64,000 nt of DNA. Origin: Phyllobacterium sp. OV277 (GTDB lineage: Bacteria > Pseudomonadota > Alphaproteobacteria > Rhizobiales > Rhizobiaceae). The translations under genes were made by a program, and so were the position numbers. A model generated the notes under the pieces. It did not search any database. It was not told where the DNA came from and saw only the letters and a list, made by a program, of their open reading frames with translations. Shown one piece after another: positions 1 to 64,000 of this stretch (within the stretch, counting starts at the first letter, position 1; each line of letters starts with the position of its first letter). The stretch is from contig NZ_FNIY01000003.1 in assembly GCF_900104355.1 (NCBI RefSeq), positions 186,001 through 250,000 on the forward strand, written 5' to 3'.

Positions 1-176
1 AGAACTGCGGAGAGAAAACCGGCGGCTTTCGCATTGTTCTTCACATCAGCTGTAACAGGACATTCTTTCTCGACAGCACTCTCGATGAGTTCGCCGAGAA
101 AGGCAGCTGCTGTTTTCTTGTCGAGCGGTGTCAGCGAGCGCAGATCGCGGGCAAAAAAAGCCGCATCTTCATTCAT
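1..176 (-). CDS. glnE: Glutamine synthetase adenylyltransferase, N-terminal fragment (runs off the window)
   Basis: Only the first 58 codons lie in the window; the gene continues leftward past position 1. The visible residues begin MNEDAAFFARDLRSLTPLD and include KAAGFLSAVL, which I recall as an N-terminal feature of rhizobial GlnE, the bifunctional enzyme that adenylylates and deadenylylates glutamine synthetase in response to nitrogen status. The ATG (174-176) overlaps the TGA of the upstream histidine kinase in an ATGA arrangement, so the two are probably translationally coupled. The order degP–response regulator–kinase–glnE is, from memory, common in rhizobia and supports the call. None of the catalytic domains is visible, so the assignment rests on the N-terminus and context. 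Confidence 0.72.
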   Translation of the reverse strand, partial: MNEDAAFFARDLRSLTPLDKKTAAAFLGELIESAVEKECPVTADVKNNAKAAGFLSAV

Positions 177-1573
177 TTAGTCTCCTCCCCCACCGGGAAA
201 GCGAGCACAGCACGCAGCCCCGGAGCATTGTCTTGCAATTCCAGAGTGCCACCGTGCAATTTCATCACCGCCTTGGCAAGACTGAGACCCAGTCCTGACC
301 CCGGTTGCGAACGGCTTTCCTCAAGACGGACAAAACGCTCCGTTGCCCGATCCACCTGATCAGGCGGGATGCCCGGGCCATTGTCCGTGACAATGACGCG
401 GACCGTGTGATCCTGCTTTTCCACAGCAAGGGAAACTTCCACCGGCTTTTCACCGCCACCGGCATATTTAATGGCATTATCGACGAGATTGGAGATGGTC
501 TGGCCCACCAGTTCGCGGTTGATCCGCACTGGCGTTGCGTCCTCGGCCCCAAGCGTGAAGGCGATACCTTCTTCCTCCGCCGTCGGTTCATATAGCTCGT
601 AAACATCCTGCACCACTGTCGACAGCGGCAGGAGTTCCATTGTCTCCGACGAGTATCCTGATTCAAGCCGCGAGATCATCAAAATGGCGTTGAACGTGCG
701 GATAAGCTGATCGGAGTCGGCAATCATACCGTCCAGCGCTGCGCGGTAGGCTTTGGTGGTCTTGGCATTGGCGAGCGCAGATTCCGCCCGGTTGTGCATG
801 CGCGTCAGCGGCGTTTTCAGATCATGGGCGATATTGTCAGAGACGTGGCGCACGCCCTCGTTCAGTTCCTGAATGCGGGCCAGCATGCCGTTCAGATTGG
901 CAGCGAGGCGATCAAACTCATCGCCGGAGCCGCTGACCGGCAGACGTCCGGCAAGATCACCGCCCATGATGCGCTGCGAGGCGACGGAAACCTCATCGAT
1001 CCGGTGCAAAGCGCGGCGGCCAACAAAAAACCAGATGAGAAATGCGCCGATACCCATAATCCCAAGCGCCGCACCCAGCGAGCGGCGGACCACAAGCCGT
1101 ATCTTTTCCGGCTCGCCCAGATCGCGGCCAACCATGACGCGAATACCATTGGGCATGACAATGATCCGCGCAATGGCCGTATGCGCCTGCGGGTCATTGT
1201 TCTCGCCGTAGCGCTCATAGGCAATCGGACGCTTTATCCAGCCATCCGTCTGCAACACGCCCGGCTCGATGCTCTGCACATTGCCAGCGACGATCCGGCC
1301 AGCGGGGTCGGTCACGAGATAGAGATAAGCTCCCGGCTGCCGGCTGCGACGGTCGATGGAGCGGACGAGCCCGGCTATGCCTGCACGTTGATAGGATTGG
1401 CCGACGCTTTCGATTTCCTCGTTAACGGCGGCTTCCGTCTGGGACGTAAGAAGATTGACCGAAAGGCTGGTCATATAAAAAACCAGAACAATGGCACAGA
1501 CAGTAAAAAGAAGCAGGTAGAGCGCCGACAGCCGGACGGCTGTCATTTTCATCATGGCAAGAAAGCGGCTCAT
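173..1573 (-). CDS. Sensor histidine kinase (HAMP, HisKA, HATPase)
   Basis: This is a 466-residue inner-membrane kinase, partner of the regulator encoded just upstream. A first membrane helix lies near residues 14-36, followed by a periplasmic sensor region and a second helix near 165-185. A HAMP linker and an H-box with the phosphoacceptor in NIAHDLKTPLTRMHN come next. The ATP-binding part shows the N-box LVDNAIKYAGGG, the G1 motif VTDNGPGIPPDQ and the G2 motif GSGLGLSLAKAVMKLHGG, so it looks catalytically complete. It overlaps the regulator by 4 nt and glnE by 4 nt. Location beside degP suggests envelope-stress sensing, but the signal cannot be read from sequence. Confidence 0.93.
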   Translation of the reverse strand: MSRFLAMMKMTAVRLSALYLLLFTVCAIVLVFYMTSLSVNLLTSQTEAAVNEEIESVGQSYQRAGIAGLVRSIDRRSRQPGAYLYLVTDPAGRIVAGNVQSIEPGVLQTDGWIKRPIAYERYGENNDPQAHTAIARIIVMPNGIRVMVGRDLGEPEKIRLVVRRSLGAALGIMGIGAFLIWFFVGRRALHRIDEVSVASQRIMGGDLAGRLPVSGSGDEFDRLAANLNGMLARIQELNEGVRHVSDNIAHDLKTPLTRMHNRAESALANAKTTKAYRAALDGMIADSDQLIRTFNAILMISRLESGYSSETMELLPLSTVVQDVYELYEPTAEEEGIAFTLGAEDATPVRINRELVGQTISNLVDNAIKYAGGGEKPVEVSLAVEKQDHTVRVIVTDNGPGIPPDQVDRATERFVRLEESRSQPGSGLGLSLAKAVMKLHGGTLELQDNAPGLRAVLAFPVGEETK

Positions 1574-2256
1574 GCATCGATTCCGCCAGCCTTGAGCATA
1601 TAGCCAGCGCCGCGCACCGTGTGCAGCAGAGGCGTTTCAAAACCCTTCTCGATCTTGCCGCGCAGGCGCGAGACATGCACATCGATCACATTGGTCTGGG
1701 GGTCGAAGTGATAATCCCAGACATGCTCAAGCAACATGGTGCGGGTAACGACCTGACCGGAATGGCGCATCAGATATTCGAGCAAACGGAATTCGCGTGG
1801 TTGCAGGATAATGCCCTGCCCAGCCCGCTTGGCGGTGTGTGACAGGCGGTCAAGCTCCAGATCACCAACCCGGTAGACAGTTTCCGCTTCTTTCGGGCTG
1901 GACCGACGTTGCAGGACTTCAACCCGCGCCAGAAGTTCGGAGAAAGCATAGGGTTTGGTGAGATAATCATCGCCGCCAGCGCGCAGGCCGGTTACCCGGT
2001 CATCCACCTGACCCAGCGCAGAAAGGATAAGGGCGGGCGTATCAATGCCTTGAGCACGCAGTGCGGCGACAACGGAAAGACCGTCACGGCGCGGCAACAT
2101 GCGATCGACAATCAGGGCGTCATAGCTGCCCTGCTCCGCCAGCGTGTAACCAGTTTCGCCATCACCGGCGACATCAGCCGAATGGCCAGCCTCGGCAAAA
2201 GCCTTCTCCAGATAACGGGCCGCTTCGCGGTCATCTTCAATAACGAGAATCTTCAT
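1570..2256 (-). CDS. OmpR/PhoB-family response regulator
   Basis: The 228-residue protein has an N-terminal receiver domain (about 1-115) with acidic residues in VIEDDRE, the phosphoacceptor Asp in LIVDRMLPRRDG, and the conserved Lys in YLTKPYAF. A C-terminal winged helix (about 130-225) holds LQPREFRLLEYLMRHSGQVVTR and DVHVSRLRGKIEKG. It would be phosphorylated by the kinase whose gene starts inside its last codon (4-nt overlap) and then bind DNA. It follows degP on the same strand after a gap of about 115 nt, so degP may belong to the same transcript or be a target. No target operator was identified. Confidence 0.94.
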   Translation of the reverse strand: MKILVIEDDREAARYLEKAFAEAGHSADVAGDGETGYTLAEQGSYDALIVDRMLPRRDGLSVVAALRAQGIDTPALILSALGQVDDRVTGLRAGGDDYLTKPYAFSELLARVEVLQRRSSPKEAETVYRVGDLELDRLSHTAKRAGQGIILQPREFRLLEYLMRHSGQVVTRTMLLEHVWDYHFDPQTNVIDVHVSRLRGKIEKGFETPLLHTVRGAGYMLKAGGIDA

Positions 2257-2372
2257 GGCGTTTATACTAAGCCGGTTTCGAGACAGAGGTAAGCACCATA
2301 TGAATGATGCTCCGGATGGCAGGCGGGCAGCAGATAGGAAATATCCGCTGCCCGTTTTCGTTGGTGTCGGCC

Positions 2373-3911
2373 TTAGCCCTGATTGATGGGCAGAGCCACG
2401 AACCGCGACTGGTCGTTGGTCTGGACCTGCAACAGGACTGCCTTGCGGCCACTCTTTGATGCTTCAACGATAGCCGCATCGATGTCAGAGCCACTCTTAA
2501 CAGGCTTGTTGTTGACCGAGACGATGATATCACCGGTTGTGATGCCCTTGTCGGCCGCATCGCCGGAGCGATCAACATCGGTAACGACAACGCCCTTGCC
2601 ATCATCGGATGGAACTACGGTCAAGCCATAATCATCCAATACTGAAGCCTGATCCTGTGTTTTGCCAGTGTTGTCGCTCTTGGATGCCTGCTTTTCATCG
2701 CCCGGCATCGAATTGATCGATACCTTGACGGCCTTGGCCTCGCCCTTGCGCCAGACGCTCAGCTCGGCACTCTGGCCCGGATTGATCGCAGCGATCTTCT
2801 TGGCCAGATCACGCGGGTCGGAAACCGTCTCGCCATTCACAGCGGTGATGACGTCGCCAGACTGGATACCGGCCTTCGCGGCGGGTCCATCGGACTGCGG
2901 CTCGGCAACCAGCGCACCCTTTTCCTCGGAAAGGCCGAGCGATTCAGCGATTTCCTTGCTGACAGGCTGTATCTGCACGCCGATCCAGCCACGGGACACG
3001 GTACCTGTTTTGATCAACTGATCGACGACAAGTTTGGCTGTCGTTGACGGAATGGCGAAAGCGATACCGACGCTGCCACCGGATGGCGAGTAAATCGCGG
3101 TATTAATACCGACGACTTCACCGTTCAGGTTGAAAGCAGGACCACCGGAATTGCCCTTGTTGACGGCTGCATCGATCTGCAGGAAATCGTCATAGGGGCC
3201 TGCACCAATATCGCGGCCACGGGCCGAAATAATACCGGCTGTCACTGTACCGCCGAGACCAAACGGATTGCCGACGGCAACGACCCACTGGCCAACGCGC
3301 ATCTTGTTATCATCGCCGAAGGATACATAGGTGAACTTGCGCTTGTCATCGACCTTAAGCACCGCGAGATCGGTACGCTTGTCCTTGCCAATCAGCTTGG
3401 CATCAAGTTCCGTGCCATCGTTGAGGACGACGGTATAAGCGCTGCCGTCTTCCACGACGTGATCATTGGTGACGAGATAGCCATCTTCAGAAATGAAGAA
3501 GCCGGAACCCTGGGCTGTCGGACGTACGCGATCTGGTCGATTCTGGTGGTCGCGCGGACCGCCCTTGCGTTGCTGCATTCCACCCTGCCCGTTCGGGCCA
3601 CCGAAATCACGGAAGAAGCGCTTGAGCGGATGATCGTCAGGGAGCTGATCAAAGCCCGGAATGCCCGAACCATCATCGGATGTCTGCTGAACTGCGCTCT
3701 TGACGCGAACGCTGACGACGGCGGGGCTGACCTTTTCAACAACATCGGCAAAGCCGGGCTGCTGCGCACCATCAACACGCACCGCTTCAGCCTGCGCTGG
3801 CGCAATGGCTGCAAGCGGGCCGGTTGCCAGCAGTCCCCCGGCGAGCGCCGAGGCGAGCAGCGCGGCAGCAATGCCCTTGCGGTAAGTGGAGGACGTACGA
3901 TTCTTAGACAT
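2373..3911 (-). CDS. degP: Periplasmic serine protease of the DegP/HtrA (Do) family
   Basis: A 512-residue exported protease/chaperone for misfolded envelope proteins. I chose ATG 3911 because AAGGAG sits just upstream (about 3920-3925) and the product starts with a signal peptide; the open frame extends further upstream but without signal-like sequence. The catalytic triad is visible: His in LVTNDHVVED, Asp in KRTDLAVLKV, Ser in GNSGGPAFN. Two PDZ domains follow, one beginning near GWIGVQIQPV and a second in the last 90 residues. The region between signal peptide and protease has a Gly/Gln/Arg-rich linker. It lies upstream of a two-component pair and glnE, typical for rhizobia. Confidence 0.95.
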   Translation of the reverse strand: MSKNRTSSTYRKGIAAALLASALAGGLLATGPLAAIAPAQAEAVRVDGAQQPGFADVVEKVSPAVVSVRVKSAVQQTSDDGSGIPGFDQLPDDHPLKRFFRDFGGPNGQGGMQQRKGGPRDHQNRPDRVRPTAQGSGFFISEDGYLVTNDHVVEDGSAYTVVLNDGTELDAKLIGKDKRTDLAVLKVDDKRKFTYVSFGDDNKMRVGQWVVAVGNPFGLGGTVTAGIISARGRDIGAGPYDDFLQIDAAVNKGNSGGPAFNLNGEVVGINTAIYSPSGGSVGIAFAIPSTTAKLVVDQLIKTGTVSRGWIGVQIQPVSKEIAESLGLSEEKGALVAEPQSDGPAAKAGIQSGDVITAVNGETVSDPRDLAKKIAAINPGQSAELSVWRKGEAKAVKVSINSMPGDEKQASKSDNTGKTQDQASVLDDYGLTVVPSDDGKGVVVTDVDRSGDAADKGITTGDIIVSVNNKPVKSGSDIDAAIVEASKSGRKAVLLQVQTNDQSRFVALPINQG

Positions 3912-4066
3912 AAAATTTTCTCCTTGGACGCCCGATCGGAAATCCGACCGCTTAATAACCAACAGTGATACAGATAAGAACGTTACGCCGCCATTTCCGC
4001 AACATGACAAATTTGTAAGATAATTCTTTGGCGCTACGATTCGTTGCTCACTGGGAGATAGTTCAT

Positions 4067-4963
4067 ATGGCATCCATGCCGCCGCTCGGTTCCACAATGC
4101 GGGTTCACCAGCCCTATGAGGGTGTCTACGCATTTTACGATGGCAGATTGGACGGCGTTCGCGCCTACTCCACAGAGCCAAATTGGCTTGACGATGGGGC
4201 CTATGCACTCGGCGTCTGCTCCTATGCCCTCGTTTCTGGCGAGGAAGCGCTTGTTTACGACACCAGTATTTCCAACGCCCATGCCGCGCTGATCCGCGAC
4301 ACGCTTGATCAGGCCGGTGTCCGCCACATCCGCGTCGTGCTCAGCCACTGGCATGTGGATCATGTGGCAGGGAACGCGGTTTTTGCCGATTGCGAAATCA
4401 TTGCCAATGACCTGACGGCAAAGGCGCTCAGCGATAACAAGAATACATTGGAGAATCGCACACCACCTGTCCGGCCGCTTGTCATGCCAAACAGTATCTT
4501 CAAAGACCGGCGCGATCTGAAGATCGGAGAGATCGAGGTGCAATTGCGTCATGTGGATATTCACAGCCATGACGGCACCGTGATGATCCTGCCGCACCTC
4601 AAGCTGCTGTTTGCAGGTGATACGCTGGAAGAACCAATCACCTATGTGGCCGAACCGGAGCGGCTGGAAAACCATTTGCTTGATCTGGAGCGCATATCGA
4701 CCTGGGGTATCGAAAAAATTCTACCCAATCATGGTGCGGAAAATGTGATTATTGCCGGTGGCTATGGGCCAGAACTGATCGCCGCAACGGAACGCTATGT
4801 GAGCAAGCTTATGCGCCTGCGCGACGAGCCGGAGCTGGCAAATGAGGATTTGCTTACCTTCATCGCGGAAGATTTTCGTTCGGATATACTGACCTATTAC
4901 GCACCATATGAACCTGTTCACACACAGAATATGGAATCGATACTCAAGGCATCCGGCAAATAG
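4067..4963 (+). CDS. Metallo-beta-lactamase-fold hydrolase
   Basis: A 298-residue protein with the metal-binding signature HWHVDH (in VVLSHWHVDHVAGN), later ligands in DIHSHDGTVMIL and LFAGDTLEEP, and a C-terminal His in LPNHGAEN. This is the fold of glyoxalase II-like and related zinc hydrolases; the substrate cannot be told. ATG 4067 has GGGAG 9 nt upstream (4053-4057), better than an upstream TTG in frame. It is divergent from degP and convergent with ccmH, whose stop is 3 nt away, so no terminator fits between them. It interrupts an otherwise all-minus-strand block, suggesting later insertion. It is not a beta-lactamase by neighbourhood. Confidence 0.85.
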   Translation: MASMPPLGSTMRVHQPYEGVYAFYDGRLDGVRAYSTEPNWLDDGAYALGVCSYALVSGEEALVYDTSISNAHAALIRDTLDQAGVRHIRVVLSHWHVDHVAGNAVFADCEIIANDLTAKALSDNKNTLENRTPPVRPLVMPNSIFKDRRDLKIGEIEVQLRHVDIHSHDGTVMILPHLKLLFAGDTLEEPITYVAEPERLENHLLDLERISTWGIEKILPNHGAENVIIAGGYGPELIAATERYVSKLMRLRDEPELANEDLLTFIAEDFRSDILTYYAPYEPVHTQNMESILKASGK

Positions 4964-4965
4964 TT

Positions 4966-5445
4966 CTAGTCGTTGGGAGCAGCCAGAAGCTTCTTCAGCT
5001 GCTTCTTTTCGCTATCCGATAGCGGGGTGGTTTCGACAGGTGAACGACGACGGCGTAGAATCGAAACGCCAATCGCGATGGCGCCTGCCACCAGAGCGGC
5101 GATGGGAAATCCCCAGAGCAGGATTGTACTCAGCATCAGCCGCGGCTTTAAAAGAACGAATTCACCATAACGGGCAACGATGAAATCCAGCACCTGCTCG
5201 TCGCTATCGCCCGCCGTCAGCCGCTCGCGCACCAGAACCCGTAAATCCTTGGCAAGATCAGCATTGGAATCGTCAATCGACTGGTTCTGGCACACCATGC
5301 AGCGCAGTTCGGTGGAAATGGTGCGTGCCCGGGTCTCCAGTGCCGGATTGGGCAGTACTTCGTCGGGCGAAACCGCCTGTGCAGCCGTTGCGCCGAGACA
5401 AAGGGCGGTCAGCAGCACAAAAAAGACTGCAGATACGCGCCTCAT
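4966..5445 (-). CDS. ccmH: Cytochrome c-type biogenesis protein CcmH (CycL)
   Basis: A 159-residue membrane-anchored thiol oxidoreductase that reduces apocytochrome c so CcmF can attach heme. A signal peptide (residues 1-24) precedes the family motif [14 protein letters not shown], whose two Cys form the redox pair. One membrane helix near residues 105-130 follows, then a charged tail. ATG 5445 overlaps the ccmF TGA (5442-5444) as ATGA, which decides the start. It is the last gene of the ccmIEFH operon. The length matches the short CcmH of rhizobia rather than the longer enterobacterial fusion with CcmI. Confidence 0.95.
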
Positions 5446-7433
5446 GCCATGGCACCTTTCGCCCGGCCCGTCTTTGCGGCTTTGGCCTTGCCCGGCGCAC
5501 CGACCCGCAACCGCCGGTCTGCCAGCGACATGGCACCGCCTGCCATCATGACCAGCGCACCGAGCCAGATCAGTGTCACATAGGGCTTCCACCAGACGCG
5601 CACGACAATGCCGCCATCCTTGGTGGCATCACCGAGCGACACGTAAAGCTGGCTGAACAGGAACGTCTTGATACCCGCTTCCGTCGTCTGCATCTTGCGC
5701 ACGGGATAGAAACGTTTTGACGACATCAGCGTATCAACTTCGCGCGCTGCACCATCGAGAATGGTGAACTTGCCCTGATCTTCGGTGAAATTCGAATCCT
5801 TGACCGGATCAATGCGGTCAAAGCGCAGGGTATAGCTGGCAACACGCAATGTTTCGCCCGGCTTCATCACTGTCACGTCTTCCGTGGCAAAGGTCGAGAC
5901 AGAGACAATACCAAGCAGGGTTACACCAAGGCCGAAATGCGCGAATGCCGTACCGAATACGGATTTCGGCAACCCGGTCAGACGGCGCAGCATGACGGCG
6001 AACGGAGCCTTGCCGATACCGGCTTTCAGGGAAAGGTCGGTCAATGCGCCAAGCATCAGCCAGAAGGCGAGCCCAATGCCGAATGCGGAGAAAATAGCTG
6101 TGCCTGATGTCTTGTAGAGAACCACGGCCACGACAAGCAGCGCAACGAAGAACGCCATCATCAGGCGCTGGGCAACGCCGAGGATATCACCGCGCTTCCA
6201 CGCCAGCAATGGTCCAAACGGCACGGCGGCCAAGAGCGGGATCATCAACGGGCCGAAGGTCATATTGAAGAACGGGGCACCGACGGAAATCTTTTCGCCC
6301 GTCAACGTTTCAAGCAACAGCGGATAGAGTGTGCCGATCAGCACGGTCGCAGCCGCCGTCGTCAGGAAAAGATTGTTGAACACCAGCGCGCCTTCGCGTG
6401 AGATCGGCTGGAACAGGCCGCCGGGCGCAAGGGTCTGCGCACGCCGGGCAAACAGCGCCAGCGATCCGCCGATGAAGAACACGAGAATGGCGAGAATGAA
6501 AAGACCGCGCCCCGGATCGGTCGCGAATGTATGGACCGAGGTGAGCACGCCCGAGCGCACCAGAAATGTACCGAGCAGCGACAGGGAGAAGGTCAGGATA
6601 GCCAGCAGTACTGTCCAGATTTTCAGCGCCGAGCGCTTTTCCATCACCAATGCCGAGTGCAGCAGTGCCGTTCCGGCCAGCCATGGCATGAAAGAGGCAT
6701 TTTCAACCGGGTCCCAGAACCACCAGCCACCCCAGCCAAGTTCATAATAAGCCCAGTAGGAGCCCATGGCGATGCCGCCGGTCAGGAACATCCACGCCGT
6801 CAGCGTCCACGGACGTACCCAGCGCGCCCACGCCGCATCAATTCGCCCATCGATGAGCGCTGCAACGGCGAAGGAGAAACACACTGAAAAGCCGACATAG
6901 CCGAGATAAAGCAGCGGCGGATGGATCGCGAGGCCAATGTCCTGCAGGATCGGGTTGAGATCCTGTCCCTCAATCGGCGCAGGTGTGATGCGGGTGAAGG
7001 GATTGGATGTGGCAACGATGAAGAGCAGGAAGGCGGAGCCGATCCATGCCTGCACGCCAAGCACATTGGCTTTGAGAGACGGCGGCAGATTGTTACCGAA
7101 GAAGGCAACCAGCGCGCTGAAGAATGCGAGTATCAGTACCCACAGCAGCATAGAGCCTTCGTGGTTGCCCCAGACACCGGTGATTTTATAAAGCAGTGGT
7201 TTTTGCGAATGGGAGTTTTCCCAGACATTCTGCAGCGAAAAGTCCGAAGCGACATAGGCAGAGGTCAAGGCCACAAAGGCCAGCGCAATCAGCGCAAAGA
7301 CGGTGAAGGCAGCCGGTACCGCAACGGCCATCATGCGGTCGTCATTGCGCCGTGCGCCCCAGACCGGCACGACAGCCTGTATAATGGACAGGGCAAGCGC
7401 CAGAACCAAAGCGAAATGTCCGAGCTCCGTCAT
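5442..7433 (-). CDS. ccmF: Heme lyase subunit CcmF (CycK)
   Basis: A polytopic inner-membrane protein of 663 residues that joins heme from CcmE to apocytochrome c. The WWD heme-binding motif is in [19 protein letters not shown], and [11 protein letters not shown] lies near the N-terminus. About 14-15 hydrophobic segments and a large periplasmic loop near residues 505-620 are visible. ATG 7433 overlaps the ccmE TGA (7430-7432), which supports it over an in-frame start 24 nt upstream. Length and motifs fit the family well. Confidence 0.96.
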
Positions 7434-7876
7434 TGCTGCTTGTTCTCCCCTTGCCACACACCCTTGGCCTTCAGACTGTCGGCAACTTCCTTCGGCATAT
7501 AGTTTTCATCGTGCTTGGCAAGAACGCTATCAGCCGTAAAAGCACCACCGGGGGCAAACTTGCCTTCAATGACCACACCCTGATCCTCACGGAAAAGATC
7601 GGGCAGAATTCCATCATAGGTTACGGGAACGCTTTTGATATGATCAGTGACAGCAAAGGTGATCTTTGTTCCCTCACCGCGCACCACGCTGCCCTTTTCA
7701 ACCAGTCCACCCAGCCGGAAGCGCGATTCCGATTGCAGATCGGTAGCGGCAATGTCGGATGGCATACGGAAAAACGCGATGCGTTGTTGAAGCGCAAACA
7801 GCACCAGTCCGGCAGCACAGGCCAGCACCACCAGGGCGCCGCCAATCACCGAAAGCCGTTTCTGCTTGCGTGTCAT
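7430..7876 (-). CDS. ccmE: Periplasmic heme chaperone CcmE (CycJ)
   Basis: This 148-residue membrane-anchored protein carries heme to CcmF. One N-terminal helix (residues 8-28) is followed by an OB-fold domain. The heme-binding motif HxxxY is present as KHDENYMP near residues 122-129, where His attaches heme covalently and Tyr is an axial ligand. The start overlaps the ccmI stop by ATGA, and the stop overlaps ccmF the same way, so all four ccm genes are translationally coupled. Confidence 0.96.
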
Positions 7877-9066
7877 CGCTTTTTCTCCGGCACGGAGTCA
7901 CCCGGTTGCTCCGCCAGTCCGAGATCATCTGCGACAGCGTCAAGGCGCGCAAGCTTATCACCGCTCAACACTTTGCGAGCATTGGCCAGAGCTTCCAGCG
8001 CATCATTGGGCCGGTTAAGAACTACGTAGGAACGGACGAGCTTTTCCCACCCTTCCACATCATCGGGCGACTGCTTGAGCTTTTCGGCAAGACTGGCCAC
8101 CATGCCCTCGATCATCGCCGCCCGGTCCTGCACATTCATGGACGCGGCGGCTTCCACCTGCGATGCGTCCGGGCCGGTCGCTCTGTCAATATCGCTGACA
8201 TCGGGTGCGTCGCCGGCGATTTCCTTGTCGAGACGTGTCAACGCCGCCTGCGCTTCGTCACGCCACGGCACATCACTTGGTGCATCAGCCAGCAATTTGC
8301 GGATCAAATCACGGGATTCCACGAGTTTGCCCTGCTGCATCCAGCCATTGATGATGAAGAATTGCGGGCGCATATCGCCGGGATTGATAGCCAGCGCACG
8401 GTTGAAACTGGCTTCGGCTTCCGGCGTCATTGTGCCCCCGGCAACCGCAGACAAGGCTTCGCCAAGACCAATCTGCCGGGGACCACTGTCTCCGTTCAAC
8501 CGTATGACATTGCGATATGCGGTTACCGCATCAGCCGGACGGCCGGTGCGCAGATAGATGGGTGCCAGCACTTCCCAGCCCTGACCATCGTCAGGATTGA
8601 GCGTGAGATGTGCTTCTGCGCGGGCGATCAGCTCGGCAGGTGTTGCCTGATCCGCCGGGCGTGCGAGACGTTCAGCCAGAGGCTGCGCGGGCAGATCAGG
8701 TGAACCCGTCTTGGCATAAATACTCCAGGAAATCAGCGGAATGGCCAATACTGTTGCAAGTGTTGCCCACTCGCGGGTCGCGCTCTTTTGTGGACGGAAA
8801 ACTGATTTGTCAGCTTCCGCTGCAGCGGCGGATTTCAACAAACGCCGGCTTATTTCTGCACGCGCCTGTTCGGCGCTTACCGCATCGATGAGGCCGCGCT
8901 TTTCGTCCGCCTCCAGTTCCCGCAACTGATCGCGGTACACTTCGACATCATATGTATCGTCCGAGACGCTTGTCTTGACGCGTCGCGTGAGCGGTAAGAG
9001 CACGACAAGCGTTGCGACAATGGTCAAGAGTGCAGCGGAAATCCAGAAAATCATGAGCTGAGACAT
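7873..9066 (-). CDS. ccmI: Cytochrome c biogenesis protein CcmI (CycH), TPR protein
   Basis: A 397-residue protein that presents apocytochrome c to the heme lyase. It starts [17 protein letters not shown], a membrane helix, followed by a cytoplasmic coiled stretch ([22 protein letters not shown], a known feature of CcmI), a second helix near [19 protein letters not shown], and a periplasmic TPR domain with repeats such as [22 protein letters not shown] and [22 protein letters not shown]. Start 9066 has GGAGA immediately upstream. It is the first gene of the ccm operon; upstream on the same strand are a lipoprotein gene and feuPQ. Confidence 0.93.
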
Positions 9067-9148
9067 AGTCTCCAAGCGCTGCAAAATCCAAATGGATTTC
9101 GCAGATAGGGCAATTCGCCGCAAAGCGATTGAATGATCAGGCTAAGAC

Positions 9149-9583
9149 TTAGTTGAGGGGTGTCCAGCTGCCGTCCTCATTGCGGCAGGCTGTTCCGCGC
9201 GCTGTCTGCGGCGTTCCATCGATGCGGATCGTATGAGTGTATTGTCGGCAGTTCTGCGAACCGACCTGATAGGGCTGCGCCGCAACCACTTCACCACTGC
9301 GGCTTCCCGCGCTGTTTTTCCACTCGATTGCCTTGCCCGCAGGGGAATATTCCAGCGCCTGATATTCCGCCTGCAATGCGCGTTTACGGTCAGCAGGTTC
9401 AAGCGACGCGTTGCCGATCAATCCTCTGCCCAGAGCGGCCAGTACATCCGATGTGGCGGGTTCAGATGATTTGCCGGTCAGGCGGGCGAATGTGCCACCG
9501 CCAGCCTTGGGACCTGACGTGGTCGAACAGGCAGACAGAAGAAGAACAGTAATAAGCGAAAGAGCAATCTGGGATTTCATCAT
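9149..9583 (-). CDS. Small surface lipoprotein (RT0821/Lpp0805-type)
   Basis: A 144-residue lipoprotein. The signal peptide ends in the lipobox LLLSAC with Cys at about residue 18, followed by a Ser/Gly-rich linker. The C-terminal part ends RTACRNEDGSWTPLN, and CRQYTHTIRIDGTPQTARG lies before it; this pattern is seen in small outer-membrane antigens of alphaproteobacteria. MMKSQIA is preferred as start because the longer frame puts basic, non-signal residues before it; ATG 9580 is equally possible. It sits alone between feuQ and ccmI on the same strand. Function unknown; probably attached to the outer membrane. Confidence 0.75.
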   Translation of the reverse strand: MMKSQIALSLITVLLLSACSTTSGPKAGGGTFARLTGKSSEPATSDVLAALGRGLIGNASLEPADRKRALQAEYQALEYSPAGKAIEWKNSAGSRSGEVVAAQPYQVGSQNCRQYTHTIRIDGTPQTARGTACRNEDGSWTPLN

Positions 9584-9668
9584 GGGTCCGTTTTTACGGG
9601 GCCTTGTCATATAGGCAATAGCTAGCAATTACTTATGACCTGATTGGACGCATAGTTGCAAGCTCGAT

Positions 9669-11069
9669 TCAGTCTCCGGCCACCGGAAGTACAATGCGTG
9701 CACACAGACCGCCAAGTGCTTCACTTCGCTCGAGACGCAAAGCACCGCCATATTCGCGCACCGTATCGTGGACAATGGACAGGCCAAGCCCGGTTCCCGG
9801 TTTGCTTTCATCAAGGCGCTTGCCGCGTGTCAGCGCATCCTTGATCTGCCCCGGCGCCAGACCCGGACCATCGTCCTCAACGCTGATGTCAAAGGCGTTT
9901 TCCATCGTCTCCGGATTGGCCACTGACAGGACGAGCCGAATTGCACTACGCCCCCATTTACCGGCATTTTCCAGAAGATTGCCGACAATTTCCTCAAGAT
10001 CTTCCTGTTCGCCGGCAAAGACGGCGTCAGGCATCTCATTGACAAAACTCAGATCCATACCCGGATTGAGCTTGGCGGTAACGCGCACCAAACGGGCGAG
10101 AATAGGCGTCACAGGCGCGCGGAAAACCACGCTGTCGCGTTGTGCCGCCACTCGGGCCCGTTGCAGATAGTGCTGGATCTGCACCTGCATGGCGGCACTT
10201 TGTTCGGCAACAATCTTGCCCTTTGCCCCACCAATCGTGCGGCTTTCATTGGCAAGAACCGACAGTGGTGTTTTCAGGGAATGAGCAAGATTACCGACCT
10301 GCGTGCGCGAACGATCCATAATACGGCGGTTGTTTTCGATCAGTGCATTCATTTCCCGCGCCAGCGGTGCGATCTCGATGGGCAGATCCTCGTCGAGGCG
10401 AGATACCTTGCCCTCCCGGATATCGGCAAGCGACTGACGCACACGATCCAGCGGACGCAGGCCGAACAGGATCACCGCCGCATTGATGAGCGTTCCGCCC
10501 ACACCGAAAAAGCCGAGATAGAAGTAAAGCGTGTTGCGGAAATCGGCGATCTCCCCTTCCAGTTCGCTCAAATTGCCCATGACGCGAAACCGTGCGACGC
10601 GGTTTTCCGCATCCAGCACAACTTCCGTCTCGACAATGGAAAGTTCTTCGCCCTTGAGGCCCGGTTCCGTGTAGGAGCGCTGGAACGATGTATCGAAAGG
10701 AACCATCAGGGTTGATGGCGAATCGACGGTTTTACCGCCGAGCGAGATCGAGCGCAGCGATCCCTTCAGGTTGTCCGCAACGGGGTCAACAGACCAATAC
10801 CAGCCGGAAAATGGGCTGGAATAGCGCACTTCGCCCGGATCAGGTCGCCCGACCAGCGTACCGTCATTGACACTCACCGAGGCGATAACACTGAACAGAT
10901 GCGCGGAGAGCAGCTGCTGAAAGCTGTGCTGGCGTGCTTCGCCATAGAGTGCCGAGATGATCGTGGCGATGGCAACGAAGGAAACAATGGTCCAGAGCGT
11001 CGAAAAGAGGATAACGCGCAGGGAAAGCGAACGGAAATTGGGAAGATAACGGGTAAATCGTATATTCAC
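9669..11069 (-). CDS. feuQ: Sensor histidine kinase FeuQ
   Basis: A 466-residue membrane kinase with helices near residues 16-42 and 175-200, a periplasmic domain between them, and a HAMP region. The H-box is GNLAHSLKTPLSVLANE, the N-box LLENAGKWGRSAI, and G1/G2 are VEDDGPGLAPGQI and GTGLGLSIVHDTVREYGG. Sequence and position (feuP–feuQ upstream of the ccm genes) match the FeuPQ system of Sinorhizobium and Rhizobium, which responds to low osmolarity and controls cyclic glucan export. The start is GTG 11069, 22 nt after the feuP stop, with GGGAGCAGGG upstream. Confidence 0.86.
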   Translation of the reverse strand: MNIRFTRYLPNFRSLSLRVILFSTLWTIVSFVAIATIISALYGEARQHSFQQLLSAHLFSVIASVSVNDGTLVGRPDPGEVRYSSPFSGWYWSVDPVADNLKGSLRSISLGGKTVDSPSTLMVPFDTSFQRSYTEPGLKGEELSIVETEVVLDAENRVARFRVMGNLSELEGEIADFRNTLYFYLGFFGVGGTLINAAVILFGLRPLDRVRQSLADIREGKVSRLDEDLPIEIAPLAREMNALIENNRRIMDRSRTQVGNLAHSLKTPLSVLANESRTIGGAKGKIVAEQSAAMQVQIQHYLQRARVAAQRDSVVFRAPVTPILARLVRVTAKLNPGMDLSFVNEMPDAVFAGEQEDLEEIVGNLLENAGKWGRSAIRLVLSVANPETMENAFDISVEDDGPGLAPGQIKDALTRGKRLDESKPGTGLGLSIVHDTVREYGGALRLERSEALGGLCARIVLPVAGD

Positions 11070-11091
11070 GCGTTTGCCCTGCTCCCGCCAC

Positions 11092-11763
11092 TCAGGCTTT
11101 GCTGTCCTGCGATTTGATGCGGTAGCCCATGCCGCGGATCGTTTCGATCAGATCGATGCCCATTTTCTTGCGCAAACGTCCGACAAAGACTTCGATCGTG
11201 TTCGAATCGCGGTCGAAATCCTGATCATAAAGATGCTCCACCAGTTCCGTGCGTGAAACGACCTCGTCCATATGGTGCATGAGGTAGGATAGCAGGCGGA
11301 ATTCGTGTGAGGTCAGCTTCAGCGTTGTGCCGCTGACGGTGGCTTTTGACGTCTTGGTATCGAGCCGCAGCGGCCCACAGCTTATTTCCGATGACGCATG
11401 GCCCGCCGCGCGGCGAATCAAGGCACGCAGACGCGCCAGCACCTCCTCGATATGAAAAGGCTTGGCCACATAATCATCGGCACCGGCATCAATCCCGGCA
11501 ACCTTATCGCTCCAGCGGTCACGCGCAGTGAGCAGTAATACCGGCATGATGCGACCGTCACGGCGCCATTTTTCGAGCACCGTCAGCCCGTCCATCTGCG
11601 GCAGGCCAATATCGAGAATCACCGCATCATAGGGTTCCGTATCGCCGAGGAAATGCCCCTCTTCGCCATCAAATGCATGATCGACCACATAGCCAGCTTC
11701 GGTCGTCGCTTCGACAAGCTGACGATTCAGATCACGATCATCTTCAACGATGAGTATTCTCAT
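11092..11763 (-). CDS. feuP: Response regulator FeuP
   Basis: A 223-residue OmpR-family regulator: receiver domain with VEDDRDLN, phosphoacceptor Asp in VILDIGLPQMDG and Lys in YVAKPFHIEE; winged helix with LKLTSHEFRLLSYLMHHMDEV and EVFVGRLRKKMG. It closely resembles FeuP of rhizobia. ATG 11763 has GGGGAA about 7 nt upstream (11771-11776); an in-frame GTG lies 6 nt earlier. It is cotranscribed with feuQ and preceded by a small periplasmic gene, as feuN precedes feuP in Sinorhizobium meliloti. Confidence 0.88.
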   Translation of the reverse strand: MRILIVEDDRDLNRQLVEATTEAGYVVDHAFDGEEGHFLGDTEPYDAVILDIGLPQMDGLTVLEKWRRDGRIMPVLLLTARDRWSDKVAGIDAGADDYVAKPFHIEEVLARLRALIRRAAGHASSEISCGPLRLDTKTSKATVSGTTLKLTSHEFRLLSYLMHHMDEVVSRTELVEHLYDQDFDRDSNTIEVFVGRLRKKMGIDLIETIRGMGYRIKSQDSKA

Positions 11764-11815
11764 GCGCACTTTCCCCTGCCGGATAAGCTGAAAAACGGAT
11801 CAGGCAACATCCGGT

Positions 11816-12115
11816 TCAGTTTGCTGGCACCGCAACCTCGACACGGCGTGGACGTTCACCGTCCTTGCCGGGAATGAGGACCACGATCACGCAAACCTCG
11901 CGACCATTCTGCGTCTGGGACGTGGCGCGGGCAAGGGTTCCACCCTGTGACTCCGCCACCTGCTGGCCGACCGCAGAACAGTCAGCTGCAGCCAGCTGAA
12001 GCAACGCACTGTTCTGCGATGCATCAGGCGCAATCGGAACCGCCCCGGCATGGAACACGCCGGATGCTGAAATCAGGGCCGCTAGGGGCAAAGAGAAACG
12101 TGTGTTTTTCATCAT
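11816..12115 (-). CDS. Small periplasmic protein, FeuN-like candidate
   Basis: A 99-residue secreted protein. The first 25 residues form a signal peptide (basic MMKNTRF, hydrophobic core, AGA–VP). The mature part holds two Cys (ADCSAVG and EVCVIVV) and a beta-rich end, GKDGERPRRVEVAVPAN, resembling PepSY-like folds. In S. meliloti a small periplasmic protein, FeuN, is encoded upstream of feuP and restrains FeuQ; the position and size here are the same. I could not align the sequences, so this is a context call. Start 12112 (MKNT) is equally possible; neither has a strong ribosome binding site. Confidence 0.6.
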   Translation of the reverse strand: MMKNTRFSLPLAALISASGVFHAGAVPIAPDASQNSALLQLAAADCSAVGQQVAESQGGTLARATSQTQNGREVCVIVVLIPGKDGERPRRVEVAVPAN

Positions 12116-12205
12116 GGCGTCATTATTATCAATTGCTGTCTGAACGATGCATGAACAGTTGGACGTGGCACGAACCATTGGTGCCACAGGTCACGTCTTT
12201 TAACA

Positions 12206-12424
12206 TCATATTTCTTTACGTGAAATGAGCGTCGTTGCACTCAATCGACCAAAAAATGCGGCGATTCCGCTGAGCGCGGTCAGAAACTGCATGATCGTAT
12301 CGGCAAGATGAGCCTCGACGTCATGGTCGAGCGAGACATTGAAGAAGCTCGAACAGGACAAGACAACAGTGACAATCGAGGCCCAGATGGTCTTCGACAA
12401 ATACCAGGGTTTTTCATTGGTCAT
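12206..12424 (-). CDS. Holin-like small membrane protein at the end of the GTA cluster
   Basis: A 72-residue protein beginning MTNEKPWYLSKTIWASIV, with two hydrophobic segments (residues about 12-29 and 45-62) and a basic end. The pattern 'SKTIWA…LADTIMQFLTALSGIAAFFGRLSAT' resembles small holin-type proteins found beside endolysins in alphaproteobacterial prophages. AGAAAGGAA lies about 7 nt before ATG 12424. It follows the large GTA tail gene on the same strand after about 45 nt with no visible terminator, so it is probably the last gene of that transcript. RcGTA lysis genes lie away from the structural cluster, so a linked holin would differ. Function is inferred. Confidence 0.6.
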   Translation of the reverse strand: MTNEKPWYLSKTIWASIVTVVLSCSSFFNVSLDHDVEAHLADTIMQFLTALSGIAAFFGRLSATTLISRKEI

Positions 12425-12468
12425 AATCAATTCCTTTCTGAAACAGTTTGATTCTAAAGGGTTTTTAT

Positions 12469-15400
12469 CTATAAACTTAAAATCGTCCGGGCGAATCTGC
12501 CTGTGCCAACGGTGCCGGAAATCATGGCCACACGAAAATCGACAGGCACCGAAAGACTGGCAAAATCAGACAGACGTTCTGCCGCTGGATAGGTCCACTC
12601 CGGTTGCCTGACCTCGACAGACCGGATCAATTTGCCGCTGTTGCGTATTTCAATCCGATAAATTTCCTGCTCTTCGCCCAAGGGGATATCCATCGCCAGC
12701 CAGCTATCCGCATCAATCCGACCACGGCGAATCCAAGAAATATGCAGGTCACCATTGTCGCGCAGCCTGCTCCTGATGTGGACGGGTTCGAGCGGTTCCA
12801 GCGCCCTGATGCCACCGGATGCCGTTACCGTGCTAAAATACCGGTCTGACAAATCCTGCCCTGATGCACCAACACGCCAATGCAGAGCCAAACCGGTTTC
12901 GCGTGCCTTCAATCCGGCTGGTAATACGGCTCCATCCAGGAGAATGAACACCGCACCTTTTTCTGTTGATTGAAGAGCCTCCCGCTCTGTTCCACATTGC
13001 CCGCGCAAGAGCCCCGCCAATCGCCATCTGTCCGGCTGAACTTCCTGTGCATTGAGGAATTGCAGGATTTCCCAGTGTCCATCCGGCGCTGCGAGCAGTG
13101 CCGAATTTGCTCCGTTGAACAGTTGCGGCAATGTGGTGGATCGCAATTCGCCAAAGTGAAGTTCGACCTCAAGGCTGGCATTGTTCAGTAAGCGGCCACT
13201 GACACCGCCTGGCAGAATGTCCACCAGCCTACCCATCACTGCACGGTCTACTACCACCGCCCGTGGCTCAAAGCCGGTATCCTCCGGGGAAGCGTAAACA
13301 CTGGCGCCCGTCCATGGCCGGGCAAAGGCAGCAACGCGCAACTGATCAACGGGATTTTCTGCGCCCGGCCACATCGGCAAATCGCATAGATGGAAGCTGG
13401 GACGCCCAAACACCGCCGATGATCCCGCTTCGGTCGAAGCTGGCAATGGCGCCTTGTTCGGATAGCTGACATGCCGGGGCAACCCCTTCGCCTCGATCCG
13501 CCGCGTTGCCCCATCTTCGATTGACGTAATGATGTAGTCCTTTACCGGCGCAGTGGTATCAAGCCGGATACGGTCACCCGCTTTGAGCGCCGCATATTTC
13601 CATGGCAGTTCGAAATTCGCGGTACGCCGCGCCGCCCGGCGGGCCTGCATCCAGTTTTCTGCAAGAGATTTCGCTTGGCCCGTATCAAGCATACCGGGAA
13701 GGGCCATGTTTTCCGTTCCCTTGCCGTCCAGCCGCTCCGCCGATGCCATTGCTGCCTGATAGTCCAGCATCGGATCGCGATAGCTGATTTCGATCCGCGC
13801 AGGCTGCTCCATTATTTCGTGCAGTTTCCGGCTGACCGGTCCCGCATGCTCCGGTTCGACAAATTCATCAATCAACGGCGTTTGCATATGCATCCGCGAT
13901 GCGCTCTGGAAAACCAGCGTCGCCCCCTCTTCGAAGGCATTGACACCGAAAACCGCCAGCAGTGGTTCAAGAACGGCCCGTGCGCTGGTCGGTTCTTCAA
14001 CGATGAAACCGCTGACAAAACCATCCGCCCCTTCAGCATCCACCTGTGTGACGCCGAAATCGGCAAGAACCGCACCGATCAGTTCATCAAGTGCGACACC
14101 CGACAGCCTGCCGTTCAGCCAATGCCCTGTCATCCAGTGATCGCCATCAGACCAGAGTTTGCGGTTGAGCGGAAATGCGGGAAACGGCCTTGTATCCCAA
14201 GCCCAGACGTAGATACGGCTTGTATCCAGCATTGCCCCGCCATGGCTGCGCCAATATTCAAGATGCGCGCGCAAAAAGCGGTTCTGTGCAAGGTCGCTGC
14301 GCCCGCGATCGGAGAAATAGGGAAATGCACCCTCTGACGACTTGGCATCGGGAAAGACATTGGGCTGGTTTGGCCCTTTATCGACTGCGGGGCAGCCAAT
14401 TTCGGTGAACCATAATGGTTTTCCCATTGGCCGCCATTCGGTTGGCTTGGCGCTCTCGATGCCAGCCTTGCGGTTGAAATGAGCGTTGTTCCACCAGCCC
14501 GCTATGTCCTTATAGCGATAGATCCACGGCTTGCCGGAACCATCCGTGATGGGTGTGCGGCGGCGCGACGTTCGATCCACATCCGACGCGTAGTACCAGT
14601 CAAAACCCTCGCCGCCCGCGATCTGGCCCCGCAATGCGCCGAGATCACAGGGACCCGTAAAACCATCCGGCCCCGGAATACTGTAATCCTCGTCGCGCCA
14701 GTCGCTGAGCGGCATGTAATTGTCGATGCCAACAGCCCCGATGGCCGGATGTGCCCAGAGCGGATCAAGATGGAAATAGACATCCCCGGACCCGTCCTGC
14801 GGATGGTGGCCGAAATACTCGCTCCAGTCAGCGCCATAGGTTAGGGTGCAGGTGCTGCCAAGTACCGTGCGTATATCAGCAGCCAAGGCACAAAGCCCTG
14901 AGACAAAGGGAAAGTGGTCTGCCTCATCCCTGATGATCGTCAAGCCACACAGCTCTGAGCCCAGCAAAAAAGCGTCGACACCCCCGGCGCAAACGGCAAG
15001 ATGGGCCAGATGCAGGATGAACCGCCGGTAGCCCCAGTCATTAGCCTTGCCGTGATAGCCGACATTCTCGCCCTTCACCCGGAACGCGCCGGTGTCGACT
15101 GTACCCAAAAATGCGGCGACTTCCCGCGCAGCAGCCGCTGTGCCGTTGCTGCTACCCTGATGATAGGGCGCCGGATGACAGGTGATGCGACCCCGCCACG
15201 GATAGGCCGCCTGCCTTGCCCCGCCATAGGGATCGGGCAGGCTATTGTCAGCCTTGATGTCAAGCATGACAAAGGGATAGAGCGTGACCTTCAGCCCCTT
15301 CGCCTTGGCGGAACGGATTGCCTCGACGACGCTGCGGTCCGACGGCGTACCGCCATAGGCGGCGCTATCACCAATGCGCGAAAGCAGATGCGCTTCGTTG

Positions 15401-16278
15401 CGCTTGATATCGCCAGCCCGCCATTCCTCGCTCTCGCCATAGCCTTCCCTGTCCATCACACCCGGCCGGATGGTGCGGCGCGCCGCACGCAGGTCCGTGC
15501 CGAACCACGGCACAACAATGGCCACATGCTCAAGGTTCGGACAAAGCGATTGGAGTTCATCCAATGAAGCCTGCCAGTCAGTCGCACCCTGCAGGCAATT
15601 GCGGTTCAGACCGTGTGTTTCACCATGTGTTGGCTCGTTGGTGACGAGTGAAGGTGACAGACCGAACGCTGTGGCTCCCGGAATAAGCGCGACTGCCTTC
15701 AGGTTCTGTGCCAGCGCACCGACGGCACGCACCACTTCAAACTGAAACTGCGGAATACGGTTGCCATGGACTTCAAGCGGAAAGCGCTCGAAAACCACAT
15801 AGGCGGTGTTGCGATAGGCGGGCGCATTGCCCGTTCCCTGCTTGGCTTCGATGAGCGGATCGGGCAGTTGCGATACCGTGCCCTTGTAGACACGCATATT
15901 AATCGCGCTCTGGTCCACTTCCTTTCCATCGGCCCAGATACGCCTGACAAAGCTGATTTCCCCTTCCGCAAGGGCAATGGCAAAATTGGCAACATAGGAA
16001 TAGTTCGTCACCTTCGGCCCGCCCTTGGCGCCGCTTCTATGCCTGGATTTCACCTCTTCAAAACGCGTCGCCCAGATGAGAGTGCCTGCCAGCCGCACGG
16101 AGCCATAGACTTTTGGCAGCGCGGCGCCTTCCTCGGCGGTCATAGGCCGCATCGATGATAATCGTGCGCCCTCGACATGCTTGGTACTGGAAAGGGCACG
16201 GTCGATCAGATAGCCGCCCGCCGAAAGCAGCGCCCCGCCGATATATGCACCGATCCCCTGAAGAATAAGCGTTGCCAT
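12469..16278 (-). CDS. GTA large tail-tip protein with TIM-barrel domain (gp15-type 'megatron')
   Basis: A 1269-residue protein of the RcGTA gp15 family, the host-contacting protein at the tail end. It starts MATLILQGIGAYIGGALLSAGG, a Gly/Ala-rich hydrophobic N-terminus, at ATG 16278 with AGGA upstream; an in-frame start 60 nt earlier lacks support. The central part (about 400-720) is the glycoside-hydrolase-like TIM-barrel region with CTLTYGADWSEYFGHHPQDG, GVDAFLLGSELCGLTII and KPLWFTEIGCPAVDKG. The C-terminal third is tail-hub-like with LRLDTTAPVKDYIIT and LLRGQCGTE. It is the last large gene of the cluster, 12 nt after the NlpC/P60 peptidase. Confidence 0.93.
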   Translation of the reverse strand: MATLILQGIGAYIGGALLSAGGYLIDRALSSTKHVEGARLSSMRPMTAEEGAALPKVYGSVRLAGTLIWATRFEEVKSRHRSGAKGGPKVTNYSYVANFAIALAEGEISFVRRIWADGKEVDQSAINMRVYKGTVSQLPDPLIEAKQGTGNAPAYRNTAYVVFERFPLEVHGNRIPQFQFEVVRAVGALAQNLKAVALIPGATAFGLSPSLVTNEPTHGETHGLNRNCLQGATDWQASLDELQSLCPNLEHVAIVVPWFGTDLRAARRTIRPGVMDREGYGESEEWRAGDIKRNEAHLLSRIGDSAAYGGTPSDRSVVEAIRSAKAKGLKVTLYPFVMLDIKADNSLPDPYGGARQAAYPWRGRITCHPAPYHQGSSNGTAAAAREVAAFLGTVDTGAFRVKGENVGYHGKANDWGYRRFILHLAHLAVCAGGVDAFLLGSELCGLTIIRDEADHFPFVSGLCALAADIRTVLGSTCTLTYGADWSEYFGHHPQDGSGDVYFHLDPLWAHPAIGAVGIDNYMPLSDWRDEDYSIPGPDGFTGPCDLGALRGQIAGGEGFDWYYASDVDRTSRRRTPITDGSGKPWIYRYKDIAGWWNNAHFNRKAGIESAKPTEWRPMGKPLWFTEIGCPAVDKGPNQPNVFPDAKSSEGAFPYFSDRGRSDLAQNRFLRAHLEYWRSHGGAMLDTSRIYVWAWDTRPFPAFPLNRKLWSDGDHWMTGHWLNGRLSGVALDELIGAVLADFGVTQVDAEGADGFVSGFIVEEPTSARAVLEPLLAVFGVNAFEEGATLVFQSASRMHMQTPLIDEFVEPEHAGPVSRKLHEIMEQPARIEISYRDPMLDYQAAMASAERLDGKGTENMALPGMLDTGQAKSLAENWMQARRAARRTANFELPWKYAALKAGDRIRLDTTAPVKDYIITSIEDGATRRIEAKGLPRHVSYPNKAPLPASTEAGSSAVFGRPSFHLCDLPMWPGAENPVDQLRVAAFARPWTGASVYASPEDTGFEPRAVVVDRAVMGRLVDILPGGVSGRLLNNASLEVELHFGELRSTTLPQLFNGANSALLAAPDGHWEILQFLNAQEVQPDRWRLAGLLRGQCGTEREALQSTEKGAVFILLDGAVLPAGLKARETGLALHWRVGASGQDLSDRYFSTVTASGGIRALEPLEPVHIRSRLRDNGDLHISWIRRGRIDADSWLAMDIPLGEEQEIYRIEIRNSGKLIRSVEVRQPEWTYPAAERLSDFASLSVPVDFRVAMISGTVGTGRFARTILSL

Positions 16279-16289
16279 TCGGATGAATC

Positions 16290-16721
16290 CTATTGGTGAT
16301 CGGGAAAGGCGAACACTGCCGCAACGCGGTTGCGCCATTGCGACACGAGAGCGGATTGCATGACCCGGTGCCCCTCATAGGCATGGATAAAACGATCCGC
16401 GCCGGTGACAATGCCGAGGTGCTTGGCTGCCACCCCATCGCGCCAGCGGAAGATGATAAGGTCGCCCTCCGCCATCTCACCACTAGTCTTGATGCGCATA
16501 TGCCGGCTGGCCGCCTGAATGAGCGGATCACCCTGCCCGGCCTCCGCCCAGTCGGCGGAATAGACAGGAACCCGTTCCGGCTCGCAGCAATAGAGCGCGC
16601 GCCAGATACCACGCACCAACCCCAGACAATCGCAGCCCACCTGCCATGTGGAACCGCCATGCCGGTAAGGCGTGCCTATCCAGCGCCGTGCCTCGGCGAC
16701 CACTTCATCAGCAATGGTCAT
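16290..16721 (-). CDS. GTA NlpC/P60-family cell-wall peptidase (gp14-type)
   Basis: A 143-residue cysteine peptidase of the tail, expected to cleave peptide bonds in recipient peptidoglycan during DNA entry. The catalytic Cys is in WQVGCDCLGLVRGIWR, preceded by WIGTPYRHGGS; the His is in AAKHLGIVTG and an acidic or His residue follows in RFIHAYEGHRV. The length matches RcGTA gp14. It overlaps gp13 by 4 nt. No signal peptide is seen, consistent with assembly into the particle rather than export. Confidence 0.93.
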   Translation of the reverse strand: MTIADEVVAEARRWIGTPYRHGGSTWQVGCDCLGLVRGIWRALYCCEPERVPVYSADWAEAGQGDPLIQAASRHMRIKTSGEMAEGDLIIFRWRDGVAAKHLGIVTGADRFIHAYEGHRVMQSALVSQWRNRVAAVFAFPDHQ

Positions 16722-17584
16722 GACACCAGCGCTCCGCCGTCAAAATTACCTGTACCGTCAGCATAGTTGTAGGCGGCGTCATTGCCGGGGAGATGCGGGA
16801 AGCCGCGGAAATTCACTGCATTGGCAAACTTGGCCTTGCAGGTGGCAAAGCTCTTGTCGCAGCCCGGCAACAGTGAGAATGCGTCACCGGTTTGCATATC
16901 AGGAACCGGGCCATCGCGCAGGTCGAGCCGTATGCCTTCCGCTGACTGTTGATGTCCGATCACCACCGTGGAGCGGCCAGATTGCCAGGTCAGCAAGCCG
17001 TTGCAAAACCAGTTCACATCATGTGCGTGCAATCCGCTGACAACCAATGCTCTGTCCGATATCACACGAACAATGGTTCCTTTCTGCGCACCGCCCCGAT
17101 AGCCGCAGCGTGCATCCCCAAGTTGCGCATCGCAGAGCCGCGTTATCCGCCGCCCCTTCACCTTGTCCAGATCGACAGCACTGCTTTTTAGTTCCGCAAC
17201 AAAATGACTGCCCGACCGGGTGACTGTGCCTATCCTTGATCGCCGCAACAATATGCGCTGATCCGGAGCAGTCCAATTGACCAGAAATGTTTCAACGCTT
17301 GCATTGTCGAAGGCGCCAGCCTCCACATCTCGTTCGGTGATACTGAGCGACGACAGGGCACCTTCAACCTCGGCGCTGTCCACGGCCAATCCCAAAGCAC
17401 TTGTTGCTTCGCTGGCGGTCAGGCCGGTTTGCGGCTCGCAGGCAACGCCATCTATCGTGAGCACCTGATCATGATCGGTGAAACCGTGGATAATGCCATC
17501 CGCCCGACGGATAACCCAGCAAAAACAATGGGTTGTCACATCCGCCGAAAGATGTGATTCAAGCGCGGCAGGAAGGCGGTTCAT
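16718..17584 (-). CDS. GTA baseplate hub protein (gp13-type, DUF2163/BR0599)
   Basis: A 288-residue tail hub protein. Features of the family are the N-terminal THCFCWVIRRADGIIHGFTDHD, the central ITRLCDAQLGDARCGY and the C-terminal GCDKSFATCKAKFANAVNFRGFPHLPGND; many Cys are present (a Cys cluster typical of BR0599-type proteins, possibly holding iron–sulfur as in other phage hubs). It overlaps gp12 and gp14 by 4 nt each. Confidence 0.92.
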   Translation of the reverse strand: MNRLPAALESHLSADVTTHCFCWVIRRADGIIHGFTDHDQVLTIDGVACEPQTGLTASEATSALGLAVDSAEVEGALSSLSITERDVEAGAFDNASVETFLVNWTAPDQRILLRRSRIGTVTRSGSHFVAELKSSAVDLDKVKGRRITRLCDAQLGDARCGYRGGAQKGTIVRVISDRALVVSGLHAHDVNWFCNGLLTWQSGRSTVVIGHQQSAEGIRLDLRDGPVPDMQTGDAFSLLPGCDKSFATCKAKFANAVNFRGFPHLPGNDAAYNYADGTGNFDGGALVS

Positions 17585-18210
17585 GCCTTTACCTCGATGA
17601 TGGGAATAGTCGGGATTTCACCCGCCTGAAAGGATTTGATGCTGATGGTCAGCCTGTCCGCATCGAAACGAACGGGAACATCAAAGGCGAAGCCTGCGGT
17701 CACAACAGACCCGGCAGGCGGTAATCGTCCCGGCTGAAACACGATCCGTCCCGTCAAGACATCGACAACAAAGTCGGTGGGTTCCCGCTTCTCGACGCCT
17801 GCGACCGCAACCCGTACCGAGCTCACCTGCGGCTTGGTGATCAGGCGGATATGATCGCCATAGTGTTTTCTTAGCTGGAATATCGCTTGCTTTCCATCGC
17901 CTTGCCCCAGCGCCTGATCCGTAGCGGCAATCGGCTTTCCCGCCGCGCAGGACTGATGATCAAACGGATCACGAAACCGGAACGCATGCAGCGAACCGCG
18001 CCGCGCTTCAAAGAATGTAAGTACCGTTTCCAGATCGATCAGCGACCGCACGCCCGTTCCCGCATCGTAGTGGTGGCGCGAGGCGGCCCAGCGCGCATTG
18101 CGCTGTTCGTGCCCTGAGGTCAGCGACACGATTTCATTCTTCCATTCCGGACCACCCGTCGCGCCAAAGGATACGCCGAGCGGAAACCGGATATCATGAA
18201 ATGCCTGCAT
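17581..18210 (-). CDS. GTA distal tail protein (gp12-type, DUF2460)
   Basis: A 209-residue protein of the DUF2460/TIGR02217 family, which forms the distal tail ring in RcGTA. It begins MQAFHDIRFPLGVSFGATGG, followed by SGHEQRNARWAASRHHYDAGTG and ETVLTFFEARRGSLHAFRFRDPFD, all family hallmarks. It ends FQAGEIPTIPIIEVKA. ATG 18210 lies 10 nt after the gp11 stop with GGATC upstream, and the gene overlaps gp13. Confidence 0.94.
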   Translation of the reverse strand: MQAFHDIRFPLGVSFGATGGPEWKNEIVSLTSGHEQRNARWAASRHHYDAGTGVRSLIDLETVLTFFEARRGSLHAFRFRDPFDHQSCAAGKPIAATDQALGQGDGKQAIFQLRKHYGDHIRLITKPQVSSVRVAVAGVEKREPTDFVVDVLTGRIVFQPGRLPPAGSVVTAGFAFDVPVRFDADRLTISIKSFQAGEIPTIPIIEVKA

Positions 18211-18220
18211 CTCATTGATC

Positions 18221-18760
18221 CTACAAAGTGCGTGCGCCGCGACGCACGGCTCGTGCCAGCATGCCGGTCAGTTGCGCTTCGGATTTGCGGAAGGAATTGG
18301 CATCCGGTGTGTTCACATGCATGACCACCTGCATGGGCGAGGCACCGCCTTGCGCGGCAACGCCCAGCCTGCCATCAGCACCGCGGGTCAATGGCATGAC
18401 AGCCTCTGCACCGGCCTCGCCCATCAGTCCCAGCGATCCGCCTGCTCCAAAATAGGTTGGTCCGGAAACCACGCCGCCCTTGGCAAAGGGCTTTGCGCCG
18501 CCCAGCGCCCCGAGCAGGTCTGAGAACATGGATGAACCCAACCCCTGAAGAGGTTTCATACCCTCCGTCAAAGCCATGTCCAGCATGCTCTTGCCTAGCT
18601 GACGCAGTACATCCCCCAGATCCTTGCCGCTCAGCGCGGCACTTTTCAGAGATCCGGATAGAGCGCGACCGAACTGATCGGAATGGACCTGCAAGTCCGA
18701 CAAGGCCTTTTCGAAACCTGACGTATCGGCATCAATCTGCACCGTCGTGTTCTCGGTCAT
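18221..18760 (-). CDS. GTA tape measure protein (gp11-type, short)
   Basis: A 179-residue tape measure protein. The N-terminal half is helical (ADTSGFEKALSDLQVHSDQF), the middle MALTEGMKPLQGLGSSMFSDLLGALGG, and the end Gly-rich (KGGVVSGPTYFGAGGSLGLMGEAGAEAVMPL), the usual layout of short GTA tape measures. It is somewhat shorter than I recall for RcGTA gp11, implying a short tail. The start overlaps the preceding frame by 4 nt. Confidence 0.88.
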   Translation of the reverse strand: MTENTTVQIDADTSGFEKALSDLQVHSDQFGRALSGSLKSAALSGKDLGDVLRQLGKSMLDMALTEGMKPLQGLGSSMFSDLLGALGGAKPFAKGGVVSGPTYFGAGGSLGLMGEAGAEAVMPLTRGADGRLGVAAQGGASPMQVVMHVNTPDANSFRKSEAQLTGMLARAVRRGARTL

Positions 18761-18984
18761 TCCTGTTCCTCATTCATAGTTGGCCCATCGGGAAATTGTT
18801 GCATCATCAGCTCAAGAACGGGACGCGTGGGACCGCCGTCCCTTGGGGGCGGCCCGAATGCCGAACAGATTTCCCGTGGTGTCATTGCCCAGAAATCGCG
18901 TGTGGAAAGCCGCAGCAGCCCAAATCCTGCTGCCATGATGGTCGCCCATGGAAAAGCAGCCGGGGAATCTGCTGCGGCATTCAA
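18757..18984 (-). CDS. GTA tail assembly chaperone, second frame (gp10.1-type, rcc01693-like)
   Basis: A 75-codon frame with FPWATIMAAGFGLLRLSTRDFWAMTPREI, a pattern I recall in rcc01693-family proteins. The frame opens at TTG 18984 inside gp10's stop (TTGA), with no Shine–Dalgarno at usable spacing. The conserved FPW precedes the first ATG (18936), so initiation there would drop conserved residues. Just upstream lies a formal -1 slippery heptamer, so this frame may be expressed mainly as a gp10 fusion, as with the G/GT pair of lambda. It overlaps gp11 by 4 nt. Confidence 0.82.
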   Translation of the reverse strand: MNAAADSPAAFPWATIMAAGFGLLRLSTRDFWAMTPREICSAFGPPPRDGGPTRPVLELMMQQFPDGPTMNEEQE

Positions 18985-19319
18985 GGGTTTGCGGTGGATT
19001 GCTCCGGTTTTGATTCACCGAATGTCGCCGCCAGCAATTGACTGACGATACGCGCAAAACCTGTCGCACCACCCTCGGCTCGCATCTGCTCGACCTCTTC
19101 CAGCGATAGGCTGTTGCCGCCACCTTTCAACCCTGCCGCAATGATTTTGGCGGCATCCCGTGCGGAAAGCGGACTACTTGAAAAGCGCTTGAGCAAAGCG
19201 CCCATATCGCTTGCGGCAAAAGCGCCTTCCAGTTCCGCCAGCGCACCAAGTGTCAGACACAGCGTCCATTCGCGTCCATCCAAGGTCGCATTGATTTCAC
19301 CGCGATGCCGGTTCGCCAT
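18981..19319 (-). CDS. GTA tail assembly chaperone, first frame (gp10-type, GTA_TAC)
   Basis: A 112-residue protein. It starts MANRHRGEINATLDGREWTLCLTLGALAELE, the signature of the GTA tail assembly chaperone family, with AFAASDMGALLKRF and AAKIIAAGLKGGG after it. It should bind the tape measure and guide tail polymerisation. Its stop (18981-18983) follows the heptamer A-AAC-CCT, and its start is 1 nt from the gp9 stop. Confidence 0.9.
   Translation of the reverse strand: MANRHRGEINATLDGREWTLCLTLGALAELEGAFAASDMGALLKRFSSSPLSARDAAKIIAAGLKGGGNSLSLEEVEQMRAEGGATGFARIVSQLLAATFGESKPEQSTANP
18984..18990 (-). promoter_or_regulatory. Formal -1 ribosomal frameshift heptamer (AAACCCT)
   Basis: On the minus strand the last codons of gp10 read GCA AAC CCT TGA. 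The heptamer A AAC CCT has the X XXY YYZ form in the correct phase, and a -1 slip continues directly in the gp10.1 frame as TTG AAT GCC. Tail assembly chaperones of many phages use such slips. C-rich heptamers slip less than A- or T-rich ones, so efficiency is uncertain. Confidence 0.5.
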
Positions 19320-19732
19320 CAGACAATCTCCGTGAAACTGATCAGACCGGCTGACTCCAGCGCGATGTCAAAGGTGACTTCGGAATCGTGCTTGCCTGAA
19401 TATTCCAGCGCCGTGATCTGGAACGGCCCCTGCAAGGCACCAAAATCCGGGAGGATGATCTGCCATGTCAGGATATTGCCCGCGAAGAATGTTCGCCGGA
19501 TCACCGCATCGGACTGCGCATCCTTGAACAGCCCCGAACCACTGATCGAAGCGCGTTGCACACCGCTGCCACCCAGCAACTCACGCCAGCGTCCCGCTGC
19601 ATCCGCGTCAGTAACGTCAACAGTTTCCGTGTTGAAGGCGATGCGGTTGGACCGCAGCCCCGCACAGGTGACGAATTTACCGCCCGAATCCTGCACTTTG
19701 AGCAAGATATCCTTGCCTCTCTGAGCACCCAT
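19319..19732 (-). CDS. GTA major tail protein (gp9-type, TP901-1 family)
   Basis: A 137-residue tube protein. It begins MGAQRGKDILLKVQDSGGKFVT with the family features AGLRSNRIAFNTETVDVTDAD and ASISGSGLFKD. ATG 19732 has AAGGAAG upstream, better than an in-frame start 30 nt earlier that lies against the terminator hairpin. The stop is adjacent to the gp10 start. It polymerises to form the tail tube. Confidence 0.93.
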   Translation of the reverse strand: MGAQRGKDILLKVQDSGGKFVTCAGLRSNRIAFNTETVDVTDADAAGRWRELLGGSGVQRASISGSGLFKDAQSDAVIRRTFFAGNILTWQIILPDFGALQGPFQITALEYSGKHDSEVTFDIALESAGLISFTEIV

Positions 19733-19752
19733 TTTTGAACTTCCTTTAATGC

Positions 19753-19777
19753 AAAAAGGCACCTCAATGGGTGCCTT
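19753..19777 (-). terminator. Intrinsic terminator inside the GTA operon, between gp8 and gp9
   Basis: On the minus strand an 8-bp perfect stem AAGGCACC/GGTGCCTT with a 6-nt loop is followed by TTTTTG. It lies after the gp8 stop (19799) and before the gp9 ribosome binding site, in the direction of GTA transcription. It would cut tail gene expression unless read through. Confidence 0.75.
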
Positions 19778-19798
19778 GTTTCACTCGATTTATCCGGG

Positions 19799-20203
19799 TT
19801 AAAGCTCTTCGGTCATCGCGCGGTACCGCATGATACCTGCATAACCGCCGTGGCTTTCGGCGGAAAAAGTCTGCGATTGTTCGAGGGTGAAACTGACAAG
19901 TCTATGCCCTTCCAGCTTGAACGCGGGCAATACGGCCAAGCTGTCCAGTCTGCCCATGATCTCAAAAACCGTTTTCCTGCCGGTGCCGCGATTCCAGATG
20001 TGCAGCGTCAGAAAATGCTCGCTGCCGCGCTCGGTAAACGTGCTCCAGTCATAGGTGCTCGTCGTCCCTAAGGTGATATAGGGAAACACAGCCTGCTCCG
20101 GCACATGGTCATAGACGCGTCTATGTACCCTTTCATTCAGAGCAATATCGGATTTCAGTAACTTGAGCAGTGCTTTTTGCAATTGAAGCCCGGCGCTGGT
20201 CAT
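19799..20203 (-). CDS. GTA tail terminator protein (gp8-type, DUF3168)
   Basis: A 134-residue DUF3168 protein. The N-terminus MTSAGLQLQKALLKLLKSDIALNERV, then YDHVPEQAVFPYITLGTTSTYDWST and LTLHIWNRGTGRKTVFEIMGRL, are typical. It should cap the tail tube and connect it to the head. ATG 20203 overlaps the stop of the preceding 48-residue ORF (ATGA), showing translational coupling. Confidence 0.93.
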   Translation of the reverse strand: MTSAGLQLQKALLKLLKSDIALNERVHRRVYDHVPEQAVFPYITLGTTSTYDWSTFTERGSEHFLTLHIWNRGTGRKTVFEIMGRLDSLAVLPAFKLEGHRLVSFTLEQSQTFSAESHGGYAGIMRYRAMTEEL

Positions 20204-20346
20204 CGCTCTGGCTTTCGCTCGCCGCCGGATTTCGGCTCGTCCCGGATCGGTCGCGACGCGTCTGCTGCCTCTTCACACAGCTCTATTTTGCGCCAGCGCA
20301 ATGTCCGGATGAGATCCGTGATCGTCATCTGCATGCTGAGTTTCAT
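20200..20346 (-). CDS. 48-residue protein between GTA head closure and tail terminator genes
   Basis: A small gene with strong support from layout. Its ATG (20344-20346) overlaps the gp7 TGA, its TGA (20200-20202) overlaps the gp8 ATG, and GGAGG lies about 5 nt upstream. The product starts MKLSMQMTITDLIRTLRWRK and ends in a charged tail (PKSGGERKPER). An amphipathic helix is likely in residues 8-28. I do not recognise a family, and RcGTA has no gene here that I recall. The frame is exactly fitted between two essential structural genes, which argues against chance. Confidence 0.72.
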   Translation of the reverse strand: MKLSMQMTITDLIRTLRWRKIELCEEAADASRPIRDEPKSGGERKPER

Positions 20347-20678
20347 AGTCCCTCCTCCCGTGCCCGGCAGATGAGATAACGGCCGGTTTCATCGGGATCG
20401 TGAATGGTGATAAGCTGGAAGAAGCGGCTACCCCTGCGCAGGCGCATACCGCTTTGCAGATCATCGCGTGACCGCATGGTGATGCGATGGGTAACTTCTG
20501 TCAGGCTCTGCTCACCAAAGAGAACCGTTGCAGCCCCCGCCGGTTCGATATGGGCCCAGAGTGTCGCGATTTCACGCCACTCTTCGACGCTGCCATTCAC
20601 ATCGTCATCGACAAGAACGGCACGTTCCAGCTGCAGCTCATGCGCCAGTTTACCCGGATCGATAAACAGCGTCGGCAT
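20343..20678 (-). CDS. GTA head closure protein (gp7-type)
   Basis: A 111-residue head–tail joining protein. ATG 20678 overlaps the gp6 TGA by one base (TGATG), and the product starts MPTLFIDPGKLAHELQLERA. The core VEEWREIATLWAHIEPAGA and VTHRITMRSRDDLQSGMRL, with FQLITIHDPDETGRYLICRAREE, fits the SPP1 gp16/HK97 gp7-like head closure family. Frame upstream of the chosen start is Cys/Arg-rich and not protein-like. Confidence 0.9.
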   Translation of the reverse strand: MPTLFIDPGKLAHELQLERAVLVDDDVNGSVEEWREIATLWAHIEPAGAATVLFGEQSLTEVTHRITMRSRDDLQSGMRLRRGSRFFQLITIHDPDETGRYLICRAREEGL

Positions 20679-21238
20679 CACAGGGATATCCTTCGCCACA
20701 GGTTTACAGCACGCTCGAATGCCGGTGTCAGGGACACAGGATGATCGGCAGGGCCAACGGCACCGCGAAACTCGTACCAATGGGCAACCAGCGTCATGAG
20801 CGCGTGCTTGAGCGCATCCGGAACATCAAGCCCCGTTTCCCCAAACCCTGCGACGAAATCAATCTCTAGTCCGCCCAACTCACCGTCCTCGCGGTGCAGG
20901 CGAAGCCGGGCGGGACGCGTACCTGTTTCCAGATGCATTTGAGCGACAGGGAGAATGACCGGCACGCCGTCAGGCTCGTAAGCCGTGACGCAAACAATTG
21001 ACCGCACGGGATGGCGGTCAATTTTGACCAGACCATCTTTTGGCCATTGATCGACATAAAGCCTCTGGGTCTGTTTGATCAAGGCAAGCCCCGTCTGGGC
21101 TTCCAGCGTTTCCCGCGTTGCCTTTAGCAGACCGGAGAGCAACATATCTTCGCCTGTTCCGCTCAATCGCAAAAACTGGCGCAGATCCGCCAGAGCCACC
21201 GGCTCCACAGCCGGTGGCTTCACTACAATTATGGTCAT
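20678..21238 (-). CDS. GTA head–tail adaptor protein (gp6-type)
   Basis: A 186-residue connector that sits under the portal. The family pattern is clear: VALADLRQFLRLSGTGEDMLLSGLLKATRETLEAQTG, then FVAGFGETGLDVPDALKHALMTLVAHWYEFR near the end. It overlaps gp7 by 1 nt. Upstream, a 208-nt gap containing an extragenic palindrome separates it from the capsid gene, the widest same-strand gap in the cluster apart from the portal–terminase interval. Confidence 0.92.
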   Translation of the reverse strand: MTIIVVKPPAVEPVALADLRQFLRLSGTGEDMLLSGLLKATRETLEAQTGLALIKQTQRLYVDQWPKDGLVKIDRHPVRSIVCVTAYEPDGVPVILPVAQMHLETGTRPARLRLHREDGELGGLEIDFVAGFGETGLDVPDALKHALMTLVAHWYEFRGAVGPADHPVSLTPAFERAVNLWRRISL

Positions 21239-21282
21239 GGGATTTCCTGAATTAATGAGGTGACAGAGATTGCATGATCAGC

Positions 21283-21413
21283 GTGCGCCCTTCGTGGTTC
21301 GACAAGCTCACCATGAGGGAGATGGGTGATGAAAGGGAGCCAAGTTCTGCAACCTCTGCAATTGGCTTTGCAGCCACCCATGTCCCTCATCCTGAGCTTG
21401 TCGAAGGGCGCAC
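21283..21413. repeat. Long extragenic inverted repeat (REP-like palindrome)
   Basis: Left arm 21283-21328 and right arm 21375-21413 are largely complementary. Core arms are GTGCGCCCTTCG…GACAAGCTCA…ATGAGGGA and its complement CCCTCAT…GAGCTTGTCGAAGGGCGCAC, with a 46-nt loop that itself holds short inverted repeats. The GACAAGCTCA / CTTGTCGAAGG core is a widespread extragenic palindrome motif in alphaproteobacterial genomes, from memory. It lies between capsid (gp5) and adaptor (gp6), where the transcript would form a long hairpin that could slow decay or split expression of the two genes. Confidence 0.8.
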
Positions 21414-21446
21414 AATTTTCATGCAACGGTCATGCAACGCTAAGGA

Positions 21447-22709
21447 TTAGGCAGCGAATTTCAGCAGCTTGATCGCATCGAAATCCTGCACACCGCCACC
21501 CACACGCTTGGTTGTGTAGAACAGCACATAGGGTTTGGCTGAATAGGGATCGCGCAGGACGCGAACACCTGTGCGATCGACCACCAGATAACCACGGGCA
21601 AAATCTCCAAAAGCAATGGCTGCCGTGCCTGTGGTCATGGCGGGCATGCCTTCTGCCTCGTTCAGCCGGAAACCGAGCAGCGATGCCTGTTGGCCCGGAG
21701 CGGCAGGCGGTGACCAGAGATAGTGCCCGTCATTGTCCTTGAGTTTGCGCACAGCTGCCTGGGTCTTGCGGTTCATCACCCAACTCGCATTCTGCCGATA
21801 CCCGGCCTTCAACGTATAGACCGTGTCAAACAGAATGTCCGATGCGCCCAAAGCAGAAAAGCCACCAGCAATGCCAGTCGAAAGATTGCCGAGCTTGCCC
21901 CAGCTCCAATTCGCGTCGGCGATGCTTTCATAGGTTAGAAACCCCTTGGGCTGGGTTGTGCCGTTGCCATTGATGAAAGCCTGCCCCTCCTGCTCGGCGA
22001 ACGCGGTCTCTACCTCGGCGGAAATCCACTGTTCCACGTCAACTGCCGCATCATCCAGCAATGATGACGAGGCGGCCGGCATGGCGTACAGCTCCATGGT
22101 GGGAAACTGAAGTTCCGCCAGTTTTGAGGCTTCGGTCTGTGGCCGGGCATCGGTTTCGCCAACCCAGCCAACCGCCGGGCCTTTGACCGCAAATGGCTTC
22201 TTCAGCACGGAGCCTGATACCTGCCGTACAGTTGCCAGTGCACGAATGGGCGACAGCACCGCCAACCGCGTTCCGATATCGCGCTCCAGCTCCGGCGGCA
22301 CAAGGTAGCCGCCATCGGGTGAAGAGCCGATGGATAGAGCCTTGGCTTCAATCGAACGCACACCCTGCTCGTCGCCGCGCCTGATATAACCCTCGAAGGC
22401 GTTCTTGTGCTCCAGTGCAAGCAAGGGACTAAACCCCGTTTCCAGAGCCGGACGTGCTTTCTTCAGCAGCATGTGATCGATGACACGTTTCTGCTCATCA
22501 AGCGCGTGATTGATACGCTCGACCTTATCATGCGTCAGAACATCGGCGCTGGCGCTTTTTTCGATTTGTTTGATACGCTCGTCATTGCTGTGACGGAACT
22601 CTTCAAAGGCATGCATGAAGTCGTCGAATGCCTCGGCGACGTTCTGCGTGCCTGTGCTCTTGGTTTCGGGTGCCAGTGTTGGTGTTGGTGTCGAAAATTG
22701 TTGGGTCAT
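21447..22709 (-). CDS. GTA major capsid protein, HK97 fold (gp5-type)
   Basis: A 420-residue HK97-family capsid protein. The N-terminal delta domain (about 1-110) is helical and charged (DDFMHAFEEFRHSNDERIKQIEK), followed by SIGSSPDGGYLVPPELERDIGTRLAVLSPIRALATVRQVSG at the mature N-terminus, typical after protease cleavage. Later motifs include EQEGQAFINGNGTTQPKGFL and YLVVDRTGVRVLRDPYSAKPYVLFYTTKRVGG. ATG 22709 has AAGGA upstream and lies 35 nt after the protease stop. Confidence 0.95.
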   Translation of the reverse strand: MTQQFSTPTPTLAPETKSTGTQNVAEAFDDFMHAFEEFRHSNDERIKQIEKSASADVLTHDKVERINHALDEQKRVIDHMLLKKARPALETGFSPLLALEHKNAFEGYIRRGDEQGVRSIEAKALSIGSSPDGGYLVPPELERDIGTRLAVLSPIRALATVRQVSGSVLKKPFAVKGPAVGWVGETDARPQTEASKLAELQFPTMELYAMPAASSSLLDDAAVDVEQWISAEVETAFAEQEGQAFINGNGTTQPKGFLTYESIADANWSWGKLGNLSTGIAGGFSALGASDILFDTVYTLKAGYRQNASWVMNRKTQAAVRKLKDNDGHYLWSPPAAPGQQASLLGFRLNEAEGMPAMTTGTAAIAFGDFARGYLVVDRTGVRVLRDPYSAKPYVLFYTTKRVGGGVQDFDAIKLLKFAA

Positions 22710-22744
22710 TTCAAATCCTTTGTGTGTGAAGTGAATAGAATGAT

Positions 22745-23281
22745 TCAAGCGCGGATACGCCGGGCGGCGGCCCGCAGGCTTACCGCCAGCACCGCATCAA
22801 TCGGATGCAATGCCTTGACCTGCCCCACCCGCGCGGAAGGCAACATCGGAAATGTCACGACAGAGATTTCCCACAGATCAGCCTCGAGAATACGCCTGAC
22901 GCCAGCGCCGTCAGCCCTCGCCTTTACGGTGCGAAAGCCAATGGAAAGTCCATCGATTGCCCCTGCCCGCATCAACTCCAGTACCTCGCGACCGCGCGTA
23001 ACACCTGTTGTCAGACGCCCCTCGACATAAAGGCCGCGGCTGTCCTCATTGATACGCGTCCAGATGCCGATAGGCTCGTTGGCATCGTGCTGCCAAAGCA
23101 TCCGGATACCGGAGATGCCGCGCTTGCGAATGGACGCTGCAAACGCACCCGGAGCAATCACATCCTTGCCAAGATCGACTTCACCGAACAGGCTGGCATA
23201 GCCGGAGAAACTTCCGTCCAGTTCGACCCGTTCTATTGCCAGTCCGGCAAACTTCTTTTCAATTCGCTCATTTTCCAGCAT
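22745..23281 (-). CDS. GTA prohead protease, HK97 family (gp4-type)
   Basis: A 178-residue serine protease that matures the capsid. It starts MLENERIEKKFAGLAIERVELDGSFSGYASLFG. The catalytic His is in MLWQHDANEPIG and the Ser in DGLSIGFRTVKAR; the fold fits herpesvirus-type assemblins. ATG 23281 has AAGGGATATC upstream and overlaps the end of the DUF6107 gene by 14 nt. Upstream in-frame starts fall deeper inside that gene and are less likely. Confidence 0.93.
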   Translation of the reverse strand: MLENERIEKKFAGLAIERVELDGSFSGYASLFGEVDLGKDVIAPGAFAASIRKRGISGIRMLWQHDANEPIGIWTRINEDSRGLYVEGRLTTGVTRGREVLELMRAGAIDGLSIGFRTVKARADGAGVRRILEADLWEISVVTFPMLPSARVGQVKALHPIDAVLAVSLRAAARRIRA

Positions 23282-23639
23282 TGGCGATATCCCTTTTTGT
23301 TGAAGAGCTTGGGCCATCCAGCGGAGATTTTGATTCACCCATGCGCGCTGTGATACGGGCAAAAATGCCTAGTGCCGTCCACGCCGCCAGACTGGCAGCG
23401 GCGGCGCCCATCAGCATCAATTCGCCATCGCCAAGCTGGCCGCCAATATCAAGTTCGGACGCAATCTTCACGCCGGCCAGCCCGCCAAAGGCGAGCCCGC
23501 AGACTATACCAACGATAAAGCGGATGGCTGCCTCGCTCTTGTCCTTCGGCAGCATATAGGCAAGTGAGACGGCGGAACCTGCGATGGCACCAGCCGCCTT
23601 TGCCGCCAGAATCCAGGCGGCATCGGACCAGTTTGTCAT
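23268..23639 (-). CDS. DUF6107-type small membrane protein within the GTA cluster
   Basis: A 123-residue protein with four hydrophobic stretches (about 7-30, 38-60, 73-94 and up to 98) between short loops, and a charged tail ending TKRDIANAGK. The N-terminus MTNWSDAAWILAAKAAGAIAGSAVSLAYMLP is typical of DUF6107 proteins, found between portal and protease in Rhizobiales GTA clusters. A holin-like or membrane-anchoring role is possible, but nothing in the sequence proves it. It lies 18 nt after the portal stop. Confidence 0.82.
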   Translation of the reverse strand: MTNWSDAAWILAAKAAGAIAGSAVSLAYMLPKDKSEAAIRFIVGIVCGLAFGGLAGVKIASELDIGGQLGDGELMLMGAAAASLAAWTALGIFARITARMGESKSPLDGPSSSTKRDIANAGK

Positions 23640-23657
23640 GATCTTTCTCCCGAAAAT

Positions 23658-24821
23658 TTAATCAGGCTTGCGGGCGTATCCCACAGCCTCTCTCTTCTCG
23701 TCATCGCTTAGGAATGGCGCAGCAGACATACGCTGCCACAATGCATCACGCTCCATGGACAGCCCATCAATGCGATCGAAATCCGGTTCCAACCGTAGCC
23801 GTTCGCCATAAACAGGACCGAGCCAATTCCCGATCGCCTTGGCCGTACGCGTGATCAGCGGAATCACCGCCAGACGATAAAATGCACGATTGGCTTCGGC
23901 ATAATTGGCATAGGTGTTGTCACCGGGAATGCCGAGCAGCATGGGCGGAATACCGAAGGCCAAAGCAATATCGCGGCTGGCAGCATTTTTGGCAGCAATG
24001 AAGTCCATATCACGCGGCGACAGGCCCATGGATTTCCAGTCGAGCCCGCCTTCGAGCAATAAAGGGCGTCCCGCCTTGGCTGCGCCGGTATACCCCTCTT
24101 CCAGTTCCGTCTTCAGCCTGTCGAACTGAGCTTCGGTCAAACGTGCCGTATCTGCAGGCGCATAAACCAGCGCGCCTGATGGACGCGCGGAATTATCGAG
24201 CAGCGCCTTGTTCCAGACACCGGACGCGTTGTGAATGTCGAGCGCCATCAGGGCCGCTTCAAGCGGTGCAAAGCCATAATGATCATCAAGCGGATGAAAC
24301 AGCTTGAGATGCAGCGCCTGACCGTCATCAAGCCCAATGGTTCGCTTGCTGGCACCAACGCCATAGCCCAAAGCCACCGGCCATCCATTATCGCCAGTGA
24401 TGACGCGCACGCGATCCGGGCGCAGCAGATGCAATTCGGCTGCACCATTCCCGGCGCTAACCCGCTCGATATAGGCGTTGCCAGAAAGCAGAAGATGACC
24501 GTACAGCGTTTCGAACAGGCTTGCTCCATCGGCGCCGCGATGTGGGTCTGACAACAGATCAAGCAATGGATGCTGCGTGTGTTCCGTCCGCCCTTCGTAG
24601 AGTAGCCAGGGGGTTGCAGCGGCAGCTTCCGCCAAAAGGCGCACACACCGGTAGACAATCGGGTTACGCATAAATCCTTGGCGCGACAGACCGGTGTATC
24701 CACTCTGCGACCAGCGTGCCTCCCGGTCAAATTGCAGCGCTACAAATCCTTGCGCGGCCTTGGTGTTAAGACGCGGATGTTCATTCGCAGCGCGCCAGCG
24801 CCACGGCCAATGAAGTGCCAT
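23658..24821 (-). CDS. GTA portal protein (gp3-type)
   Basis: A 387-residue HK97-family portal, the dodecamer through which DNA enters and leaves the capsid. Motifs: NPIVYRCVRLLAEAAAATPWLLYEG, LLSGNAYIERVSAGNG, PLDDHYGFAPLEAALMALDIHNASGVWNKALLDNSARPSG, and FGIPPMLLGIPGDNTYANYAEANRAFYRLAVIPLI. The length is normal for the family. It starts MALHWPWRWRA at 24821. Between it and the terminase lies about 800 nt holding the duplicated structured element. Confidence 0.95.
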   Translation of the reverse strand: MALHWPWRWRAANEHPRLNTKAAQGFVALQFDREARWSQSGYTGLSRQGFMRNPIVYRCVRLLAEAAAATPWLLYEGRTEHTQHPLLDLLSDPHRGADGASLFETLYGHLLLSGNAYIERVSAGNGAAELHLLRPDRVRVITGDNGWPVALGYGVGASKRTIGLDDGQALHLKLFHPLDDHYGFAPLEAALMALDIHNASGVWNKALLDNSARPSGALVYAPADTARLTEAQFDRLKTELEEGYTGAAKAGRPLLLEGGLDWKSMGLSPRDMDFIAAKNAASRDIALAFGIPPMLLGIPGDNTYANYAEANRAFYRLAVIPLITRTAKAIGNWLGPVYGERLRLEPDFDRIDGLSMERDALWQRMSAAPFLSDDEKREAVGYARKPD

Positions 24822-24892
24822 GGAAAATATTCTCTCTGATTGTTGAGATGGATCAAATCAGGGGAACAACCACGCGAAGCAGTTCGCGCTGT

Positions 24893-25220
24893 CGTTTCAA
24901 CCCTGCATTCGTGGACCTATTCGAAAAACCCGGCAAAGTATTGAGCGAGAACGAGTTTTGCGAGCGAAGCAGTAAACACCGAGCCAGCCGGTGTATCGGG
25001 ACGATGGGCCTCCCGACCACAGCAATGGCCTTGCTCGCAAACTTGGAGGTAAATGATGTGGTATCTGCCACTTAACATTACCTTAGAAATGAAAAGAACC
25101 CGGACTAGCTGGACGCTGGTCATCCGGGTTCAATACATCATCTAAGAAAAGGGGCGCGGGCGAAAGCTCGCGTCCCACTCCAAGACCTTACTATAATTTC
25201 CCGGTCTTTCCAAGCAACCC
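24893..25220 (+). ncRNA. Structured element, copy A (leader fold, 29-aa ORF, GAAA-capped hairpin)
   Basis: The first of two homologous units at a constant 398-nt offset. Copy A has a 9-bp outer helix (24957-24965 with 25033-25041) enclosing two hairpins: ACACCG/CGGTGT (24976-24994) and TCGGGA/TCCCGA (24996-25016). A ribosome binding site GGAGGT (25045-25050) and a 29-codon ORF follow, with an 8-bp helix inside the ORF (25097-25104 with 25123-25130). It ends with an 11-bp hairpin capped by GAAA (25151-25176). G·T pairs in that hairpin and the GNRA loop favour the plus strand, opposite to the GTA genes. Three helices keep pairing by compensatory change relative to copy B. No known RNA family was recognised. 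Outer limits are approximate. Confidence 0.7.
25056..25145 (+). CDS. 29-residue microprotein, copy A (MWYLPL family)
   Basis: This ORF starts at ATG 25056, 5 nt after a near-perfect GGAGGT; another in-frame ATG lies directly before it but too close to the site. The peptide begins MWYLPLNITLEMK and ends LVIRVQYII. It alternates hydrophobic and polar residues like beta strands and is not a clear membrane helix. Compared with copy B, 16 of 29 codons are identical, 7 differ synonymously and 6 change the residue (N/S, R/K, T/Q, Q/N, Y/F, I/F). That pattern argues for translation. It is antisense to the GTA transcript. Function unknown; a type I toxin or small phage cargo protein are possibilities I cannot test. 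Confidence 0.6.
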   Translation: MWYLPLNITLEMKRTRTSWTLVIRVQYII

Positions 25221-25291
25221 AGAGTGGACACCCCATTCGGGAATTGAGTTCCCCGGTCTCAAGACAACCCAGTTCCGCCAGAGCGAACGCA

Positions 25292-25618
25292 ATTACAACT
25301 CTGCCTTCGTGGACCTGTTCGAAAAACCCGGCAAAGTATTGAGCGAGAACGAGTTTTGAGAGCGAAGCAGCACACACCGAGCCAGCCGGTGTATCGGGAC
25401 GATAGGCCTCCCGACCACAGCAATGGCCTTGCTCTCAAACTTGGAGGTGAATGATGTGGTATCTACCACTTAGCATCACCCTGGAAATGAAAAAGACCCG
25501 GACCAGCTGGCAGCTCGTCATCCGGGTCAATTTCATATTCTAGGAAAAGGGGTGCGGGCGAAAGCTCGCATCCCACTCCAAGACCTTACATTAATCTCTC
25601 CACTTTTCCAAGCAACCC
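25292..25618 (+). ncRNA. Structured element, copy B (leader fold, 29-aa ORF, GAAA-capped hairpin)
   Basis: The second unit, co-linear with copy A without gaps over the paired regions. The outer helix is 25355-25363 with 25431-25439; here an A–T pair (25359–25435) replaces the C–G pair of copy A. The helix inside the ORF pairs 25495-25502 with 25521-25528, with G–C in place of A–T at its base. The 3' hairpin (25549-25574) has T–A (25553–25570) in place of C–G and keeps the GAAA loop. The two inner leader hairpins are unchanged in their stems. The unit ends about 5 nt before the terminase stop. Confidence 0.7.
25454..25543 (+). CDS. 29-residue microprotein, copy B (MWYLPL family)
   Basis: ATG 25454 lies 5 nt after GGAGGT (25443-25448) and the frame ends at TAG 25543. 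The peptide begins MWYLPLSITLEMKKTRTSW and ends LVIRVNFIF, parallel to copy A in every position. Keeping start, length, stop position and most residues while third bases drift is the main evidence that it is a gene. It has no similarity that I recognise to neighbouring GTA proteins. Confidence 0.6.
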   Translation: MWYLPLSITLEMKKTRTSWQLVIRVNFIF

Positions 25619-25623
25619 GAGGT

Positions 25624-26922
25624 TTAGCCCACAACGCGAATGCGTGGGCTTGTTTCTTTTTTCAGCATCAGTTCGCTCAGAGCCCAGACCAACGCATCAA
25701 CACGGTCGGGCGAACGTCCACTCGACAATCCTGCATGAGTGAAATCACACATTTCATCCTCCAGCGCGGGAAAGCGGCCGGCGTGCCGAACCTTGCCCTG
25801 TTCATATAATGCGGCGATGGGCTCAGCCCGCAGCGCTTTGCCGCGATTGGCCCGCACGCCACGAACTGGCACAGTGTTATCCTCAGCAGCGATAACAGCG
25901 GCAACCATATCGCCGCCCTGGTTTATCTCAGCCACGATCAGATCGGCCTCCAGCCTGTAGAACAGCTGGGTGGAACGTTTGGCCCATTGAATAGGTTTGG
26001 CCGGACCAAAACTCTCATCGGCGAGTATCCACCCCATACCTTCCGCATCGACCCCTGCAGCAACGATCCCGCAAGCGTCGGACTTTCGCGTTGCGCTGGC
26101 TGGCGGATCAATGGCGACGATAATCCTTTGCATTTCCGGGATGTCGGCACGATAAATCTCTTCCATCATCGTCCGCGACCACAGGGCATCGCGGCGCTCC
26201 TCAATCAGTTCGCCATCTAGCTCCTGTCGTCCCAGCCGCGTTCCACCGTAAAGCTTTTCCATATGCGCAAGAAAGCTCTGGGCCAGATTGGCATTATTCT
26301 CGGCGGTGCGCATCCGGCTCACCAAAACAGTTCTGTCGTTCATCAAAGCCTTCAGCGAGGCGGTCGGCTTTGGTGTTGTTGTTACAACCTGCTTCGGATT
26401 GTCGCCAAGCCGCAAACCAAATTGCAGCATGTCCCAGGTTTCCTGCGCATGTTTCCATTTCCCCAGCTCATCACACCAAGCCGCGCCAAATTGCGGTCCG
26501 CGCAAACTATCCGGATCTTCGGATGAAAACATCGCCGCCGTCGCGCCATTGGCCCAGATGAGCCGCCGGCGCGTTGCCTCAAAGCGCGGGCGTTCAGTCC
26601 GCGACACCGCCATGATGCCGGACGGCCCGTCAATCATAACTTCGCGCACATCCGCAAGGGTTTCACCAACCAGTGCGATGTTGAGCGCGGCTGGCGATTT
26701 GAATGGCGGAAATCCATGCACAATGCTGTTGACCCACTCGGCTCCGGCGCGGGTCTTGCCGGAACCCCGCCCGCCAAGGATCAGCCACGTGCGCCAGTCA
26801 TGATATGGCGGCTGTTGACTGGCCCGTCCCTGAAATATCCATTCATTGGTCAAAGCCTGTATCTGCATGGGGCTGAGATTGTTGGCGCACCAGTTGATCA
26901 GCTCGGCATAGGGCAAGTTCAT
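25624..26922 (-). CDS. GTA terminase large subunit (gp2-type)
   Basis: A 432-residue packaging motor. The Walker A motif is LILGGRGSGKTRAGAEW, followed by an ATPase core with FGAAWCDELGKWKHAQETWDML (Walker B region with acidic DE) and a coupling motif VVTTTPKPTASL. The nuclease half has VAIDPPASATRKSDACGIV and ends with the HAGLSSGRSPDRVDALVWALSELML region typical of GTA terminases. ATG 26922 (MNLPYAEL) has GGAAG upstream; a start 12 nt earlier is possible. The 5' end overlaps the small subunit gene by 80 nt, unusually long. RcGTA packages random host DNA headfuls. Confidence 0.93.
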   Translation of the reverse strand: MNLPYAELINWCANNLSPMQIQALTNEWIFQGRASQQPPYHDWRTWLILGGRGSGKTRAGAEWVNSIVHGFPPFKSPAALNIALVGETLADVREVMIDGPSGIMAVSRTERPRFEATRRRLIWANGATAAMFSSEDPDSLRGPQFGAAWCDELGKWKHAQETWDMLQFGLRLGDNPKQVVTTTPKPTASLKALMNDRTVLVSRMRTAENNANLAQSFLAHMEKLYGGTRLGRQELDGELIEERRDALWSRTMMEEIYRADIPEMQRIIVAIDPPASATRKSDACGIVAAGVDAEGMGWILADESFGPAKPIQWAKRSTQLFYRLEADLIVAEINQGGDMVAAVIAAEDNTVPVRGVRANRGKALRAEPIAALYEQGKVRHAGRFPALEDEMCDFTHAGLSSGRSPDRVDALVWALSELMLKKETSPRIRVVG

Positions 26923-27337
26923 GGATTCTTCCATCAATGCGAACCAGCACTTCACGCAATTCATCCGGACCCAACATCACGATGGAGCGTTGCTGTTCGG
27001 TCCGCTTCTGCTGCATTTCACTGAGCCGGTCCATGGTCCGTGCCAGTTGCGCCAACGCATCCAGCCGCGTCTTGGCTGACGCCGTTTCATCGCCTAGTTG
27101 CAACTGACCCAGCTCCTTGCGCAAAAGCTCCATGAGATCGCGAATAAGGGTAAGTTCACTATTTTGACATTCGAGATATTGCAGCGTCAGCCCGTCATCG
27201 ATGACAAGCAGCTCAAATTCCGCTTTGCTGACCCCAAATACCGGCGCCATTTCATCCGTTGAAATTCCGTAATGCCGACAGAGATCATAGGAATGCCGTC
27301 GACAGAGCGATTGCTCGCCGCGCGTCATCATTGTCAT
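26843..27337 (-). CDS. GTA terminase small subunit-like protein (gp1-type)
   Basis: A 164-residue DNA-binding partner of the terminase. The N-terminal part, YDLCRHYGISTDEMAPVFGVSKAEFELLV, looks like a helix-turn-helix, followed by a helical segment ELTLIRDLMELLRKELGQLQ and KTRLDALAQLARTMDRLSEMQQKRTE, which would oligomerise. It is the first gene after the promoter. AAGGATTATCC precedes ATG 27337. The last 80 nt are shared with the terminase large subunit in another frame. Confidence 0.82.
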   Translation of the reverse strand: MTMMTRGEQSLCRRHSYDLCRHYGISTDEMAPVFGVSKAEFELLVIDDGLTLQYLECQNSELTLIRDLMELLRKELGQLQLGDETASAKTRLDALAQLARTMDRLSEMQQKRTEQQRSIVMLGPDELREVLVRIDGRIHELALCRADQLVRQQSQPHADTGFDQ

Positions 27338-27405
27338 GGATAATCCTTGGGGATGTCAGTTCGTTCGCCGGTGGAATTTTCCGGACACATTTCTGACGAT
27401 AACCA

Positions 27406-27435
27406 GAACCTACAGGAGTTCCGTTACGCAGTCAA
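27406..27435 (-). promoter_or_regulatory. Predicted promoter of the GTA cluster with overlapping inverted repeat
   Basis: On the minus strand, TTGACT (27430-27435) and TAGGTT (27407-27412) are 17 nt apart, a good housekeeping-sigma promoter about 70 nt before the first GTA gene. The half-sites GAAC-N8-GTTC (27406-27421) span the -10 box and the spacer and could be an operator. An A/T-rich stretch lies upstream (27436-27480), a possible site for IHF or MucR-type proteins. Confidence 0.6.
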
Positions 27436-27482
27436 GGACTATTTTCCTAAATATGATTATTTTCTTTTAAGTCTTTGAATAG

Positions 27483-28112
27483 TCAGGCGGCTTTCTTCCA
27501 GCCCAGTGCCAGCAGGCCCGCCCCAATCATCAACGATCCACCGGTGCGATTGACGATGCGTTGGACTTTTGGCTTGCGGATAGTCTGGCGCGCCATGGAT
27601 GCCATCAGCGCGTAGGTGCCAGCGTTGAGTGTCGCAAGCACAAGGAATGTCGTTTCAAAGATCACCATCTGGGTAAAAACCGGACGTGTTGTGTCGAGAA
27701 ACTGCGGCAGGAAGGCCACGAAGAAAATGATGCTTTTCGGGTTCAGCGCCGTCACCACATAGGTATGCAGAAAAATACGCAGCGCACTTTCATTCGTCTC
27801 GGGAGTATCACTCGCAGCGGTATCGGCAACTGGAGCGCGCCAGAGTTTGATACCGAGATAAATCAAATAGGCTGCCCCGATCCATTTGAGTACAGTGAAG
27901 ATAGCAGCAGAGGCCGCAAGCAGCGCACCAAGGCCGAGCATCGAAGCGGTCATAGCGGTAAAATCACCCAGCGCCACACCCGCAACGGTTGCAGCGGCAA
28001 AGCGACGGCCATGACCAAGCGCATAGGAAATAACAAGCAGAATGGTTGGTCCGGGAATCGCCAGAAGGATTGCCGATGCCGCGACGAATGCCAGCCAATG
28101 TTCAATAGACAT
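27483..28112 (-). CDS. LysE/RhtB-family amino acid exporter
   Basis: A 209-residue membrane transporter. The N-terminus MSIEHWLAFVAASAILLAIPGPTILLVISYALGHGRRF carries the family signature with PGP in the first helix; six membrane segments are visible. GGGAG precedes ATG 28112; the longer frame adds a non-conserved stretch. It lies directly upstream of the GTA promoter on the same strand, separated by about 50 nt from the -35 box. Substrate is probably an amino acid or homoserine lactone-like metabolite but cannot be fixed. Confidence 0.9.
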   Translation of the reverse strand: MSIEHWLAFVAASAILLAIPGPTILLVISYALGHGRRFAAATVAGVALGDFTAMTASMLGLGALLAASAAIFTVLKWIGAAYLIYLGIKLWRAPVADTAASDTPETNESALRIFLHTYVVTALNPKSIIFFVAFLPQFLDTTRPVFTQMVIFETTFLVLATLNAGTYALMASMARQTIRKPKVQRIVNRTGGSLMIGAGLLALGWKKAA

Positions 28113-28403
28113 GCTTGTTTTCTCCCAACCCAAAAACACAGCAATCCATCGCCGCAAAACAATTGCAAGTGGAATTTTCGGCGGAATTTTTAAAAGCCCA
28201 AAACCCATCAAATCTTGGTGCGAATCCCCCTACCCCTTGTGGCATGACAATAAAAAGAGTTAGATTTTTCCTCAAGATAGGAAGGGATGAAACGGACTGC
28301 CCAAGCCTTATAACGGCCATCATAAGAAGCTGTTAAGCGTAATCGGCTACACCATATCTTCGCGAGAAGACGTTGGCTGACGACAGGCAGACAAGAGATT
28401 GGC

Positions 28404-30572
28404 ATGATGAACGAGCCTCGGGCCAAAGACACTCTGGCCAAGAACAAACCCAAGCGATTCAAGGTCTCGCCGCTGCTCGGACTTGATGCGTGGATTGATT
28501 CGTCGCTCTACGAGTTGCGTTTCCGCCTTGCCGAATTCTGGGAAGATACAACGATCTTCTTCCGCCGCTTCCACGTATCAGGCTGGCGGCGCGCGGTTGT
28601 GGAGGTGCTCAGTGAAGGTTTTACCTGGGGCACCGCCGGTTCCGTGGTGATGCTGACGCTTGCCATTCCCGCCTTCCATGATACCGAAAAGAACTGGCGC
28701 ACGCGCGACGATTTTGCCGTTACCTTCCTTGATCGCTACGGCAACGAGATCGGCCAGCGGGGTATTCTGCATCGGAGCGCCGTTCCCATCGATGAATTGC
28801 CTGACCATGTGATCAAGGCTGTTCTTGCGACGGAAGACCGTCGCTTCTTTGACCATTTTGGTATTGATTTTCTTGGCCTTTCCCGCGCCATGACGGAAAA
28901 TCTGCGTGCCAATTCCGTGGTTCAGGGTGGTTCCACCATCACGCAGCAGCTGGCGAAAAACCTGTTCCTGACCAATGAGCGCAGCCTTGATCGCAAGATC
29001 AAGGAAGCCTTTCTGGCGCTGTGGCTGGAATCCAATCTTTCCAAAAAGGAAATCCTGCAGACCTATCTCGACCGCGCCTATATGGGGGGCGGTACATTCG
29101 GCATTGCGGCAGCCTCCGAATTCTATTTCGGCAAGAGCATCAAGGATGTCAATCTGGCTGAGGCCGCCATGCTCGCAGGCCTGTTCAAGGCTCCGGCCAA
29201 ATATGCACCGCATGTCAATCTGCCTGCTGCCCGTGCGCGCGCCAATGTTGTGCTCAGCAATCTCGTGCAGGGCGGTCTGATGACTGAAGGTCAGGTTGTT
29301 GGTGCCCGGCGAAATCCCGCAACGGTTGTGGATCGCGGCCGGTCCGAAAGCCCTGATTATTTCCTCGACTGGGCGTTTGACGAGGTGCGCCGCGTTGGCC
29401 AGAAACTGCCCTCCCACACTTTGGTGGTGCGCACGACGCTTGATACGGGCATCCAGAAAGCCGCCGAAGAATCGGCTGAATATCATCTGCGCCAGTTCGG
29501 CAAGGAATATAAAGTCACGCAGGCTGCCGTCGTGGTGCTCGAAAACAATGGTGCCGTACGGGCAATCGTCGGTGGCCGCGACTATGGTGAAAGCCAGTTC
29601 AACCGCGCCACGGCAGCGCTGCGTCAGGCGGGTTCCTCGTTCAAACCTTACGTCTATGCCGCCGCCATGGAAAAAGGCATGACCCCGAAGACCATGATTT
29701 CAGGCGGTGCTGTTTCGTGGGGCAACTGGTCGCCGCAGAACTATTCCCGTCAATATCTCGGTCAGATCGACCTGACGACCGCGCTGGTCAAATCGATCAA
29801 CACGGTTCCTGTACGCCTCGCCAAGGACTATCTGACAACCGCGCCTATCGTAGCGCTGGCCAAGGCCATGGGCGTGGAATCGGTGATCAGTTCGCACAAG
29901 ACCATGGTGCTCGGCACATCAGGCATGACCGTCATGGATCAGGCAACGGGCTATAATGTCTTTGCCACCGGCGGCATTGCCGGTATACGCCATGCCTTCA
30001 CGCAGATGAGCGACCAGAACGGCAAGGTTCTCTGGGATTGGAAGGCCGACGGGGATAAGCCGCATCGCGCCCTTACGGAAAAGGCTGCATTCAATATGAA
30101 CATCATGCTGTCGCAGGTGCCCGAATGGGGCACCGGACGGCGCGCGGCCCTGCCAATGACGCGCGTGGCGGGCAAGACCGGCACCACGCAGAGCTATCGC
30201 GATGCATGGTTTGTCGGTTTTACCGGCAATTACACCGCCGCCGTCTGGTTCGGGAATGATAATTTCACCCCGACCAAGGAATTGACCGGCGGCATTTTGC
30301 CCGCCATGACATGGCAGCGCTTCATGAATTATGCCCATCAGAATATCGATCTGAAGGCCATTCCGGGCATTGATCCCACCATGCCGAAACAGGAGAAGGT
30401 GGCAGCAGCCAAACCGGCAACGGGTGACGATATTGATGCCCTCAAGGCGCAAGAGCGTCCGCGCGTTCTGTCCAATGCAACCGTTACCTCCTTACGTGAG
30501 ATTGGTCAGGCCCTAAAGGAAGCACCGGAACTGAAACTGCCCGTCCTGCCAGCGAAAGTCTCTGCGCTTTGA
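28404..30572 (+). CDS. Penicillin-binding protein 1A-type peptidoglycan synthase
   Basis: A 722-residue bifunctional cell-wall synthase. One membrane helix lies near residues 78-95. The glycosyltransferase domain shows ATEDRRFFDHFGID (catalytic Glu), GGSTITQQLAKNLFL and RKIKEAFLALWLE. The transpeptidase domain has the SxxK Ser in AGSSFKPYVYAAAME, the SxN motif in KSINTVPVRL and KTGTT in VAGKTGTTQSYRDAWFVG. All active-site motifs are intact. The start may be either of two adjacent ATGs (28404 or 28407). It stands alone, with a 290-nt intergenic space to lysE. Confidence 0.94.
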   Translation: MMNEPRAKDTLAKNKPKRFKVSPLLGLDAWIDSSLYELRFRLAEFWEDTTIFFRRFHVSGWRRAVVEVLSEGFTWGTAGSVVMLTLAIPAFHDTEKNWRTRDDFAVTFLDRYGNEIGQRGILHRSAVPIDELPDHVIKAVLATEDRRFFDHFGIDFLGLSRAMTENLRANSVVQGGSTITQQLAKNLFLTNERSLDRKIKEAFLALWLESNLSKKEILQTYLDRAYMGGGTFGIAAASEFYFGKSIKDVNLAEAAMLAGLFKAPAKYAPHVNLPAARARANVVLSNLVQGGLMTEGQVVGARRNPATVVDRGRSESPDYFLDWAFDEVRRVGQKLPSHTLVVRTTLDTGIQKAAEESAEYHLRQFGKEYKVTQAAVVVLENNGAVRAIVGGRDYGESQFNRATAALRQAGSSFKPYVYAAAMEKGMTPKTMISGGAVSWGNWSPQNYSRQYLGQIDLTTALVKSINTVPVRLAKDYLTTAPIVALAKAMGVESVISSHKTMVLGTSGMTVMDQATGYNVFATGGIAGIRHAFTQMSDQNGKVLWDWKADGDKPHRALTEKAAFNMNIMLSQVPEWGTGRRAALPMTRVAGKTGTTQSYRDAWFVGFTGNYTAAVWFGNDNFTPTKELTGGILPAMTWQRFMNYAHQNIDLKAIPGIDPTMPKQEKVAAAKPATGDDIDALKAQERPRVLSNATVTSLREIGQALKEAPELKLPVLPAKVSAL

Positions 30573-30620
30573 TCGCGCAGTGCTTGCTTATGACCAGCGC
30601 TCCCGTGTAGTCCTGACGCT

Positions 30621-31205
30621 ATGCTTCGAAATGTGCTCCTCGTCCTCATTGCCCTTGTGATCGCCGTTGGCGGCGGAACGCTGAGCGCGTGGTATGCCGT
30701 CAACCGCTTCGACGGCTTTGGCACGCTGACCGTTGGCCAATGGACCGGCTATCCCGATGCGGGTACACCGCAGTCTGACCCCTACGCCAAGGCGCGGGCA
30801 GCGCGCGAGGGGGCGTTTCCGCTGGGCAGTGCGGAAGGTCTTGCCTTCTATGCCTATCGTGACGATCAAGGCCAAGCTCTCAACCGCCGATGCACCTACA
30901 CTATTGACGGCAATAGCCCCAATTCCCGCTTCTGGACGCTCTATCCTGCTGATCTGGCGCTTATCCCGCTTGATCCGGGTGCGGACCGGCTGCCAGCTTT
31001 GCATTCGCGCCAGATTTTCCGCAGCGAAAGCGGCAAGTTCGTCGTCAATGTCTCGCCGAAGGCACAAACAGGCAATTGGCTTGCCACCACAGGCGATGGC
31101 CGCATGGTGCTGGTTATGACGCTTTACGACACCCCCGTCGGCAGCAATTCCGGTCTGGTCGATATGACCTTCCCAACGGTCAAAAAGGTGAGCTGCGATG
31201 GGTAA
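30621..31205 (+). CDS. DUF1214-domain envelope protein
   Basis: A 194-residue protein with an N-terminal helix (MLRNVLLVLIALVIAVGGGTLSAWYAVNRFDGFG) as membrane anchor. The C-terminal DUF1214 region includes CTYTIDGNSPNSRFWTLYPAD, RSESGKFVVNVSPKAQTGNWL and FPTVKKVSCDG. It overlaps the DUF1254 gene by 8 nt, the usual partner arrangement in rhizobia and Brucella. It lies 48 nt after the PBP gene and may be cotranscribed. Function unknown; envelope location inferred. Confidence 0.88.
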   Translation: MLRNVLLVLIALVIAVGGGTLSAWYAVNRFDGFGTLTVGQWTGYPDAGTPQSDPYAKARAAREGAFPLGSAEGLAFYAYRDDQGQALNRRCTYTIDGNSPNSRFWTLYPADLALIPLDPGADRLPALHSRQIFRSESGKFVVNVSPKAQTGNWLATTGDGRMVLVMTLYDTPVGSNSGLVDMTFPTVKKVSCDG

Positions 31206-31743
31206 ATTCCTCCGCGCCCTGCTGTTTGGCCTGATTGGCGCCGGTCTTGTCCACGTCGCCGTGGTGCTGCTCGTGCCCTATTATTCCGATCGGAATGCGT
31301 GGTCGCGCATCTCTGATTATGGCGAGGACTGGGCGTTTCACCCCGTGGTACGGCAAGCCACGCAGGAGACAGTGCCGCTGGCGCTTGATCCGCTGTTTGA
31401 GGCGGTGGCCTGCCGCTTCGATATCACCGATCTTCCCGCCCACATCACTGGTCTTGGCACGGCGCCTTACTGGTCGATTTCGGTCTATAACCGGCAGGGC
31501 GAGAATATTTATTCGATCAACGACCGCACCGCCATTGCAGATCAGCTCGATCTTGTGGTCGCACGGCCCTTGCAGATGATCGAGCTTAACAAGACCAAGC
31601 CCGTTTCAGCGGCCAATTCGGTGCTGATCGAAGCGGATATGGATGAGGGCTTTGTTGTGGTGCGCGGCTTTGTGCCTGATCAGTCGTGGAAAGCGCAGGT
31701 TGACGCTTTTCTGAAAAGCGCCAACTGTTCGCCGCTGCTCTGA
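31198..31743 (+). CDS. DUF1254-domain membrane protein
   Basis: A 181-residue partner of the preceding gene. It begins MGKFLRALLFGLIGAGLVHVAVVLLVPYY, a membrane anchor, then a domain with DPLFEAVACRFDITDLPAHITG and PYWSISVYNRQGENIYSINDR. This matches short DUF1254 proteins paired with DUF1214. The stop is immediately adjacent to that of the converging YciI-type gene, with no space for a terminator. Confidence 0.87.
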   Translation: MGKFLRALLFGLIGAGLVHVAVVLLVPYYSDRNAWSRISDYGEDWAFHPVVRQATQETVPLALDPLFEAVACRFDITDLPAHITGLGTAPYWSISVYNRQGENIYSINDRTAIADQLDLVVARPLQMIELNKTKPVSAANSVLIEADMDEGFVVVRGFVPDQSWKAQVDAFLKSANCSPLL

Positions 31744-32031
31744 TCAGTCGAGCAGCGCTTCCAGCCCCTTTTGCGCCTTGGTCGCCACAAATTGCTGGAT
31801 ATCATAGGTCGCCAGTTTCTTCTGCCAGAACGGGTCTTCGGTGAGAATTGTGCGCAAGGCTTCTTCGCTCTCGCTTCTGGCGAGGATCACGCCGCCGGTG
31901 CGCGGCACTTTGCGGCCCGATGCCAGAAATGTCCCGGATGCATAGTGATGGTCGAGAAAGGCGATATGCCCATCGATAACCGCATCAAGCTCTTCAAGCG
32001 GGGCGACGTAATTCAGCGAGACAACGTACAT
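31744..32031 (-). CDS. YciI-family protein
   Basis: A 95-residue YciI-like protein with ferredoxin-like fold. MYVVSLNYVAPLEELDAVIDGHIAFLDHHYASGTFLASGRKVPRTGGVIL is a typical start with the conserved His–Asp pair (HIAFLDHH), and EDPFWQKKLATYDIQQF near the end matches the family. AGGAG lies 8 nt before ATG 32031. The biochemical role of most YciI proteins is unknown. Confidence 0.9.
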   Translation of the reverse strand: MYVVSLNYVAPLEELDAVIDGHIAFLDHHYASGTFLASGRKVPRTGGVILARSESEEALRTILTEDPFWQKKLATYDIQQFVATKAQKGLEALLD

Positions 32032-32197
32032 GGGGAGGACTCCTGGGGGATTGTAGTACGGATTTCATATAGGGGTGCTAGAGGATGAACAGAACAGCAC
32101 AATTTCAAAAAACATCCGATTTTCGCCGATTGCAAAAACCATTTCGCCGGTTAACCTATCCGTAGAAAAAACATCCAACGCCGCAAAGAAAGCTCCC

Positions 32198-33250
32198 ATG
32201 AAACGTCTGATCATTGCCGGAACTGCCGCCCTTCTCGCCCTTGGGGTTTCGCTGCCTGCTCTCGCCTTTGACCCGCAAAATGCCGAGCGTATCAAGACTT
32301 TGGTCGATACTGGCATGCAGTATTACTGGAGTGGCGGCGACGTCAAAAAGGCGGAAGCGGAGATTTTCAAGGGTATCACCCTGCATGGCCGCTATGATGT
32401 GGTGGAGCAATCCTTTGCCGAAGCCTCGAAACTTGCGCCCGAACAGATGAATTTCCGTTTTGCCGTGGCCTCCTCGCAAATCCTGCAAAAGAAAGTCACC
32501 GAAGCCCGCGCCACCTATGAAGACATTCTGGCAAAGGACCCGACCTCCTTCGATGCGCAGGCTTGGATCGAGGCACTCGCCCGTATTGGCAATGACGAGA
32601 CGGGCGCGACCCTTGCCCATCAGGCGCTTTCAGGGCTCGACCGTGACAAGGCGGAAGCCTATCGCCAGCGTTTTGTGCGCGCCGAACAGATCATTGCGGA
32701 AAAACCCAATGCGGAGATTCCTGCGCTCAAGGGCAAGGTTATGATCGTGGCGCTTGGCTATGCGCTGGCCAAGGACGGCACAATGGAAAAGCCGCTGCTC
32801 GACCGATTGGATGTAACGCTGAAAGCCGCGCAGGCGAACCCTACGGCGCGCATCATGGTCACCGGCGGCCAGCCGCAGGCCGGTGTCACCGAGGGTGATC
32901 TTATGACCAAATGGCTGGTGGAAAAGGGTGTTGACCGCGATCGCATCCTCATTGAAGACAAGTCCAAGGATACGGTCGGCAATGTGCTCAACGTCGCCAA
33001 TCTCCTGAAGCGTCATACGGCGGACAGCGTTATTCTGGTGACGAGTTCCAGCCATATGCGCCGTGCCCGCACGCTGCTCGAAGATGCGCTAAAGCAATAT
33101 GCTATCGGTGCCAATGTTACGCCTGTCGTGGCGCTTGATGCACCGACACTGGAGGAAGCGGCAAAGGTTTCAGCGGATGAGCGGCTGGTGATCTATCGCG
33201 ATCTGATGCGCGTCTCGGGGCTTTGGGCCTATCCCGGTTTGCAGCAATAA
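32198..33250 (+). CDS. Secreted YdcF/DUF218-domain protein
   Basis: A 350-residue exported protein. ATG 32198 gives the signal peptide MKRLIIAGTAALLALGVSLPALAFD, which decides the start over a frame open 123 nt further upstream. A TPR-like helical middle (FKGITLHGRYDVVEQSFAEASKLAPEQMNF) precedes the DUF218 domain (about 185-345), with KVMIVALGYALAKDG, ARIMVTGGQPQAGVTEGDLM, DTVGNVLNVANLL and ILVTSSSHMRRARTLLE. Members are linked to cell-envelope processes; the precise role is unknown. Confidence 0.86.
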   Translation: MKRLIIAGTAALLALGVSLPALAFDPQNAERIKTLVDTGMQYYWSGGDVKKAEAEIFKGITLHGRYDVVEQSFAEASKLAPEQMNFRFAVASSQILQKKVTEARATYEDILAKDPTSFDAQAWIEALARIGNDETGATLAHQALSGLDRDKAEAYRQRFVRAEQIIAEKPNAEIPALKGKVMIVALGYALAKDGTMEKPLLDRLDVTLKAAQANPTARIMVTGGQPQAGVTEGDLMTKWLVEKGVDRDRILIEDKSKDTVGNVLNVANLLKRHTADSVILVTSSSHMRRARTLLEDALKQYAIGANVTPVVALDAPTLEEAAKVSADERLVIYRDLMRVSGLWAYPGLQQ

Positions 33251-33332
33251 ATCCCGCAACGCGAAAAATGCCTGACTGTTTGAAGCATACCCACCGGAGT
33301 TTCCCCCGGCGGGCGGTACTTCAACATGGGCC

Positions 33333-35873
33333 CTAGAACCGGATAGTCAGATCGGCCTTGAGGGCATTGTCATGGCTGCGGTTGGAAAACTGGCCGGTAT
33401 AGCTGACGCCGATAGTGGTGGCACTGCCGATATCAAAGTCGAGGCCAGCCTCGATGAGCGCCGTATCCCGCGCCACGGGCAGACCCTTGATCGAGAAGGC
33501 CCTGCCATGGGCAAACGCCATGGACGCGTCAGGTGTTACATCGCCAAAGGCATGGTTCCACCCGGCCATGCCGCGGGCAGTCAGCATGGTCTTTTCGCTT
33601 AAAGCGACACTGTAGGAGGTTCGCAGCCCAAGGGTGGTCGTGGTCAGATCCGTGGTGGCCGATGCGCCTGACAGGGCCGCAATGCCGCCGGTTTCCTTGA
33701 ACCCGTCAGTTTTGAGGTGGGTATAGGCTGCGTCGGCAAAGGGTTCGAATGTCACGTAAGGTGTATCAATGCGATAGGCAGCCTCGCCAAACACCTGCAC
33801 CGAATTGGCGGCGTAGGATGCGCTGTCGGTTTCAGCAGTATGGCCAAAGCGGACTTTGCGGTTCGTATCGATGGTGTGATGGGCAAGACCGGCGCCGAAG
33901 CTCAAGGTCAGCGCATCCATCTTCGTGCCGCCATAGACACCCAGCTGATAGCTATCGGCGGAGGCGGAAGACTGGGCTCCATGCAGCGATGTGTTGCCAT
34001 AGCCAGCAAGCACGCCCAGCCGCCATTTTTCCGCAATCCTGCCGTCCACGCCGGTGACAATGCCACCGGTGTTTCGGCTATAGGCGGCGGCATTGCCATC
34101 GCTCTGCGCATGGCCCCATGAACCATAGGCATGGCCCCACAAATCCGTGGTGGGAACAGCCGAATTGAACCCAACCGCCGGGCCTTTGGCCGTGCGTTCC
34201 GTCAGCGCAACATTATAGCCTGTGGCATCGGTGAATGCAGCCCTGATCCGGCTATTGGCCGCATCGCGGATAAAGCGGCCATCTTCGGCCAGAACGTTGC
34301 GCGCCGAGGCGTAAATTTCGCCCGAAGGCGCATCGTAATTCAAAACCTCAACTCTGCTGGAGAAGAGCACGGCGCCCAGCAGCGGATCGCCAAGATCAAG
34401 CTGCTTTATGGCTTCGCCTACACTCTTCTGGTTGGGTGAGGTTGCATCCGCGAGAACAATATTCTTCACCTTTGCCTCGATGCGCTGCATTTTCGACTGG
34501 TCTGTCTCCGGCTTTGCACCGCCATCCGGGTGGCCGCCGGGTTGCGGCTGCTCATCCGTCGTCCCTTGCAAAGGCTTGCCGGTGCCCGGATCAATCAAAT
34601 CAAAGCCAACAGCCACGGCACTGCCATCGGCGGCATAGGTCAGGGAGGGAGAGATATAATTATATTGCGGGGTGATGGTTTCAAAAGCGCCGTTGATGCG
34701 CTTGTCCGATGTCAAAATCGTATAGTGGCCGAGAAACAAATCATGCATCTGCTGTGCACTCATGGGGGCGTCCTGACCTGCAAACCGCAGGTTTACGCGG
34801 CCGCCCGAAAGCGTGACATCGCCGGCAACGGTCAAACGATCCGAACGGCTTTTGTCCGGCGCAATTTCGACATCAAAAATACTGCCCCTGTCGAAGGTCG
34901 CATCACCTGTTACATGCAGCGTGCCGACCGGATTTCCCGGAGCAACGGTGCCACCGGCCAGCGCTCTCAGATCGCGCACCGTGCCATTGCCTAGAAGCGA
35001 ACCGCCGGGGCCGACGGCAACGTCCCGGCTGTTTCCCTCAATGAAGGCCGTGCCACCATTGACAAGAACATCGCGGCTCACACCGCCGGAACGAACACTC
35101 AATTGCGCGCCGTTATTGACCTGAATATCGCGGCTGATGCCATTAATGAATGCGCCTCCGTTGTCCATCAGCACATTTTCAACTGCCCCTTTGGCACCAA
35201 CATTCAACCACCCACCACCGATCAAGGCATTCCCGGCCTTTCCATCCACAAATGCGTTGCCGCCATTCATGGCGAGAACCCCGATCCGGCCCTCTTCCCT
35301 GACATGTAAACTCCCGCCAGTGTTGACAATCGTATTGCCGCTTAGTCCATGAATGAAGGCATAGCCGCCATCCACGACCAGATCATGCGTTACGCCATGT
35401 TCGCCGACAGTTAAAATTGCGCCTTTCCCAACCGCAACATTGCCGGTCTCGGCGTCGACCCAGGCAGCTCCATTATTCGGCGTCAGTTCACCGAGCATAC
35501 CCGCACTGTGGACGAGCACATGGCCATAACCCTCAACGTTGACGGTGCCATCTGGGACGTCCAACAGTTTGAGCCCTCCGCCGAACCTGACATTCTCAAA
35601 CATTCTCATTTCCTCGGCGGCCAACGGGCCATCCGTGTCAGCAGAACGTTGAGACCCGATGAGCCCCCTATCCTCAGCGGCTTCCATTGATTGCCGCCCC
35701 GCATCGTTGCCGGGATGTGCCGCGTCCGATGACGGGATCACCTGCGCCTTTGCCGCGCTGAAACCCGCGGTTACGATCAATGCGGCGCAGACGCTTTTCA
35801 ACAGCTGATTGCGTAAGGTTGCAGTAAGGTTGTGACGTGCGGATACACCCGCAGTTTTGGCGTGAAAATACAT
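33333..35873 (-). CDS. Autotransporter with repeat passenger and outer-membrane beta-barrel
   Basis: An 846-residue type V secreted protein. An extended signal (residues 1-43) precedes a passenger of about 380 residues with repeated short units (VNGGTAFIEG, NGGAFINGISRD, NGGNAFVDG), the pattern of a beta-helix as in AIDA/pertactin-type proteins. A Pro/Gly/Asp-rich linker near 440-460 leads to the barrel (about 580-846), which begins near TTDLWGHAYGSWGHAQSDGNA and ends with the aromatic terminus LTIRF. It may serve in adhesion or aggregation. A possible weak terminator (33290-33312) follows the stop. Confidence 0.92.
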   Translation of the reverse strand: MYFHAKTAGVSARHNLTATLRNQLLKSVCAALIVTAGFSAAKAQVIPSSDAAHPGNDAGRQSMEAAEDRGLIGSQRSADTDGPLAAEEMRMFENVRFGGGLKLLDVPDGTVNVEGYGHVLVHSAGMLGELTPNNGAAWVDAETGNVAVGKGAILTVGEHGVTHDLVVDGGYAFIHGLSGNTIVNTGGSLHVREEGRIGVLAMNGGNAFVDGKAGNALIGGGWLNVGAKGAVENVLMDNGGAFINGISRDIQVNNGAQLSVRSGGVSRDVLVNGGTAFIEGNSRDVAVGPGGSLLGNGTVRDLRALAGGTVAPGNPVGTLHVTGDATFDRGSIFDVEIAPDKSRSDRLTVAGDVTLSGGRVNLRFAGQDAPMSAQQMHDLFLGHYTILTSDKRINGAFETITPQYNYISPSLTYAADGSAVAVGFDLIDPGTGKPLQGTTDEQPQPGGHPDGGAKPETDQSKMQRIEAKVKNIVLADATSPNQKSVGEAIKQLDLGDPLLGAVLFSSRVEVLNYDAPSGEIYASARNVLAEDGRFIRDAANSRIRAAFTDATGYNVALTERTAKGPAVGFNSAVPTTDLWGHAYGSWGHAQSDGNAAAYSRNTGGIVTGVDGRIAEKWRLGVLAGYGNTSLHGAQSSASADSYQLGVYGGTKMDALTLSFGAGLAHHTIDTNRKVRFGHTAETDSASYAANSVQVFGEAAYRIDTPYVTFEPFADAAYTHLKTDGFKETGGIAALSGASATTDLTTTTLGLRTSYSVALSEKTMLTARGMAGWNHAFGDVTPDASMAFAHGRAFSIKGLPVARDTALIEAGLDFDIGSATTIGVSYTGQFSNRSHDNALKADLTIRF

Positions 35874-36249
35874 TGAAATATCGTCCCTAATATTCGTTGC
35901 GGTTCAAAAAAGACGGCGACAGGGCAATTGGTGTTTATGCGTACTACTATAGTTGTATGAGACGATAATTGCCGTGGACGCGCAATCGGTGAATCTACCT
36001 AGTACAACCTGCTGGCGTGGTTACGGCAAGAGTGTTGCGCGCAATTCCCGTTCAATTACAGATCGTTAGAAATATTATTGGGACAATGTTTTGTATAAGG
36101 AATGGCGCAAGGGCTGCGCGCTCTTATGGCTCACGAGGCTTTTCAAACGTGATCGAATGACCGGGATCTGTCATCACCGGGCGAGATAGCGCAAGCAAAT
36201 CTGGTCGGAATTTCGCTCCGACGAACTCCATCGTGCGGGCGAAGCTGAT
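35874..36249. other. 376-nt gap upstream of the autotransporter gene
   Basis: No established gene is seen. The part nearest the autotransporter start is A/T-rich and probably carries its promoter. The left-reading frame 36124-36249 continues without a stop directly after the stop of the 67-residue gene (36250) and contains a 35-codon ORF starting at ATG 36231 (MEFVGAKFRPDLL). It could be a degenerate extension or a tiny gene. Confidence 0.4.
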
Positions 36250-36453
36250 TTAGCTTGGTTGTGGTGTCGGATCAAAAAACCGGCTGCCCGGCTTGTCCTT
36301 GTCACGGGTGCGATTGTCTTTCGCAACGCGCTCATAGCGCACGCCCGGAAAAATCATGATCTGCGCGGGTGTCGCCCGCGGTTCGGATTTGGTTGCCATG
36401 CGCTGGCGCATGGCGCTGCTTGGAAAACTGATGACAAAACCCATTTCATCCAT
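36250..36453 (-). CDS. Small conserved protein with IMIFPGVRYER motif
   Basis: A 67-residue cytoplasmic protein. The core PAQIMIFPGVRYERVAK resembles short rhizobial proteins that start with a hydrophobic 'IxFP' stretch (here MGFVISFPSSA) and carry a 'xILPxxRIER'-like motif; I recall such genes as conserved hypotheticals. No domain or function is known to me. It is divergent from the DUF2336 gene, with about 240 nt between. Confidence 0.55.
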   Translation of the reverse strand: MDEMGFVISFPSSAMRQRMATKSEPRATPAQIMIFPGVRYERVAKDNRTRDKDKPGSRFFDPTPQPS

Positions 36454-36618
36454 CCGTCTGCTCTGTTGATCTCCTTGATACGCAACGCTTCATGCCTGCT
36501 GCCATCTGGTCAGGGCGCTGATAACGCGGCTGCCCTGCCACCCCTTTGGGGTGCTGATCGATCCCGATCAGCTCGCGCGCGTTTATTTCGCGCATAATTT
36601 CATTAGACACCCCGATGG

Positions 36619-36633
36619 TTAACGGGTTGCTAA
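36619..36633 (+). promoter_or_regulatory. CtrA-like half-site pair upstream of the DUF2336 gene
   Basis: TTAA–N7–CTAA (36619-36633) is one base from the alphaproteobacterial CtrA consensus TTAA-N7-TTAA. It lies about 65 nt before GTG 36698. A single near-match is weak evidence, but CtrA control would fit a cell-cycle-linked neighbourhood. Confidence 0.3.
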
Positions 36634-36697
36634 CGCTTCGTGGCTAATTTTAGCCATGGTTTGATAGCGTCCTTGAGTGTTCGAGTGGAGTGTGTTC

Positions 36698-37669
36698 GTG
36701 AAGTATCCTGAGTTTCGGGCACTTGAAGACCGCAATGGCGGCAGCAAGGCTGACGATCTCCTGACCGCGTCCATCACCGCCTTCTGCTGTGTCGCAAGGC
36801 CGGCAAAGAGCGATGCCCGTCAGCTTGAGGATCTTGCCGTTCCGCTTCTCGCCCTCGCCTCGCCGCGTGTGCGCCGTCATGCGGCCGCTGCCCTTTCCGA
36901 AATGCCCCATGCACCGAAACGCCTGATTCTCGCGCTTGCCGCGGATGATGTGGATATTTGCGCGCCATTGCTGCTGCGCTCGCCGGTTTTGAAACCAGCT
37001 GATCTCATCGGCCTAATCCAGCAAAAAGGCATCGGCCATGCCCGCGCCATCGCGCGGCGACAGATTGAGGACGCTGCGCTTCTGCAAACCCTGCGTCATT
37101 TTCACGACCCGGCCATTGACCGCGCCCTGGCGCTGCAGACCGGATTGCCCGTCAGCCATGAGGAAGAGCCTTTGGACCGTGTGGAAACAGAATCGCCGCG
37201 CCTGCGCGAAACCCGTGAGGCACTGCGCGCCCTGATGCGCGATACGGATGCCGGCCTTTCCACGGATCAGGCGCTGGCAGACCATTTGATTGATGCTGCG
37301 CTTCTCGACCAAACACACTTCTTCCGTGGTGAATTCGCCAAGGCGCTTGATCTCGACAATGAAACCGCCGAGCGCATCATCGGCCATAGCCTGAATGCGG
37401 AGCTGACGATTGCACTTGCCTCGCTCGGCCTATCGGCGGAAGCGGCGCATCTGGTGCTGACAGGTCTGTTCGGCCTCGTTCACAAGGATCTGCACTCGCT
37501 GCGCCTCTTCGTCCAGTCCTACCGGCAGATCGATCAGGACAAGGCGCAGGCGACCATCAATCGCTGGAAGACCGAGGAAAACTCGCAAAAGCTGCGGCAG
37601 AAATTGCGGGAAATGGCGGCGGATTTCGAACGTGGCGGCACCGGGTCGTCAACGCGCAAAGTATCCTGA
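36698..37669 (+). CDS. DUF2336-domain protein
   Basis: A 323-residue helical, HEAT-like protein of the DUF2336 family. GTG 36698 (VKYPEFRALEDRNGG) has TGGAG 7 nt upstream; GTG 36677 in the same frame lacks one. The domain shows DLLTASITAFCCVARP, VRRHAAAALSEMPHAPKRLILALAADD and VCAPLLLRSPVL-type helices, ending with TINRWKTEENSQKLRQKLREMAADFERGG. DUF2336 proteins are frequent in alphaproteobacteria, some linked to cell-cycle or motility control, but no activity is established. Confidence 0.85.
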   Translation: MKYPEFRALEDRNGGSKADDLLTASITAFCCVARPAKSDARQLEDLAVPLLALASPRVRRHAAAALSEMPHAPKRLILALAADDVDICAPLLLRSPVLKPADLIGLIQQKGIGHARAIARRQIEDAALLQTLRHFHDPAIDRALALQTGLPVSHEEEPLDRVETESPRLRETREALRALMRDTDAGLSTDQALADHLIDAALLDQTHFFRGEFAKALDLDNETAERIIGHSLNAELTIALASLGLSAEAAHLVLTGLFGLVHKDLHSLRLFVQSYRQIDQDKAQATINRWKTEENSQKLRQKLREMAADFERGGTGSSTRKVS

Positions 37670-37675
37670 CGGCAA

Positions 37676-38023
37676 TCAGTCTTTGGCGAGCGGAAAAAGT
37701 TCGCTACGCTCACCGCGATAATCTTCGATCTCGACAATCCACAAATCCCGATCCCAGCGCTTCTGCTTTTCCAGATCGGCGTCGACATCGCTTTCGGCAG
37801 TGGATGATTTCAGCGGAGTAAACTGCCGCTCATCCGGCTTTATCTCGTCATAGACCATTTGCGGGGCCGGACCGAACAGGTCGTAGGTGCCATCAGAATT
37901 GCGGAATTTGATGAAGATCGCGCCAGCTTCGCTCGCACCCTTATTGCTGAGGGCGGCAAAAGCACCAGTGCCATTGATACGGCGCACCAGTGCGGAAACC
38001 CAGAACTCCGATGTCAGACGCAT
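37676..38023 (-). CDS. DUF1491-family protein
   Basis: A 115-residue protein. MRLTSEFWVSALVRRINGTGAFAALSNKGASEAGAIFIKFRN, then LFGPAPQMVYDE and KRWDRDLWIVEIED are the DUF1491 signature. Function unknown. The gene follows the peptidoglycan-binding and histidine kinase genes on the same strand, an order I recall from other rhizobia, and converges on DUF2336 with 6 nt between stops. Confidence 0.92.
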   Translation of the reverse strand: MRLTSEFWVSALVRRINGTGAFAALSNKGASEAGAIFIKFRNSDGTYDLFGPAPQMVYDEIKPDERQFTPLKSSTAESDVDADLEKQKRWDRDLWIVEIEDYRGERSELFPLAKD

Positions 38024-38048
38024 TGCACTTCTCCAGTAACCACCCCGA

Positions 38049-38936
38049 TCAGTTGATCAGGCCGATTTCCTGCATTTTGGCAAATAGTTTCGCATCGGGC
38101 TGACCCGTAACCGGCAGCTTGAACAGGGTCTGGAACTCCTTGATCGCGCTCTTCGTATTGGCGCCAACCTTGCCGCTGATCTCAACCTTGTCGTTGCCGA
38201 AGGCGCGCAGGCCAGCCTGAATACGAACGATCTCCGCCGGAGCAAGATTGCTGCCTGCGGTTTGCTCGCCCGCACCTGTTGGCATCTTGTCGTCAGACTT
38301 GGCTGATATGGTCTGAACGGTTGCTTTCTCCTGACCATGATCAGGTTTGGCCGCCGGTATGGCGATGCTGGCGGTGGTGTCGCTGGCATTGCCGACAGCG
38401 GGCTGAGTTTCGATACCCATTTCTGCCGACGCCTTGCGATAGGCCTCGATCGCGGCGCGGGTTCCCTTGCCCGCAAGGCCATCCACCGTACCGTTGTAGA
38501 AGCCGAGCGCCAGCAATTTCTGCTGCATCTTCGCCACTTCCGGATCACCGCCGGGTGCCAAAACAGGGTCTCCATTGATAGCCGCAGCTACTGGATCAGG
38601 ATTGGCCTGCGGTACGGGCACCGAATTGACTTTTCGTATGGGCGCGTCAACCGAACTCTGCTTTTGCGGCGTACCGAATACCGTGCCGTCATGTTTGATC
38701 GGCTTGAACACCAGTTCCGGGCGGGTGCGGAAGAACACGCCATCATGACCCTGCGGCTGATACCACAGCGCATTGGCTGATATGAAACCGAGCGTTACCA
38801 GAAAGGCCGTTGCACCACCTGTGATAGTCGGATTGCGGGCGATCAGCCCACCGATCCCAATGGCAATAGCGGCCATACGGCCGCGCTTGGGGGCGCGGCG
38901 CTTTTTGCTGTCAGGCCGATTTACGGGCTTCCGCAT
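38049..38936 (-). CDS. Membrane-anchored peptidoglycan-binding domain protein
   Basis: A 295-residue protein. It starts MRKPVNRPDSKKRRAPKRG, a basic cytoplasmic stretch, then a hydrophobic anchor TITGGATAFLVTLGFISANAL. Two peptidoglycan-binding-1 repeats are seen: VAKMQQKLLALGFYNGTVDGLAGKGTRAAIEAYRK and IVRIQAGLRAFGNDKVEISGKVGANTKSAIKEF. ATG 38936 has GGGAGG upstream and overlaps the kinase gene by 26 nt, suggesting coupled expression. It may tether to or sense the cell wall. Confidence 0.88.
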   Translation of the reverse strand: MRKPVNRPDSKKRRAPKRGRMAAIAIGIGGLIARNPTITGGATAFLVTLGFISANALWYQPQGHDGVFFRTRPELVFKPIKHDGTVFGTPQKQSSVDAPIRKVNSVPVPQANPDPVAAAINGDPVLAPGGDPEVAKMQQKLLALGFYNGTVDGLAGKGTRAAIEAYRKASAEMGIETQPAVGNASDTTASIAIPAAKPDHGQEKATVQTISAKSDDKMPTGAGEQTAGSNLAPAEIVRIQAGLRAFGNDKVEISGKVGANTKSAIKEFQTLFKLPVTGQPDAKLFAKMQEIGLIN

Positions 38937-40710
38937 GGGAACCTCCCTCACTGTCGCTGTCCGCTCTGAACTCAACAATATTGACCGGTTCAAACGGAAC
39001 CGGCTCGATGCGCGGACCGGCGAGTGGAATGAGAACATTGACCACCGTGCCCTGTCCGGGACGGCTGCGAATATCCATCTGGCCGCCATGCAGGCCGATC
39101 AGGCCCTGGACGGTTGCAAGACCAAGGCCGGTGCCTTCATGCTTGCGGGTATAGTCGTTCTGCACCTGACGAAATGGCTGGCCCAGCGTCTGCAAATCCG
39201 CTTCGGCAATGCCAATACCGGTATCGCTGACGGAGAAAGCCAGCATGTCATCATGGATGCCCGCATCAAGGGTGACTACACCGCCGCTTTCGGTGAACTT
39301 GACCGCATTGGACACCAGATTGATCAGCACCTGCTGAATGGCACGCTGATCCGCAACGACAGCGCCGATATGCCTGCCCACACGATCACACAGGGTGACA
39401 TTCTTCTGCGAGGCCTGATGCGCCATCATGTCATGCACCATGGTCACAGCATCCTTGAAGGCAAAGCTTTCGGCCATGATCGGATAGGTTCCGGCCTCGA
39501 TCTTCGACACGTCGAGGATTGCATTGACCACGGAAAGCAGATGCGTGCCTGATTGGTGTACCAGTTCAACATATTCGCGCTGGCGGGCATCCGGCAGCTT
39601 GCCGCAAATCTCCTGCAGCAGCACGTCGGAGAAGCCGATGATGGAATTCAGCGGCGTGCGCAATTCGTGGCTGACGGAAGCAAGGAAGCGGCCCTTGGTG
39701 ATCTCGGCTGTTTCCACCTGCGTGCGGGCAGAATCCAGGGCGAAGCGGTCAGCAACGGCACCGGAAATGTCCGAGGCAACGACCACGAAACCATCACCCT
39801 GACTGTGCGGTACGGCTGATAGGCGGTAGGTGGCAAAGCGAACCGTATGTGCTGCGCTCGCAGCCACACAGCGCAACTTTACTTCCGTGGAAGCTCCGGC
39901 CACACCGCCGCGCAAATCCGACAGGAAGGAAAGGAAATGCACGCGATCAGATATATGCACACGGTCGAGCAGCGTGGTGCCGATCAGCAGGCTGCGGGCC
40001 ATGCCGAAATGTTCCTGCGCCTTGCAGGACAGCGAATTGATCATACCGTCGCGGCCAAGGCCGATCACCACACCTTCAATGGCATTTTCAAGATCGGCCA
40101 CCCGATCATCGCGGCGGGCTGCATGGCCACGCGCAACCAGCGCGCTGGCAGCACGCACGAGCAATGAAGCGCCATAACCAAGCGAAGCCAGCAGCGAAAC
40201 CGCCGTCAGGGTGACATTGCCGCCCATCCACATCGACACACTGAAGAGAATCGCAAGCACGGTGGCGGCGATTGCTGTCGACGTAACAAGGGATTTCTGC
40301 GAGCGATAGACAAACCAGGCTTCAAGCGGCATCGCTGCAGCCATGATCCAGAGCAGAAGATTGGCAGATGGACCGGTGACACTGATCAGGCCGATCGCCG
40401 CGCCATAGGATGCAAGTGCAGCCAGACCCAGTATTGTGCTGTTACGGACAAGCGAAAGCGCGCCGCAGAAAATCATCGGCAGGGCAAAAACCCCGACGCC
40501 AAGGCTCAGCATGCCACCGGCTTCACTAAACAATGTATGGCTGGTGAGAAGAGCAACCGCCAGCAGCACAGGCATAACCAGAAATGCACCGGCCATGCGG
40601 GCGTCCCTGTCGCGTTCGGCGGCGCCGGCAACAGATGTGCTCACCCAGTGCTTGCAATGGCGCCTGAAGGCATCAGCAATCTTGGGCAGTGTGACGGAAT
40701 GAATCGGCAC
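38911..40710 (-). CDS. PAS-domain sensor histidine kinase (DivJ-like candidate)
   Basis: A 599-residue membrane kinase. Several N-terminal membrane helices (about 40-210) are followed by a PAS-like domain (ENAIEGVVIGLGRDGMINSLSCKAQEHFGM) and an HK core: H-box FLASVSHELRTPLNSIIGFSDVL, N-box NLVSNAVKFTESGG, G1 VSDTGIGIAEADL, G2 GTGLGLATVQGLIGLHGG. The multi-helix N-terminus and the neighbours (peptidoglycan-binding protein, DUF1491) resemble the locus I recall for DivJ of Sinorhizobium, a DivK kinase in the CtrA cell-cycle circuit, but I cannot confirm it. GTG 40710 has AGGAAA upstream. Confidence 0.88.
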   Translation of the reverse strand: MPIHSVTLPKIADAFRRHCKHWVSTSVAGAAERDRDARMAGAFLVMPVLLAVALLTSHTLFSEAGGMLSLGVGVFALPMIFCGALSLVRNSTILGLAALASYGAAIGLISVTGPSANLLLWIMAAAMPLEAWFVYRSQKSLVTSTAIAATVLAILFSVSMWMGGNVTLTAVSLLASLGYGASLLVRAASALVARGHAARRDDRVADLENAIEGVVIGLGRDGMINSLSCKAQEHFGMARSLLIGTTLLDRVHISDRVHFLSFLSDLRGGVAGASTEVKLRCVAASAAHTVRFATYRLSAVPHSQGDGFVVVASDISGAVADRFALDSARTQVETAEITKGRFLASVSHELRTPLNSIIGFSDVLLQEICGKLPDARQREYVELVHQSGTHLLSVVNAILDVSKIEAGTYPIMAESFAFKDAVTMVHDMMAHQASQKNVTLCDRVGRHIGAVVADQRAIQQVLINLVSNAVKFTESGGVVTLDAGIHDDMLAFSVSDTGIGIAEADLQTLGQPFRQVQNDYTRKHEGTGLGLATVQGLIGLHGGQMDIRSRPGQGTVVNVLIPLAGPRIEPVPFEPVNIVEFRADSDSEGGSHAEARKSA

Positions 40711-41065
40711 CAGTTTTTTCCTGCTATCCGTAAGATCCGGCCGGGGCCAAATGCTTGACGGTCATTTCAATGTCGCCGTTAACCTTCGCAGACGAGGCTT
40801 TAAGGAAAGGATAAAACCGGGGCACCAGATGCCTCTCACAACCGGTTTCGGGCAAATGTGAGGGGGCTTTTCAATGCATGGTAAATGAAGGGTTTCGGGT
40901 TGCCGCCCATTTGCCCGTCGAATCGGGAAAGCGGCATTTTGGTCGCCAAGATTTCTTAATCCTTGGTTTCTATGATCACTCAAATGCAAAACCGCGTCGC
41001 AACGGGTTTTTGCCGTCTGTGTGGCAATGTCGAAAGCAAGTTGGGTATCGACAGAGGATTTTGAA

Positions 41066-41554
41066 ATGTTCTTCCTGATCAGGTTTGCGATCAAGTTCTG
41101 CTTCTGGATGATGCTGATCTCGCTGTTCATTCCCGGCGGGCCGAAAGACAATGCGCAAGGAACCGCCCAGCCCGGCCCGCTTGAAGCTTTCTTTGCTGCG
41201 CGCGCCACGATCAGCGATCTCAGCCAGTTCTGCACACGCAATCCCGATGCCTGCGAAACCGGCAAGGCCGCGCTTAACAATGCAGGCGTTCGTGCCGGCG
41301 AGGTTGCCAAAGTCGGCTATCAGTATCTCGACACACAGCTCGGCAACAAGACAAACAATGCTGACGCGACCGTTGCTGCCGCGCATGAAGATGCCGAAAC
41401 CAAACCTACCACCGCAACGGCGAACCAGAGCGATCTGATCAAAGCCAAACTGCGCGAGATGGCCTTACGCGAAATTCTCGACGTCGCCATTCGTCAACGC
41501 GAACATTCGGGTGCTGTCGACAACAAGACCACCGGCACCATTGTAAAGAAGTAA
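41066..41554 (+). CDS. DUF5330-type membrane-anchored protein
   Basis: A 162-residue protein. ATG 41066 with GAGGA upstream gives MFFLIRFAIKFCFWMMLISLFIPGG, a single N-terminal helix. The central region PLEAFFAARATISDLSQFCTRNPDACETGKAALNNAGVRA contains two Cys and is typical of DUF5330 proteins in rhizobia. The rest is Ala/Thr-rich and helical. Function unknown; probably periplasmic and membrane-tethered. Confidence 0.83.
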   Translation: MFFLIRFAIKFCFWMMLISLFIPGGPKDNAQGTAQPGPLEAFFAARATISDLSQFCTRNPDACETGKAALNNAGVRAGEVAKVGYQYLDTQLGNKTNNADATVAAAHEDAETKPTTATANQSDLIKAKLREMALREILDVAIRQREHSGAVDNKTTGTIVKK

Positions 41555-41630
41555 GCCCTGCGACAGGAAAAACGGTGACGTGGAGGCTTCCCGTCACTAT
41601 ATGTGCCTAATCACAGCAGAGACTTGTTTT

Positions 41631-42071
41631 ATGGCACAGACAATTGACGACATTATCGCGGATTTCGACTTTCTTGACGATTGGGAAGATCGCTACCGCT
41701 ATGTCATTGATCTTGGCCGCGAACTGAAACCTTATCCAGACACCGCCCGCGATGCGGCGCACAAGGTCAATGGCTGTGTCAGTCAGGTCTGGCTGAAAAG
41801 CACATTGAGCGAAGGCACGGACCCGGTGATCGAGTTTGTCGGTGATTCCGATGCGCATATCGTGCGCGGTCTCGTTGCCATCATGATGGTGCTCTATTCC
41901 GGCAAGAAGGCATCGGAAATCCTGGCTGTCGATCCGGAAGCCATCTTGAAGAAACTGGGATTGAACGAGAACCTGACACCCCAGCGTTCCAACGGTTTGC
42001 GCTCCATGATTGGCCGTATCCGCAACGAGGCACAGGCCGCCCTCGGGTCAGCCCAAGCCACGCAGCATTAG
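41631..42071 (+). CDS. sufE: Cysteine desulfuration protein SufE family
   Basis: A 146-residue sulfur-transfer protein that accepts persulfide from a cysteine desulfurase for Fe–S cluster assembly. MAQTIDDIIADFDFLDDWEDRYRYVIDLGREL is the family N-terminus and the acceptor Cys lies in HKVNGCVSQVWL. AIMMVLYSGKKASEIL and LTPQRSNGLRSMIGRIR complete it. ATG 41631 is chosen because the family starts there, though no good ribosome binding site precedes it. Its stop overlaps that of the converging gafZ-like gene by 4 nt. Confidence 0.93.
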   Translation: MAQTIDDIIADFDFLDDWEDRYRYVIDLGRELKPYPDTARDAAHKVNGCVSQVWLKSTLSEGTDPVIEFVGDSDAHIVRGLVAIMMVLYSGKKASEILAVDPEAILKKLGLNENLTPQRSNGLRSMIGRIRNEAQAALGSAQATQH

Positions 42072-42865
42072 AGTATCGGGCGATAATCCTCGGTTCCCCA
42101 GTGAATAATGCGCTGGGATCGCCGTGATGGTGATGGCGGATAGTAATGCCGGTCCAGTGCAGCCAGCGCCGTCTTCAGGATGAGCTTCGCCGAGCGGACA
42201 GGCCATTGCCTTTCGCGTTCGATAACCTCCAGCCCTTTCAGAAAGCAGCAGACATCAATCAACACGCCCGACAGTTCAGGTCCAACGGCTTCCAGCGCCC
42301 GCTCCACCCGTAGCCGCGCTGCCAGCGCTGCATCGGTGATTTCAAGCACACCATTGCCACTGCGATGGCTGGCGCCTGAACCGGCAATATTCCAGTTGAC
42401 GCCCAGTGACGGCATCAGATTGCCTAACGTGTAATCGCTGCGCAGCCGCTCACCCGCCTTGAAGGCTGCTTCACTGATCAAAGGCTTGCCGGATGAATCC
42501 TTGCGCTTGTGCAACAGGCCAAGGGGAGATTCCGCTTCGTTACGGCGTACATGCGCTGAACCATTGCCGTCATCAAGCACAATGACTGCCTCGCTGCGAT
42601 GCTGGGCGGCATAGGCATCTGCTTCACCGTCCAAGCGATGCAGGAACGCCCTGCCCGTGTCGGTGATTATGAGCTTGCCGCCGCGTGAATGGGCCAATTC
42701 TTCACGAACAGCATGATCAATCGTCGACCGCTCAACGGAAATTGCGCCGCCTGCTGCGCTCTCAAGCGTGCGCTTTGCATTACCTGATGCAACGACCTCC
42801 GCCGGTGCCTTGCGGAGGAAACACAATAGTCTGCGCATCAATAGACCGTTCCTGACAACACTCAT
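42068..42865 (-). CDS. GafZ-like GTA activator candidate (DUF6456 domain)
   Basis: A 265-residue protein ending in a DUF6456-type domain: PLGLLHKRKDSSGKPLISEAAFKAGERLRSDYTLGNLMPSLGVNWN, then GPELSGVLIDVCCFLKGLEVIERERQWPVRSAKLILKTALAALDRHY. The C-terminal part resembles a sigma-factor-like domain. In Caulobacter, GafZ (fused with a DnaA-like part as GafA in Rhodobacter) activates the GTA cluster, reportedly by antitermination. Here it overlaps the upstream DnaA-like gene by ATGA, the split two-gene form. A GTA cluster in the same window supports the role. An internal start (MRRLLCFL) is possible. Confidence 0.7.
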   Translation of the reverse strand: MSVVRNGLLMRRLLCFLRKAPAEVVASGNAKRTLESAAGGAISVERSTIDHAVREELAHSRGGKLIITDTGRAFLHRLDGEADAYAAQHRSEAVIVLDDGNGSAHVRRNEAESPLGLLHKRKDSSGKPLISEAAFKAGERLRSDYTLGNLMPSLGVNWNIAGSGASHRSGNGVLEITDAALAARLRVERALEAVGPELSGVLIDVCCFLKGLEVIERERQWPVRSAKLILKTALAALDRHYYPPSPSRRSQRIIHWGTEDYRPIL

Positions 42866-43317
42866 CGGCGCACCATGCCACTGCGCAGGAAGGCGGCCCT
42901 CAGAATATTCTCGATGGTGTTGATGATGCGGTCAAACTCCGGCTCGTCACGCATATCCTCAATGAGATGACAGGCATGATTGACCGTGCTGCGGTCACGC
43001 CCAAAAGCGCGCCCGACCTCTGACATGCTCAGCGACAACGTCACATGAGCCACATACATGCCGATTTGCCGGACTCGCGCCACCGAACGCTCGCACCGGG
43101 AGTGTGAGCGAAGATCGCGGACACTGACATTGAAAAAGCCTGAAAGAATATCGATAACACTGTCGCAGACCTGAAAGAGACGCTCATCCAGCGGCTCGTT
43201 ATCATCGGGAATGAATGGCTTGATTACCCGTTGCCTTGAGCGACGCTGACGAAGAATATCGATCATCGCCCGCGCTTCGGTGACAGAGCTGATCAAATGA
43301 GGGAAATTCTCGGACAT
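42862..43317 (-). CDS. GafY-like GTA activator candidate (DnaA-type helix-turn-helix)
   Basis: A 151-residue DNA-binding protein. Its C-terminal half resembles DnaA domain IV: RVRQIGMYVAHVTLSLSMSEVGRAFGRDRSTVNHACHLIEDM, where DRSTVNHAC is the DNA-reading helix. No AAA+ ATPase is present, so it is not DnaA. In Caulobacter GafY and in the N-terminal part of Rhodobacter GafA this domain binds the GTA promoter. GGAG precedes ATG 43317. Its position immediately before the DUF6456 gene is the main support for the gafYZ call. Confidence 0.7.
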   Translation of the reverse strand: MSENFPHLISSVTEARAMIDILRQRRSRQRVIKPFIPDDNEPLDERLFQVCDSVIDILSGFFNVSVRDLRSHSRCERSVARVRQIGMYVAHVTLSLSMSEVGRAFGRDRSTVNHACHLIEDMRDEPEFDRIINTIENILRAAFLRSGMVRR

Positions 43318-43338
43318 TCTCGCTCCACTTCATTTATA

Positions 43339-43379
43339 GGAATATCTTCTTATAATATTCCCATCAAGACCGTGGATAA
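43339..43379 (-). promoter_or_regulatory. Inverted repeat and DnaA-box-like site upstream of the gafY-like gene
   Basis: GGAATAT–N9–ATATTCC (43339-43361) is a perfect 7-bp inverted repeat about 20-45 nt before the gafY-like start. Beside it, 43371-43379 reads TTATCCACG on the minus strand, one base from the DnaA box TTATCCACA. Either could bind a repressor, DnaA, or the DnaA-like product itself. Confidence 0.45.
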
Positions 43380-43512
43380 GTTTTGCCGCGTAAAAGCGTT
43401 ATATAATTGTTTTACAAATGTTTTTTCTTTTGAATGCAGTATTTTCTAGGACTTTTGTCCTACATTCATTCCAACGCCCCATAATGCCCCATCCCACATC
43501 AAGGATGGAACC

Positions 43513-43815
43513 ATGGCCCATATCGACTGGATAAAAGAACGGGAGACTTTTCTGGCTACCAGAGAAGCCGAGCGGGAGACGGCGCGGCAACGCCTCGCAT
43601 TGCAAATTCTCTGCGGCGAGAACCTCGACACCATGATCGCTCTCGGCCCTGCAGACAGGTTGAACTATTGCAGGCGGTTAAAGCGACTGATCGAGAGAGA
43701 AAGGATCAAGGGCGGCAAAGGGCACTGGAGCTATGATCTTAACCGTCATATCGGCCTCAAACAGGCCTTGGATACATTGCAGAAGTCTATCCCAGTTTCC
43801 GTGCGTGCGGATTGA
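43513..43815 (+). CDS. Small conserved cytoplasmic protein, function unknown
   Basis: A 100-residue charged protein starting MAHIDWIKERETFLATREAERETARQRLALQILCGENLDTMIALGP. It is mainly helical with many Arg/Glu residues and has no signal or membrane segment. AAGGATGGAACC precedes ATG 43513. It is divergent from the gafY-like gene and convergent with mucR, with which it shares a terminator hairpin. I recognise no domain; a DNA- or protein-binding role is only a guess. Confidence 0.7.
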   Translation: MAHIDWIKERETFLATREAERETARQRLALQILCGENLDTMIALGPADRLNYCRRLKRLIERERIKGGKGHWSYDLNRHIGLKQALDTLQKSIPVSVRAD

Positions 43816-43828
43816 GGCACAAACAAAA

Positions 43829-43848
43829 ACGGCGCCCAGAGGCGCCGT
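43829..43848. terminator. Bidirectional terminator hairpin between converging genes
   Basis: ACGGCGCC–CAGA–GGCGCCGT is a perfect 8-bp stem. It is flanked by an A-rich stretch on the left (terminator for mucR) and TCTTTG on the right. Confidence 0.75.
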
Positions 43849-43875
43849 CTTTGCAAATTATTCGTGAGCCGCTTA

Positions 43876-44313
43876 TTAAGCAGCCTTCTTACGCTTGCGG
43901 CCGAGGCCCATGTTCTTGGCCAGACGCGAACGAGCAGCGGCGTAGTTTGGTGCAACCATTGGATAGGATGCATCCAGATCCCACTTTTCGCGGTACTGTT
44001 CAGGGGTAAGGCCATAATGGGTCATCAGGTGACGCTTCAAAGACTTGAATTTCTTGCCGTCTTCGAGGCATACGATGTAATCGTCCGCTACGGATTTCTT
44101 TGGGTTGATTGCAGGTTTCGGCTTTTCCTGAATCGCGACGACTGCTTCTGCACCACTACCGACCCGACCAAGAGCAGCGTGGACATCAGCAATAAGCGCT
44201 GGGAGATCGCCAGATGGCACCGAATTATTGCTTACATAAGCAGCAACCAATTCAGCGGTCAGCTCCAGAAGAACATCACCAGCAGCTGTGTTTGAATTGT
44301 CGAATGTTGTCAT
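43876..44313 (-). CDS. mucR: MucR/Ros-family zinc-finger transcriptional regulator
   Basis: A 145-residue global repressor. The zinc-finger region is [35 protein letters not shown]; the second usual Cys is replaced by Asp (C-x2-D), as in several rhizobial MucR proteins. The basic tail [19 protein letters not shown] follows. MucR binds AT-rich DNA and controls exopolysaccharide, motility and virulence genes in rhizobia and Brucella. ATG 44313 is preferred over a TTG one codon earlier. Its upstream region is strongly AT-rich, consistent with autoregulation. Confidence 0.94.
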
Positions 44314-45125
44314 CAAAGTCCAAATCCTTCATCTAATTTGAAAACTGGGTATTACTCGGGAAAGCAAGCAGTATAAATCTGCAAATATCAGAAATCCTGA
44401 CACTGATGGCCACACTGTATTCAGGATAGAGCACAAATTGTCAAATCAATACTTCACCAAAAAAAGAAATATTTGTAATTTTTCCTTGATATAGAATTTA
44501 CTTGGGTCTTCACGGTGATTAAGGCAAGAAAGCCAAAATCCGATTAAACATGTGATAACATAAATGTTCACACGTGAACATCCACACAACACCACTAAGA
44601 CCAAAAATGGCGAAAATGAGGAACCAATCCTCATTTCACAAGCATTCTATAATAACGGATATTGCTGAGTGCGGTTGCGAAACCTACGATAGAATAACTC
44701 ATGACAATATTGTTAGAGTTCTGTTTTTGACCAAATAGACAATTTACGCACAAGATGAACAAAAAAACCACAAAGCCACGTTGATCCGGCAAAACGCCTC
44801 TCCAAATCAGCCGAAACCGCCCTTCGACCGGCCCATATCAGTGCATTCGCTTAAATAACGGCAGTATTGTTGCAAGAAGTTATGTGCAACATTTTATTTA
44901 TGAAGATGTTCTCTCCACTGGTAAAACAATCTGGAATAGAAAAAGGCAAGGCCACGGTATTGCACGTAATGGTTGTAGTTCTGTGCCGCCACTCTGCTTC
45001 TTAAGCAGGATTGACGAATCCTTTGCAGATGTGGTCATCGTATGCTTTGGCAAGAGTCCGATATGCTGGCATGATCCGCGTCAGCCCCTCCTGCCCATCC
45101 TATCCACTGCACCTGAAAGCATTTT
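44314..45125. other. 812-nt intergenic region, AT-rich on the mucR side
   Basis: This is the longest interval without a convincing gene. The first 450 nt are notably AT-rich with T/A steps and T-tracts, the type of DNA MucR/H-NS-like proteins bind, and presumably carry the mucR promoter. The right part is of more average composition and should hold the promoter of the oligopeptidase gene. Two open frames here (44446-44634 minus, 44884-45129 plus) have no protein-like features. No tRNA or defined sRNA was recognised. Confidence 0.5.
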
Positions 45126-47231
45126 ATGACCAACACATCCCGTTTCATCACCCTTCCCGCTCCCCAATCCGCCAAGCATCCGGTTTCCGATACGCGCCAC
45201 GGTATTACCCGCGTGGATGACTATGCGTGGATGCGTGCTGAGAACTGGCAGGAGGTTTTCAAGGACCCATCGACGCTCGATCCTGCGATCCGTAGTCATC
45301 TGGAAGCGGAGAACACCTATCAATCGGCATTGATGGCCGATACCAAGGCATTGCAGGCCAAGCTTTTTGACGAAATGAAAGGCCGCATCAAGGAGGATGA
45401 TTCCTCTGTTCCATCAAAAGATGGACCTTATGCCTATGGCACTTCCTACAAGACGGGCGGACAGCATCCACGTTTTTTCCGTACACCGCGCGATGGCGGT
45501 GAGCAGACCATGTTGCTCGATGGTGATCTGGAAGGTGACGGCAAGGCCTATTTCAGTCTCGGCTCCGCCGACCATTCCCCTGATCATTCAAAAATGATCT
45601 GGGGTTTTGACGATAAGGGTTCTGAATTCTACACGCTCAAAGTGCGCGATCTGACAACGCGTGCTGATGCGGATGATCTCGTCAGCGACACATCCGGTGG
45701 CGGTGTATGGAATGCCCACTCCAACGGCTTTTACTATACAAGGGTGGATGCCAATCATCGCCCTTCCCGTCTTTTCTATCATGAACTTGGCCAGCCTGAG
45801 AGCACCGACCGCCTGATCCATGAGGAGAAGGATGCGGGGTTCTTCCTGGGCGTCGGCGGCAGTTCGCTCGACGATTTTATCTTCATCGATTGCCATGATC
45901 ACGAGACTTCCGAGGTCTGGCTACTTGATGCCAGAAATGCCGCTTCGGAACCAAAACTTGTTGCTGCACGCCAGACAGGCGTGGAATACAGCCTGACCGA
46001 AGGCGGCGATGTTTTCTACATCCTTACCAATGCCGATGGTGCCAAGGATTTCAAGATCATGAGCACGCCGGTCACGACGCCGGAGCCGGAAAACTGGACT
46101 GAAGTGGTCGCCCACAAAGCGGGCCGCCTGCTTCTCGGCCATGGCGCTTACAAGGACCATGTGGTTTGGCTGGAGCGTGAGAACAGCCTGCCCCGTATCA
46201 TCATCCGCAATCGCCATTCGGGTGAAGAACATGCCATTGCCTTTGACGAAGAGGCTTTCTCGCTCGGCCTGCAGGGCAGTCCTGAATATGACAGCGAGGT
46301 TATCCGCTTTTCCTATTCATCAATGACCACGCCCTCGCAGCTCTATGATTACAATATGCGCACACGCGAGCGTACATTGCTCAAGACGCAGGAAGTGCCT
46401 TCCGGCCACAACCCGGATGATTACATCACCCGGCGTTTGCTGGCTCCTGCGTCCGATGGCGAAACCGTACCGGTTTCCATCGTCTATCACCGTGATACGA
46501 AACTGGATGGCTCGGCGCCCTGCCTGCTCTATGGCTATGGCTCCTACGGCATGACCATTCCCTCAAGCTTCAGCACCAGTTGCCTGTCGCTGGCCGATCG
46601 GGGTTTCATTTACGCCATTGCCCATATTCGCGGTGGCAAGGACAAGGGCTATGCCTGGTACGACAATGGCAAACGCCTGCACAAGAAGAACACGTTCACG
46701 GATTTCATCGCCTCGGCCCGCCATCTGGTTGCGGAGGGCTTCACCAGCCATGAGCGCATCATCGCGCAGGGCGGTTCGGCTGGTGGCATGTTGATGGGCG
46801 CCGTCGCCAACATGGCACCGGAAGCCTTTGGCGGCATCATTGCCGAAGTACCGTTCGTTGATGTCATCAACACGATGCTTGACGATACTTTGCCGCTCAC
46901 CCCGCCGGAATGGACCGAATGGGGCAATCCGATCACCTCGCCGACCGATTACGCCTATATGGCTTCCTACTCGCCCTATGACAACGTCCATGCGCAGGCC
47001 TATCCGCCTGTTCTCGCAGTGGCGGGGCTGACCGATCCACGCGTGACTTACTGGGAACCGGCAAAATGGGTGGCGAAATTGCGGGAGCTGAAGACCGATG
47101 ACAATCCCGTGCTCTTCCGCATCAACATGGATGCAGGCCATGCCGGTGCGTCTGGCCGGTTCTCACGGCTGGAAGAAGTCGCCTATGTCTATGCCTATGC
47201 CCTCAAGCTGGTTGGCAAGGCGGAGGTTTAA
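45126..47231 (+). CDS. ptrB: Oligopeptidase B (S9 prolyl oligopeptidase family)
   Basis: A 701-residue cytoplasmic serine peptidase cutting short peptides after basic residues. The N-terminal beta-propeller (about 70-410) begins after DTRHGITRVDDYAWMRAENW. The alpha/beta hydrolase domain has SYGMTIPSSFS, the nucleophile Ser in IAQGGSAGGMLMGAV, FVDVINTMLDDTLPLTPPEWTEWGNP (an oligopeptidase B hallmark), the Asp in GLTDPRVTYWEPAKWVAKLR and His in NMDAGHAGASGRF. All catalytic residues are present. It stands alone after the mucR gap. Confidence 0.94.
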   Translation: MTNTSRFITLPAPQSAKHPVSDTRHGITRVDDYAWMRAENWQEVFKDPSTLDPAIRSHLEAENTYQSALMADTKALQAKLFDEMKGRIKEDDSSVPSKDGPYAYGTSYKTGGQHPRFFRTPRDGGEQTMLLDGDLEGDGKAYFSLGSADHSPDHSKMIWGFDDKGSEFYTLKVRDLTTRADADDLVSDTSGGGVWNAHSNGFYYTRVDANHRPSRLFYHELGQPESTDRLIHEEKDAGFFLGVGGSSLDDFIFIDCHDHETSEVWLLDARNAASEPKLVAARQTGVEYSLTEGGDVFYILTNADGAKDFKIMSTPVTTPEPENWTEVVAHKAGRLLLGHGAYKDHVVWLERENSLPRIIIRNRHSGEEHAIAFDEEAFSLGLQGSPEYDSEVIRFSYSSMTTPSQLYDYNMRTRERTLLKTQEVPSGHNPDDYITRRLLAPASDGETVPVSIVYHRDTKLDGSAPCLLYGYGSYGMTIPSSFSTSCLSLADRGFIYAIAHIRGGKDKGYAWYDNGKRLHKKNTFTDFIASARHLVAEGFTSHERIIAQGGSAGGMLMGAVANMAPEAFGGIIAEVPFVDVINTMLDDTLPLTPPEWTEWGNPITSPTDYAYMASYSPYDNVHAQAYPPVLAVAGLTDPRVTYWEPAKWVAKLRELKTDDNPVLFRINMDAGHAGASGRFSRLEEVAYVYAYALKLVGKAEV

Positions 47232-47401
47232 TGGCCCACGAGGATGCAACCAAGCCATCCGCGAAAACCAGCGGATGGCAGTAGCGCAGATGTGTTTGAT
47301 GTTGTGTCGACTCGCAGTTACAGACATCGCTGTTTCCGCTATAAAGGCATGAGGCGCTCGTGGGGAAGCAAGGTTAGACTGGTTCACTGCAGGAGGTTGT
47401 C

Positions 47402-47743
47402 ATGATGAAACGAAGCGCACTTACCCTGATGCTCGGTCTTGCATTCGCCGCCCAGCCGGTAATCTCCCTCATGGACATGACTGAAGTACAGGCCGCAGTT
47501 CGCAAGAATGTCAGCGAATATGCTGGCGTACGCTGCAATACGCCGCCGCGCGGCTCCGGTGTTATTGTCGGGCGTTATTCCGGTACAACAGACAATCCGA
47601 TCATCTCCATGGGCGGCGATTACGTGGGCGTTTCTGCCTATCGCTGCTTCCGTTCCATGGAGGAGTGCCGCGGCTGGCTCTACACCATGCGCAGCAAATA
47701 TATTGATGGAAACTTCGTGTTGATCGGATGCGACAAACGCTGA
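47402..47743 (+). CDS. Small secreted protein with four cysteines
   Basis: A 113-residue exported protein. The signal peptide ends near VQA–AVRKN (residue about 31). The mature part, NVSEYAGVRCNTPPRGSG…GVSAYRCFRSMEECRGWLYTMRSKYIDGNFVLIGCDKR, has four Cys that could form two disulfides. GGAGG lies 6 nt before ATG 47402. Nearby genes give no clue and no family was recognised. It converges on the monooxygenase gene with 9 nt between stops. Confidence 0.72.
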   Translation: MMKRSALTLMLGLAFAAQPVISLMDMTEVQAAVRKNVSEYAGVRCNTPPRGSGVIVGRYSGTTDNPIISMGGDYVGVSAYRCFRSMEECRGWLYTMRSKYIDGNFVLIGCDKR

Positions 47744-47752
47744 CGGAACGAA

Positions 47753-48862
47753 TTAAACCTCGCCGCTCATCAGCTTTCTGAACACTTCCAAACCGTCCTC
47801 TGACGAGCCCGCTGCGAGGATGTGCATCGCATCGTCGGCGGCTGTTTTTGCGCGTGCAAACATCACAGCCTCATAGGCCTGAACCGCCCGGCTCCGGTCG
47901 CCACCCTGCGTCAAGGCGTCGGCGAGATCAGCAGCATCGCGCAGCGCAAGGTTGGCGCCTTCGCCAGCCGGTGGCATGAGATGCGCCGCATCACCGATAA
48001 GCGTGATGCCGGCATGGTGCTCCCAGTGGTGCCCGGCAGGCAGCGTATAAACGGGCCATGGCCGCACGTCCTCGTCGGCCGCATGAAACAGCTGGAGCAG
48101 GCCCGCATCCCAGTCCGCGAAATGCGCGAGAATGCTCTCTTTTGTCTCGGCAACGTCCGGCTCATCGCCGCGCGGCAAGGCCGCATAGACACGGATAAGC
48201 GCGTTGGAATTGCGCTGGGCAAAAATTGATTTGCCATCGCCCTTGGCGATGGATGTGCCCCGGCCAACGAGTGCCGCCACGTCAGGATAACGCCGGTCGA
48301 CATCAGCAATCGACAACTCGAAATAGCTGAGACCGGTATGCTGAGGTTTTGCCGTTGATACGAGCGGGCGAACCTTTGACCAGGCACCGTCAGCACCGAC
48401 GACAAAATCAAACTGCCTGACGACACCATTGGTGAAACGAAGCTCGACAGTGCCATCAGCAAGCTGCAAAGCCTCACTCAACCGGTATCCCCAACAGATC
48501 GCCTCCTGCGGAAACGAGCGCAACAGCAGGGTGCGAAGCTGGCTGCGATCAATTTCGGGCCTGTCGCCATCAGCCGAGTCGTCCTTGAATACCAGTGCCC
48601 CGTGCTTGTCGTAGAGCCGTATGCCCTGATCTTCATAACGGGCAAAACTCTGGAACTCCGTGAAAAGCCCGGCACGTTTCATCGCGTATTGTCCGGTTTC
48701 CGCGTGCAGATCGAGCATACCGCCCTGCCCGCGATGCACAGGCGATTCATCGCTCTCGAAAACCGTGAAGGCAACACCCGTCATATGCAGCATACGGGCG
48801 AGCAGCAGACCGCCGGGACCACCGCCGATGATGGCTATATTTGAATTCTTTGACATTTCCAT
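47753..48862 (-). CDS. FAD-dependent monooxygenase (TetX/UbiH-like)
   Basis: A 369-residue flavoprotein. The Rossmann motif is IAIIGGGPGGLLLARMLHMTG, followed by SPVHRGQGGMLDLHAETGQYAMKRAGL, VVGADGAWSKVRPL and the FAD-binding GDAAHLMPPAGEGANLALRDAADLAD. Class A flavin monooxygenases of this type hydroxylate aromatic or tetracycline-like compounds. ATG 48862 is chosen because the next upstream ATG (48883) falls inside a predicted MarR operator. It is divergent from a MarR regulator, which probably represses it. Confidence 0.88.
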   Translation of the reverse strand: MEMSKNSNIAIIGGGPGGLLLARMLHMTGVAFTVFESDESPVHRGQGGMLDLHAETGQYAMKRAGLFTEFQSFARYEDQGIRLYDKHGALVFKDDSADGDRPEIDRSQLRTLLLRSFPQEAICWGYRLSEALQLADGTVELRFTNGVVRQFDFVVGADGAWSKVRPLVSTAKPQHTGLSYFELSIADVDRRYPDVAALVGRGTSIAKGDGKSIFAQRNSNALIRVYAALPRGDEPDVAETKESILAHFADWDAGLLQLFHAADEDVRPWPVYTLPAGHHWEHHAGITLIGDAAHLMPPAGEGANLALRDAADLADALTQGGDRSRAVQAYEAVMFARAKTAADDAMHILAAGSSEDGLEVFRKLMSGEV

Positions 48863-48881
48863 ATTCTCTTTGATAGATTGC

Positions 48882-48915
48882 ATAGGGTCCTATTTAATAT
48901 AACATAGGGTCCTAT
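48882..48915. promoter_or_regulatory. Twin MarR-type operators between monooxygenase and marR
   Basis: ATAGG–GT–CCTAT occurs twice (48882-48893 and 48904-48915), exactly 22 nt apart, about two helical turns. Each is a 5-2-5 inverted repeat. Placed between divergent starts, they fit a MarR dimer controlling its own gene and the monooxygenase gene. Confidence 0.8.
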
Positions 48916-48930
48916 GCAAGGAGAATCAAC

Positions 48931-49368
48931 ATGTCCGAGCCGGATACAAGACAAGCCCCATCCTTCCTGATCAAACAGGTGGCGCGGGAACTGATACGCC
49001 GGGGCGAGGAACGGCTGCGGCCGCTCGGGCTTGGAACAGCCTATCTTCCCATTATGGTGGCGGTGAAAAACGGGGATGCGGCAACGCAAGCGGACCTTGC
49101 CCGGCTTTTGCGGGTGGAGCAGCCTTCCATGGCACAGTTGCTGGGGCGGATGGAGCGTGACGGGCTTATCCGGCGCAAGGTCGATCCCGGCAACAGGCGG
49201 AGCCAGATCATCGAATTAACAGCGCTTGCCGTCGAGCGCCTGCCGCAGGCCTATGCGGCTCTCAACGAGGGCAATATTCTCGCCATGACCAATTTTACGC
49301 CTGATGAAGAGGCGCAATTCGTGGCGTTCCTCAACCGTATCCAAGTCAATCTTCGCAGCGATGTCTGA
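48931..49368 (+). CDS. MarR-family transcriptional regulator
   Basis: A 145-residue winged-helix protein. Helices at both ends form the dimer; the DNA-reading region is ATQADLARLLRVEQPSMAQLLGRMERDGLIRRKVDPGNRRSQIIELT, with the wing Asp–Arg pair. AAGGAG precedes ATG 48931, and the second operator overlaps the region just before it, implying autorepression. The ligand is probably a substrate of the divergent monooxygenase. Confidence 0.93.
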   Translation: MSEPDTRQAPSFLIKQVARELIRRGEERLRPLGLGTAYLPIMVAVKNGDAATQADLARLLRVEQPSMAQLLGRMERDGLIRRKVDPGNRRSQIIELTALAVERLPQAYAALNEGNILAMTNFTPDEEAQFVAFLNRIQVNLRSDV

Positions 49369-49374
49369 AACTGC

Positions 49375-50343
49375 TCAGGAAGGCTGGCCCTTCCAGACGA
49401 TGCTGCTGATATCAAGTTTCTTCGGAATGATTTTCAGCTCATAGAACTCATCAGCCAGTGCCTGCTGATAGGCAATCGCCTCAGGCGTCACGCGCGTTAC
49501 ATCGCCAAGCCGCAGGCCTTCGCGCGTCAGTGTGATCCTCTGAATATCCTCTGGCACACCGGTAATTTTCGACAGGGCAGCCACCGTCTGGTCGAGATTG
49601 TCCTGCGCGGTCCGGCCTACCTTTGCCAATTCGTCCAGCACTTCGGTCAAGATATCGCCATGGGCGGCGGTGAAATCACCATTGCTGAGGAAATAGGACC
49701 AACTGTCAGCAATGCCCCGACCCGTGGCCAGAACCCGCGTTTCCGGGCGCTTTTCGGCAATGGCAAGATATGGGTCCCAGATCGACCATGCATCGACCTG
49801 GCCAGACGCAAAGGCGGCGGCGGCATCGGATGGTGAAAGGTCCGACGCCCTGATGTCATTGACCGACAGGCCCGCAGTGCGCAGAGCCTTGACCGTGAAA
49901 TTATGGGCACTCGATCCCCGCTTGAAGGCGACCCGTTTGCCCTTCAGGTCCGCAATGCTTTGGATCGGCGAATCCTTCTGCACGAGAATGGCTGATCCAT
50001 CAGGCGAACCCTTATAGGTGCCCGCATAAACCAGATTTCCGCCGGCGGCCTGCGCGAAGAGCGGCGGCACATCACCGGTTGGCCCGAAATCAACAGCACC
50101 CGCGCCCAGGGCTTCCAGCAGTGGCGGTCCGGACGAAAATTCGGCCCAACTGACAGCTATGCCGCGCGCTTCAAAGCGTTTTTCCAGTGCACCTGTCCCC
50201 TTGGCCAGCGCGAGAACGCCGCCCTTCTGCCAGCCAATGCGCAGGGTTTTCAACGGCTCGGCGTTTGCACGGCTCGTCAACGGTATGAGCACTGTTACGG
50301 CACCAGTGCCAAGCAAAGCGAGAGTCTGTCTGCGGGTCAACAT
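49375..50343 (-). CDS. Sulfonate/nitrate-type ABC transporter substrate-binding protein (orphan)
   Basis: A 322-residue periplasmic binding protein of the SsuA/TauA family. ATG 50343 has AAGGAT about 8 nt upstream and gives a twin-Arg-like signal (MLTRRQTLALLGTGAVTVLIPLTSRANA). The domain includes LRIGWQKGGVLALAKGTGALEKRF, GAVDFGPTGDVPPLFAQAAG and DAWSIWDPYLAIAEKRPETRV, the WD motif being common in aliphatic sulfonate binders. No permease or ATPase gene is adjacent, so it is either an orphan or serves a transporter elsewhere. Confidence 0.88.
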   Translation of the reverse strand: MLTRRQTLALLGTGAVTVLIPLTSRANAEPLKTLRIGWQKGGVLALAKGTGALEKRFEARGIAVSWAEFSSGPPLLEALGAGAVDFGPTGDVPPLFAQAAGGNLVYAGTYKGSPDGSAILVQKDSPIQSIADLKGKRVAFKRGSSAHNFTVKALRTAGLSVNDIRASDLSPSDAAAAFASGQVDAWSIWDPYLAIAEKRPETRVLATGRGIADSWSYFLSNGDFTAAHGDILTEVLDELAKVGRTAQDNLDQTVAALSKITGVPEDIQRITLTREGLRLGDVTRVTPEAIAYQQALADEFYELKIIPKKLDISSIVWKGQPS

Positions 50344-50507
50344 CGATGCCATCCTTTTCGTATCACTATTGATCAAAGGATGAAGCAAACGACTGACGGG
50401 ATCGACGTCATAAATATTGAACAATCAATCACACCGGGAAAATCATTCCCCGACAACCCAAGCAAAGTGAAATGATTTGACCCGGAATGGATCGAACTGA
50501 CGTCATC

Positions 50508-51431
50508 TCAGGGTTTTGGAAAACCATTGGGATGGGCAGGAATCGCCTTGAGATAGGCTGCAATCGCGTCGCGATCAGCGGCGTCCAGATGCGCCATATT
50601 GAGCACGACGTCGGTCATGGAACCGCCCAGCGAATCGAAATCCGGCGTAAAGCCGCTTTCCAGCGCATAGGCGATGTCTTTTTCCGACCAGTTGTCGATA
50701 CCGCCCTCGCCGCCCGTGATATTGGGAACAACCCCTTTGCCCTCAGGCGCCTTTGCACCCGCAAGCCAGCGCGTCTTGTCGAGCCCGCCAATGGCATTGC
50801 GCGGCGTATGGCATTCACCGCAATGACCCGGACCTTCCACCAGATACTGGCCACGTTTGATCGCATCCGTCGCACCGGCAATGGTCAAAACCGGGTCCGC
50901 CGACAGATAAAGCCGCTTCCATAAACCCAATCCCCGGCGAACCGTGAAGGGGAAACTCAAACGGTGATCCGCCGCTACATTATCCGATGGCGGCAGGGTT
51001 TTCAGATAGGCGTAGAGATCGGCAATGTCCTGCACCTGCATGCGCGCATAGGAGGTGTAGGGAAAGGCCGGGTAATAATGCCGCCCGTCCGGCGAGACAC
51101 CGGCAAGCATGGCATTGGCAAGATCTTCAAACGACCATTTGCCAATGCCTTTATCCGAAGGGGAAATGTTGGGGCTAACGAACGTGCCAAATGGCGTGAC
51201 CAGTTCATGGCCACCTGTCAGCACCAGCCTTGCATCGCCGCTGGCACCGGGTGCCGCATGGCAGGAGGCACAGCCCCCCACCCAAAAAACGCTTTCACCG
51301 CGCTTGGCATCGCCGGGAGCCACAGCCGCGAGCCTTGCCGGATCAACCCGCGATGGTGCAGACAGGAGCCAGAAAACAGCGCCTCCGGTTATCACGACCA
51401 CAATGATGAGCAGCAGAAGCTTGCGGATCAA
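50508..51431 (-). CDS. Membrane-anchored diheme cytochrome c
   Basis: A 307-residue protein. An N-terminal helix (MIRKLLLLIIVVVITGGAVFWLL) anchors it. Two heme c sites are seen, GCASCHAAPG and HCGECHTPRN, each in a cytochrome c domain, with distal Met ligands likely in later segments. It resembles cytochrome subunits of alcohol or aldehyde dehydrogenase-type complexes, but no dehydrogenase gene is nearby. It lies 23 nt after the cytochrome c'-like gene on the same strand, so the two are probably one operon. Heme attachment would depend on the ccm system at the other end of the window. Confidence 0.88.
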   Translation of the reverse strand: MIRKLLLLIIVVVITGGAVFWLLSAPSRVDPARLAAVAPGDAKRGESVFWVGGCASCHAAPGASGDARLVLTGGHELVTPFGTFVSPNISPSDKGIGKWSFEDLANAMLAGVSPDGRHYYPAFPYTSYARMQVQDIADLYAYLKTLPPSDNVAADHRLSFPFTVRRGLGLWKRLYLSADPVLTIAGATDAIKRGQYLVEGPGHCGECHTPRNAIGGLDKTRWLAGAKAPEGKGVVPNITGGEGGIDNWSEKDIAYALESGFTPDFDSLGGSMTDVVLNMAHLDAADRDAIAAYLKAIPAHPNGFPKP

Positions 51432-51454
51432 TGTGTATCCCCCAGTTTACGCAA

Positions 51455-51907
51455 TCAGTTCTTCTTGATGCGGAATGTCTGATGGCAGGCTCCGCAATTC
51501 TGCGACACCTGTGCAAAGGCAAGCTTGAAGCTGGCAAGATCCTGCGGCTTGGCACCGGCTGCTGCGGCAGCATCAGCCTTGTACTTGTTCACCGCAGCGA
51601 CAAAACCAGCATTGTCTTCCCAGATTTTCGGTGAAGCAGTGGTATCGCCGCCGGTTTCCGAGCCAGCGGGAAAGAGTGCCACCGGATCGATCTTCTGCGC
51701 ATCCTCGTTCAGCTTGGTAAGGGCGGCCAGCACGGCGGCGGCGTCAAACGGCTTGTCACCTTTGGCAATAGGCGCAAGACTGCCAATCGCCTTGCCCTGA
51801 TCTTTCATCAGTGCCTGCCGGTCAGCAATCGGATCGGCACCGGCGACAGACGAAAACACCGCAAGGGCCAGCAAAGGCGCCGCAGCAAAAGCAATCACTC
51901 TCTTCAT
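51455..51907 (-). CDS. Cytochrome c' family protein
   Basis: A 150-residue periplasmic cytochrome of the class II type. A signal peptide (MKRVIAFAAAPLLALAVFSSVAGADP) precedes a four-helix bundle, with the single heme site near the C-terminus in VSQNCGACHQTFRIKKN, the place expected for cytochromes c'. GGAGAC precedes ATG 51907. Such proteins bind NO or pass electrons. It is cotranscribed with the diheme cytochrome. Confidence 0.93.
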   Translation of the reverse strand: MKRVIAFAAAPLLALAVFSSVAGADPIADRQALMKDQGKAIGSLAPIAKGDKPFDAAAVLAALTKLNEDAQKIDPVALFPAGSETGGDTTASPKIWEDNAGFVAAVNKYKADAAAAAGAKPQDLASFKLAFAQVSQNCGACHQTFRIKKN

Positions 51908-52040
51908 GAATGTCTCCAACTCTCGTGGCTTCAAATATATGTGGCTTCAAGGGTTTCCATGGGCACTCTAGAGTAAACATCTCCGATTGCACCCGCGTCA
52001 TACGATCACATTTTCGTATGACAAGCATTGGCGCAGATAC

Positions 52041-52071
52041 GAAAAACCCCGGCTTTAGGCCGGGGTTTTTC
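52041..52071. terminator. Strong bidirectional terminator
   Basis: A 13-bp perfect stem, GAAAAACCCCGGC with GCCGGGGTTTTTC, and a 5-nt loop, with A/T tracts built into both ends. It follows the stop of the Arg/Tyr-repeat gene (52083) in its direction of transcription. Confidence 0.85.
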
Positions 52072-52082
52072 TGGTCGGTTCG

Positions 52083-52430
52083 TTAAATACGGCGCCATCT
52101 GCGATCATAGCGATGATGCCAACGCGGGCGATCCCAACGGCGTTCATAACGATAATGCGGCCGATCCCAACGACGGTCCCACCGGCGATCATAACGCCGG
52201 TCCCATCTGCGATCCCAGCGACGATCATAACGGCGGTCCCAGCGACGGTCATAACGGCGATCATAGTCGCGGTAATACTGAACTTTCAGTACATCGCCAT
52301 TTGCAGCAACTGTCCCTGATGTGGTGATCGGCTTCTCGACAGTCATCGGCGCGGCGGAAACCGGTCCGGCTGCTCCGAGGGCTCCAATCGACATCACCAC
52401 GGCAAAAAGAGCTGAAATCAACTTTTTCAT
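52083..52430 (-). CDS. Secreted Arg/Tyr/Trp-rich repeat protein
   Basis: A 115-residue exported protein. The signal MKKLISALFAVVMSIGALGAAGPVSAAP precedes a short linker and then repeats of the form [YW]DRRYDRRWDRR through residues 60-95, ending HHRYDRRWRRI. The repeats are also visible in the DNA as a short tandem array, so length may vary between strains. TGGAGG precedes ATG 52430. RcnB-like periplasmic proteins have similar basic/aromatic tails, but I see no metal motif. A role in the envelope is likely, the detail unknown. Confidence 0.75.
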   Translation of the reverse strand: MKKLISALFAVVMSIGALGAAGPVSAAPMTVEKPITTSGTVAANGDVLKVQYYRDYDRRYDRRWDRRYDRRWDRRWDRRYDRRWDRRWDRPHYRYERRWDRPRWHHRYDRRWRRI

Positions 52431-52579
52431 AGTGCCTCCAGTGAAATGCGCCTGAGTGGACATGCATTTCGACGTTTATAGTCCCTAGGTAATAGACTTA
52501 AGTCTAATCCCATGAACCAGAGATGAATAATCAATATGGCGGAGCAAAGGCATAGCGGGAAAGCCTGATCACATATAAA

Positions 52580-52624
52580 AACCGGCCGTGCGAATGCGTG
52601 AAAGCTGCATTCGTACGGCCGGTT
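52580..52624 (-). terminator. Terminator of the ampC gene
   Basis: A near-perfect 18-bp stem (arms 52580-52597 and 52607-52624, one G·T pair) with a 9-nt loop, followed on the minus strand by a T-rich run. It lies 18 nt after the beta-lactamase stop. Confidence 0.8.
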
Positions 52625-52641
52625 CGTTTCGCGCTATGGTT

Positions 52642-53799
52642 TCATTCAAGCCCCGTCAATACCTGATGCGCGATGCGAACCCGCTCCTCGTTGGGATAGT
52701 TCTTGTTGGCCAGAATGACGATACCGGCTTGCTTTTTCGGGATGAACGCCACATAGCCGCCGAACCCGCTGGTCGAACCTGTCTTGTTTATCCACACGTC
52801 GTCGCGCGGCGCCAGCGGCGGCGTCAATTGCTTGACCGGTAACTGCTTGAGCATGTCAGCTGAATTGCTCTGCTGGAGCATCTTAAGAGCAACCGGATAG
52901 GCATATTGCTCCCATATCAGGTCCTGTGTCATCGCACCGACCTTGAAATAGCCCGTATGCGTGTCGGTGATTGCCTGCTGCAGCTTTCCATCCAGCTTGA
53001 CCATTTTCATGTTTGCCTGAAGCACACGGATCAGATCGGTGGCGGTAGTTTTCACGCCATAAGCCTCGGAGGAAAGCACGGCTGGTTTCACCCGCACCGG
53101 ATCATCCTTCGCCGTGTAGCCTTGGGCATAGTCAGCCATTTTGGTTGCCGGTACTTCAACATAGGTGCTTTTCAGCCCGAGAGCCGGGAACAATTCCCCT
53201 TGCATTAACGCGCCGAAATCCTTGTTCATGGCTTTGGCGGTGATGAACCCCAGCATCCCGATGCTCGGATTGGCATAGGTCCGGGCTGTCCCGGCCTTGT
53301 AGGCGGGCTTCCACTTTTGCAGATAGGTCATCAACTGATCATCGTTCGTGACCTCATCAGGCACCTGCAGCGGGAAGCCCCCGGCGGTATGGGTGCCAAG
53401 ATGCATCAGGCTGACATCGCCGAACTCTGTCCCCTGCATGGACGGCACATATTTGCTCGTCTTGTCGGACAGGGAAATCTGACCATTGACCTGCGCCCAA
53501 CTCGCCTGTGTTGCAACGAATGTTTTGCTGATCGATCCGATCTCGAAGATCGTATCCCCGGTAACAGGCATTTTGGTCTGGCGGGAAGCTATACCGTAGT
53601 TGAACAGATATGAGTTTCCCTCAACGACGACGCCAACAGCCATCCCCGGAACACCATATTTTTCCATGATCGGACGCACCGCCGTATCGACCAAATCCTT
53701 GATCTCGGTTTCCTGTTCCTCGGCAGCATGGCTGGCGGCCATTGATGCGCCTGTGACAAGCAGGGCGCATGCCAGTAAGCTGGTTACTTTGGAGATCAT
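52642..53799 (-). CDS. ampC: Class C beta-lactamase (AmpC)
   Basis: A 385-residue periplasmic serine beta-lactamase. The signal peptide is MISKVTSLLACALLVTGASMAASHA. Active-site motifs are intact: SxxK in GSISKTFVAT, YxN in ARTYANPSIGML and KTG in WINKTGSTSGFGGYVAFIP. The family end ILANKNYPNEERVRIAHQVL is present. Length and motifs fit the OCH-type enzymes of Ochrobactrum, though the sequence is clearly divergent from those as I recall them. It is divergent from ampR, so expression is probably inducible by beta-lactams. Confidence 0.95.
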   Translation of the reverse strand: MISKVTSLLACALLVTGASMAASHAAEEQETEIKDLVDTAVRPIMEKYGVPGMAVGVVVEGNSYLFNYGIASRQTKMPVTGDTIFEIGSISKTFVATQASWAQVNGQISLSDKTSKYVPSMQGTEFGDVSLMHLGTHTAGGFPLQVPDEVTNDDQLMTYLQKWKPAYKAGTARTYANPSIGMLGFITAKAMNKDFGALMQGELFPALGLKSTYVEVPATKMADYAQGYTAKDDPVRVKPAVLSSEAYGVKTTATDLIRVLQANMKMVKLDGKLQQAITDTHTGYFKVGAMTQDLIWEQYAYPVALKMLQQSNSADMLKQLPVKQLTPPLAPRDDVWINKTGSTSGFGGYVAFIPKKQAGIVILANKNYPNEERVRIAHQVLTGLE

Positions 53800-53954
53800 T
53801 ATCGGGCTTCCTTTTGCTGGTCGCGCGAACAGCGAGGCATAAGCTGCCTGCCGCTTGACGCATCAATTTTGCTGAGCGGTCTCTATTTATTCCACTGTAT
53901 GGGCCTGTCAAAACATGATATCTCGGGGCAGACATAAGAAAAACTAGGCCATCC

Positions 53955-54824
53955 ATGGTTCGCCCTTTTCTCCCGCTGAACGGCTTGCGAGCCTTCGAAG
54001 CATCCGCAAGACATTTAAGTTTCACCCGCGCTGCCATTGAGTTATGCGTGACACAGGCTGCGGTGAGCCAACAGGTCAAAAGCCTGGAAATGCGTCTGGG
54101 TGTGCCGCTGTTTCAACGCCTGCCGCGCGGCCTGAAAATCACCGCTGAAGGCGAAGCGCTTCTGCCTGTCGTCACCGGATCCTTCGATCATATGGCAGAT
54201 ACGCTTGAACGGATCGAAGGCGGCCATGTGCGCGAACTGTTGTTTCTGGGTGCGGTCGGAACATTTGCCGTGGGCTGGCTGCTGCCACGATTGCCGGATT
54301 TTCAGCGGCAATTTCCGTTCGTCGATATCCGCCTGTCGACCAACAACAACCGCGTTGATATGGCGGCGGAAGGGTTGGACTTTGCCATCCGGTTTGGCAG
54401 CGGCGCATGGCATGGCACAGATGCGACCCGGCTCTTTGAAGCACCGCTTTCACCACTATGCGTCCCGGCATTGGCGCAAACACTGCAAGAGCCTGCTGAC
54501 CTTGCCAATCACACGCTTCTGCGCAGCTATCGAACTGACGAGTGGAACACATGGTTTGCGGCGGCTGACGCGCCTGCGGCACCGCAACTGAACAGGGCTA
54601 TTGTCTTCGACTCGTCTCTGGCAATGATGGAAGCTGCCTTGCAGGGGATCGGCGTGGCGCTGGCACCGCCCATGATGTTCTCCCGCCTGCTTACTGCCGG
54701 TGCCATTGAACAGCCATTCCAGACTTCGATCTCGCTTGGCAGCTACTGGCTGACGCGGCTGCAATCGCGTCAACCAACGCCAGCCATGCTGGCATTTTCC
54801 GAATGGATCGTTTCAGAACAGTAA
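53955..54824 (+). CDS. ampR: LysR-type regulator AmpR
   Basis: A 289-residue LysR protein. The N-terminal helix-turn-helix is LRAFEASARHLSFTRAAIELCVTQAAVSQQVKSLE, with GLKITAEGEALLP after it; the effector domain shows FVDIRLSTNNNRVDMAAEGLDFAIRFGSG, typical of AmpR and GcvA. AmpR senses muropeptides and activates ampC. The 155-nt space to the divergent ampC must hold its binding site, but I did not pick out a clear T-N11-A operator. Confidence 0.92.
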   Translation: MVRPFLPLNGLRAFEASARHLSFTRAAIELCVTQAAVSQQVKSLEMRLGVPLFQRLPRGLKITAEGEALLPVVTGSFDHMADTLERIEGGHVRELLFLGAVGTFAVGWLLPRLPDFQRQFPFVDIRLSTNNNRVDMAAEGLDFAIRFGSGAWHGTDATRLFEAPLSPLCVPALAQTLQEPADLANHTLLRSYRTDEWNTWFAAADAPAAPQLNRAIVFDSSLAMMEAALQGIGVALAPPMMFSRLLTAGAIEQPFQTSISLGSYWLTRLQSRQPTPAMLAFSEWIVSEQ

Positions 54825-55298
54825 TCAGGCCGAGGCGGTCTCATTTTTCAAGATCTTGCCGAGATTGTCGAGCATGGAACTCCAGCCTGCCTGACGGTAT
54901 TCAGGCTTATCCTCATCATCGAGAAATGCCGCCTGCTCCGTCAGAACAAGATGGCAGCCCTTGTCATCAGGCGTAAGCTCAACCGTTACAACACCGCTGG
55001 AAATCGATGTTGTCTCACGCTTCATCGTGCCAGAGGATATGATCCGCCTGTTCGGTACAATGTCCTGATAGGTGCTGGTATTGATATAGGTTTCACCGCC
55101 AGTCCGGCCGAACCGGCAGATTTCACCGCCACCGACGCGAAAATCGAACTGGTCATAGGCCATATACCAGCCCTCATCCATGGCGTTCCAGCGCAGCAAA
55201 GCTTCAACGCTGGACCAGGCGGCAAAGACGCGTTCTGGCGTGGCCTCATAGGTCCGCTCCACGACGATGGTTGCATGTTTGACAGAACGCTCGGCCAT
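54825..55298 (-). CDS. SRPBCC (AHSA1-like) family protein
   Basis: A 157-residue START-fold protein. ATG 55298 has AGGAGG upstream; earlier in-frame starts are not conserved. Family features: IVVERTYEATPERVFAAWSSVEALLRWNAMDEGW, RVGGGEICRFGRTGGETY and WSSMLDNLGKIL. Such proteins bind hydrophobic ligands; the activity is unknown. An ArsR regulator usually lies beside them, but here the neighbours are ampR (convergent) and a nitrilase-like gene (divergent). Confidence 0.88.
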   Translation of the reverse strand: MAERSVKHATIVVERTYEATPERVFAAWSSVEALLRWNAMDEGWYMAYDQFDFRVGGGEICRFGRTGGETYINTSTYQDIVPNRRIISSGTMKRETTSISSGVVTVELTPDDKGCHLVLTEQAAFLDDEDKPEYRQAGWSSMLDNLGKILKNETASA

Positions 55299-55494
55299 GA
55301 CTTCCTCCTGAATAGCCATTTCATTAAGTGATTGCTTAAGTAACACATCGACCCCCGCCTTGCAAGCGATAGTATCGTAATTGCTTAAGTGTTCAAACAT
55401 CCAAAAATGTCCATATGTTAAGGCACCACAACAGTTCTTGGATGCTGGGCATTCAGGTAAACTCCATCGTGCCGCTGAGTCGAAGGAAACGCCC

Positions 55495-56379
55495 GTGAAG
55501 AAAAAACGCGCTGACCACGTCTGGGATGTCCCGCCTTCGGCCCGGGGCAAGCCAGCTCGGTTGACGGTTGCGACCTGCCAGTTTCCCGTTTCCTACGATA
55601 TCAATGCCAATCTGGCCCATATGCTTGATCTGATCGGCCACGCTGCTTCTTCAGGCGCCGACGTGGCACATTTTCCCGAATGCGCCCTCTCCGGCTATGG
55701 CGCGGCAACGTGGCCGTCATGGGATGATTTTGAATGGGCAACCCTGAACGCTGCCATGGACAGGATTGCCGAAGCCGCCCGCGCCCATCGCGTCTGGATC
55801 GTCACCGGCTCCGTCCATTGGGACGATGCGCATACCCGCCCCACCAATTCCGTGTTTGTCTTTGATGACAAGGGTGTCATTGCCGGGCGCTATGACAAGC
55901 GGCGCTGTTCGATCAATGATCTGCGCGCCTTTGCACCGGGTGACAAGCCGCTGACCGTCGATATCAAAGGCGTGCGCTGCGGTTTCCTTATCTGCCTTGA
56001 CTGGGCTTTCCCGGAGCTGTGGCAGGAGCATGCGGGAAAGGCTGAGATGATCTTTCATTCCTGCTATACGGATAATGTGGCGCGGGACCGGATCGAAGCC
56101 CATACGATACAGCCCTTGATTCAGGGTTATGCATGGCTCCATCAATACGCCGTCAGTTCATCGAATTCCTGCCGCCCGCGCCAGAATTTTCCGAGCTTCT
56201 GGATCGAGCGCACCGGTCACCATGGCGGCAGGGCGACAGCTGATGAAACAGGGCTCATCCTGAATGCCCTCACTGATGATCCGGAACTTGATGCCTTCTG
56301 CAAACAGGTGCTGGATTTCCGCCGCTCGGCAACCGATGGCAGCCTCTATGCTCCCTATCTGGAAGCGCAAAAGGTCTAA
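55495..56379 (+). CDS. Carbon–nitrogen hydrolase (nitrilase superfamily)
   Basis: A 294-residue enzyme acting on amides or nitriles. GTG 55495 has AAGGAAAC about 7 nt upstream and is preferred to an in-frame start 114 nt earlier. The catalytic Glu–Lys–Cys triad is visible: FPECALSGYG, RYDKRRCSI and FLICLDWAFPELWQ. The substrate cannot be told. It shares an intergenic region with the SRPBCC gene, while a WYL-type regulator follows it on the same strand. Confidence 0.9.
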   Translation: MKKKRADHVWDVPPSARGKPARLTVATCQFPVSYDINANLAHMLDLIGHAASSGADVAHFPECALSGYGAATWPSWDDFEWATLNAAMDRIAEAARAHRVWIVTGSVHWDDAHTRPTNSVFVFDDKGVIAGRYDKRRCSINDLRAFAPGDKPLTVDIKGVRCGFLICLDWAFPELWQEHAGKAEMIFHSCYTDNVARDRIEAHTIQPLIQGYAWLHQYAVSSSNSCRPRQNFPSFWIERTGHHGGRATADETGLILNALTDDPELDAFCKQVLDFRRSATDGSLYAPYLEAQKV

Positions 56380-56388
56380 TGCAACCAC

Positions 56389-56403
56389 TGCCAAATTATG
56401 GCA
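56389..56403 (+). promoter_or_regulatory. TGCCA–N5–TGGCA inverted repeat before the WYL regulator gene
   Basis: The half-sites (56389-56393 and 56399-56403) are the same TGCCA/TGGCA core found in a perfect palindrome at 57136-57156. A shared regulator, probably the WYL protein between them, is likely. Confidence 0.55.
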
Positions 56404-56438
56404 TGATCTGACAAACCACTCTCACATGTGAGCCAGAC

Positions 56439-57131
56439 TTGTCCCGATCAGAGCGCCTTCTTGATCTCATCCAGACCATGCGCCGTTATCGCCGTCCCGT
56501 CAGTGGCAAGGTGCTGGCGGAAGAAACCGGCATCAGCATTCGCACGCTCTATCGCGATATAGCGACCTTGCAGGCGCAAGGCGCCCATATCGAGGGCGAA
56601 CCGGGGCTTGGCTATATTTTGCGACCTGGCTTCATGCTGCCGCCGCTGATGTTTAGCGAGGAGGAAATAGAGGCTTTGGTGCTTGGCTCGCGCTGGGTGG
56701 CAAAGCAGCCTGATAACCGCCTTTCCACCGCCGCGCGCGATGCTCTCAACAAGATTGCAGCTGTCTTGCCGGATGATCTGCGTGAAAGTGTCGATGCTTC
56801 CACACTGCTCGTTGGGCCGAGCGAAAGCTCGACAACCGACGGAATCGATCTTGCCAGCGTGCGCAAGGCCATCCGCAGCGAACGCAAGCTCGATATTACC
56901 TATCGCGATAGCAATGGCAGTCAATCGAGCCGGCTCATCTGGCCGTTTGCGCTGGGGTTTTTCGAGAAGGTGCGTGTTATCGTTGCCTGGTGCGAATTGC
57001 GGCGGGATTTCAGGCACTTTCGCACCGACCGCCTCGCGCGCCTTGAACCTACCGACATCCGCTATCCACGCCGCCGTCAGGTTCTTCTGAAAGAATGGCG
57101 CGACAAGCAGGGTATCGCCCAGCCAAGTTAA
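56439..57131 (+). CDS. YafY-type HTH/WYL-domain transcriptional regulator
   Basis: A 230-residue DeoR/YafY-type regulator. The winged helix is ERLLDLIQTMRRYRRPVSGKVLAEETGISIRTLYRDIATLQAQGAHIEGE; the ligand-binding WYL-type domain includes ITYRDSNGSQSSRLIWPFALGFFEKVRVIVAWCELRRDFRHFRTDRL. The start is TTG 56439 with only a weak GTGAG upstream. Its stop is about 70 nt before the VOC gene. A shared operator motif suggests it controls itself and the VOC–EVE pair. Confidence 0.9.
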   Translation: MSRSERLLDLIQTMRRYRRPVSGKVLAEETGISIRTLYRDIATLQAQGAHIEGEPGLGYILRPGFMLPPLMFSEEEIEALVLGSRWVAKQPDNRLSTAARDALNKIAAVLPDDLRESVDASTLLVGPSESSTTDGIDLASVRKAIRSERKLDITYRDSNGSQSSRLIWPFALGFFEKVRVIVAWCELRRDFRHFRTDRLARLEPTDIRYPRRRQVLLKEWRDKQGIAQPS

Positions 57132-57135
57132 TCGC

Positions 57136-57156
57136 TACTGCCAGAAACTGGCAGTA
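57136..57156 (+). promoter_or_regulatory. Perfect 9-3-9 palindrome, probable operator of the VOC–EVE pair
   Basis: TACTGCCAG–AAA–CTGGCAGTA is perfectly symmetric and lies 45 nt before the VOC gene and 5 nt after the regulator's stop. YafY-type regulators often bind such CTGxCAG palindromes upstream of VOC or DinB genes. Confidence 0.75.
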
Positions 57157-57200
57157 TGCCGATCTATGGTTGCTCCATCACAACCTGAAGGAGACACACC

Positions 57201-57584
57201 ATGGCCAACCCTAATCTCATGATACTCTATGTTGCCAATGCCCCTGTAAGCCGCGCTTTCTATGCGGAACTGCTCAAGCGCGAACCGCTGGAAGAAACAG
57301 AAAACTTTGCCATGTTCGCCCTTCATTCCGGCCTGCTGCTTGGGTTGTGGGCGCGCGACAAGGTCCAGCCTCCAGTCACCATCACCGGTTCCAGCACCGA
57401 ACTCGTTTTCAGCGTGGGTACAGATGATGAGGTGGAAACCGCACATCGCGACTGGGCGGCACGCGGCTTGACGATTGCACAAGCCCCGGTTCTGTTGGAT
57501 TTCGGCTACACTTTTGTCGCGCTTGATCCGGATGGTCATCGCCTGCGGATGTTTGCCGCTTCGACACAGGGAGCGGAGCAATGA
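57201..57584 (+). CDS. VOC-family (glyoxalase/bleomycin-resistance fold) protein
   Basis: A 127-residue protein. The fold pattern is seen in [46 protein letters not shown], then [24 protein letters not shown] and [16 protein letters not shown]. The metal-binding His/Glu set is incomplete by eye, so it may bind rather than transform its ligand. AAGGAG precedes ATG 57201. It overlaps the EVE gene by ATGA and is probably under the upstream WYL regulator. Confidence 0.9.
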
Positions 57585-58015
57585 GCGCGCACTGGATTGC
57601 AGTGGCTTCAGCCGAGCATGTGCGTCGTGGTCTGCAGGAGGGTTTCATGCAGGTCTGTCATGGCAAGGAAGGTCCGCTCATGCGGATCAAACCCGAGGAT
57701 AAGGTGATCTACTATTCGCCGACCGAAGTATTTGGCGCCAAGGACGGGTTGCAATCATTCACCGCCATCGGCGCGGTGCGGGAAGACGACGCCTATCGCC
57801 ACGACATGGGCGGTGGTTTTGTGCCCTGGCGCCGCAACATTGACTGGTTCGATGCAACGGAGGCGGAAATCCGCCCCCTGCTCGACCGGCTGAGTTTCAC
57901 CAGGGGCAGGCAGAATTGGGGCTATCAGTTCCGCTTTGGTGTTCTTGCCATCGACGTGCAGGATTTTGAGATTATCGCCGACGCAATGAATGCCCGCGTG
58001 CCGCAGATGGTTTGA
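57581..58015 (+). CDS. EVE-domain (PUA-like) protein
   Basis: A 144-residue EVE protein. [47 protein letters not shown] and [25 protein letters not shown] fit the family, which binds modified bases or small ligands. ATG 57581 overlaps the VOC stop, so the two are translated together. The stop adjoins that of the MFS gene. Confidence 0.9.
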
Positions 58016-59302
58016 TCATCCGTGATGGAGCGCCGCGCCTGAAGGTGTCAGATGGCGGGTTGCGGCCCAGAAAACCAGCGCCAGCAGACTGATGCCCGCA
58101 CCTGCCAGACTGACACCTGCCCAGCCCGCATAGGCATAGATCAATGTTGAACCGAACGATCCGGCGGCGCTGCCGATGGAATAGAAGATCATATAGCCAG
58201 CCGTCAGGCGGCTTTGGGCTTCGGGGCGCACCCGGTAAATCAGGCTCTGGTTGGAGACATGCACCGCCTGCAAGGCGAAATCAATTGTCACAACACCGAT
58301 GATAAGAAACCAGAGCGACGATTGCATGAACGCAATCGGCACCCATGACAAAAGCATGATTGTCAGTGCAATGCCTGTGGTGCGCTGCGCATGGCCGTGA
58401 TCGGCCCATCCGCCTGCCCTTGAAGCGGCGAGCGCACCAGCAGCCCCGGCAAGACCGAACAGGCCGATCTGGGTGTGTGACAACGAAAAGGGCGGCGCGC
58501 CCAATGGCAGCACCAGCGGCGTCAACAGCATGGTGATATCAGCGAAGATGAACATGGCGATGATGGCGCGGATACGCAAAACGGGTTCTTCAACAAACAG
58601 CAAGAACACCGATTTGATCAGTTGCGGATAGGCAATTTTTGCGCGCTTGGCTTCATTGCGCGGCAGAAAATGGAAAAGCAGCCCAGCGATAACCAGTGTC
58701 AGCACGGCGGACACCGCATAGACAGAGCGCCAGCCCGCCAGATCGGCCATGGTTCCGGCAATAGTGCGGGCGAGCAGAATACCGAGGACAATACCGCTGG
58801 TGATGATCCCCACCACCTGCCCGCGCTCATGCGGCTTTGCCAGACCGGCGGCATAGGCGACCAGAGCTTGCGTCACAACGGCGAGCAGTCCAATCGAAGC
58901 CATCGCCACGAGCAGCGCAAAGGATGTCGGGGCAAAACAGACCGCCAACAGTGCCAGAGCGGACAGGACGGATTGGCCCGCAATCAAACGGCGGCGGTCG
59001 ATAAGGTCCCCCAACGGCACAATCAGCAGCAGGCCAATTCCGTAGCCAACTTGCGAGATTGAGACAATCAAGCCTGATGTGGCGTGGCTCATGCCGAAGC
59101 TATCGGCAATGGCATCGAGCAAGGGTGGAGCGAAATAAACATTCGCCACTGCCAGCCCGCAGGCTATCGCGAACAAGAGCGCAAGGGGCCGGGAGAACTC
59201 TGCAGCGTTTGATGCGCTTATTGGCCCATTTTCGGCAATTTCACCCCGCAAAACCGCTTGTCCGGCGGCAATGAGCAGATTATCGTCCTGTTCAAGCTTC
59301 AT
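58016..59302 (-). CDS. MFS-family multidrug/sugar efflux transporter
   Basis: A 428-residue transporter with twelve predicted helices. A 40-residue cytoplasmic N-terminus precedes PLALLFAIACGLAVANVYFAPPLLDAIADSFGMSHATSGLIVSISQVGYGIGLLLIVPLGDLIDRRRLI, containing the loop 2–3 motif GDLIDRRR. GGGAAC precedes ATG 59302. It is divergent from an HxlR regulator and separated by a long inverted repeat, so it is probably repressed by that protein. The substrate is unknown; members include drug and aromatic exporters. Confidence 0.92.
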   Translation of the reverse strand: MKLEQDDNLLIAAGQAVLRGEIAENGPISASNAAEFSRPLALLFAIACGLAVANVYFAPPLLDAIADSFGMSHATSGLIVSISQVGYGIGLLLIVPLGDLIDRRRLIAGQSVLSALALLAVCFAPTSFALLVAMASIGLLAVVTQALVAYAAGLAKPHERGQVVGIITSGIVLGILLARTIAGTMADLAGWRSVYAVSAVLTLVIAGLLFHFLPRNEAKRAKIAYPQLIKSVFLLFVEEPVLRIRAIIAMFIFADITMLLTPLVLPLGAPPFSLSHTQIGLFGLAGAAGALAASRAGGWADHGHAQRTTGIALTIMLLSWVPIAFMQSSLWFLIIGVVTIDFALQAVHVSNQSLIYRVRPEAQSRLTAGYMIFYSIGSAAGSFGSTLIYAYAGWAGVSLAGAGISLLALVFWAATRHLTPSGAALHHG

Positions 59303-59319
59303 CGTGTTCCCTGCGAATG

Positions 59320-59375
59320 TGGTTGCAAATTAAAACCTATTGCCTCTTAACGAGTCTAGTTTTATTATGCAACCA
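59320..59375. promoter_or_regulatory. Imperfect inverted repeat between MFS and HxlR genes
   Basis: TGGTTGCA (59320-59327) and AAAAC (59332-59336) are mirrored by GTTTT (59359-59363) and TGCAACCA (59368-59375). The symmetric arrangement between divergent starts fits HxlR binding. Confidence 0.6.
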
Positions 59376-59435
59376 CCCTTCGCGGAATGCTCACTGATGA
59401 GCGCTGCTCTGCGACGACTATAAAGGGGGACAACT

Positions 59436-59879
59436 ATGGTCAAGCGAACGAGCCACAAGGATGATCCATGCCCAGTGGCAAGGCCACTGGATGCAATTGG
59501 GGATTGGTGGTCACTACTGATAATTCGCGACGCGTTTGAGGGATCGCGCCGCTTCGGGGAATTCCAGAAAAGTCTTGGTCTGGCCAAGAATATTTTGTCG
59601 ACACGCCTGCGCAATCTGGTTGCACACGATATTTTCACGATAGAGCCCTGTGCGGATGGCAGCGCCTATAGTGAATATGTGTTGACCGAAAAAGGCCGGG
59701 GGCTATTCCCGCTGCTTGTCGCCCTGCGGCAATGGGGTGAGGAATATTACACCGACAGTTACAAGGCGCAGGTCCGGCTGGTCGACCGCGAAACAGGCCG
59801 GCCCGTGCGGCGGCTCGAATTGCGGTCTGATGACGGGCGCCTGCTTGGGCCTGACGATACGGTTGTGGTTGGGCACTAG
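59436..59879 (+). CDS. HxlR-family transcriptional regulator
   Basis: A 147-residue winged-helix protein. The family features are CPVARPLDAIGDWWSLLIIRDAFEGSRRFGEFQKSLGLAKNILSTRLRNLVAHDIF and YVLTEKGRGLFPLLVALRQWGEEY. The N-terminal Cys before PVARPLD is the usual redox or ligand-sensing position. It should control the divergent MFS gene through the repeat at 59320-59375. Confidence 0.93.
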   Translation: MVKRTSHKDDPCPVARPLDAIGDWWSLLIIRDAFEGSRRFGEFQKSLGLAKNILSTRLRNLVAHDIFTIEPCADGSAYSEYVLTEKGRGLFPLLVALRQWGEEYYTDSYKAQVRLVDRETGRPVRRLELRSDDGRLLGPDDTVVVGH

Positions 59880-59915
59880 GCAAAACCGCCCTCAGACCTT
59901 TGATCTGATAATATT

Positions 59916-59946
59916 GAAAACGGCACCTTGATACGGAGCCGTTTTC
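59916..59946. terminator. Terminator between HxlR and AEC genes
   Basis: GAAAACGGC pairs with GCCGTTTTC around a short inner stem with one mismatch. The stem ends in A/T tracts and lies between converging genes. Confidence 0.75.
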
Positions 59947-59978
59947 TGCGGCGCGCCTGAACGTGCGCAGTCTGTGGC

Positions 59979-60890
59979 CTAAGCCACTTTATAGGCCAAA
60001 AACGCTACAGACATCAGAATGGTAATCAATGTGCTGACCGTGACGGAAAACGCAGCCTGCGACTGAAGTTCAGCTCTTCCCTGAAACAGAATGACAACAT
60101 TAATGGCCACCGGCATCACAGACATGAACAGGATTGCCGGATAATCTGCCTCCGAAAACGACCCCAGTACGGCAGCATCAAGAAACAGCAGAAAGCCGGC
60201 AAGTAGCGGAAACAAGGCATGTTTGAACAAGAGGGCATGAAGGATCAACTTTGAACGGAAAATATCACCCTGCAGTTTCAGGCATGATCCCACATACAGA
60301 ACCGACAGCACGAAAATTGCCTGACTTGCGAACCAAAGAATACTGGACAAGACAGGCGATGGAACAAAACCGAATTGGCTCAGTGCAAACCCGGCCAGAA
60401 ACGCCGGAATATAGGGTGGAAAAATGATCTTCCGCAAAAAGGCCAGCAACCAGCCCTGATGCCCGCCACTGCCTTCGGTGAAGAAGATGGCACTGACCAG
60501 CGAGAAAAATGTGATGCTTCCCGATGCCCACAAACTTGCAATCTCGGTTCCCCTGCTACCGAATAAAATAGATGCGAGGGGAATCCCAAGAAATGCATTG
60601 TTCGACCACGAGGACATGGTTCCCAAAGCTATGCCGTCGGGATCGCCTCTCCTTAAAACAGCAATGGACCCAAAAACCAGAAGAGATGACAGGAGCGATA
60701 GCAGGGATACCGAGAGCAGACCGTGATCATGGATGCGCAATGCGGATATGAAGAAAACCATCGGCAATGCATATCTTACGAGAAATACCCCACTTTGCTT
60801 TTGCAGACCGGGGTTCAGATATCGTCTGAGATAAGCGCCAAGGGCGAGGATGAGATAGAAGGCCAGCAAGTTCAAAACAATTTCCAGCAT
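59979..60890 (-). CDS. AEC-family transporter (auxin efflux carrier type)
   Basis: A 303-residue membrane transporter with about ten helices. It starts MLEIVLNLLAFYLILALGAYLRRYLNPGLQKQSGVFLVRYALPMVFFISAL, and the second half begins FPPYIPAFLAGFALSQFGFVPS. AEC carriers export organic acids or related anions. ATG 60890 is preferred to a GTG one codon earlier. It stands alone, about 250 nt from the Irr-like gene. Confidence 0.9.
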   Translation of the reverse strand: MLEIVLNLLAFYLILALGAYLRRYLNPGLQKQSGVFLVRYALPMVFFISALRIHDHGLLSVSLLSLLSSLLVFGSIAVLRRGDPDGIALGTMSSWSNNAFLGIPLASILFGSRGTEIASLWASGSITFFSLVSAIFFTEGSGGHQGWLLAFLRKIIFPPYIPAFLAGFALSQFGFVPSPVLSSILWFASQAIFVLSVLYVGSCLKLQGDIFRSKLILHALLFKHALFPLLAGFLLFLDAAVLGSFSEADYPAILFMSVMPVAINVVILFQGRAELQSQAAFSVTVSTLITILMSVAFLAYKVA

Positions 60891-61051
60891 CACTCACCCT
60901 GACGATCGTGCAATTTCGCGCCTTTTTATGCAGTTCCCTTTTAAGCACGATAACCCAAAATGGATTTCAATCTAATTACCAATTGGTCTAACGCAGGCTT
61001 ATTGCCCTCACGCTCATCCCTCGCTTTCCCAAGTAGCTGTCTATAAATGCA

Positions 61052-61070
61052 ATTGCAAATCATTTGCAAT
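61052..61070. promoter_or_regulatory. Fur-family operator (perfect palindrome)
   Basis: ATTGCAAAT–C–ATTTGCAAT is a perfect 9-1-9 inverted repeat, shaped like Fur/Mur/Zur boxes of alphaproteobacteria. It overlaps the region just before the predicted promoter of the Irr-like gene (-35 starts at 61076). Confidence 0.75.
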
Positions 61071-61075
61071 AACGC

Positions 61076-61103
61076 TTGACGGCGCGCTCGTTCTTCGTAT
61101 TCT
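61076..61103 (+). promoter_or_regulatory. Predicted promoter of the Irr-like gene
   Basis: TTGACG (61076-61081) and TATTCT (61098-61103) are 16 nt apart, about 35 nt before ATG 61138. The palindrome 6 nt upstream makes regulation by a Fur-family protein likely. Confidence 0.6.
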
Positions 61104-61137
61104 GTGCTTGCCTTGAGAAAAAAGACCGGATGACCAG

Positions 61138-61707
61138 ATGCTCTTCATTCCAGATAAGGTTCGACGCCGCCTGCTGACTGAACGTGACCGGCAATCCGGT
61201 TTCTCCGCAGTTGTCAGGGACCGCATCAAGGCGGCGGGTCTGCGGCCGACAAAGCAGCGCATTGCGCTGGGCGAGATTCTGTTTCGGGCCCATCAGGGCC
61301 ACACAACGGCGGAACAGCTTCACCGGCAGACGATCAAATCCGGCGTGCGGCTTTCGCTCGCGACCGTCTACAACACGCTCAACCAGTTCGCCGATGCCGG
61401 ATTGCTCTCAAAGGTCAATCTTGATGGCGAACAGAGCTATTTCGATATCAATATCAGCGATCACCACCATTTTTATATCGAGGCGCAGGATCTGCTGATC
61501 GATATTCCGGCTGATCAATTGACGTTTGGAAAACTACCCTCCCCGCCAGAGGGTTATCGCATATCAAAAATTGACGTGCTGATCGGGTTGGAACCCGTCG
61601 GTGCCACGGGCTGTCCGGGTCCGTTTTCAAATGAATGCGCGGCTTGCAGTGGATGTTTCTCAAGACCAAATGTGCACCCGCTGAAGGAAAAAGGGCCCCG
61701 TCCATGA
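61138..61707 (+). CDS. Fur-family iron-response regulator, Irr-like
   Basis: A 189-residue Fur superfamily protein. The winged helix is RDRIKAAGLRPTKQRIALGEILFRAHQGHTTAEQLHRQTIKSGVRLSLATVYNTLNQFADAGL; the second domain contains YFDINISDHHHFYIEAQDLLIDIP, where the HHH stretch is the heme/metal site of Irr. After the normal Irr end (ISKIDVLIGLEP) it has an extra Cys-rich tail (TGCPGPFSNECAACSGCFS), absent from typical Irr as I recall. It precedes Fe-SOD (convergent), which fits iron control. Confidence 0.88.
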   Translation: MLFIPDKVRRRLLTERDRQSGFSAVVRDRIKAAGLRPTKQRIALGEILFRAHQGHTTAEQLHRQTIKSGVRLSLATVYNTLNQFADAGLLSKVNLDGEQSYFDINISDHHHFYIEAQDLLIDIPADQLTFGKLPSPPEGYRISKIDVLIGLEPVGATGCPGPFSNECAACSGCFSRPNVHPLKEKGPRP

Positions 61708-61719
61708 CGAGGCCCCTTT
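61690..61719. terminator. Terminator hairpin between irr-like and sodB
   Basis: AAAGGGCC pairs with GGCCCCTTT with one bulged C. The irr-like stop codon lies in the loop, and T-rich sequence follows on the plus strand. Confidence 0.6.
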
Positions 61720-61766
61720 ATCAATCTCAGTCCGAAAAAAGCCTGTCTGGCTTCTCCCGAAAAAGC

Positions 61767-62366
61767 TTATTTGGCTTTTTCGTAGAGTTCGAGGACGTAA
61801 TCCCAGTTGATGAGACTGTCGACGAAAGCTTCAAGGTACTTTGGACGGGCATTACGATAATCGATGTAATAGGAATGTTCCCAGACATCGATGCCGAGGA
61901 TCGGCGTTGCGCCATGAACCAGCGGGTTTTCGCCGTTTGGTGTCTTGGAGATTTCAAGCTTGCCGTCCTTGACGGAAAGCCACGCCCAGCCGGAGCCGAA
62001 CTGTGTGGTGCCAGCAGCGATGAAATCGGTGCGGAACTTGTCGTAACCGCCCAGATCCGAGTCAACGGCCTTTTCGAGAGCGCCCGGAAGCTTCTTGCCG
62101 CCGCCGTTCTTTTTCAGCCAATGCCAGAAATGCAGGTGGTTGTAATGCTGGCCGGCATTGTTGAACAGGCCGGCATTCTTGCCATAGGACTGCTTGACGA
62201 TCTCTTCGAGCGAGAGATTTTCAAGACCGGCTTCGGCAGCCAGTTTGTTGCCGTTGTCAACATAAGCCTTGTGGTGCTTGTCATGATGATATTCCAGCGT
62301 CTCGCGCGACATAAAGGGGGCGAGTGCGTCGTAATCATACGGCAGTGCGGGCAGTTCGAAAGCCAT
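61767..62366 (-). CDS. sodB: Superoxide dismutase, iron type
   Basis: A 199-residue cytoplasmic Fe/Mn-family SOD that removes superoxide. Metal ligands: His in ETLEYHHDKHHKAYV, His in NNAGQHYNHLHFWHW, Asp and His in GIDVWEHSYYIDYRNARPKYLEAFV. AAGTTQFGSGWAWL in the middle, with Gln in that position, favours the iron type. Length is normal. It converges on the Irr-like regulator. Confidence 0.95.
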   Translation of the reverse strand: MAFELPALPYDYDALAPFMSRETLEYHHDKHHKAYVDNGNKLAAEAGLENLSLEEIVKQSYGKNAGLFNNAGQHYNHLHFWHWLKKNGGGKKLPGALEKAVDSDLGGYDKFRTDFIAAGTTQFGSGWAWLSVKDGKLEISKTPNGENPLVHGATPILGIDVWEHSYYIDYRNARPKYLEAFVDSLINWDYVLELYEKAK

Positions 62367-62531
62367 GGAAGTCTCCTCTTCGATTCAATCTGTGATCGGA
62401 ATTGGCACCGGATGTTCCCCATTGCGGGGTGGTGGCCAATCCTGACAAAACCTGCGTTCGTTACATAGGTCCGTATTTCCTCGGGGGCAATGCGGAACGG
62501 ATCAATATTTCAGTTTAACCCGTTTTCAGCG

Positions 62532-63410
62532 TTAAATTTTCGGCGTGGAGTGGGCGAACTCCCAATACAGCTCCCGCGCCTTCTTGGCGATCGGACCCGG
62601 CTGAAGGTCACGACCTTCAATACGGGTAACGGGCACAACCTTGGAATGGTTCCCGGTGGAGAAAATCTCGTCAGCGGTCAGGAAATCCTGAACCGTCAAT
62701 GTCGCTTGTGTTGTGCGGAAGCCATAATCAGCCAGCACATCGATGGTGCGGGCGCGGGTAATGCCCGAGAGGAATGTGCCATTGGGCGCCGGGGTGAAAA
62801 TATGCCCGTCCTTGACCATGAAAATATTGGAGCTACCGGTCTCAGCCACATTACCAAGCATATCGAGAACCAGCGTATTGTCGAAACCGCGCGATCTGGC
62901 TTCGAGAATGGCACGGCCATTGTTCGGATAAAGACAGCCCGCCTTGGCATTGGTCGGCATCGTCTCGAAGCTCGGACGGCGGAATGGCGAGACAGTCAGA
63001 GAGAAACCTGTCGGCTCCTGCATGGGCGATTCATAGAGGCTGAGGCAAAAGCGCGTTGAATCCGGATCAGCAGGCACGCCCATATAGCCACCATGCTCGG
63101 CCCAATACATCGGGCGGATATAGACGGCGGTCTTGCCGTCGAATTTCTTCAGGCCATCGCGGGCGAGACCGGCAATTTCATCGGCTCCCATGGTCGGGTT
63201 CAGGCCAAGGGCAAGCGCCGACGCGTTGACGCGGGCGCAATGGCGGTCAAGGTCCGGTGAAACACCTTCAAACCAGCGCCCGCCGTCAAAAACCGACGAT
63301 CCAAGCCACATGGCATGGCTGCGCGGGCCGATCAGGGGAATGTTTCCCTCATGCCAGTCGCCGTCGACATAGGTCCAGGTGATTGATTGCGCTGCTGTAT
63401 TGACTGCCAT
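62532..63410 (-). CDS. ilvE: Branched-chain amino acid aminotransferase-type enzyme (class IV)
   Basis: A 292-residue PLP enzyme transferring amino groups between branched-chain amino acids and 2-oxoglutarate. ATG 63410 starts MAVNTAAQSITWTYVDGDWHEGNIPLIGPRSHAMWLGSSVFDGGRWFEG; the PLP Lys lies in MPTNAKAGCLYPNNGRAILEARSRGFDNTLVLD, and GNVAETGSSNIFMVKDG, SGITRARTIDVL complete the fold. Longer frame before it is not conserved. D-amino acid aminotransferase or aminodeoxychorismate lyase are related alternatives. Confidence 0.9.
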   Translation of the reverse strand: MAVNTAAQSITWTYVDGDWHEGNIPLIGPRSHAMWLGSSVFDGGRWFEGVSPDLDRHCARVNASALALGLNPTMGADEIAGLARDGLKKFDGKTAVYIRPMYWAEHGGYMGVPADPDSTRFCLSLYESPMQEPTGFSLTVSPFRRPSFETMPTNAKAGCLYPNNGRAILEARSRGFDNTLVLDMLGNVAETGSSNIFMVKDGHIFTPAPNGTFLSGITRARTIDVLADYGFRTTQATLTVQDFLTADEIFSTGNHSKVVPVTRIEGRDLQPGPIAKKARELYWEFAHSTPKI

Positions 63411-63693
63411 GAAAGTGATTCCGCTGCTGTGTGTCTGTTGCCCTATCGAAGGGTTATTCAACCGCAAGGTCAATGCTTCTGGCACGAATGGAAGCAATTT
63501 ACGACAAACACAACGCCTAATCGGTGCTTTTTGAGGGCTGAAACCACGCATCCCATACTTTCGTTGAATTGCGTATGGGCACATAGCGGATCACAAATTG
63601 GTGTGCAGCTTTGATACGGGTGTCAGTTCCGGCGTTAAAAGCTGTGCAAGCCGCCGCGTCAGTTATCCCTCACCCCCGCTCGCGCGGTCGGCT

Positions 63694-63719
63694 GGCAGGC
63701 CCCGTTCGCGGGGCCTGCC
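63694..63719. terminator. Stable hairpin with TTCG loop downstream of the ilvE promoter region
   Basis: GGCAGGCCCCG–TTCG–CGGGGCCTGCC is an 11-bp perfect stem followed on the plus strand by CTTCTT. No gene on the plus strand ends here, so its role is unclear. Confidence 0.5.
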
Positions 63720-63751
63720 CTTCTTATTCTCGCCAAAGCACTGGCAAACAA

Positions 63752-63782
63752 AAAGGCCGAAGACGTGACGTCTCCGGCCTTT
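63752..63782 (-). terminator. Terminator of the L,D-transpeptidase gene
   Basis: AAAGGCCG/CGGCCTTT and AGACG/CGTCT form a long stem around TGA with single mismatched bases; the minus strand continues TTTTTGTTTG. It lies just past the stop at 63804. Confidence 0.85.
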
Positions 63783-63803
63783 CATGAGTGCAGCGCCTAA
63801 AAC

Positions 63804-64000
63804 CTACATGACCAGAATTGGGGTCTTGTTTGGCACGCGATCATAGAGATCAATAATGTCCTGATTGATCAGACGCACGCAGCCCGAAGAGACTGCCTTG
63901 CCGATGGACCACCATTCCGGCGATCCATGCAGACGGTACAGCGTATCCTGACCGTTCTGGAAGATGTAGAGCGCGCGGGCGCCGAGCGGGTTGGTCAAGC
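63804..64000 (-). CDS. L,D-transpeptidase (YkuD family), C-terminal fragment
   Basis: Only the last 65 codons are inside the window; the start lies beyond 64000. The catalytic motif is clear: LHGSPEWWSIGKAVSSGCVRLINQDIIDLYDRV, with the nucleophile Cys in SSGCVR and the His of HGSPE. PLGARALYIF just before it is usual for the family. These enzymes form 3-3 peptidoglycan crosslinks or attach outer-membrane proteins to the wall in rhizobia. A terminator hairpin follows the stop. An internal Met at the edge is not the real start. Confidence 0.9.
   Translation of the reverse strand, partial: LTNPLGARALYIFQNGQDTLYRLHGSPEWWSIGKAVSSGCVRLINQDIIDLYDRVPNKTPILVM

Follow-up and report, generated by a model that had tools for sequence, protein, structure and literature searches.

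The window considered here is the whole 64-kb stretch of DNA that was analysed, from Phyllobacterium sp. OV277. It contains two closely related units that lie between the terL and portal genes of a GTA cluster, on the strand opposite to both. The units follow each other at a gapless offset of 398 nt, and are identical at 203 of 229 bases over positions 24953-25181 (288 of 328 over 24893-25220). The features of the locus, with the basis for each in brackets, are:

23658-24821 (−), GTA portal gene, flank (ORF; Pfam Phage_portal)
24898-24915 (+), unit 1 conserved upstream box CAACCCTGCATTCG (alignment of 38 units; box seen in Phyllobacterium units)
24957-25041 (+), unit 1 leader, with P1 enclosing P2, P3 and the loop-loop contact (family covariation; homologous unit 2 leader fold)
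24957-24965 paired with 25033-25041 (+), unit 1 outer helix P1
25042-25049 (+), unit 1 SD CTTGGAGG, predicted to pair with 25178-25184 (family test; unit 2 fold)
25056-25145 (+), unit 1 29-aa ORF MWYLPLNITLEMKRTRTSWTLVIRVQYII, stop included (family ORF test)
25090-25181 (−), unit 1 predicted antisense RNA of about 90 nt, putative ends (promoter and terminator signals)
25096-25131 (−), unit 1 predicted antisense intrinsic terminator GAACCCGGA...TCCGGGTTCTTTT, inside the ORF (minus-strand sequence)
25151-25176 (+), unit 1 3' hairpin, 11 bp with a GAAA loop (covariation, helix 7)
25178-25184 (+), unit 1 anti-SD CTCCAAG, 3' end (family SD test; unit 2 fold)
25185-25213 (−), unit 1 predicted antisense promoter TTGGAA-N17-TAAGGT, weak −10 (family promoter test; local sequence)
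25296-25313 (+), unit 2 upstream box (alignment of 38 units)
25355-25439 (+), unit 2 leader (family covariation; fold)
25440-25447 (+), unit 2 SD CTTGGAGG (fold; sequence)
25454-25543 (+), unit 2 29-aa ORF MWYLPLSITLEMKKTRTSWQLVIRVNFIF, stop included
25488-25579 (−), unit 2 predicted antisense RNA, putative ends (promoter and terminator signals)
25549-25574 (+), unit 2 3' hairpin (covariation; fold)
25576-25582 (+), unit 2 anti-SD CTCCAAG (fold)
25583-25611 (−), unit 2 predicted antisense promoter TTGGAA-N17-TAAGGT, weak −10 (promoter test; sequence)
25624-26964 (−), GTA terminase large subunit gene (terL), flank (ORF; Pfam Terminase_6N/6C)

A first-pass annotation of this DNA had described the offset, three compensatory base-pair changes between the copies and a 29-codon ORF in each. 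Recomputation gave the same offset and the same changes (CG to AT, AT to GC and CG to TA from unit 1 to unit 2). The ORFs, which start at 25056 and 25454, have 16 identical, 7 synonymous and 6 replaced codons, as first counted. Unit 2 folds with −107.1 kcal/mol (z = −7.26 against 200 dinucleotide shuffles), and the duplicated-unit pattern is far from chance. The plus strand is antisense to the GTA operon, as had been noted; the ORF map and the Pfam assignments of the flanking genes agree on this. The unit had been termed an RNA element with a microprotein inside the GTA cluster. Both components are present and this pair does lie between terL and portal, but the term is too narrow: each unit looks like a module of an mRNA and an antisense RNA, and the family is not specific to this GTA cluster. 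New here are a predicted promoter and terminator on the minus strand, an SD that pairs with the mRNA 3' end, the loop-loop contact, and the recognition of a multicopy, widespread family.

Elsewhere in the window, an 846-aa ORF (33333-35873, −) has glycine-rich repeats and a beta-barrel-like C-terminus, and appears autotransporter-like by eye.

Distribution of the family and database searches

In the genome of Phyllobacterium sp. OV277 the double unit matches eight places and the single unit ten. The search model also matches ten; this is a covariance model (R1) that has only 11 pairs because MAFFT shifted P1. All 20 Phyllobacterium genomes contain the element, with 1 to 12 matches per genome. 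Across the order, where stricter filters were used and weak matches are lost, it was found in 27 of 397 genomes and 17 of 138 genera. The one positive genome among 387 sampled from the class is the window's own. A pattern scan of named genomes gave at least 115 stretches, and a viral scan gave 47. Profile search places the element in 208 of the 212 loci collected. The remaining loci, L125, L144, L159 and L198 (Pseudomonas, a betaproteobacterium and Stutzerimonas), are without the element by this search and were set aside as chance matches. Five positive loci (L105, L187, L188, L199 and L212) fall outside the order, in Maricaulis and Alkalicaulis.

Matches also occur in 42 plasmid and 5 phage records, 12 of these 47 having been inspected. 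Close to the left end of Rhizobium phage V1VFA-S (MT778838.1, L042; about 118 kb) there is a full-length unit, at 449-729, and the element is also present on IMG/VR contigs of 110-121 kb (L063, L068, L076, L081 and L091). One of the phage records, MW462191.1 (L043), bears the label Bacteriophage sp. but looks bacterial: it has a GTA cluster, and its LysE and penicillin-binding genes are those beside the window's GTA, in the same order.

The set used for comparison was reduced from 248 matches to 210 full-length units and then to 189 distinct units, which were aligned. From these, 119 representatives have mutual identity below 85%.

The first reading knew of no described family, and the library searches bear this out. 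Rfam gave no match at the gathering score in the 64-kb window. For five homologous loci it gave only three weak matches (E up to 5), all outside the element, and together these results rule out a known RNA family. No family match was found in Pfam, NCBIfam or PHROGs with three members searched against each, nor in PADLOC with 60 members, and a profile search of solved structures returned only ribosomal protein S5 (E 1.8). In the open-licence literature we found no description of the family, nor of an antisense-RNA-controlled peptide in a GTA. The family is so far unnamed, and occurs on chromosomes, plasmids and phages, and in GTA clusters of rhizobia and relatives.

Folded mRNA, peptide and predicted antisense RNA

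Across the 189 distinct units the leader comprises three helices (outer P1 and hairpins P2 and P3) and a covarying loop-loop contact, formed by the P3 loop and a GGCC-type segment 5' of the 3' strand of P1. At least eight of the nine P1 pairs are present in 153 of 188 units, a count without shuffle control that allows wobbles and takes the best of several registers. After the leader come the SD, the ORF (itself a long hairpin), the 11-bp hairpin and CACTCCA. Homologs with conserved pairing, proposed at first pass as the test of the element, were found. In 70 aligned units of the 189, 38 of the 51 pairs are changed on both sides. Two-sided changed cells number 423 against 138 ± 15 in shuffles, and none of 500 shuffles reaches 423; slid versions of the structure give 66-126. 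The loop contact covaries at both ends (65-95, GC 59 and AU 8; 68-92, CG 39 and UA 19). A P4 hairpin, tried in place of this contact, shows no two-sided change. RNAalifold gives −143.8 kcal/mol for the plus strand and −131.1 for the minus strand. Among the 119 representatives there are 769 G-U cells versus 313 A-C cells, a count biased by the scoring of plus-strand predictions, which favours G-U on that strand.

The single-sequence fold of unit 2 closes the ORF domain by pairing CUUGGAG with a CUCCAAG some 130 nt further on. Among the representatives, bases flanking the SD and the 3' CTCC pair in 94, 75 and 48 of 119 at three positions, above the maxima of 5000 shuffles (72, 51 and 44); a fourth position is unconvincing (25 of 119, p 0.045). 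We also compared disjoint sister pairs, which used 175 of the 189 units. Where sisters differ at the lock, both sides are compensated in 5 of 27, 15 of 52 and 6 of 55 pairs, against null means of 0.013, 0.021 and 0.012 and maxima of 0.078, 0.078 and 0.090, from shuffles that leave some shared ancestry. The majority of differing pairs (22 of 27, 37 of 52 and 49 of 55) are without two-sided compensation. By this comparison, compensation is well in excess of the null at positions one and two, and exceeds it only slightly at position three. The fold and the family pairing both point to an SD sequestered by the mRNA 3' end, as in systems of the aapA/IsoA type.

The ORF is intact in 170 of the 189 units (110 of the 119 representatives). 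It encodes 29 aa in 131 of the 170 and 28 aa in 35, so that 166 of 170 specify, on one strand, a short protein within the range usual for type I toxins (<60 aa). The majority pattern is M-W-x-x-P-L-S-I-T-L-x-x-K-K/R-T-R-T-S/G-W-x-x-x-x-R-V-x-F, with hydrophobic residues alternating at positions 8, 10 and 12 and at 21, 23, 25 and 27. AlphaFold2, with a natural 30-aa member as query and 37 further rows (38 in total), predicts a beta-hairpin with strands at 4-14 and 19-28 (mean pLDDT 80, pTM 0.32). In 86 representatives the in-frame pN/pS is 0.69, versus 0.85 and 1.48 in the other frames; we attribute this mild value to the double constraint. Selection on both RNA and peptide, as first proposed from the two copies, is supported by the 189 distinct homologous units. 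In 19 units the ORF is broken or atypical. Two of these (L007 and L211) failed the motif test only for a changed turn, and the others are frameshifted, shortened or read past the usual stop.

Each unit is followed on its right by a conserved sigma70-like promoter signal on the minus strand, CTTG(A/G)A-N16-18-(C)TATAT. We took CTTGAC/CTATAT to be the rhizobial promoter consensus. At least 8 of 12 matches to CTTGAC-N16-18-CTATAT are present in 98 of 118 units versus 222 of 1180 mononucleotide shuffles. Spacing is mostly 17 or 16 nt, and the commonest distances from the site to the following GGAG are 4, 8 and 7 nt. A sense promoter sought with the same consensus does not score above shuffles (mean 7.35 versus 7.28). 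The window units have a weak antisense −10 (TAAGGT), and in unit 2 the best score of the scan (6 of 12) is at another site than TTGGAA-N17-TAAGGT. The −10 is described as poorly conserved in PMC3616915.

The predicted minus-strand RNA would start with a 5' hairpin and end with GAACCCGGA...TCCGGGTTCTTTT, a candidate terminator inside the ORF, giving an antisense RNA of about 90 nt. The predicted RNAs of the two window units fold with z = −5.16 and −3.47. Two columns flanking the near-invariant terminator core have A-C 50 and G-U 2, against the plus-strand G-U excess, which is the pattern that a need for minus-strand folding at this place would produce. Promoter scores do not differ between units with intact ORFs (mean 8.69, n = 170) and broken ones (8.56, n = 18). 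A score of at least 8 is kept in 15 of 18 scorable units with broken or atypical ORFs, and thus the antisense promoter is not lost together with the ORF.

Settings in GTA clusters, plasmids and phages

Loci with GTA genes account for 78 element rows. Between gp14 and gp15 there are 54 copies (45 loci), and 18 rows lie between terL and portal, several of them covering one place; GTA clusters are over-represented among the IMG/VR loci included here, making this a biased sample. All 72 placed rows are antiparallel to the operon, and 6 near contig ends are unplaced. By Pfam, gp14 is an NlpC/P60 protein and gp15 has a GTA TIM-barrel domain; the numbering follows the RcGTA scheme. In the genus of Neorhizobium vignae, the element was found in 53 of 57 genomes and gp14 in 46. 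In 38 of these 46 the element is at most 1 kb from gp14, each time downstream and antiparallel.

The Phyllobacterium terL-portal site was examined in 9 of 20 genomes. It is filled in G000, G012, G013, G008 and G002, and empty (49-68 nt) in G005, G011 and G017. In G016 the spacer (L251, G016:C1:347300-353800) contains a decayed remnant, judged by eye. Much of its leader is still there, but it has neither an ORF nor an antisense terminator, nor an antisense −10 that can be recognised, all three having gone together.

Tandem arrays occur at GTA sites, with four units spaced 306 nt apart at G987:C4:952024-953037 and three spaced 389-398 nt apart at G994:C19:298008-298890. The GTA cluster of L255 (G002:C1:592000-604800) has prohead-protease matches at four separate positions in the interval from portal to capsid, which points to a duplicated or inserted segment.

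The family and order samples led us to reject a general linkage between the element and GTA clusters. In the family sample the element is present in 34 of 161 genomes, gp14 in 109 and both in 27, and the element is less than 10 kb from gp14 only in the window's own genome (8.7 and 9.1 kb). The order sample has 26 further genomes with the element. A GTA-like capsid match is present in 21 of them, and in no case does the element lie within 100 kb of it on the same contig, as judged by eye and with some cases possibly hidden by contig breaks. GTA linkage is lineage-specific.

In several inspected plasmid records, copies adjoin genes of psiB, DUF932, DUF736, methyltransferase or ParB type. In all ten annotated plasmid and phage loci inspected (one is a phage), the element and the gene upstream of it point the same way; this count leaves out L043, the GTA contig, and L047, which is without annotation. 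This orientation is the reverse of that in GTA clusters. On one Agrobacterium plasmid (L040, 3903-4106) the annotation places a hypothetical protein, QCM13735.1, over part of the unit; the other inspected plasmid loci that have annotation show no feature on it. Plasmid copy-control leader-peptide systems couple a downstream rep gene to the leader peptide. Such a system was rejected here, as the downstream genes vary among the loci inspected and several are on the other strand.

A type I-like reading and its alternatives

We consider it probable that each unit is a module of a new type I-like toxin-antitoxin (TA) family. This reading is favoured because the parts match the published logic of aapA/IsoA. 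That the element is multicopy, in tandem, and on plasmids and phages also speaks for it. Weighing against it are the sense promoter that scores no better than shuffles, the weak antisense −10 of the window units, the mild pN/pS, the promoter scores kept by units with broken ORFs, the many sister pairs without compensation, the reversed orientation on plasmids and phage, and a peptide unlike the alpha-helical membrane peptides that type I toxins typically are (PMC8167048). The mRNA fold, SD locking, the conserved peptide, and the antisense promoter and terminator signals are supported by the sequence comparisons above. The plus strand would yield an mRNA of about 230 nt for a cationic, amphipathic beta-hairpin peptide of 28-29 aa. 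The complete mRNA would be folded shut, with the leader as its own domain, the CTCCAAG 3' end on the SD CTTGGAG, and the ORF in a hairpin. Starting at its own promoter, the antisense RNA would run to the terminator inside the ORF; its target would be the 3' hairpin together with the last two thirds of the ORF, and the duplex would lead to decay or silencing. If the mRNA 3' end were removed, or a short-lived antisense RNA lost, the peptide would be translated and the cell harmed. We infer both transcripts and their ends, 3' trimming, action through an RNA duplex, and toxicity. We do not claim membership in type I TA, as toxicity and both RNAs are predicted and the peptide fold is atypical. A small hydrophobic transmembrane toxin is 'typically', not strictly, defining for type I, as worded in part of PMC8167048; the peptide here is a predicted amphipathic beta-hairpin.

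The alternative that survives best, to which we give clearly less weight, is a non-toxic microprotein under antisense control. It would bind the membrane or a partner and tune GTA, conjugation or phage development, with RNA folding merely holding the peptide dose low. The peptide is conserved without a typical toxin signature and is modelled as a beta-hairpin; it adjoins gp14 in 38 of 46 GTA clusters of one genus, and is near DNA-transfer or plasmid-upkeep genes on several plasmids. However, one partner is not what the numerous copies at unrelated sites and the tandem arrays would lead us to expect, and a peptide that does no harm would hardly seem to warrant several translational locks.

A non-autonomous mobile repeat (MITE/REP-like), with RNA and ORF as by-products of spreading, would fit the multicopy, patchy distribution, the empty terL-portal sites beside filled ones, and a short GGGTTG seen by eye near both ends of GTA copies. 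We regard this as improbable: several families of the order have retained the peptide, the covarying helices, the SD lock and the promoter, and different genomes within a genus have occupied sites in common. In the GTA copies, inspection by eye showed neither terminal inverted repeats nor clear target duplications. The conserved minus-strand promoter and terminator signals could belong to a trans-acting sRNA, the plus-strand ORF and fold being incidental, but the excess of G-U, the locked SD and the conserved peptide all argue for an mRNA on the plus strand and leave this very little credence. Equally far-fetched is a structured strand that acts as single-stranded DNA in conjugation or packaging, on the model of the Frpo promoter: plasmid copies are near psiB-, DUF932- and DUF736-type genes, but chromosomal and GTA copies exist, and the drift to G-U rather than A-C, in a count biased by plus-strand prediction, suggests pairing at the RNA level.

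Returning to the type I-like module, its antisense promoter and terminator run in line with the operon in GTA clusters. The antiparallel setting may spare the cell read-through toxin mRNA, or operon transcription may add antidote. It is conceivable, although we think it unlikely, that the module, settled at two sites of the GTA late operon, protects rhizobial GTA clusters as an addiction or surveillance device built on an RNA-locked beta-hairpin toxin. Transcription of the intact cluster would then add antidote, and deletion or disruption of the cluster would free the peptide. Such a device, if true, would help explain the persistence of costly GTAs.

The family is common in parts of Alphaproteobacteria, a class from which we know of few type I TA systems; we found none in rhizobia in the open-licence literature. 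If the type I-like reading is true, we know of no earlier beta-hairpin type I toxin, and type I control would gain from this family a peptide fold and a leader domain that are both new to it. What benefit keeps GTAs is described as an open question in part of a 2024 review (PMC11841831). The near-fixed place of the element in GTA clusters of one genus bears on this question, and a guard role is now testable.

Among known systems, SmelA075 and SmelA099 are described, in part of PMC3927594, as multicopy Rhizobiales sRNA families with 3-4 hairpins and CCUCCUCCC loops. The element likewise has several copies per genome and occurs in Rhizobiales; it differs in architecture, and is set apart by their description, not by sequence. 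In hok/sok the SD is sequestered by a downstream anti-SD (part of PMC6733600), and hokW-sokW aids phage release (part of PMC8621323). SD sequestration by a downstream anti-SD, an antisense RNA (predicted here), and plasmid and phage carriage are shared with hok/sok. Unlike hok/sok, the predicted rhizobial antisense RNA covers the 3' part of the ORF and not the leader, no mok-like overlapping frame was noticed, and there is no match in Rfam or the protein libraries.

The closest analogue, likened by layout and not by sequence, is aapA/IsoA of Epsilonproteobacteria (Helicobacter pylori). The relevant part of PMC6733600 describes a 30-aa peptide, a 225-nt mRNA with its SD locked by the mRNA 3' end, an 80-nt antisense RNA opposite the ORF, and several copies per genome. 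Shared with the rhizobial family are the peptide of about 30 aa, the mRNA of about 230 nt, an antisense RNA of 80-90 nt (predicted here) opposite the ORF, the locking of the SD by the mRNA 3' end, and several copies per genome. The rhizobial family is unlike aapA/IsoA in its predicted beta-hairpin, in a separate leader domain of about 85 nt with a loop-loop contact, and in belonging to Alphaproteobacteria.
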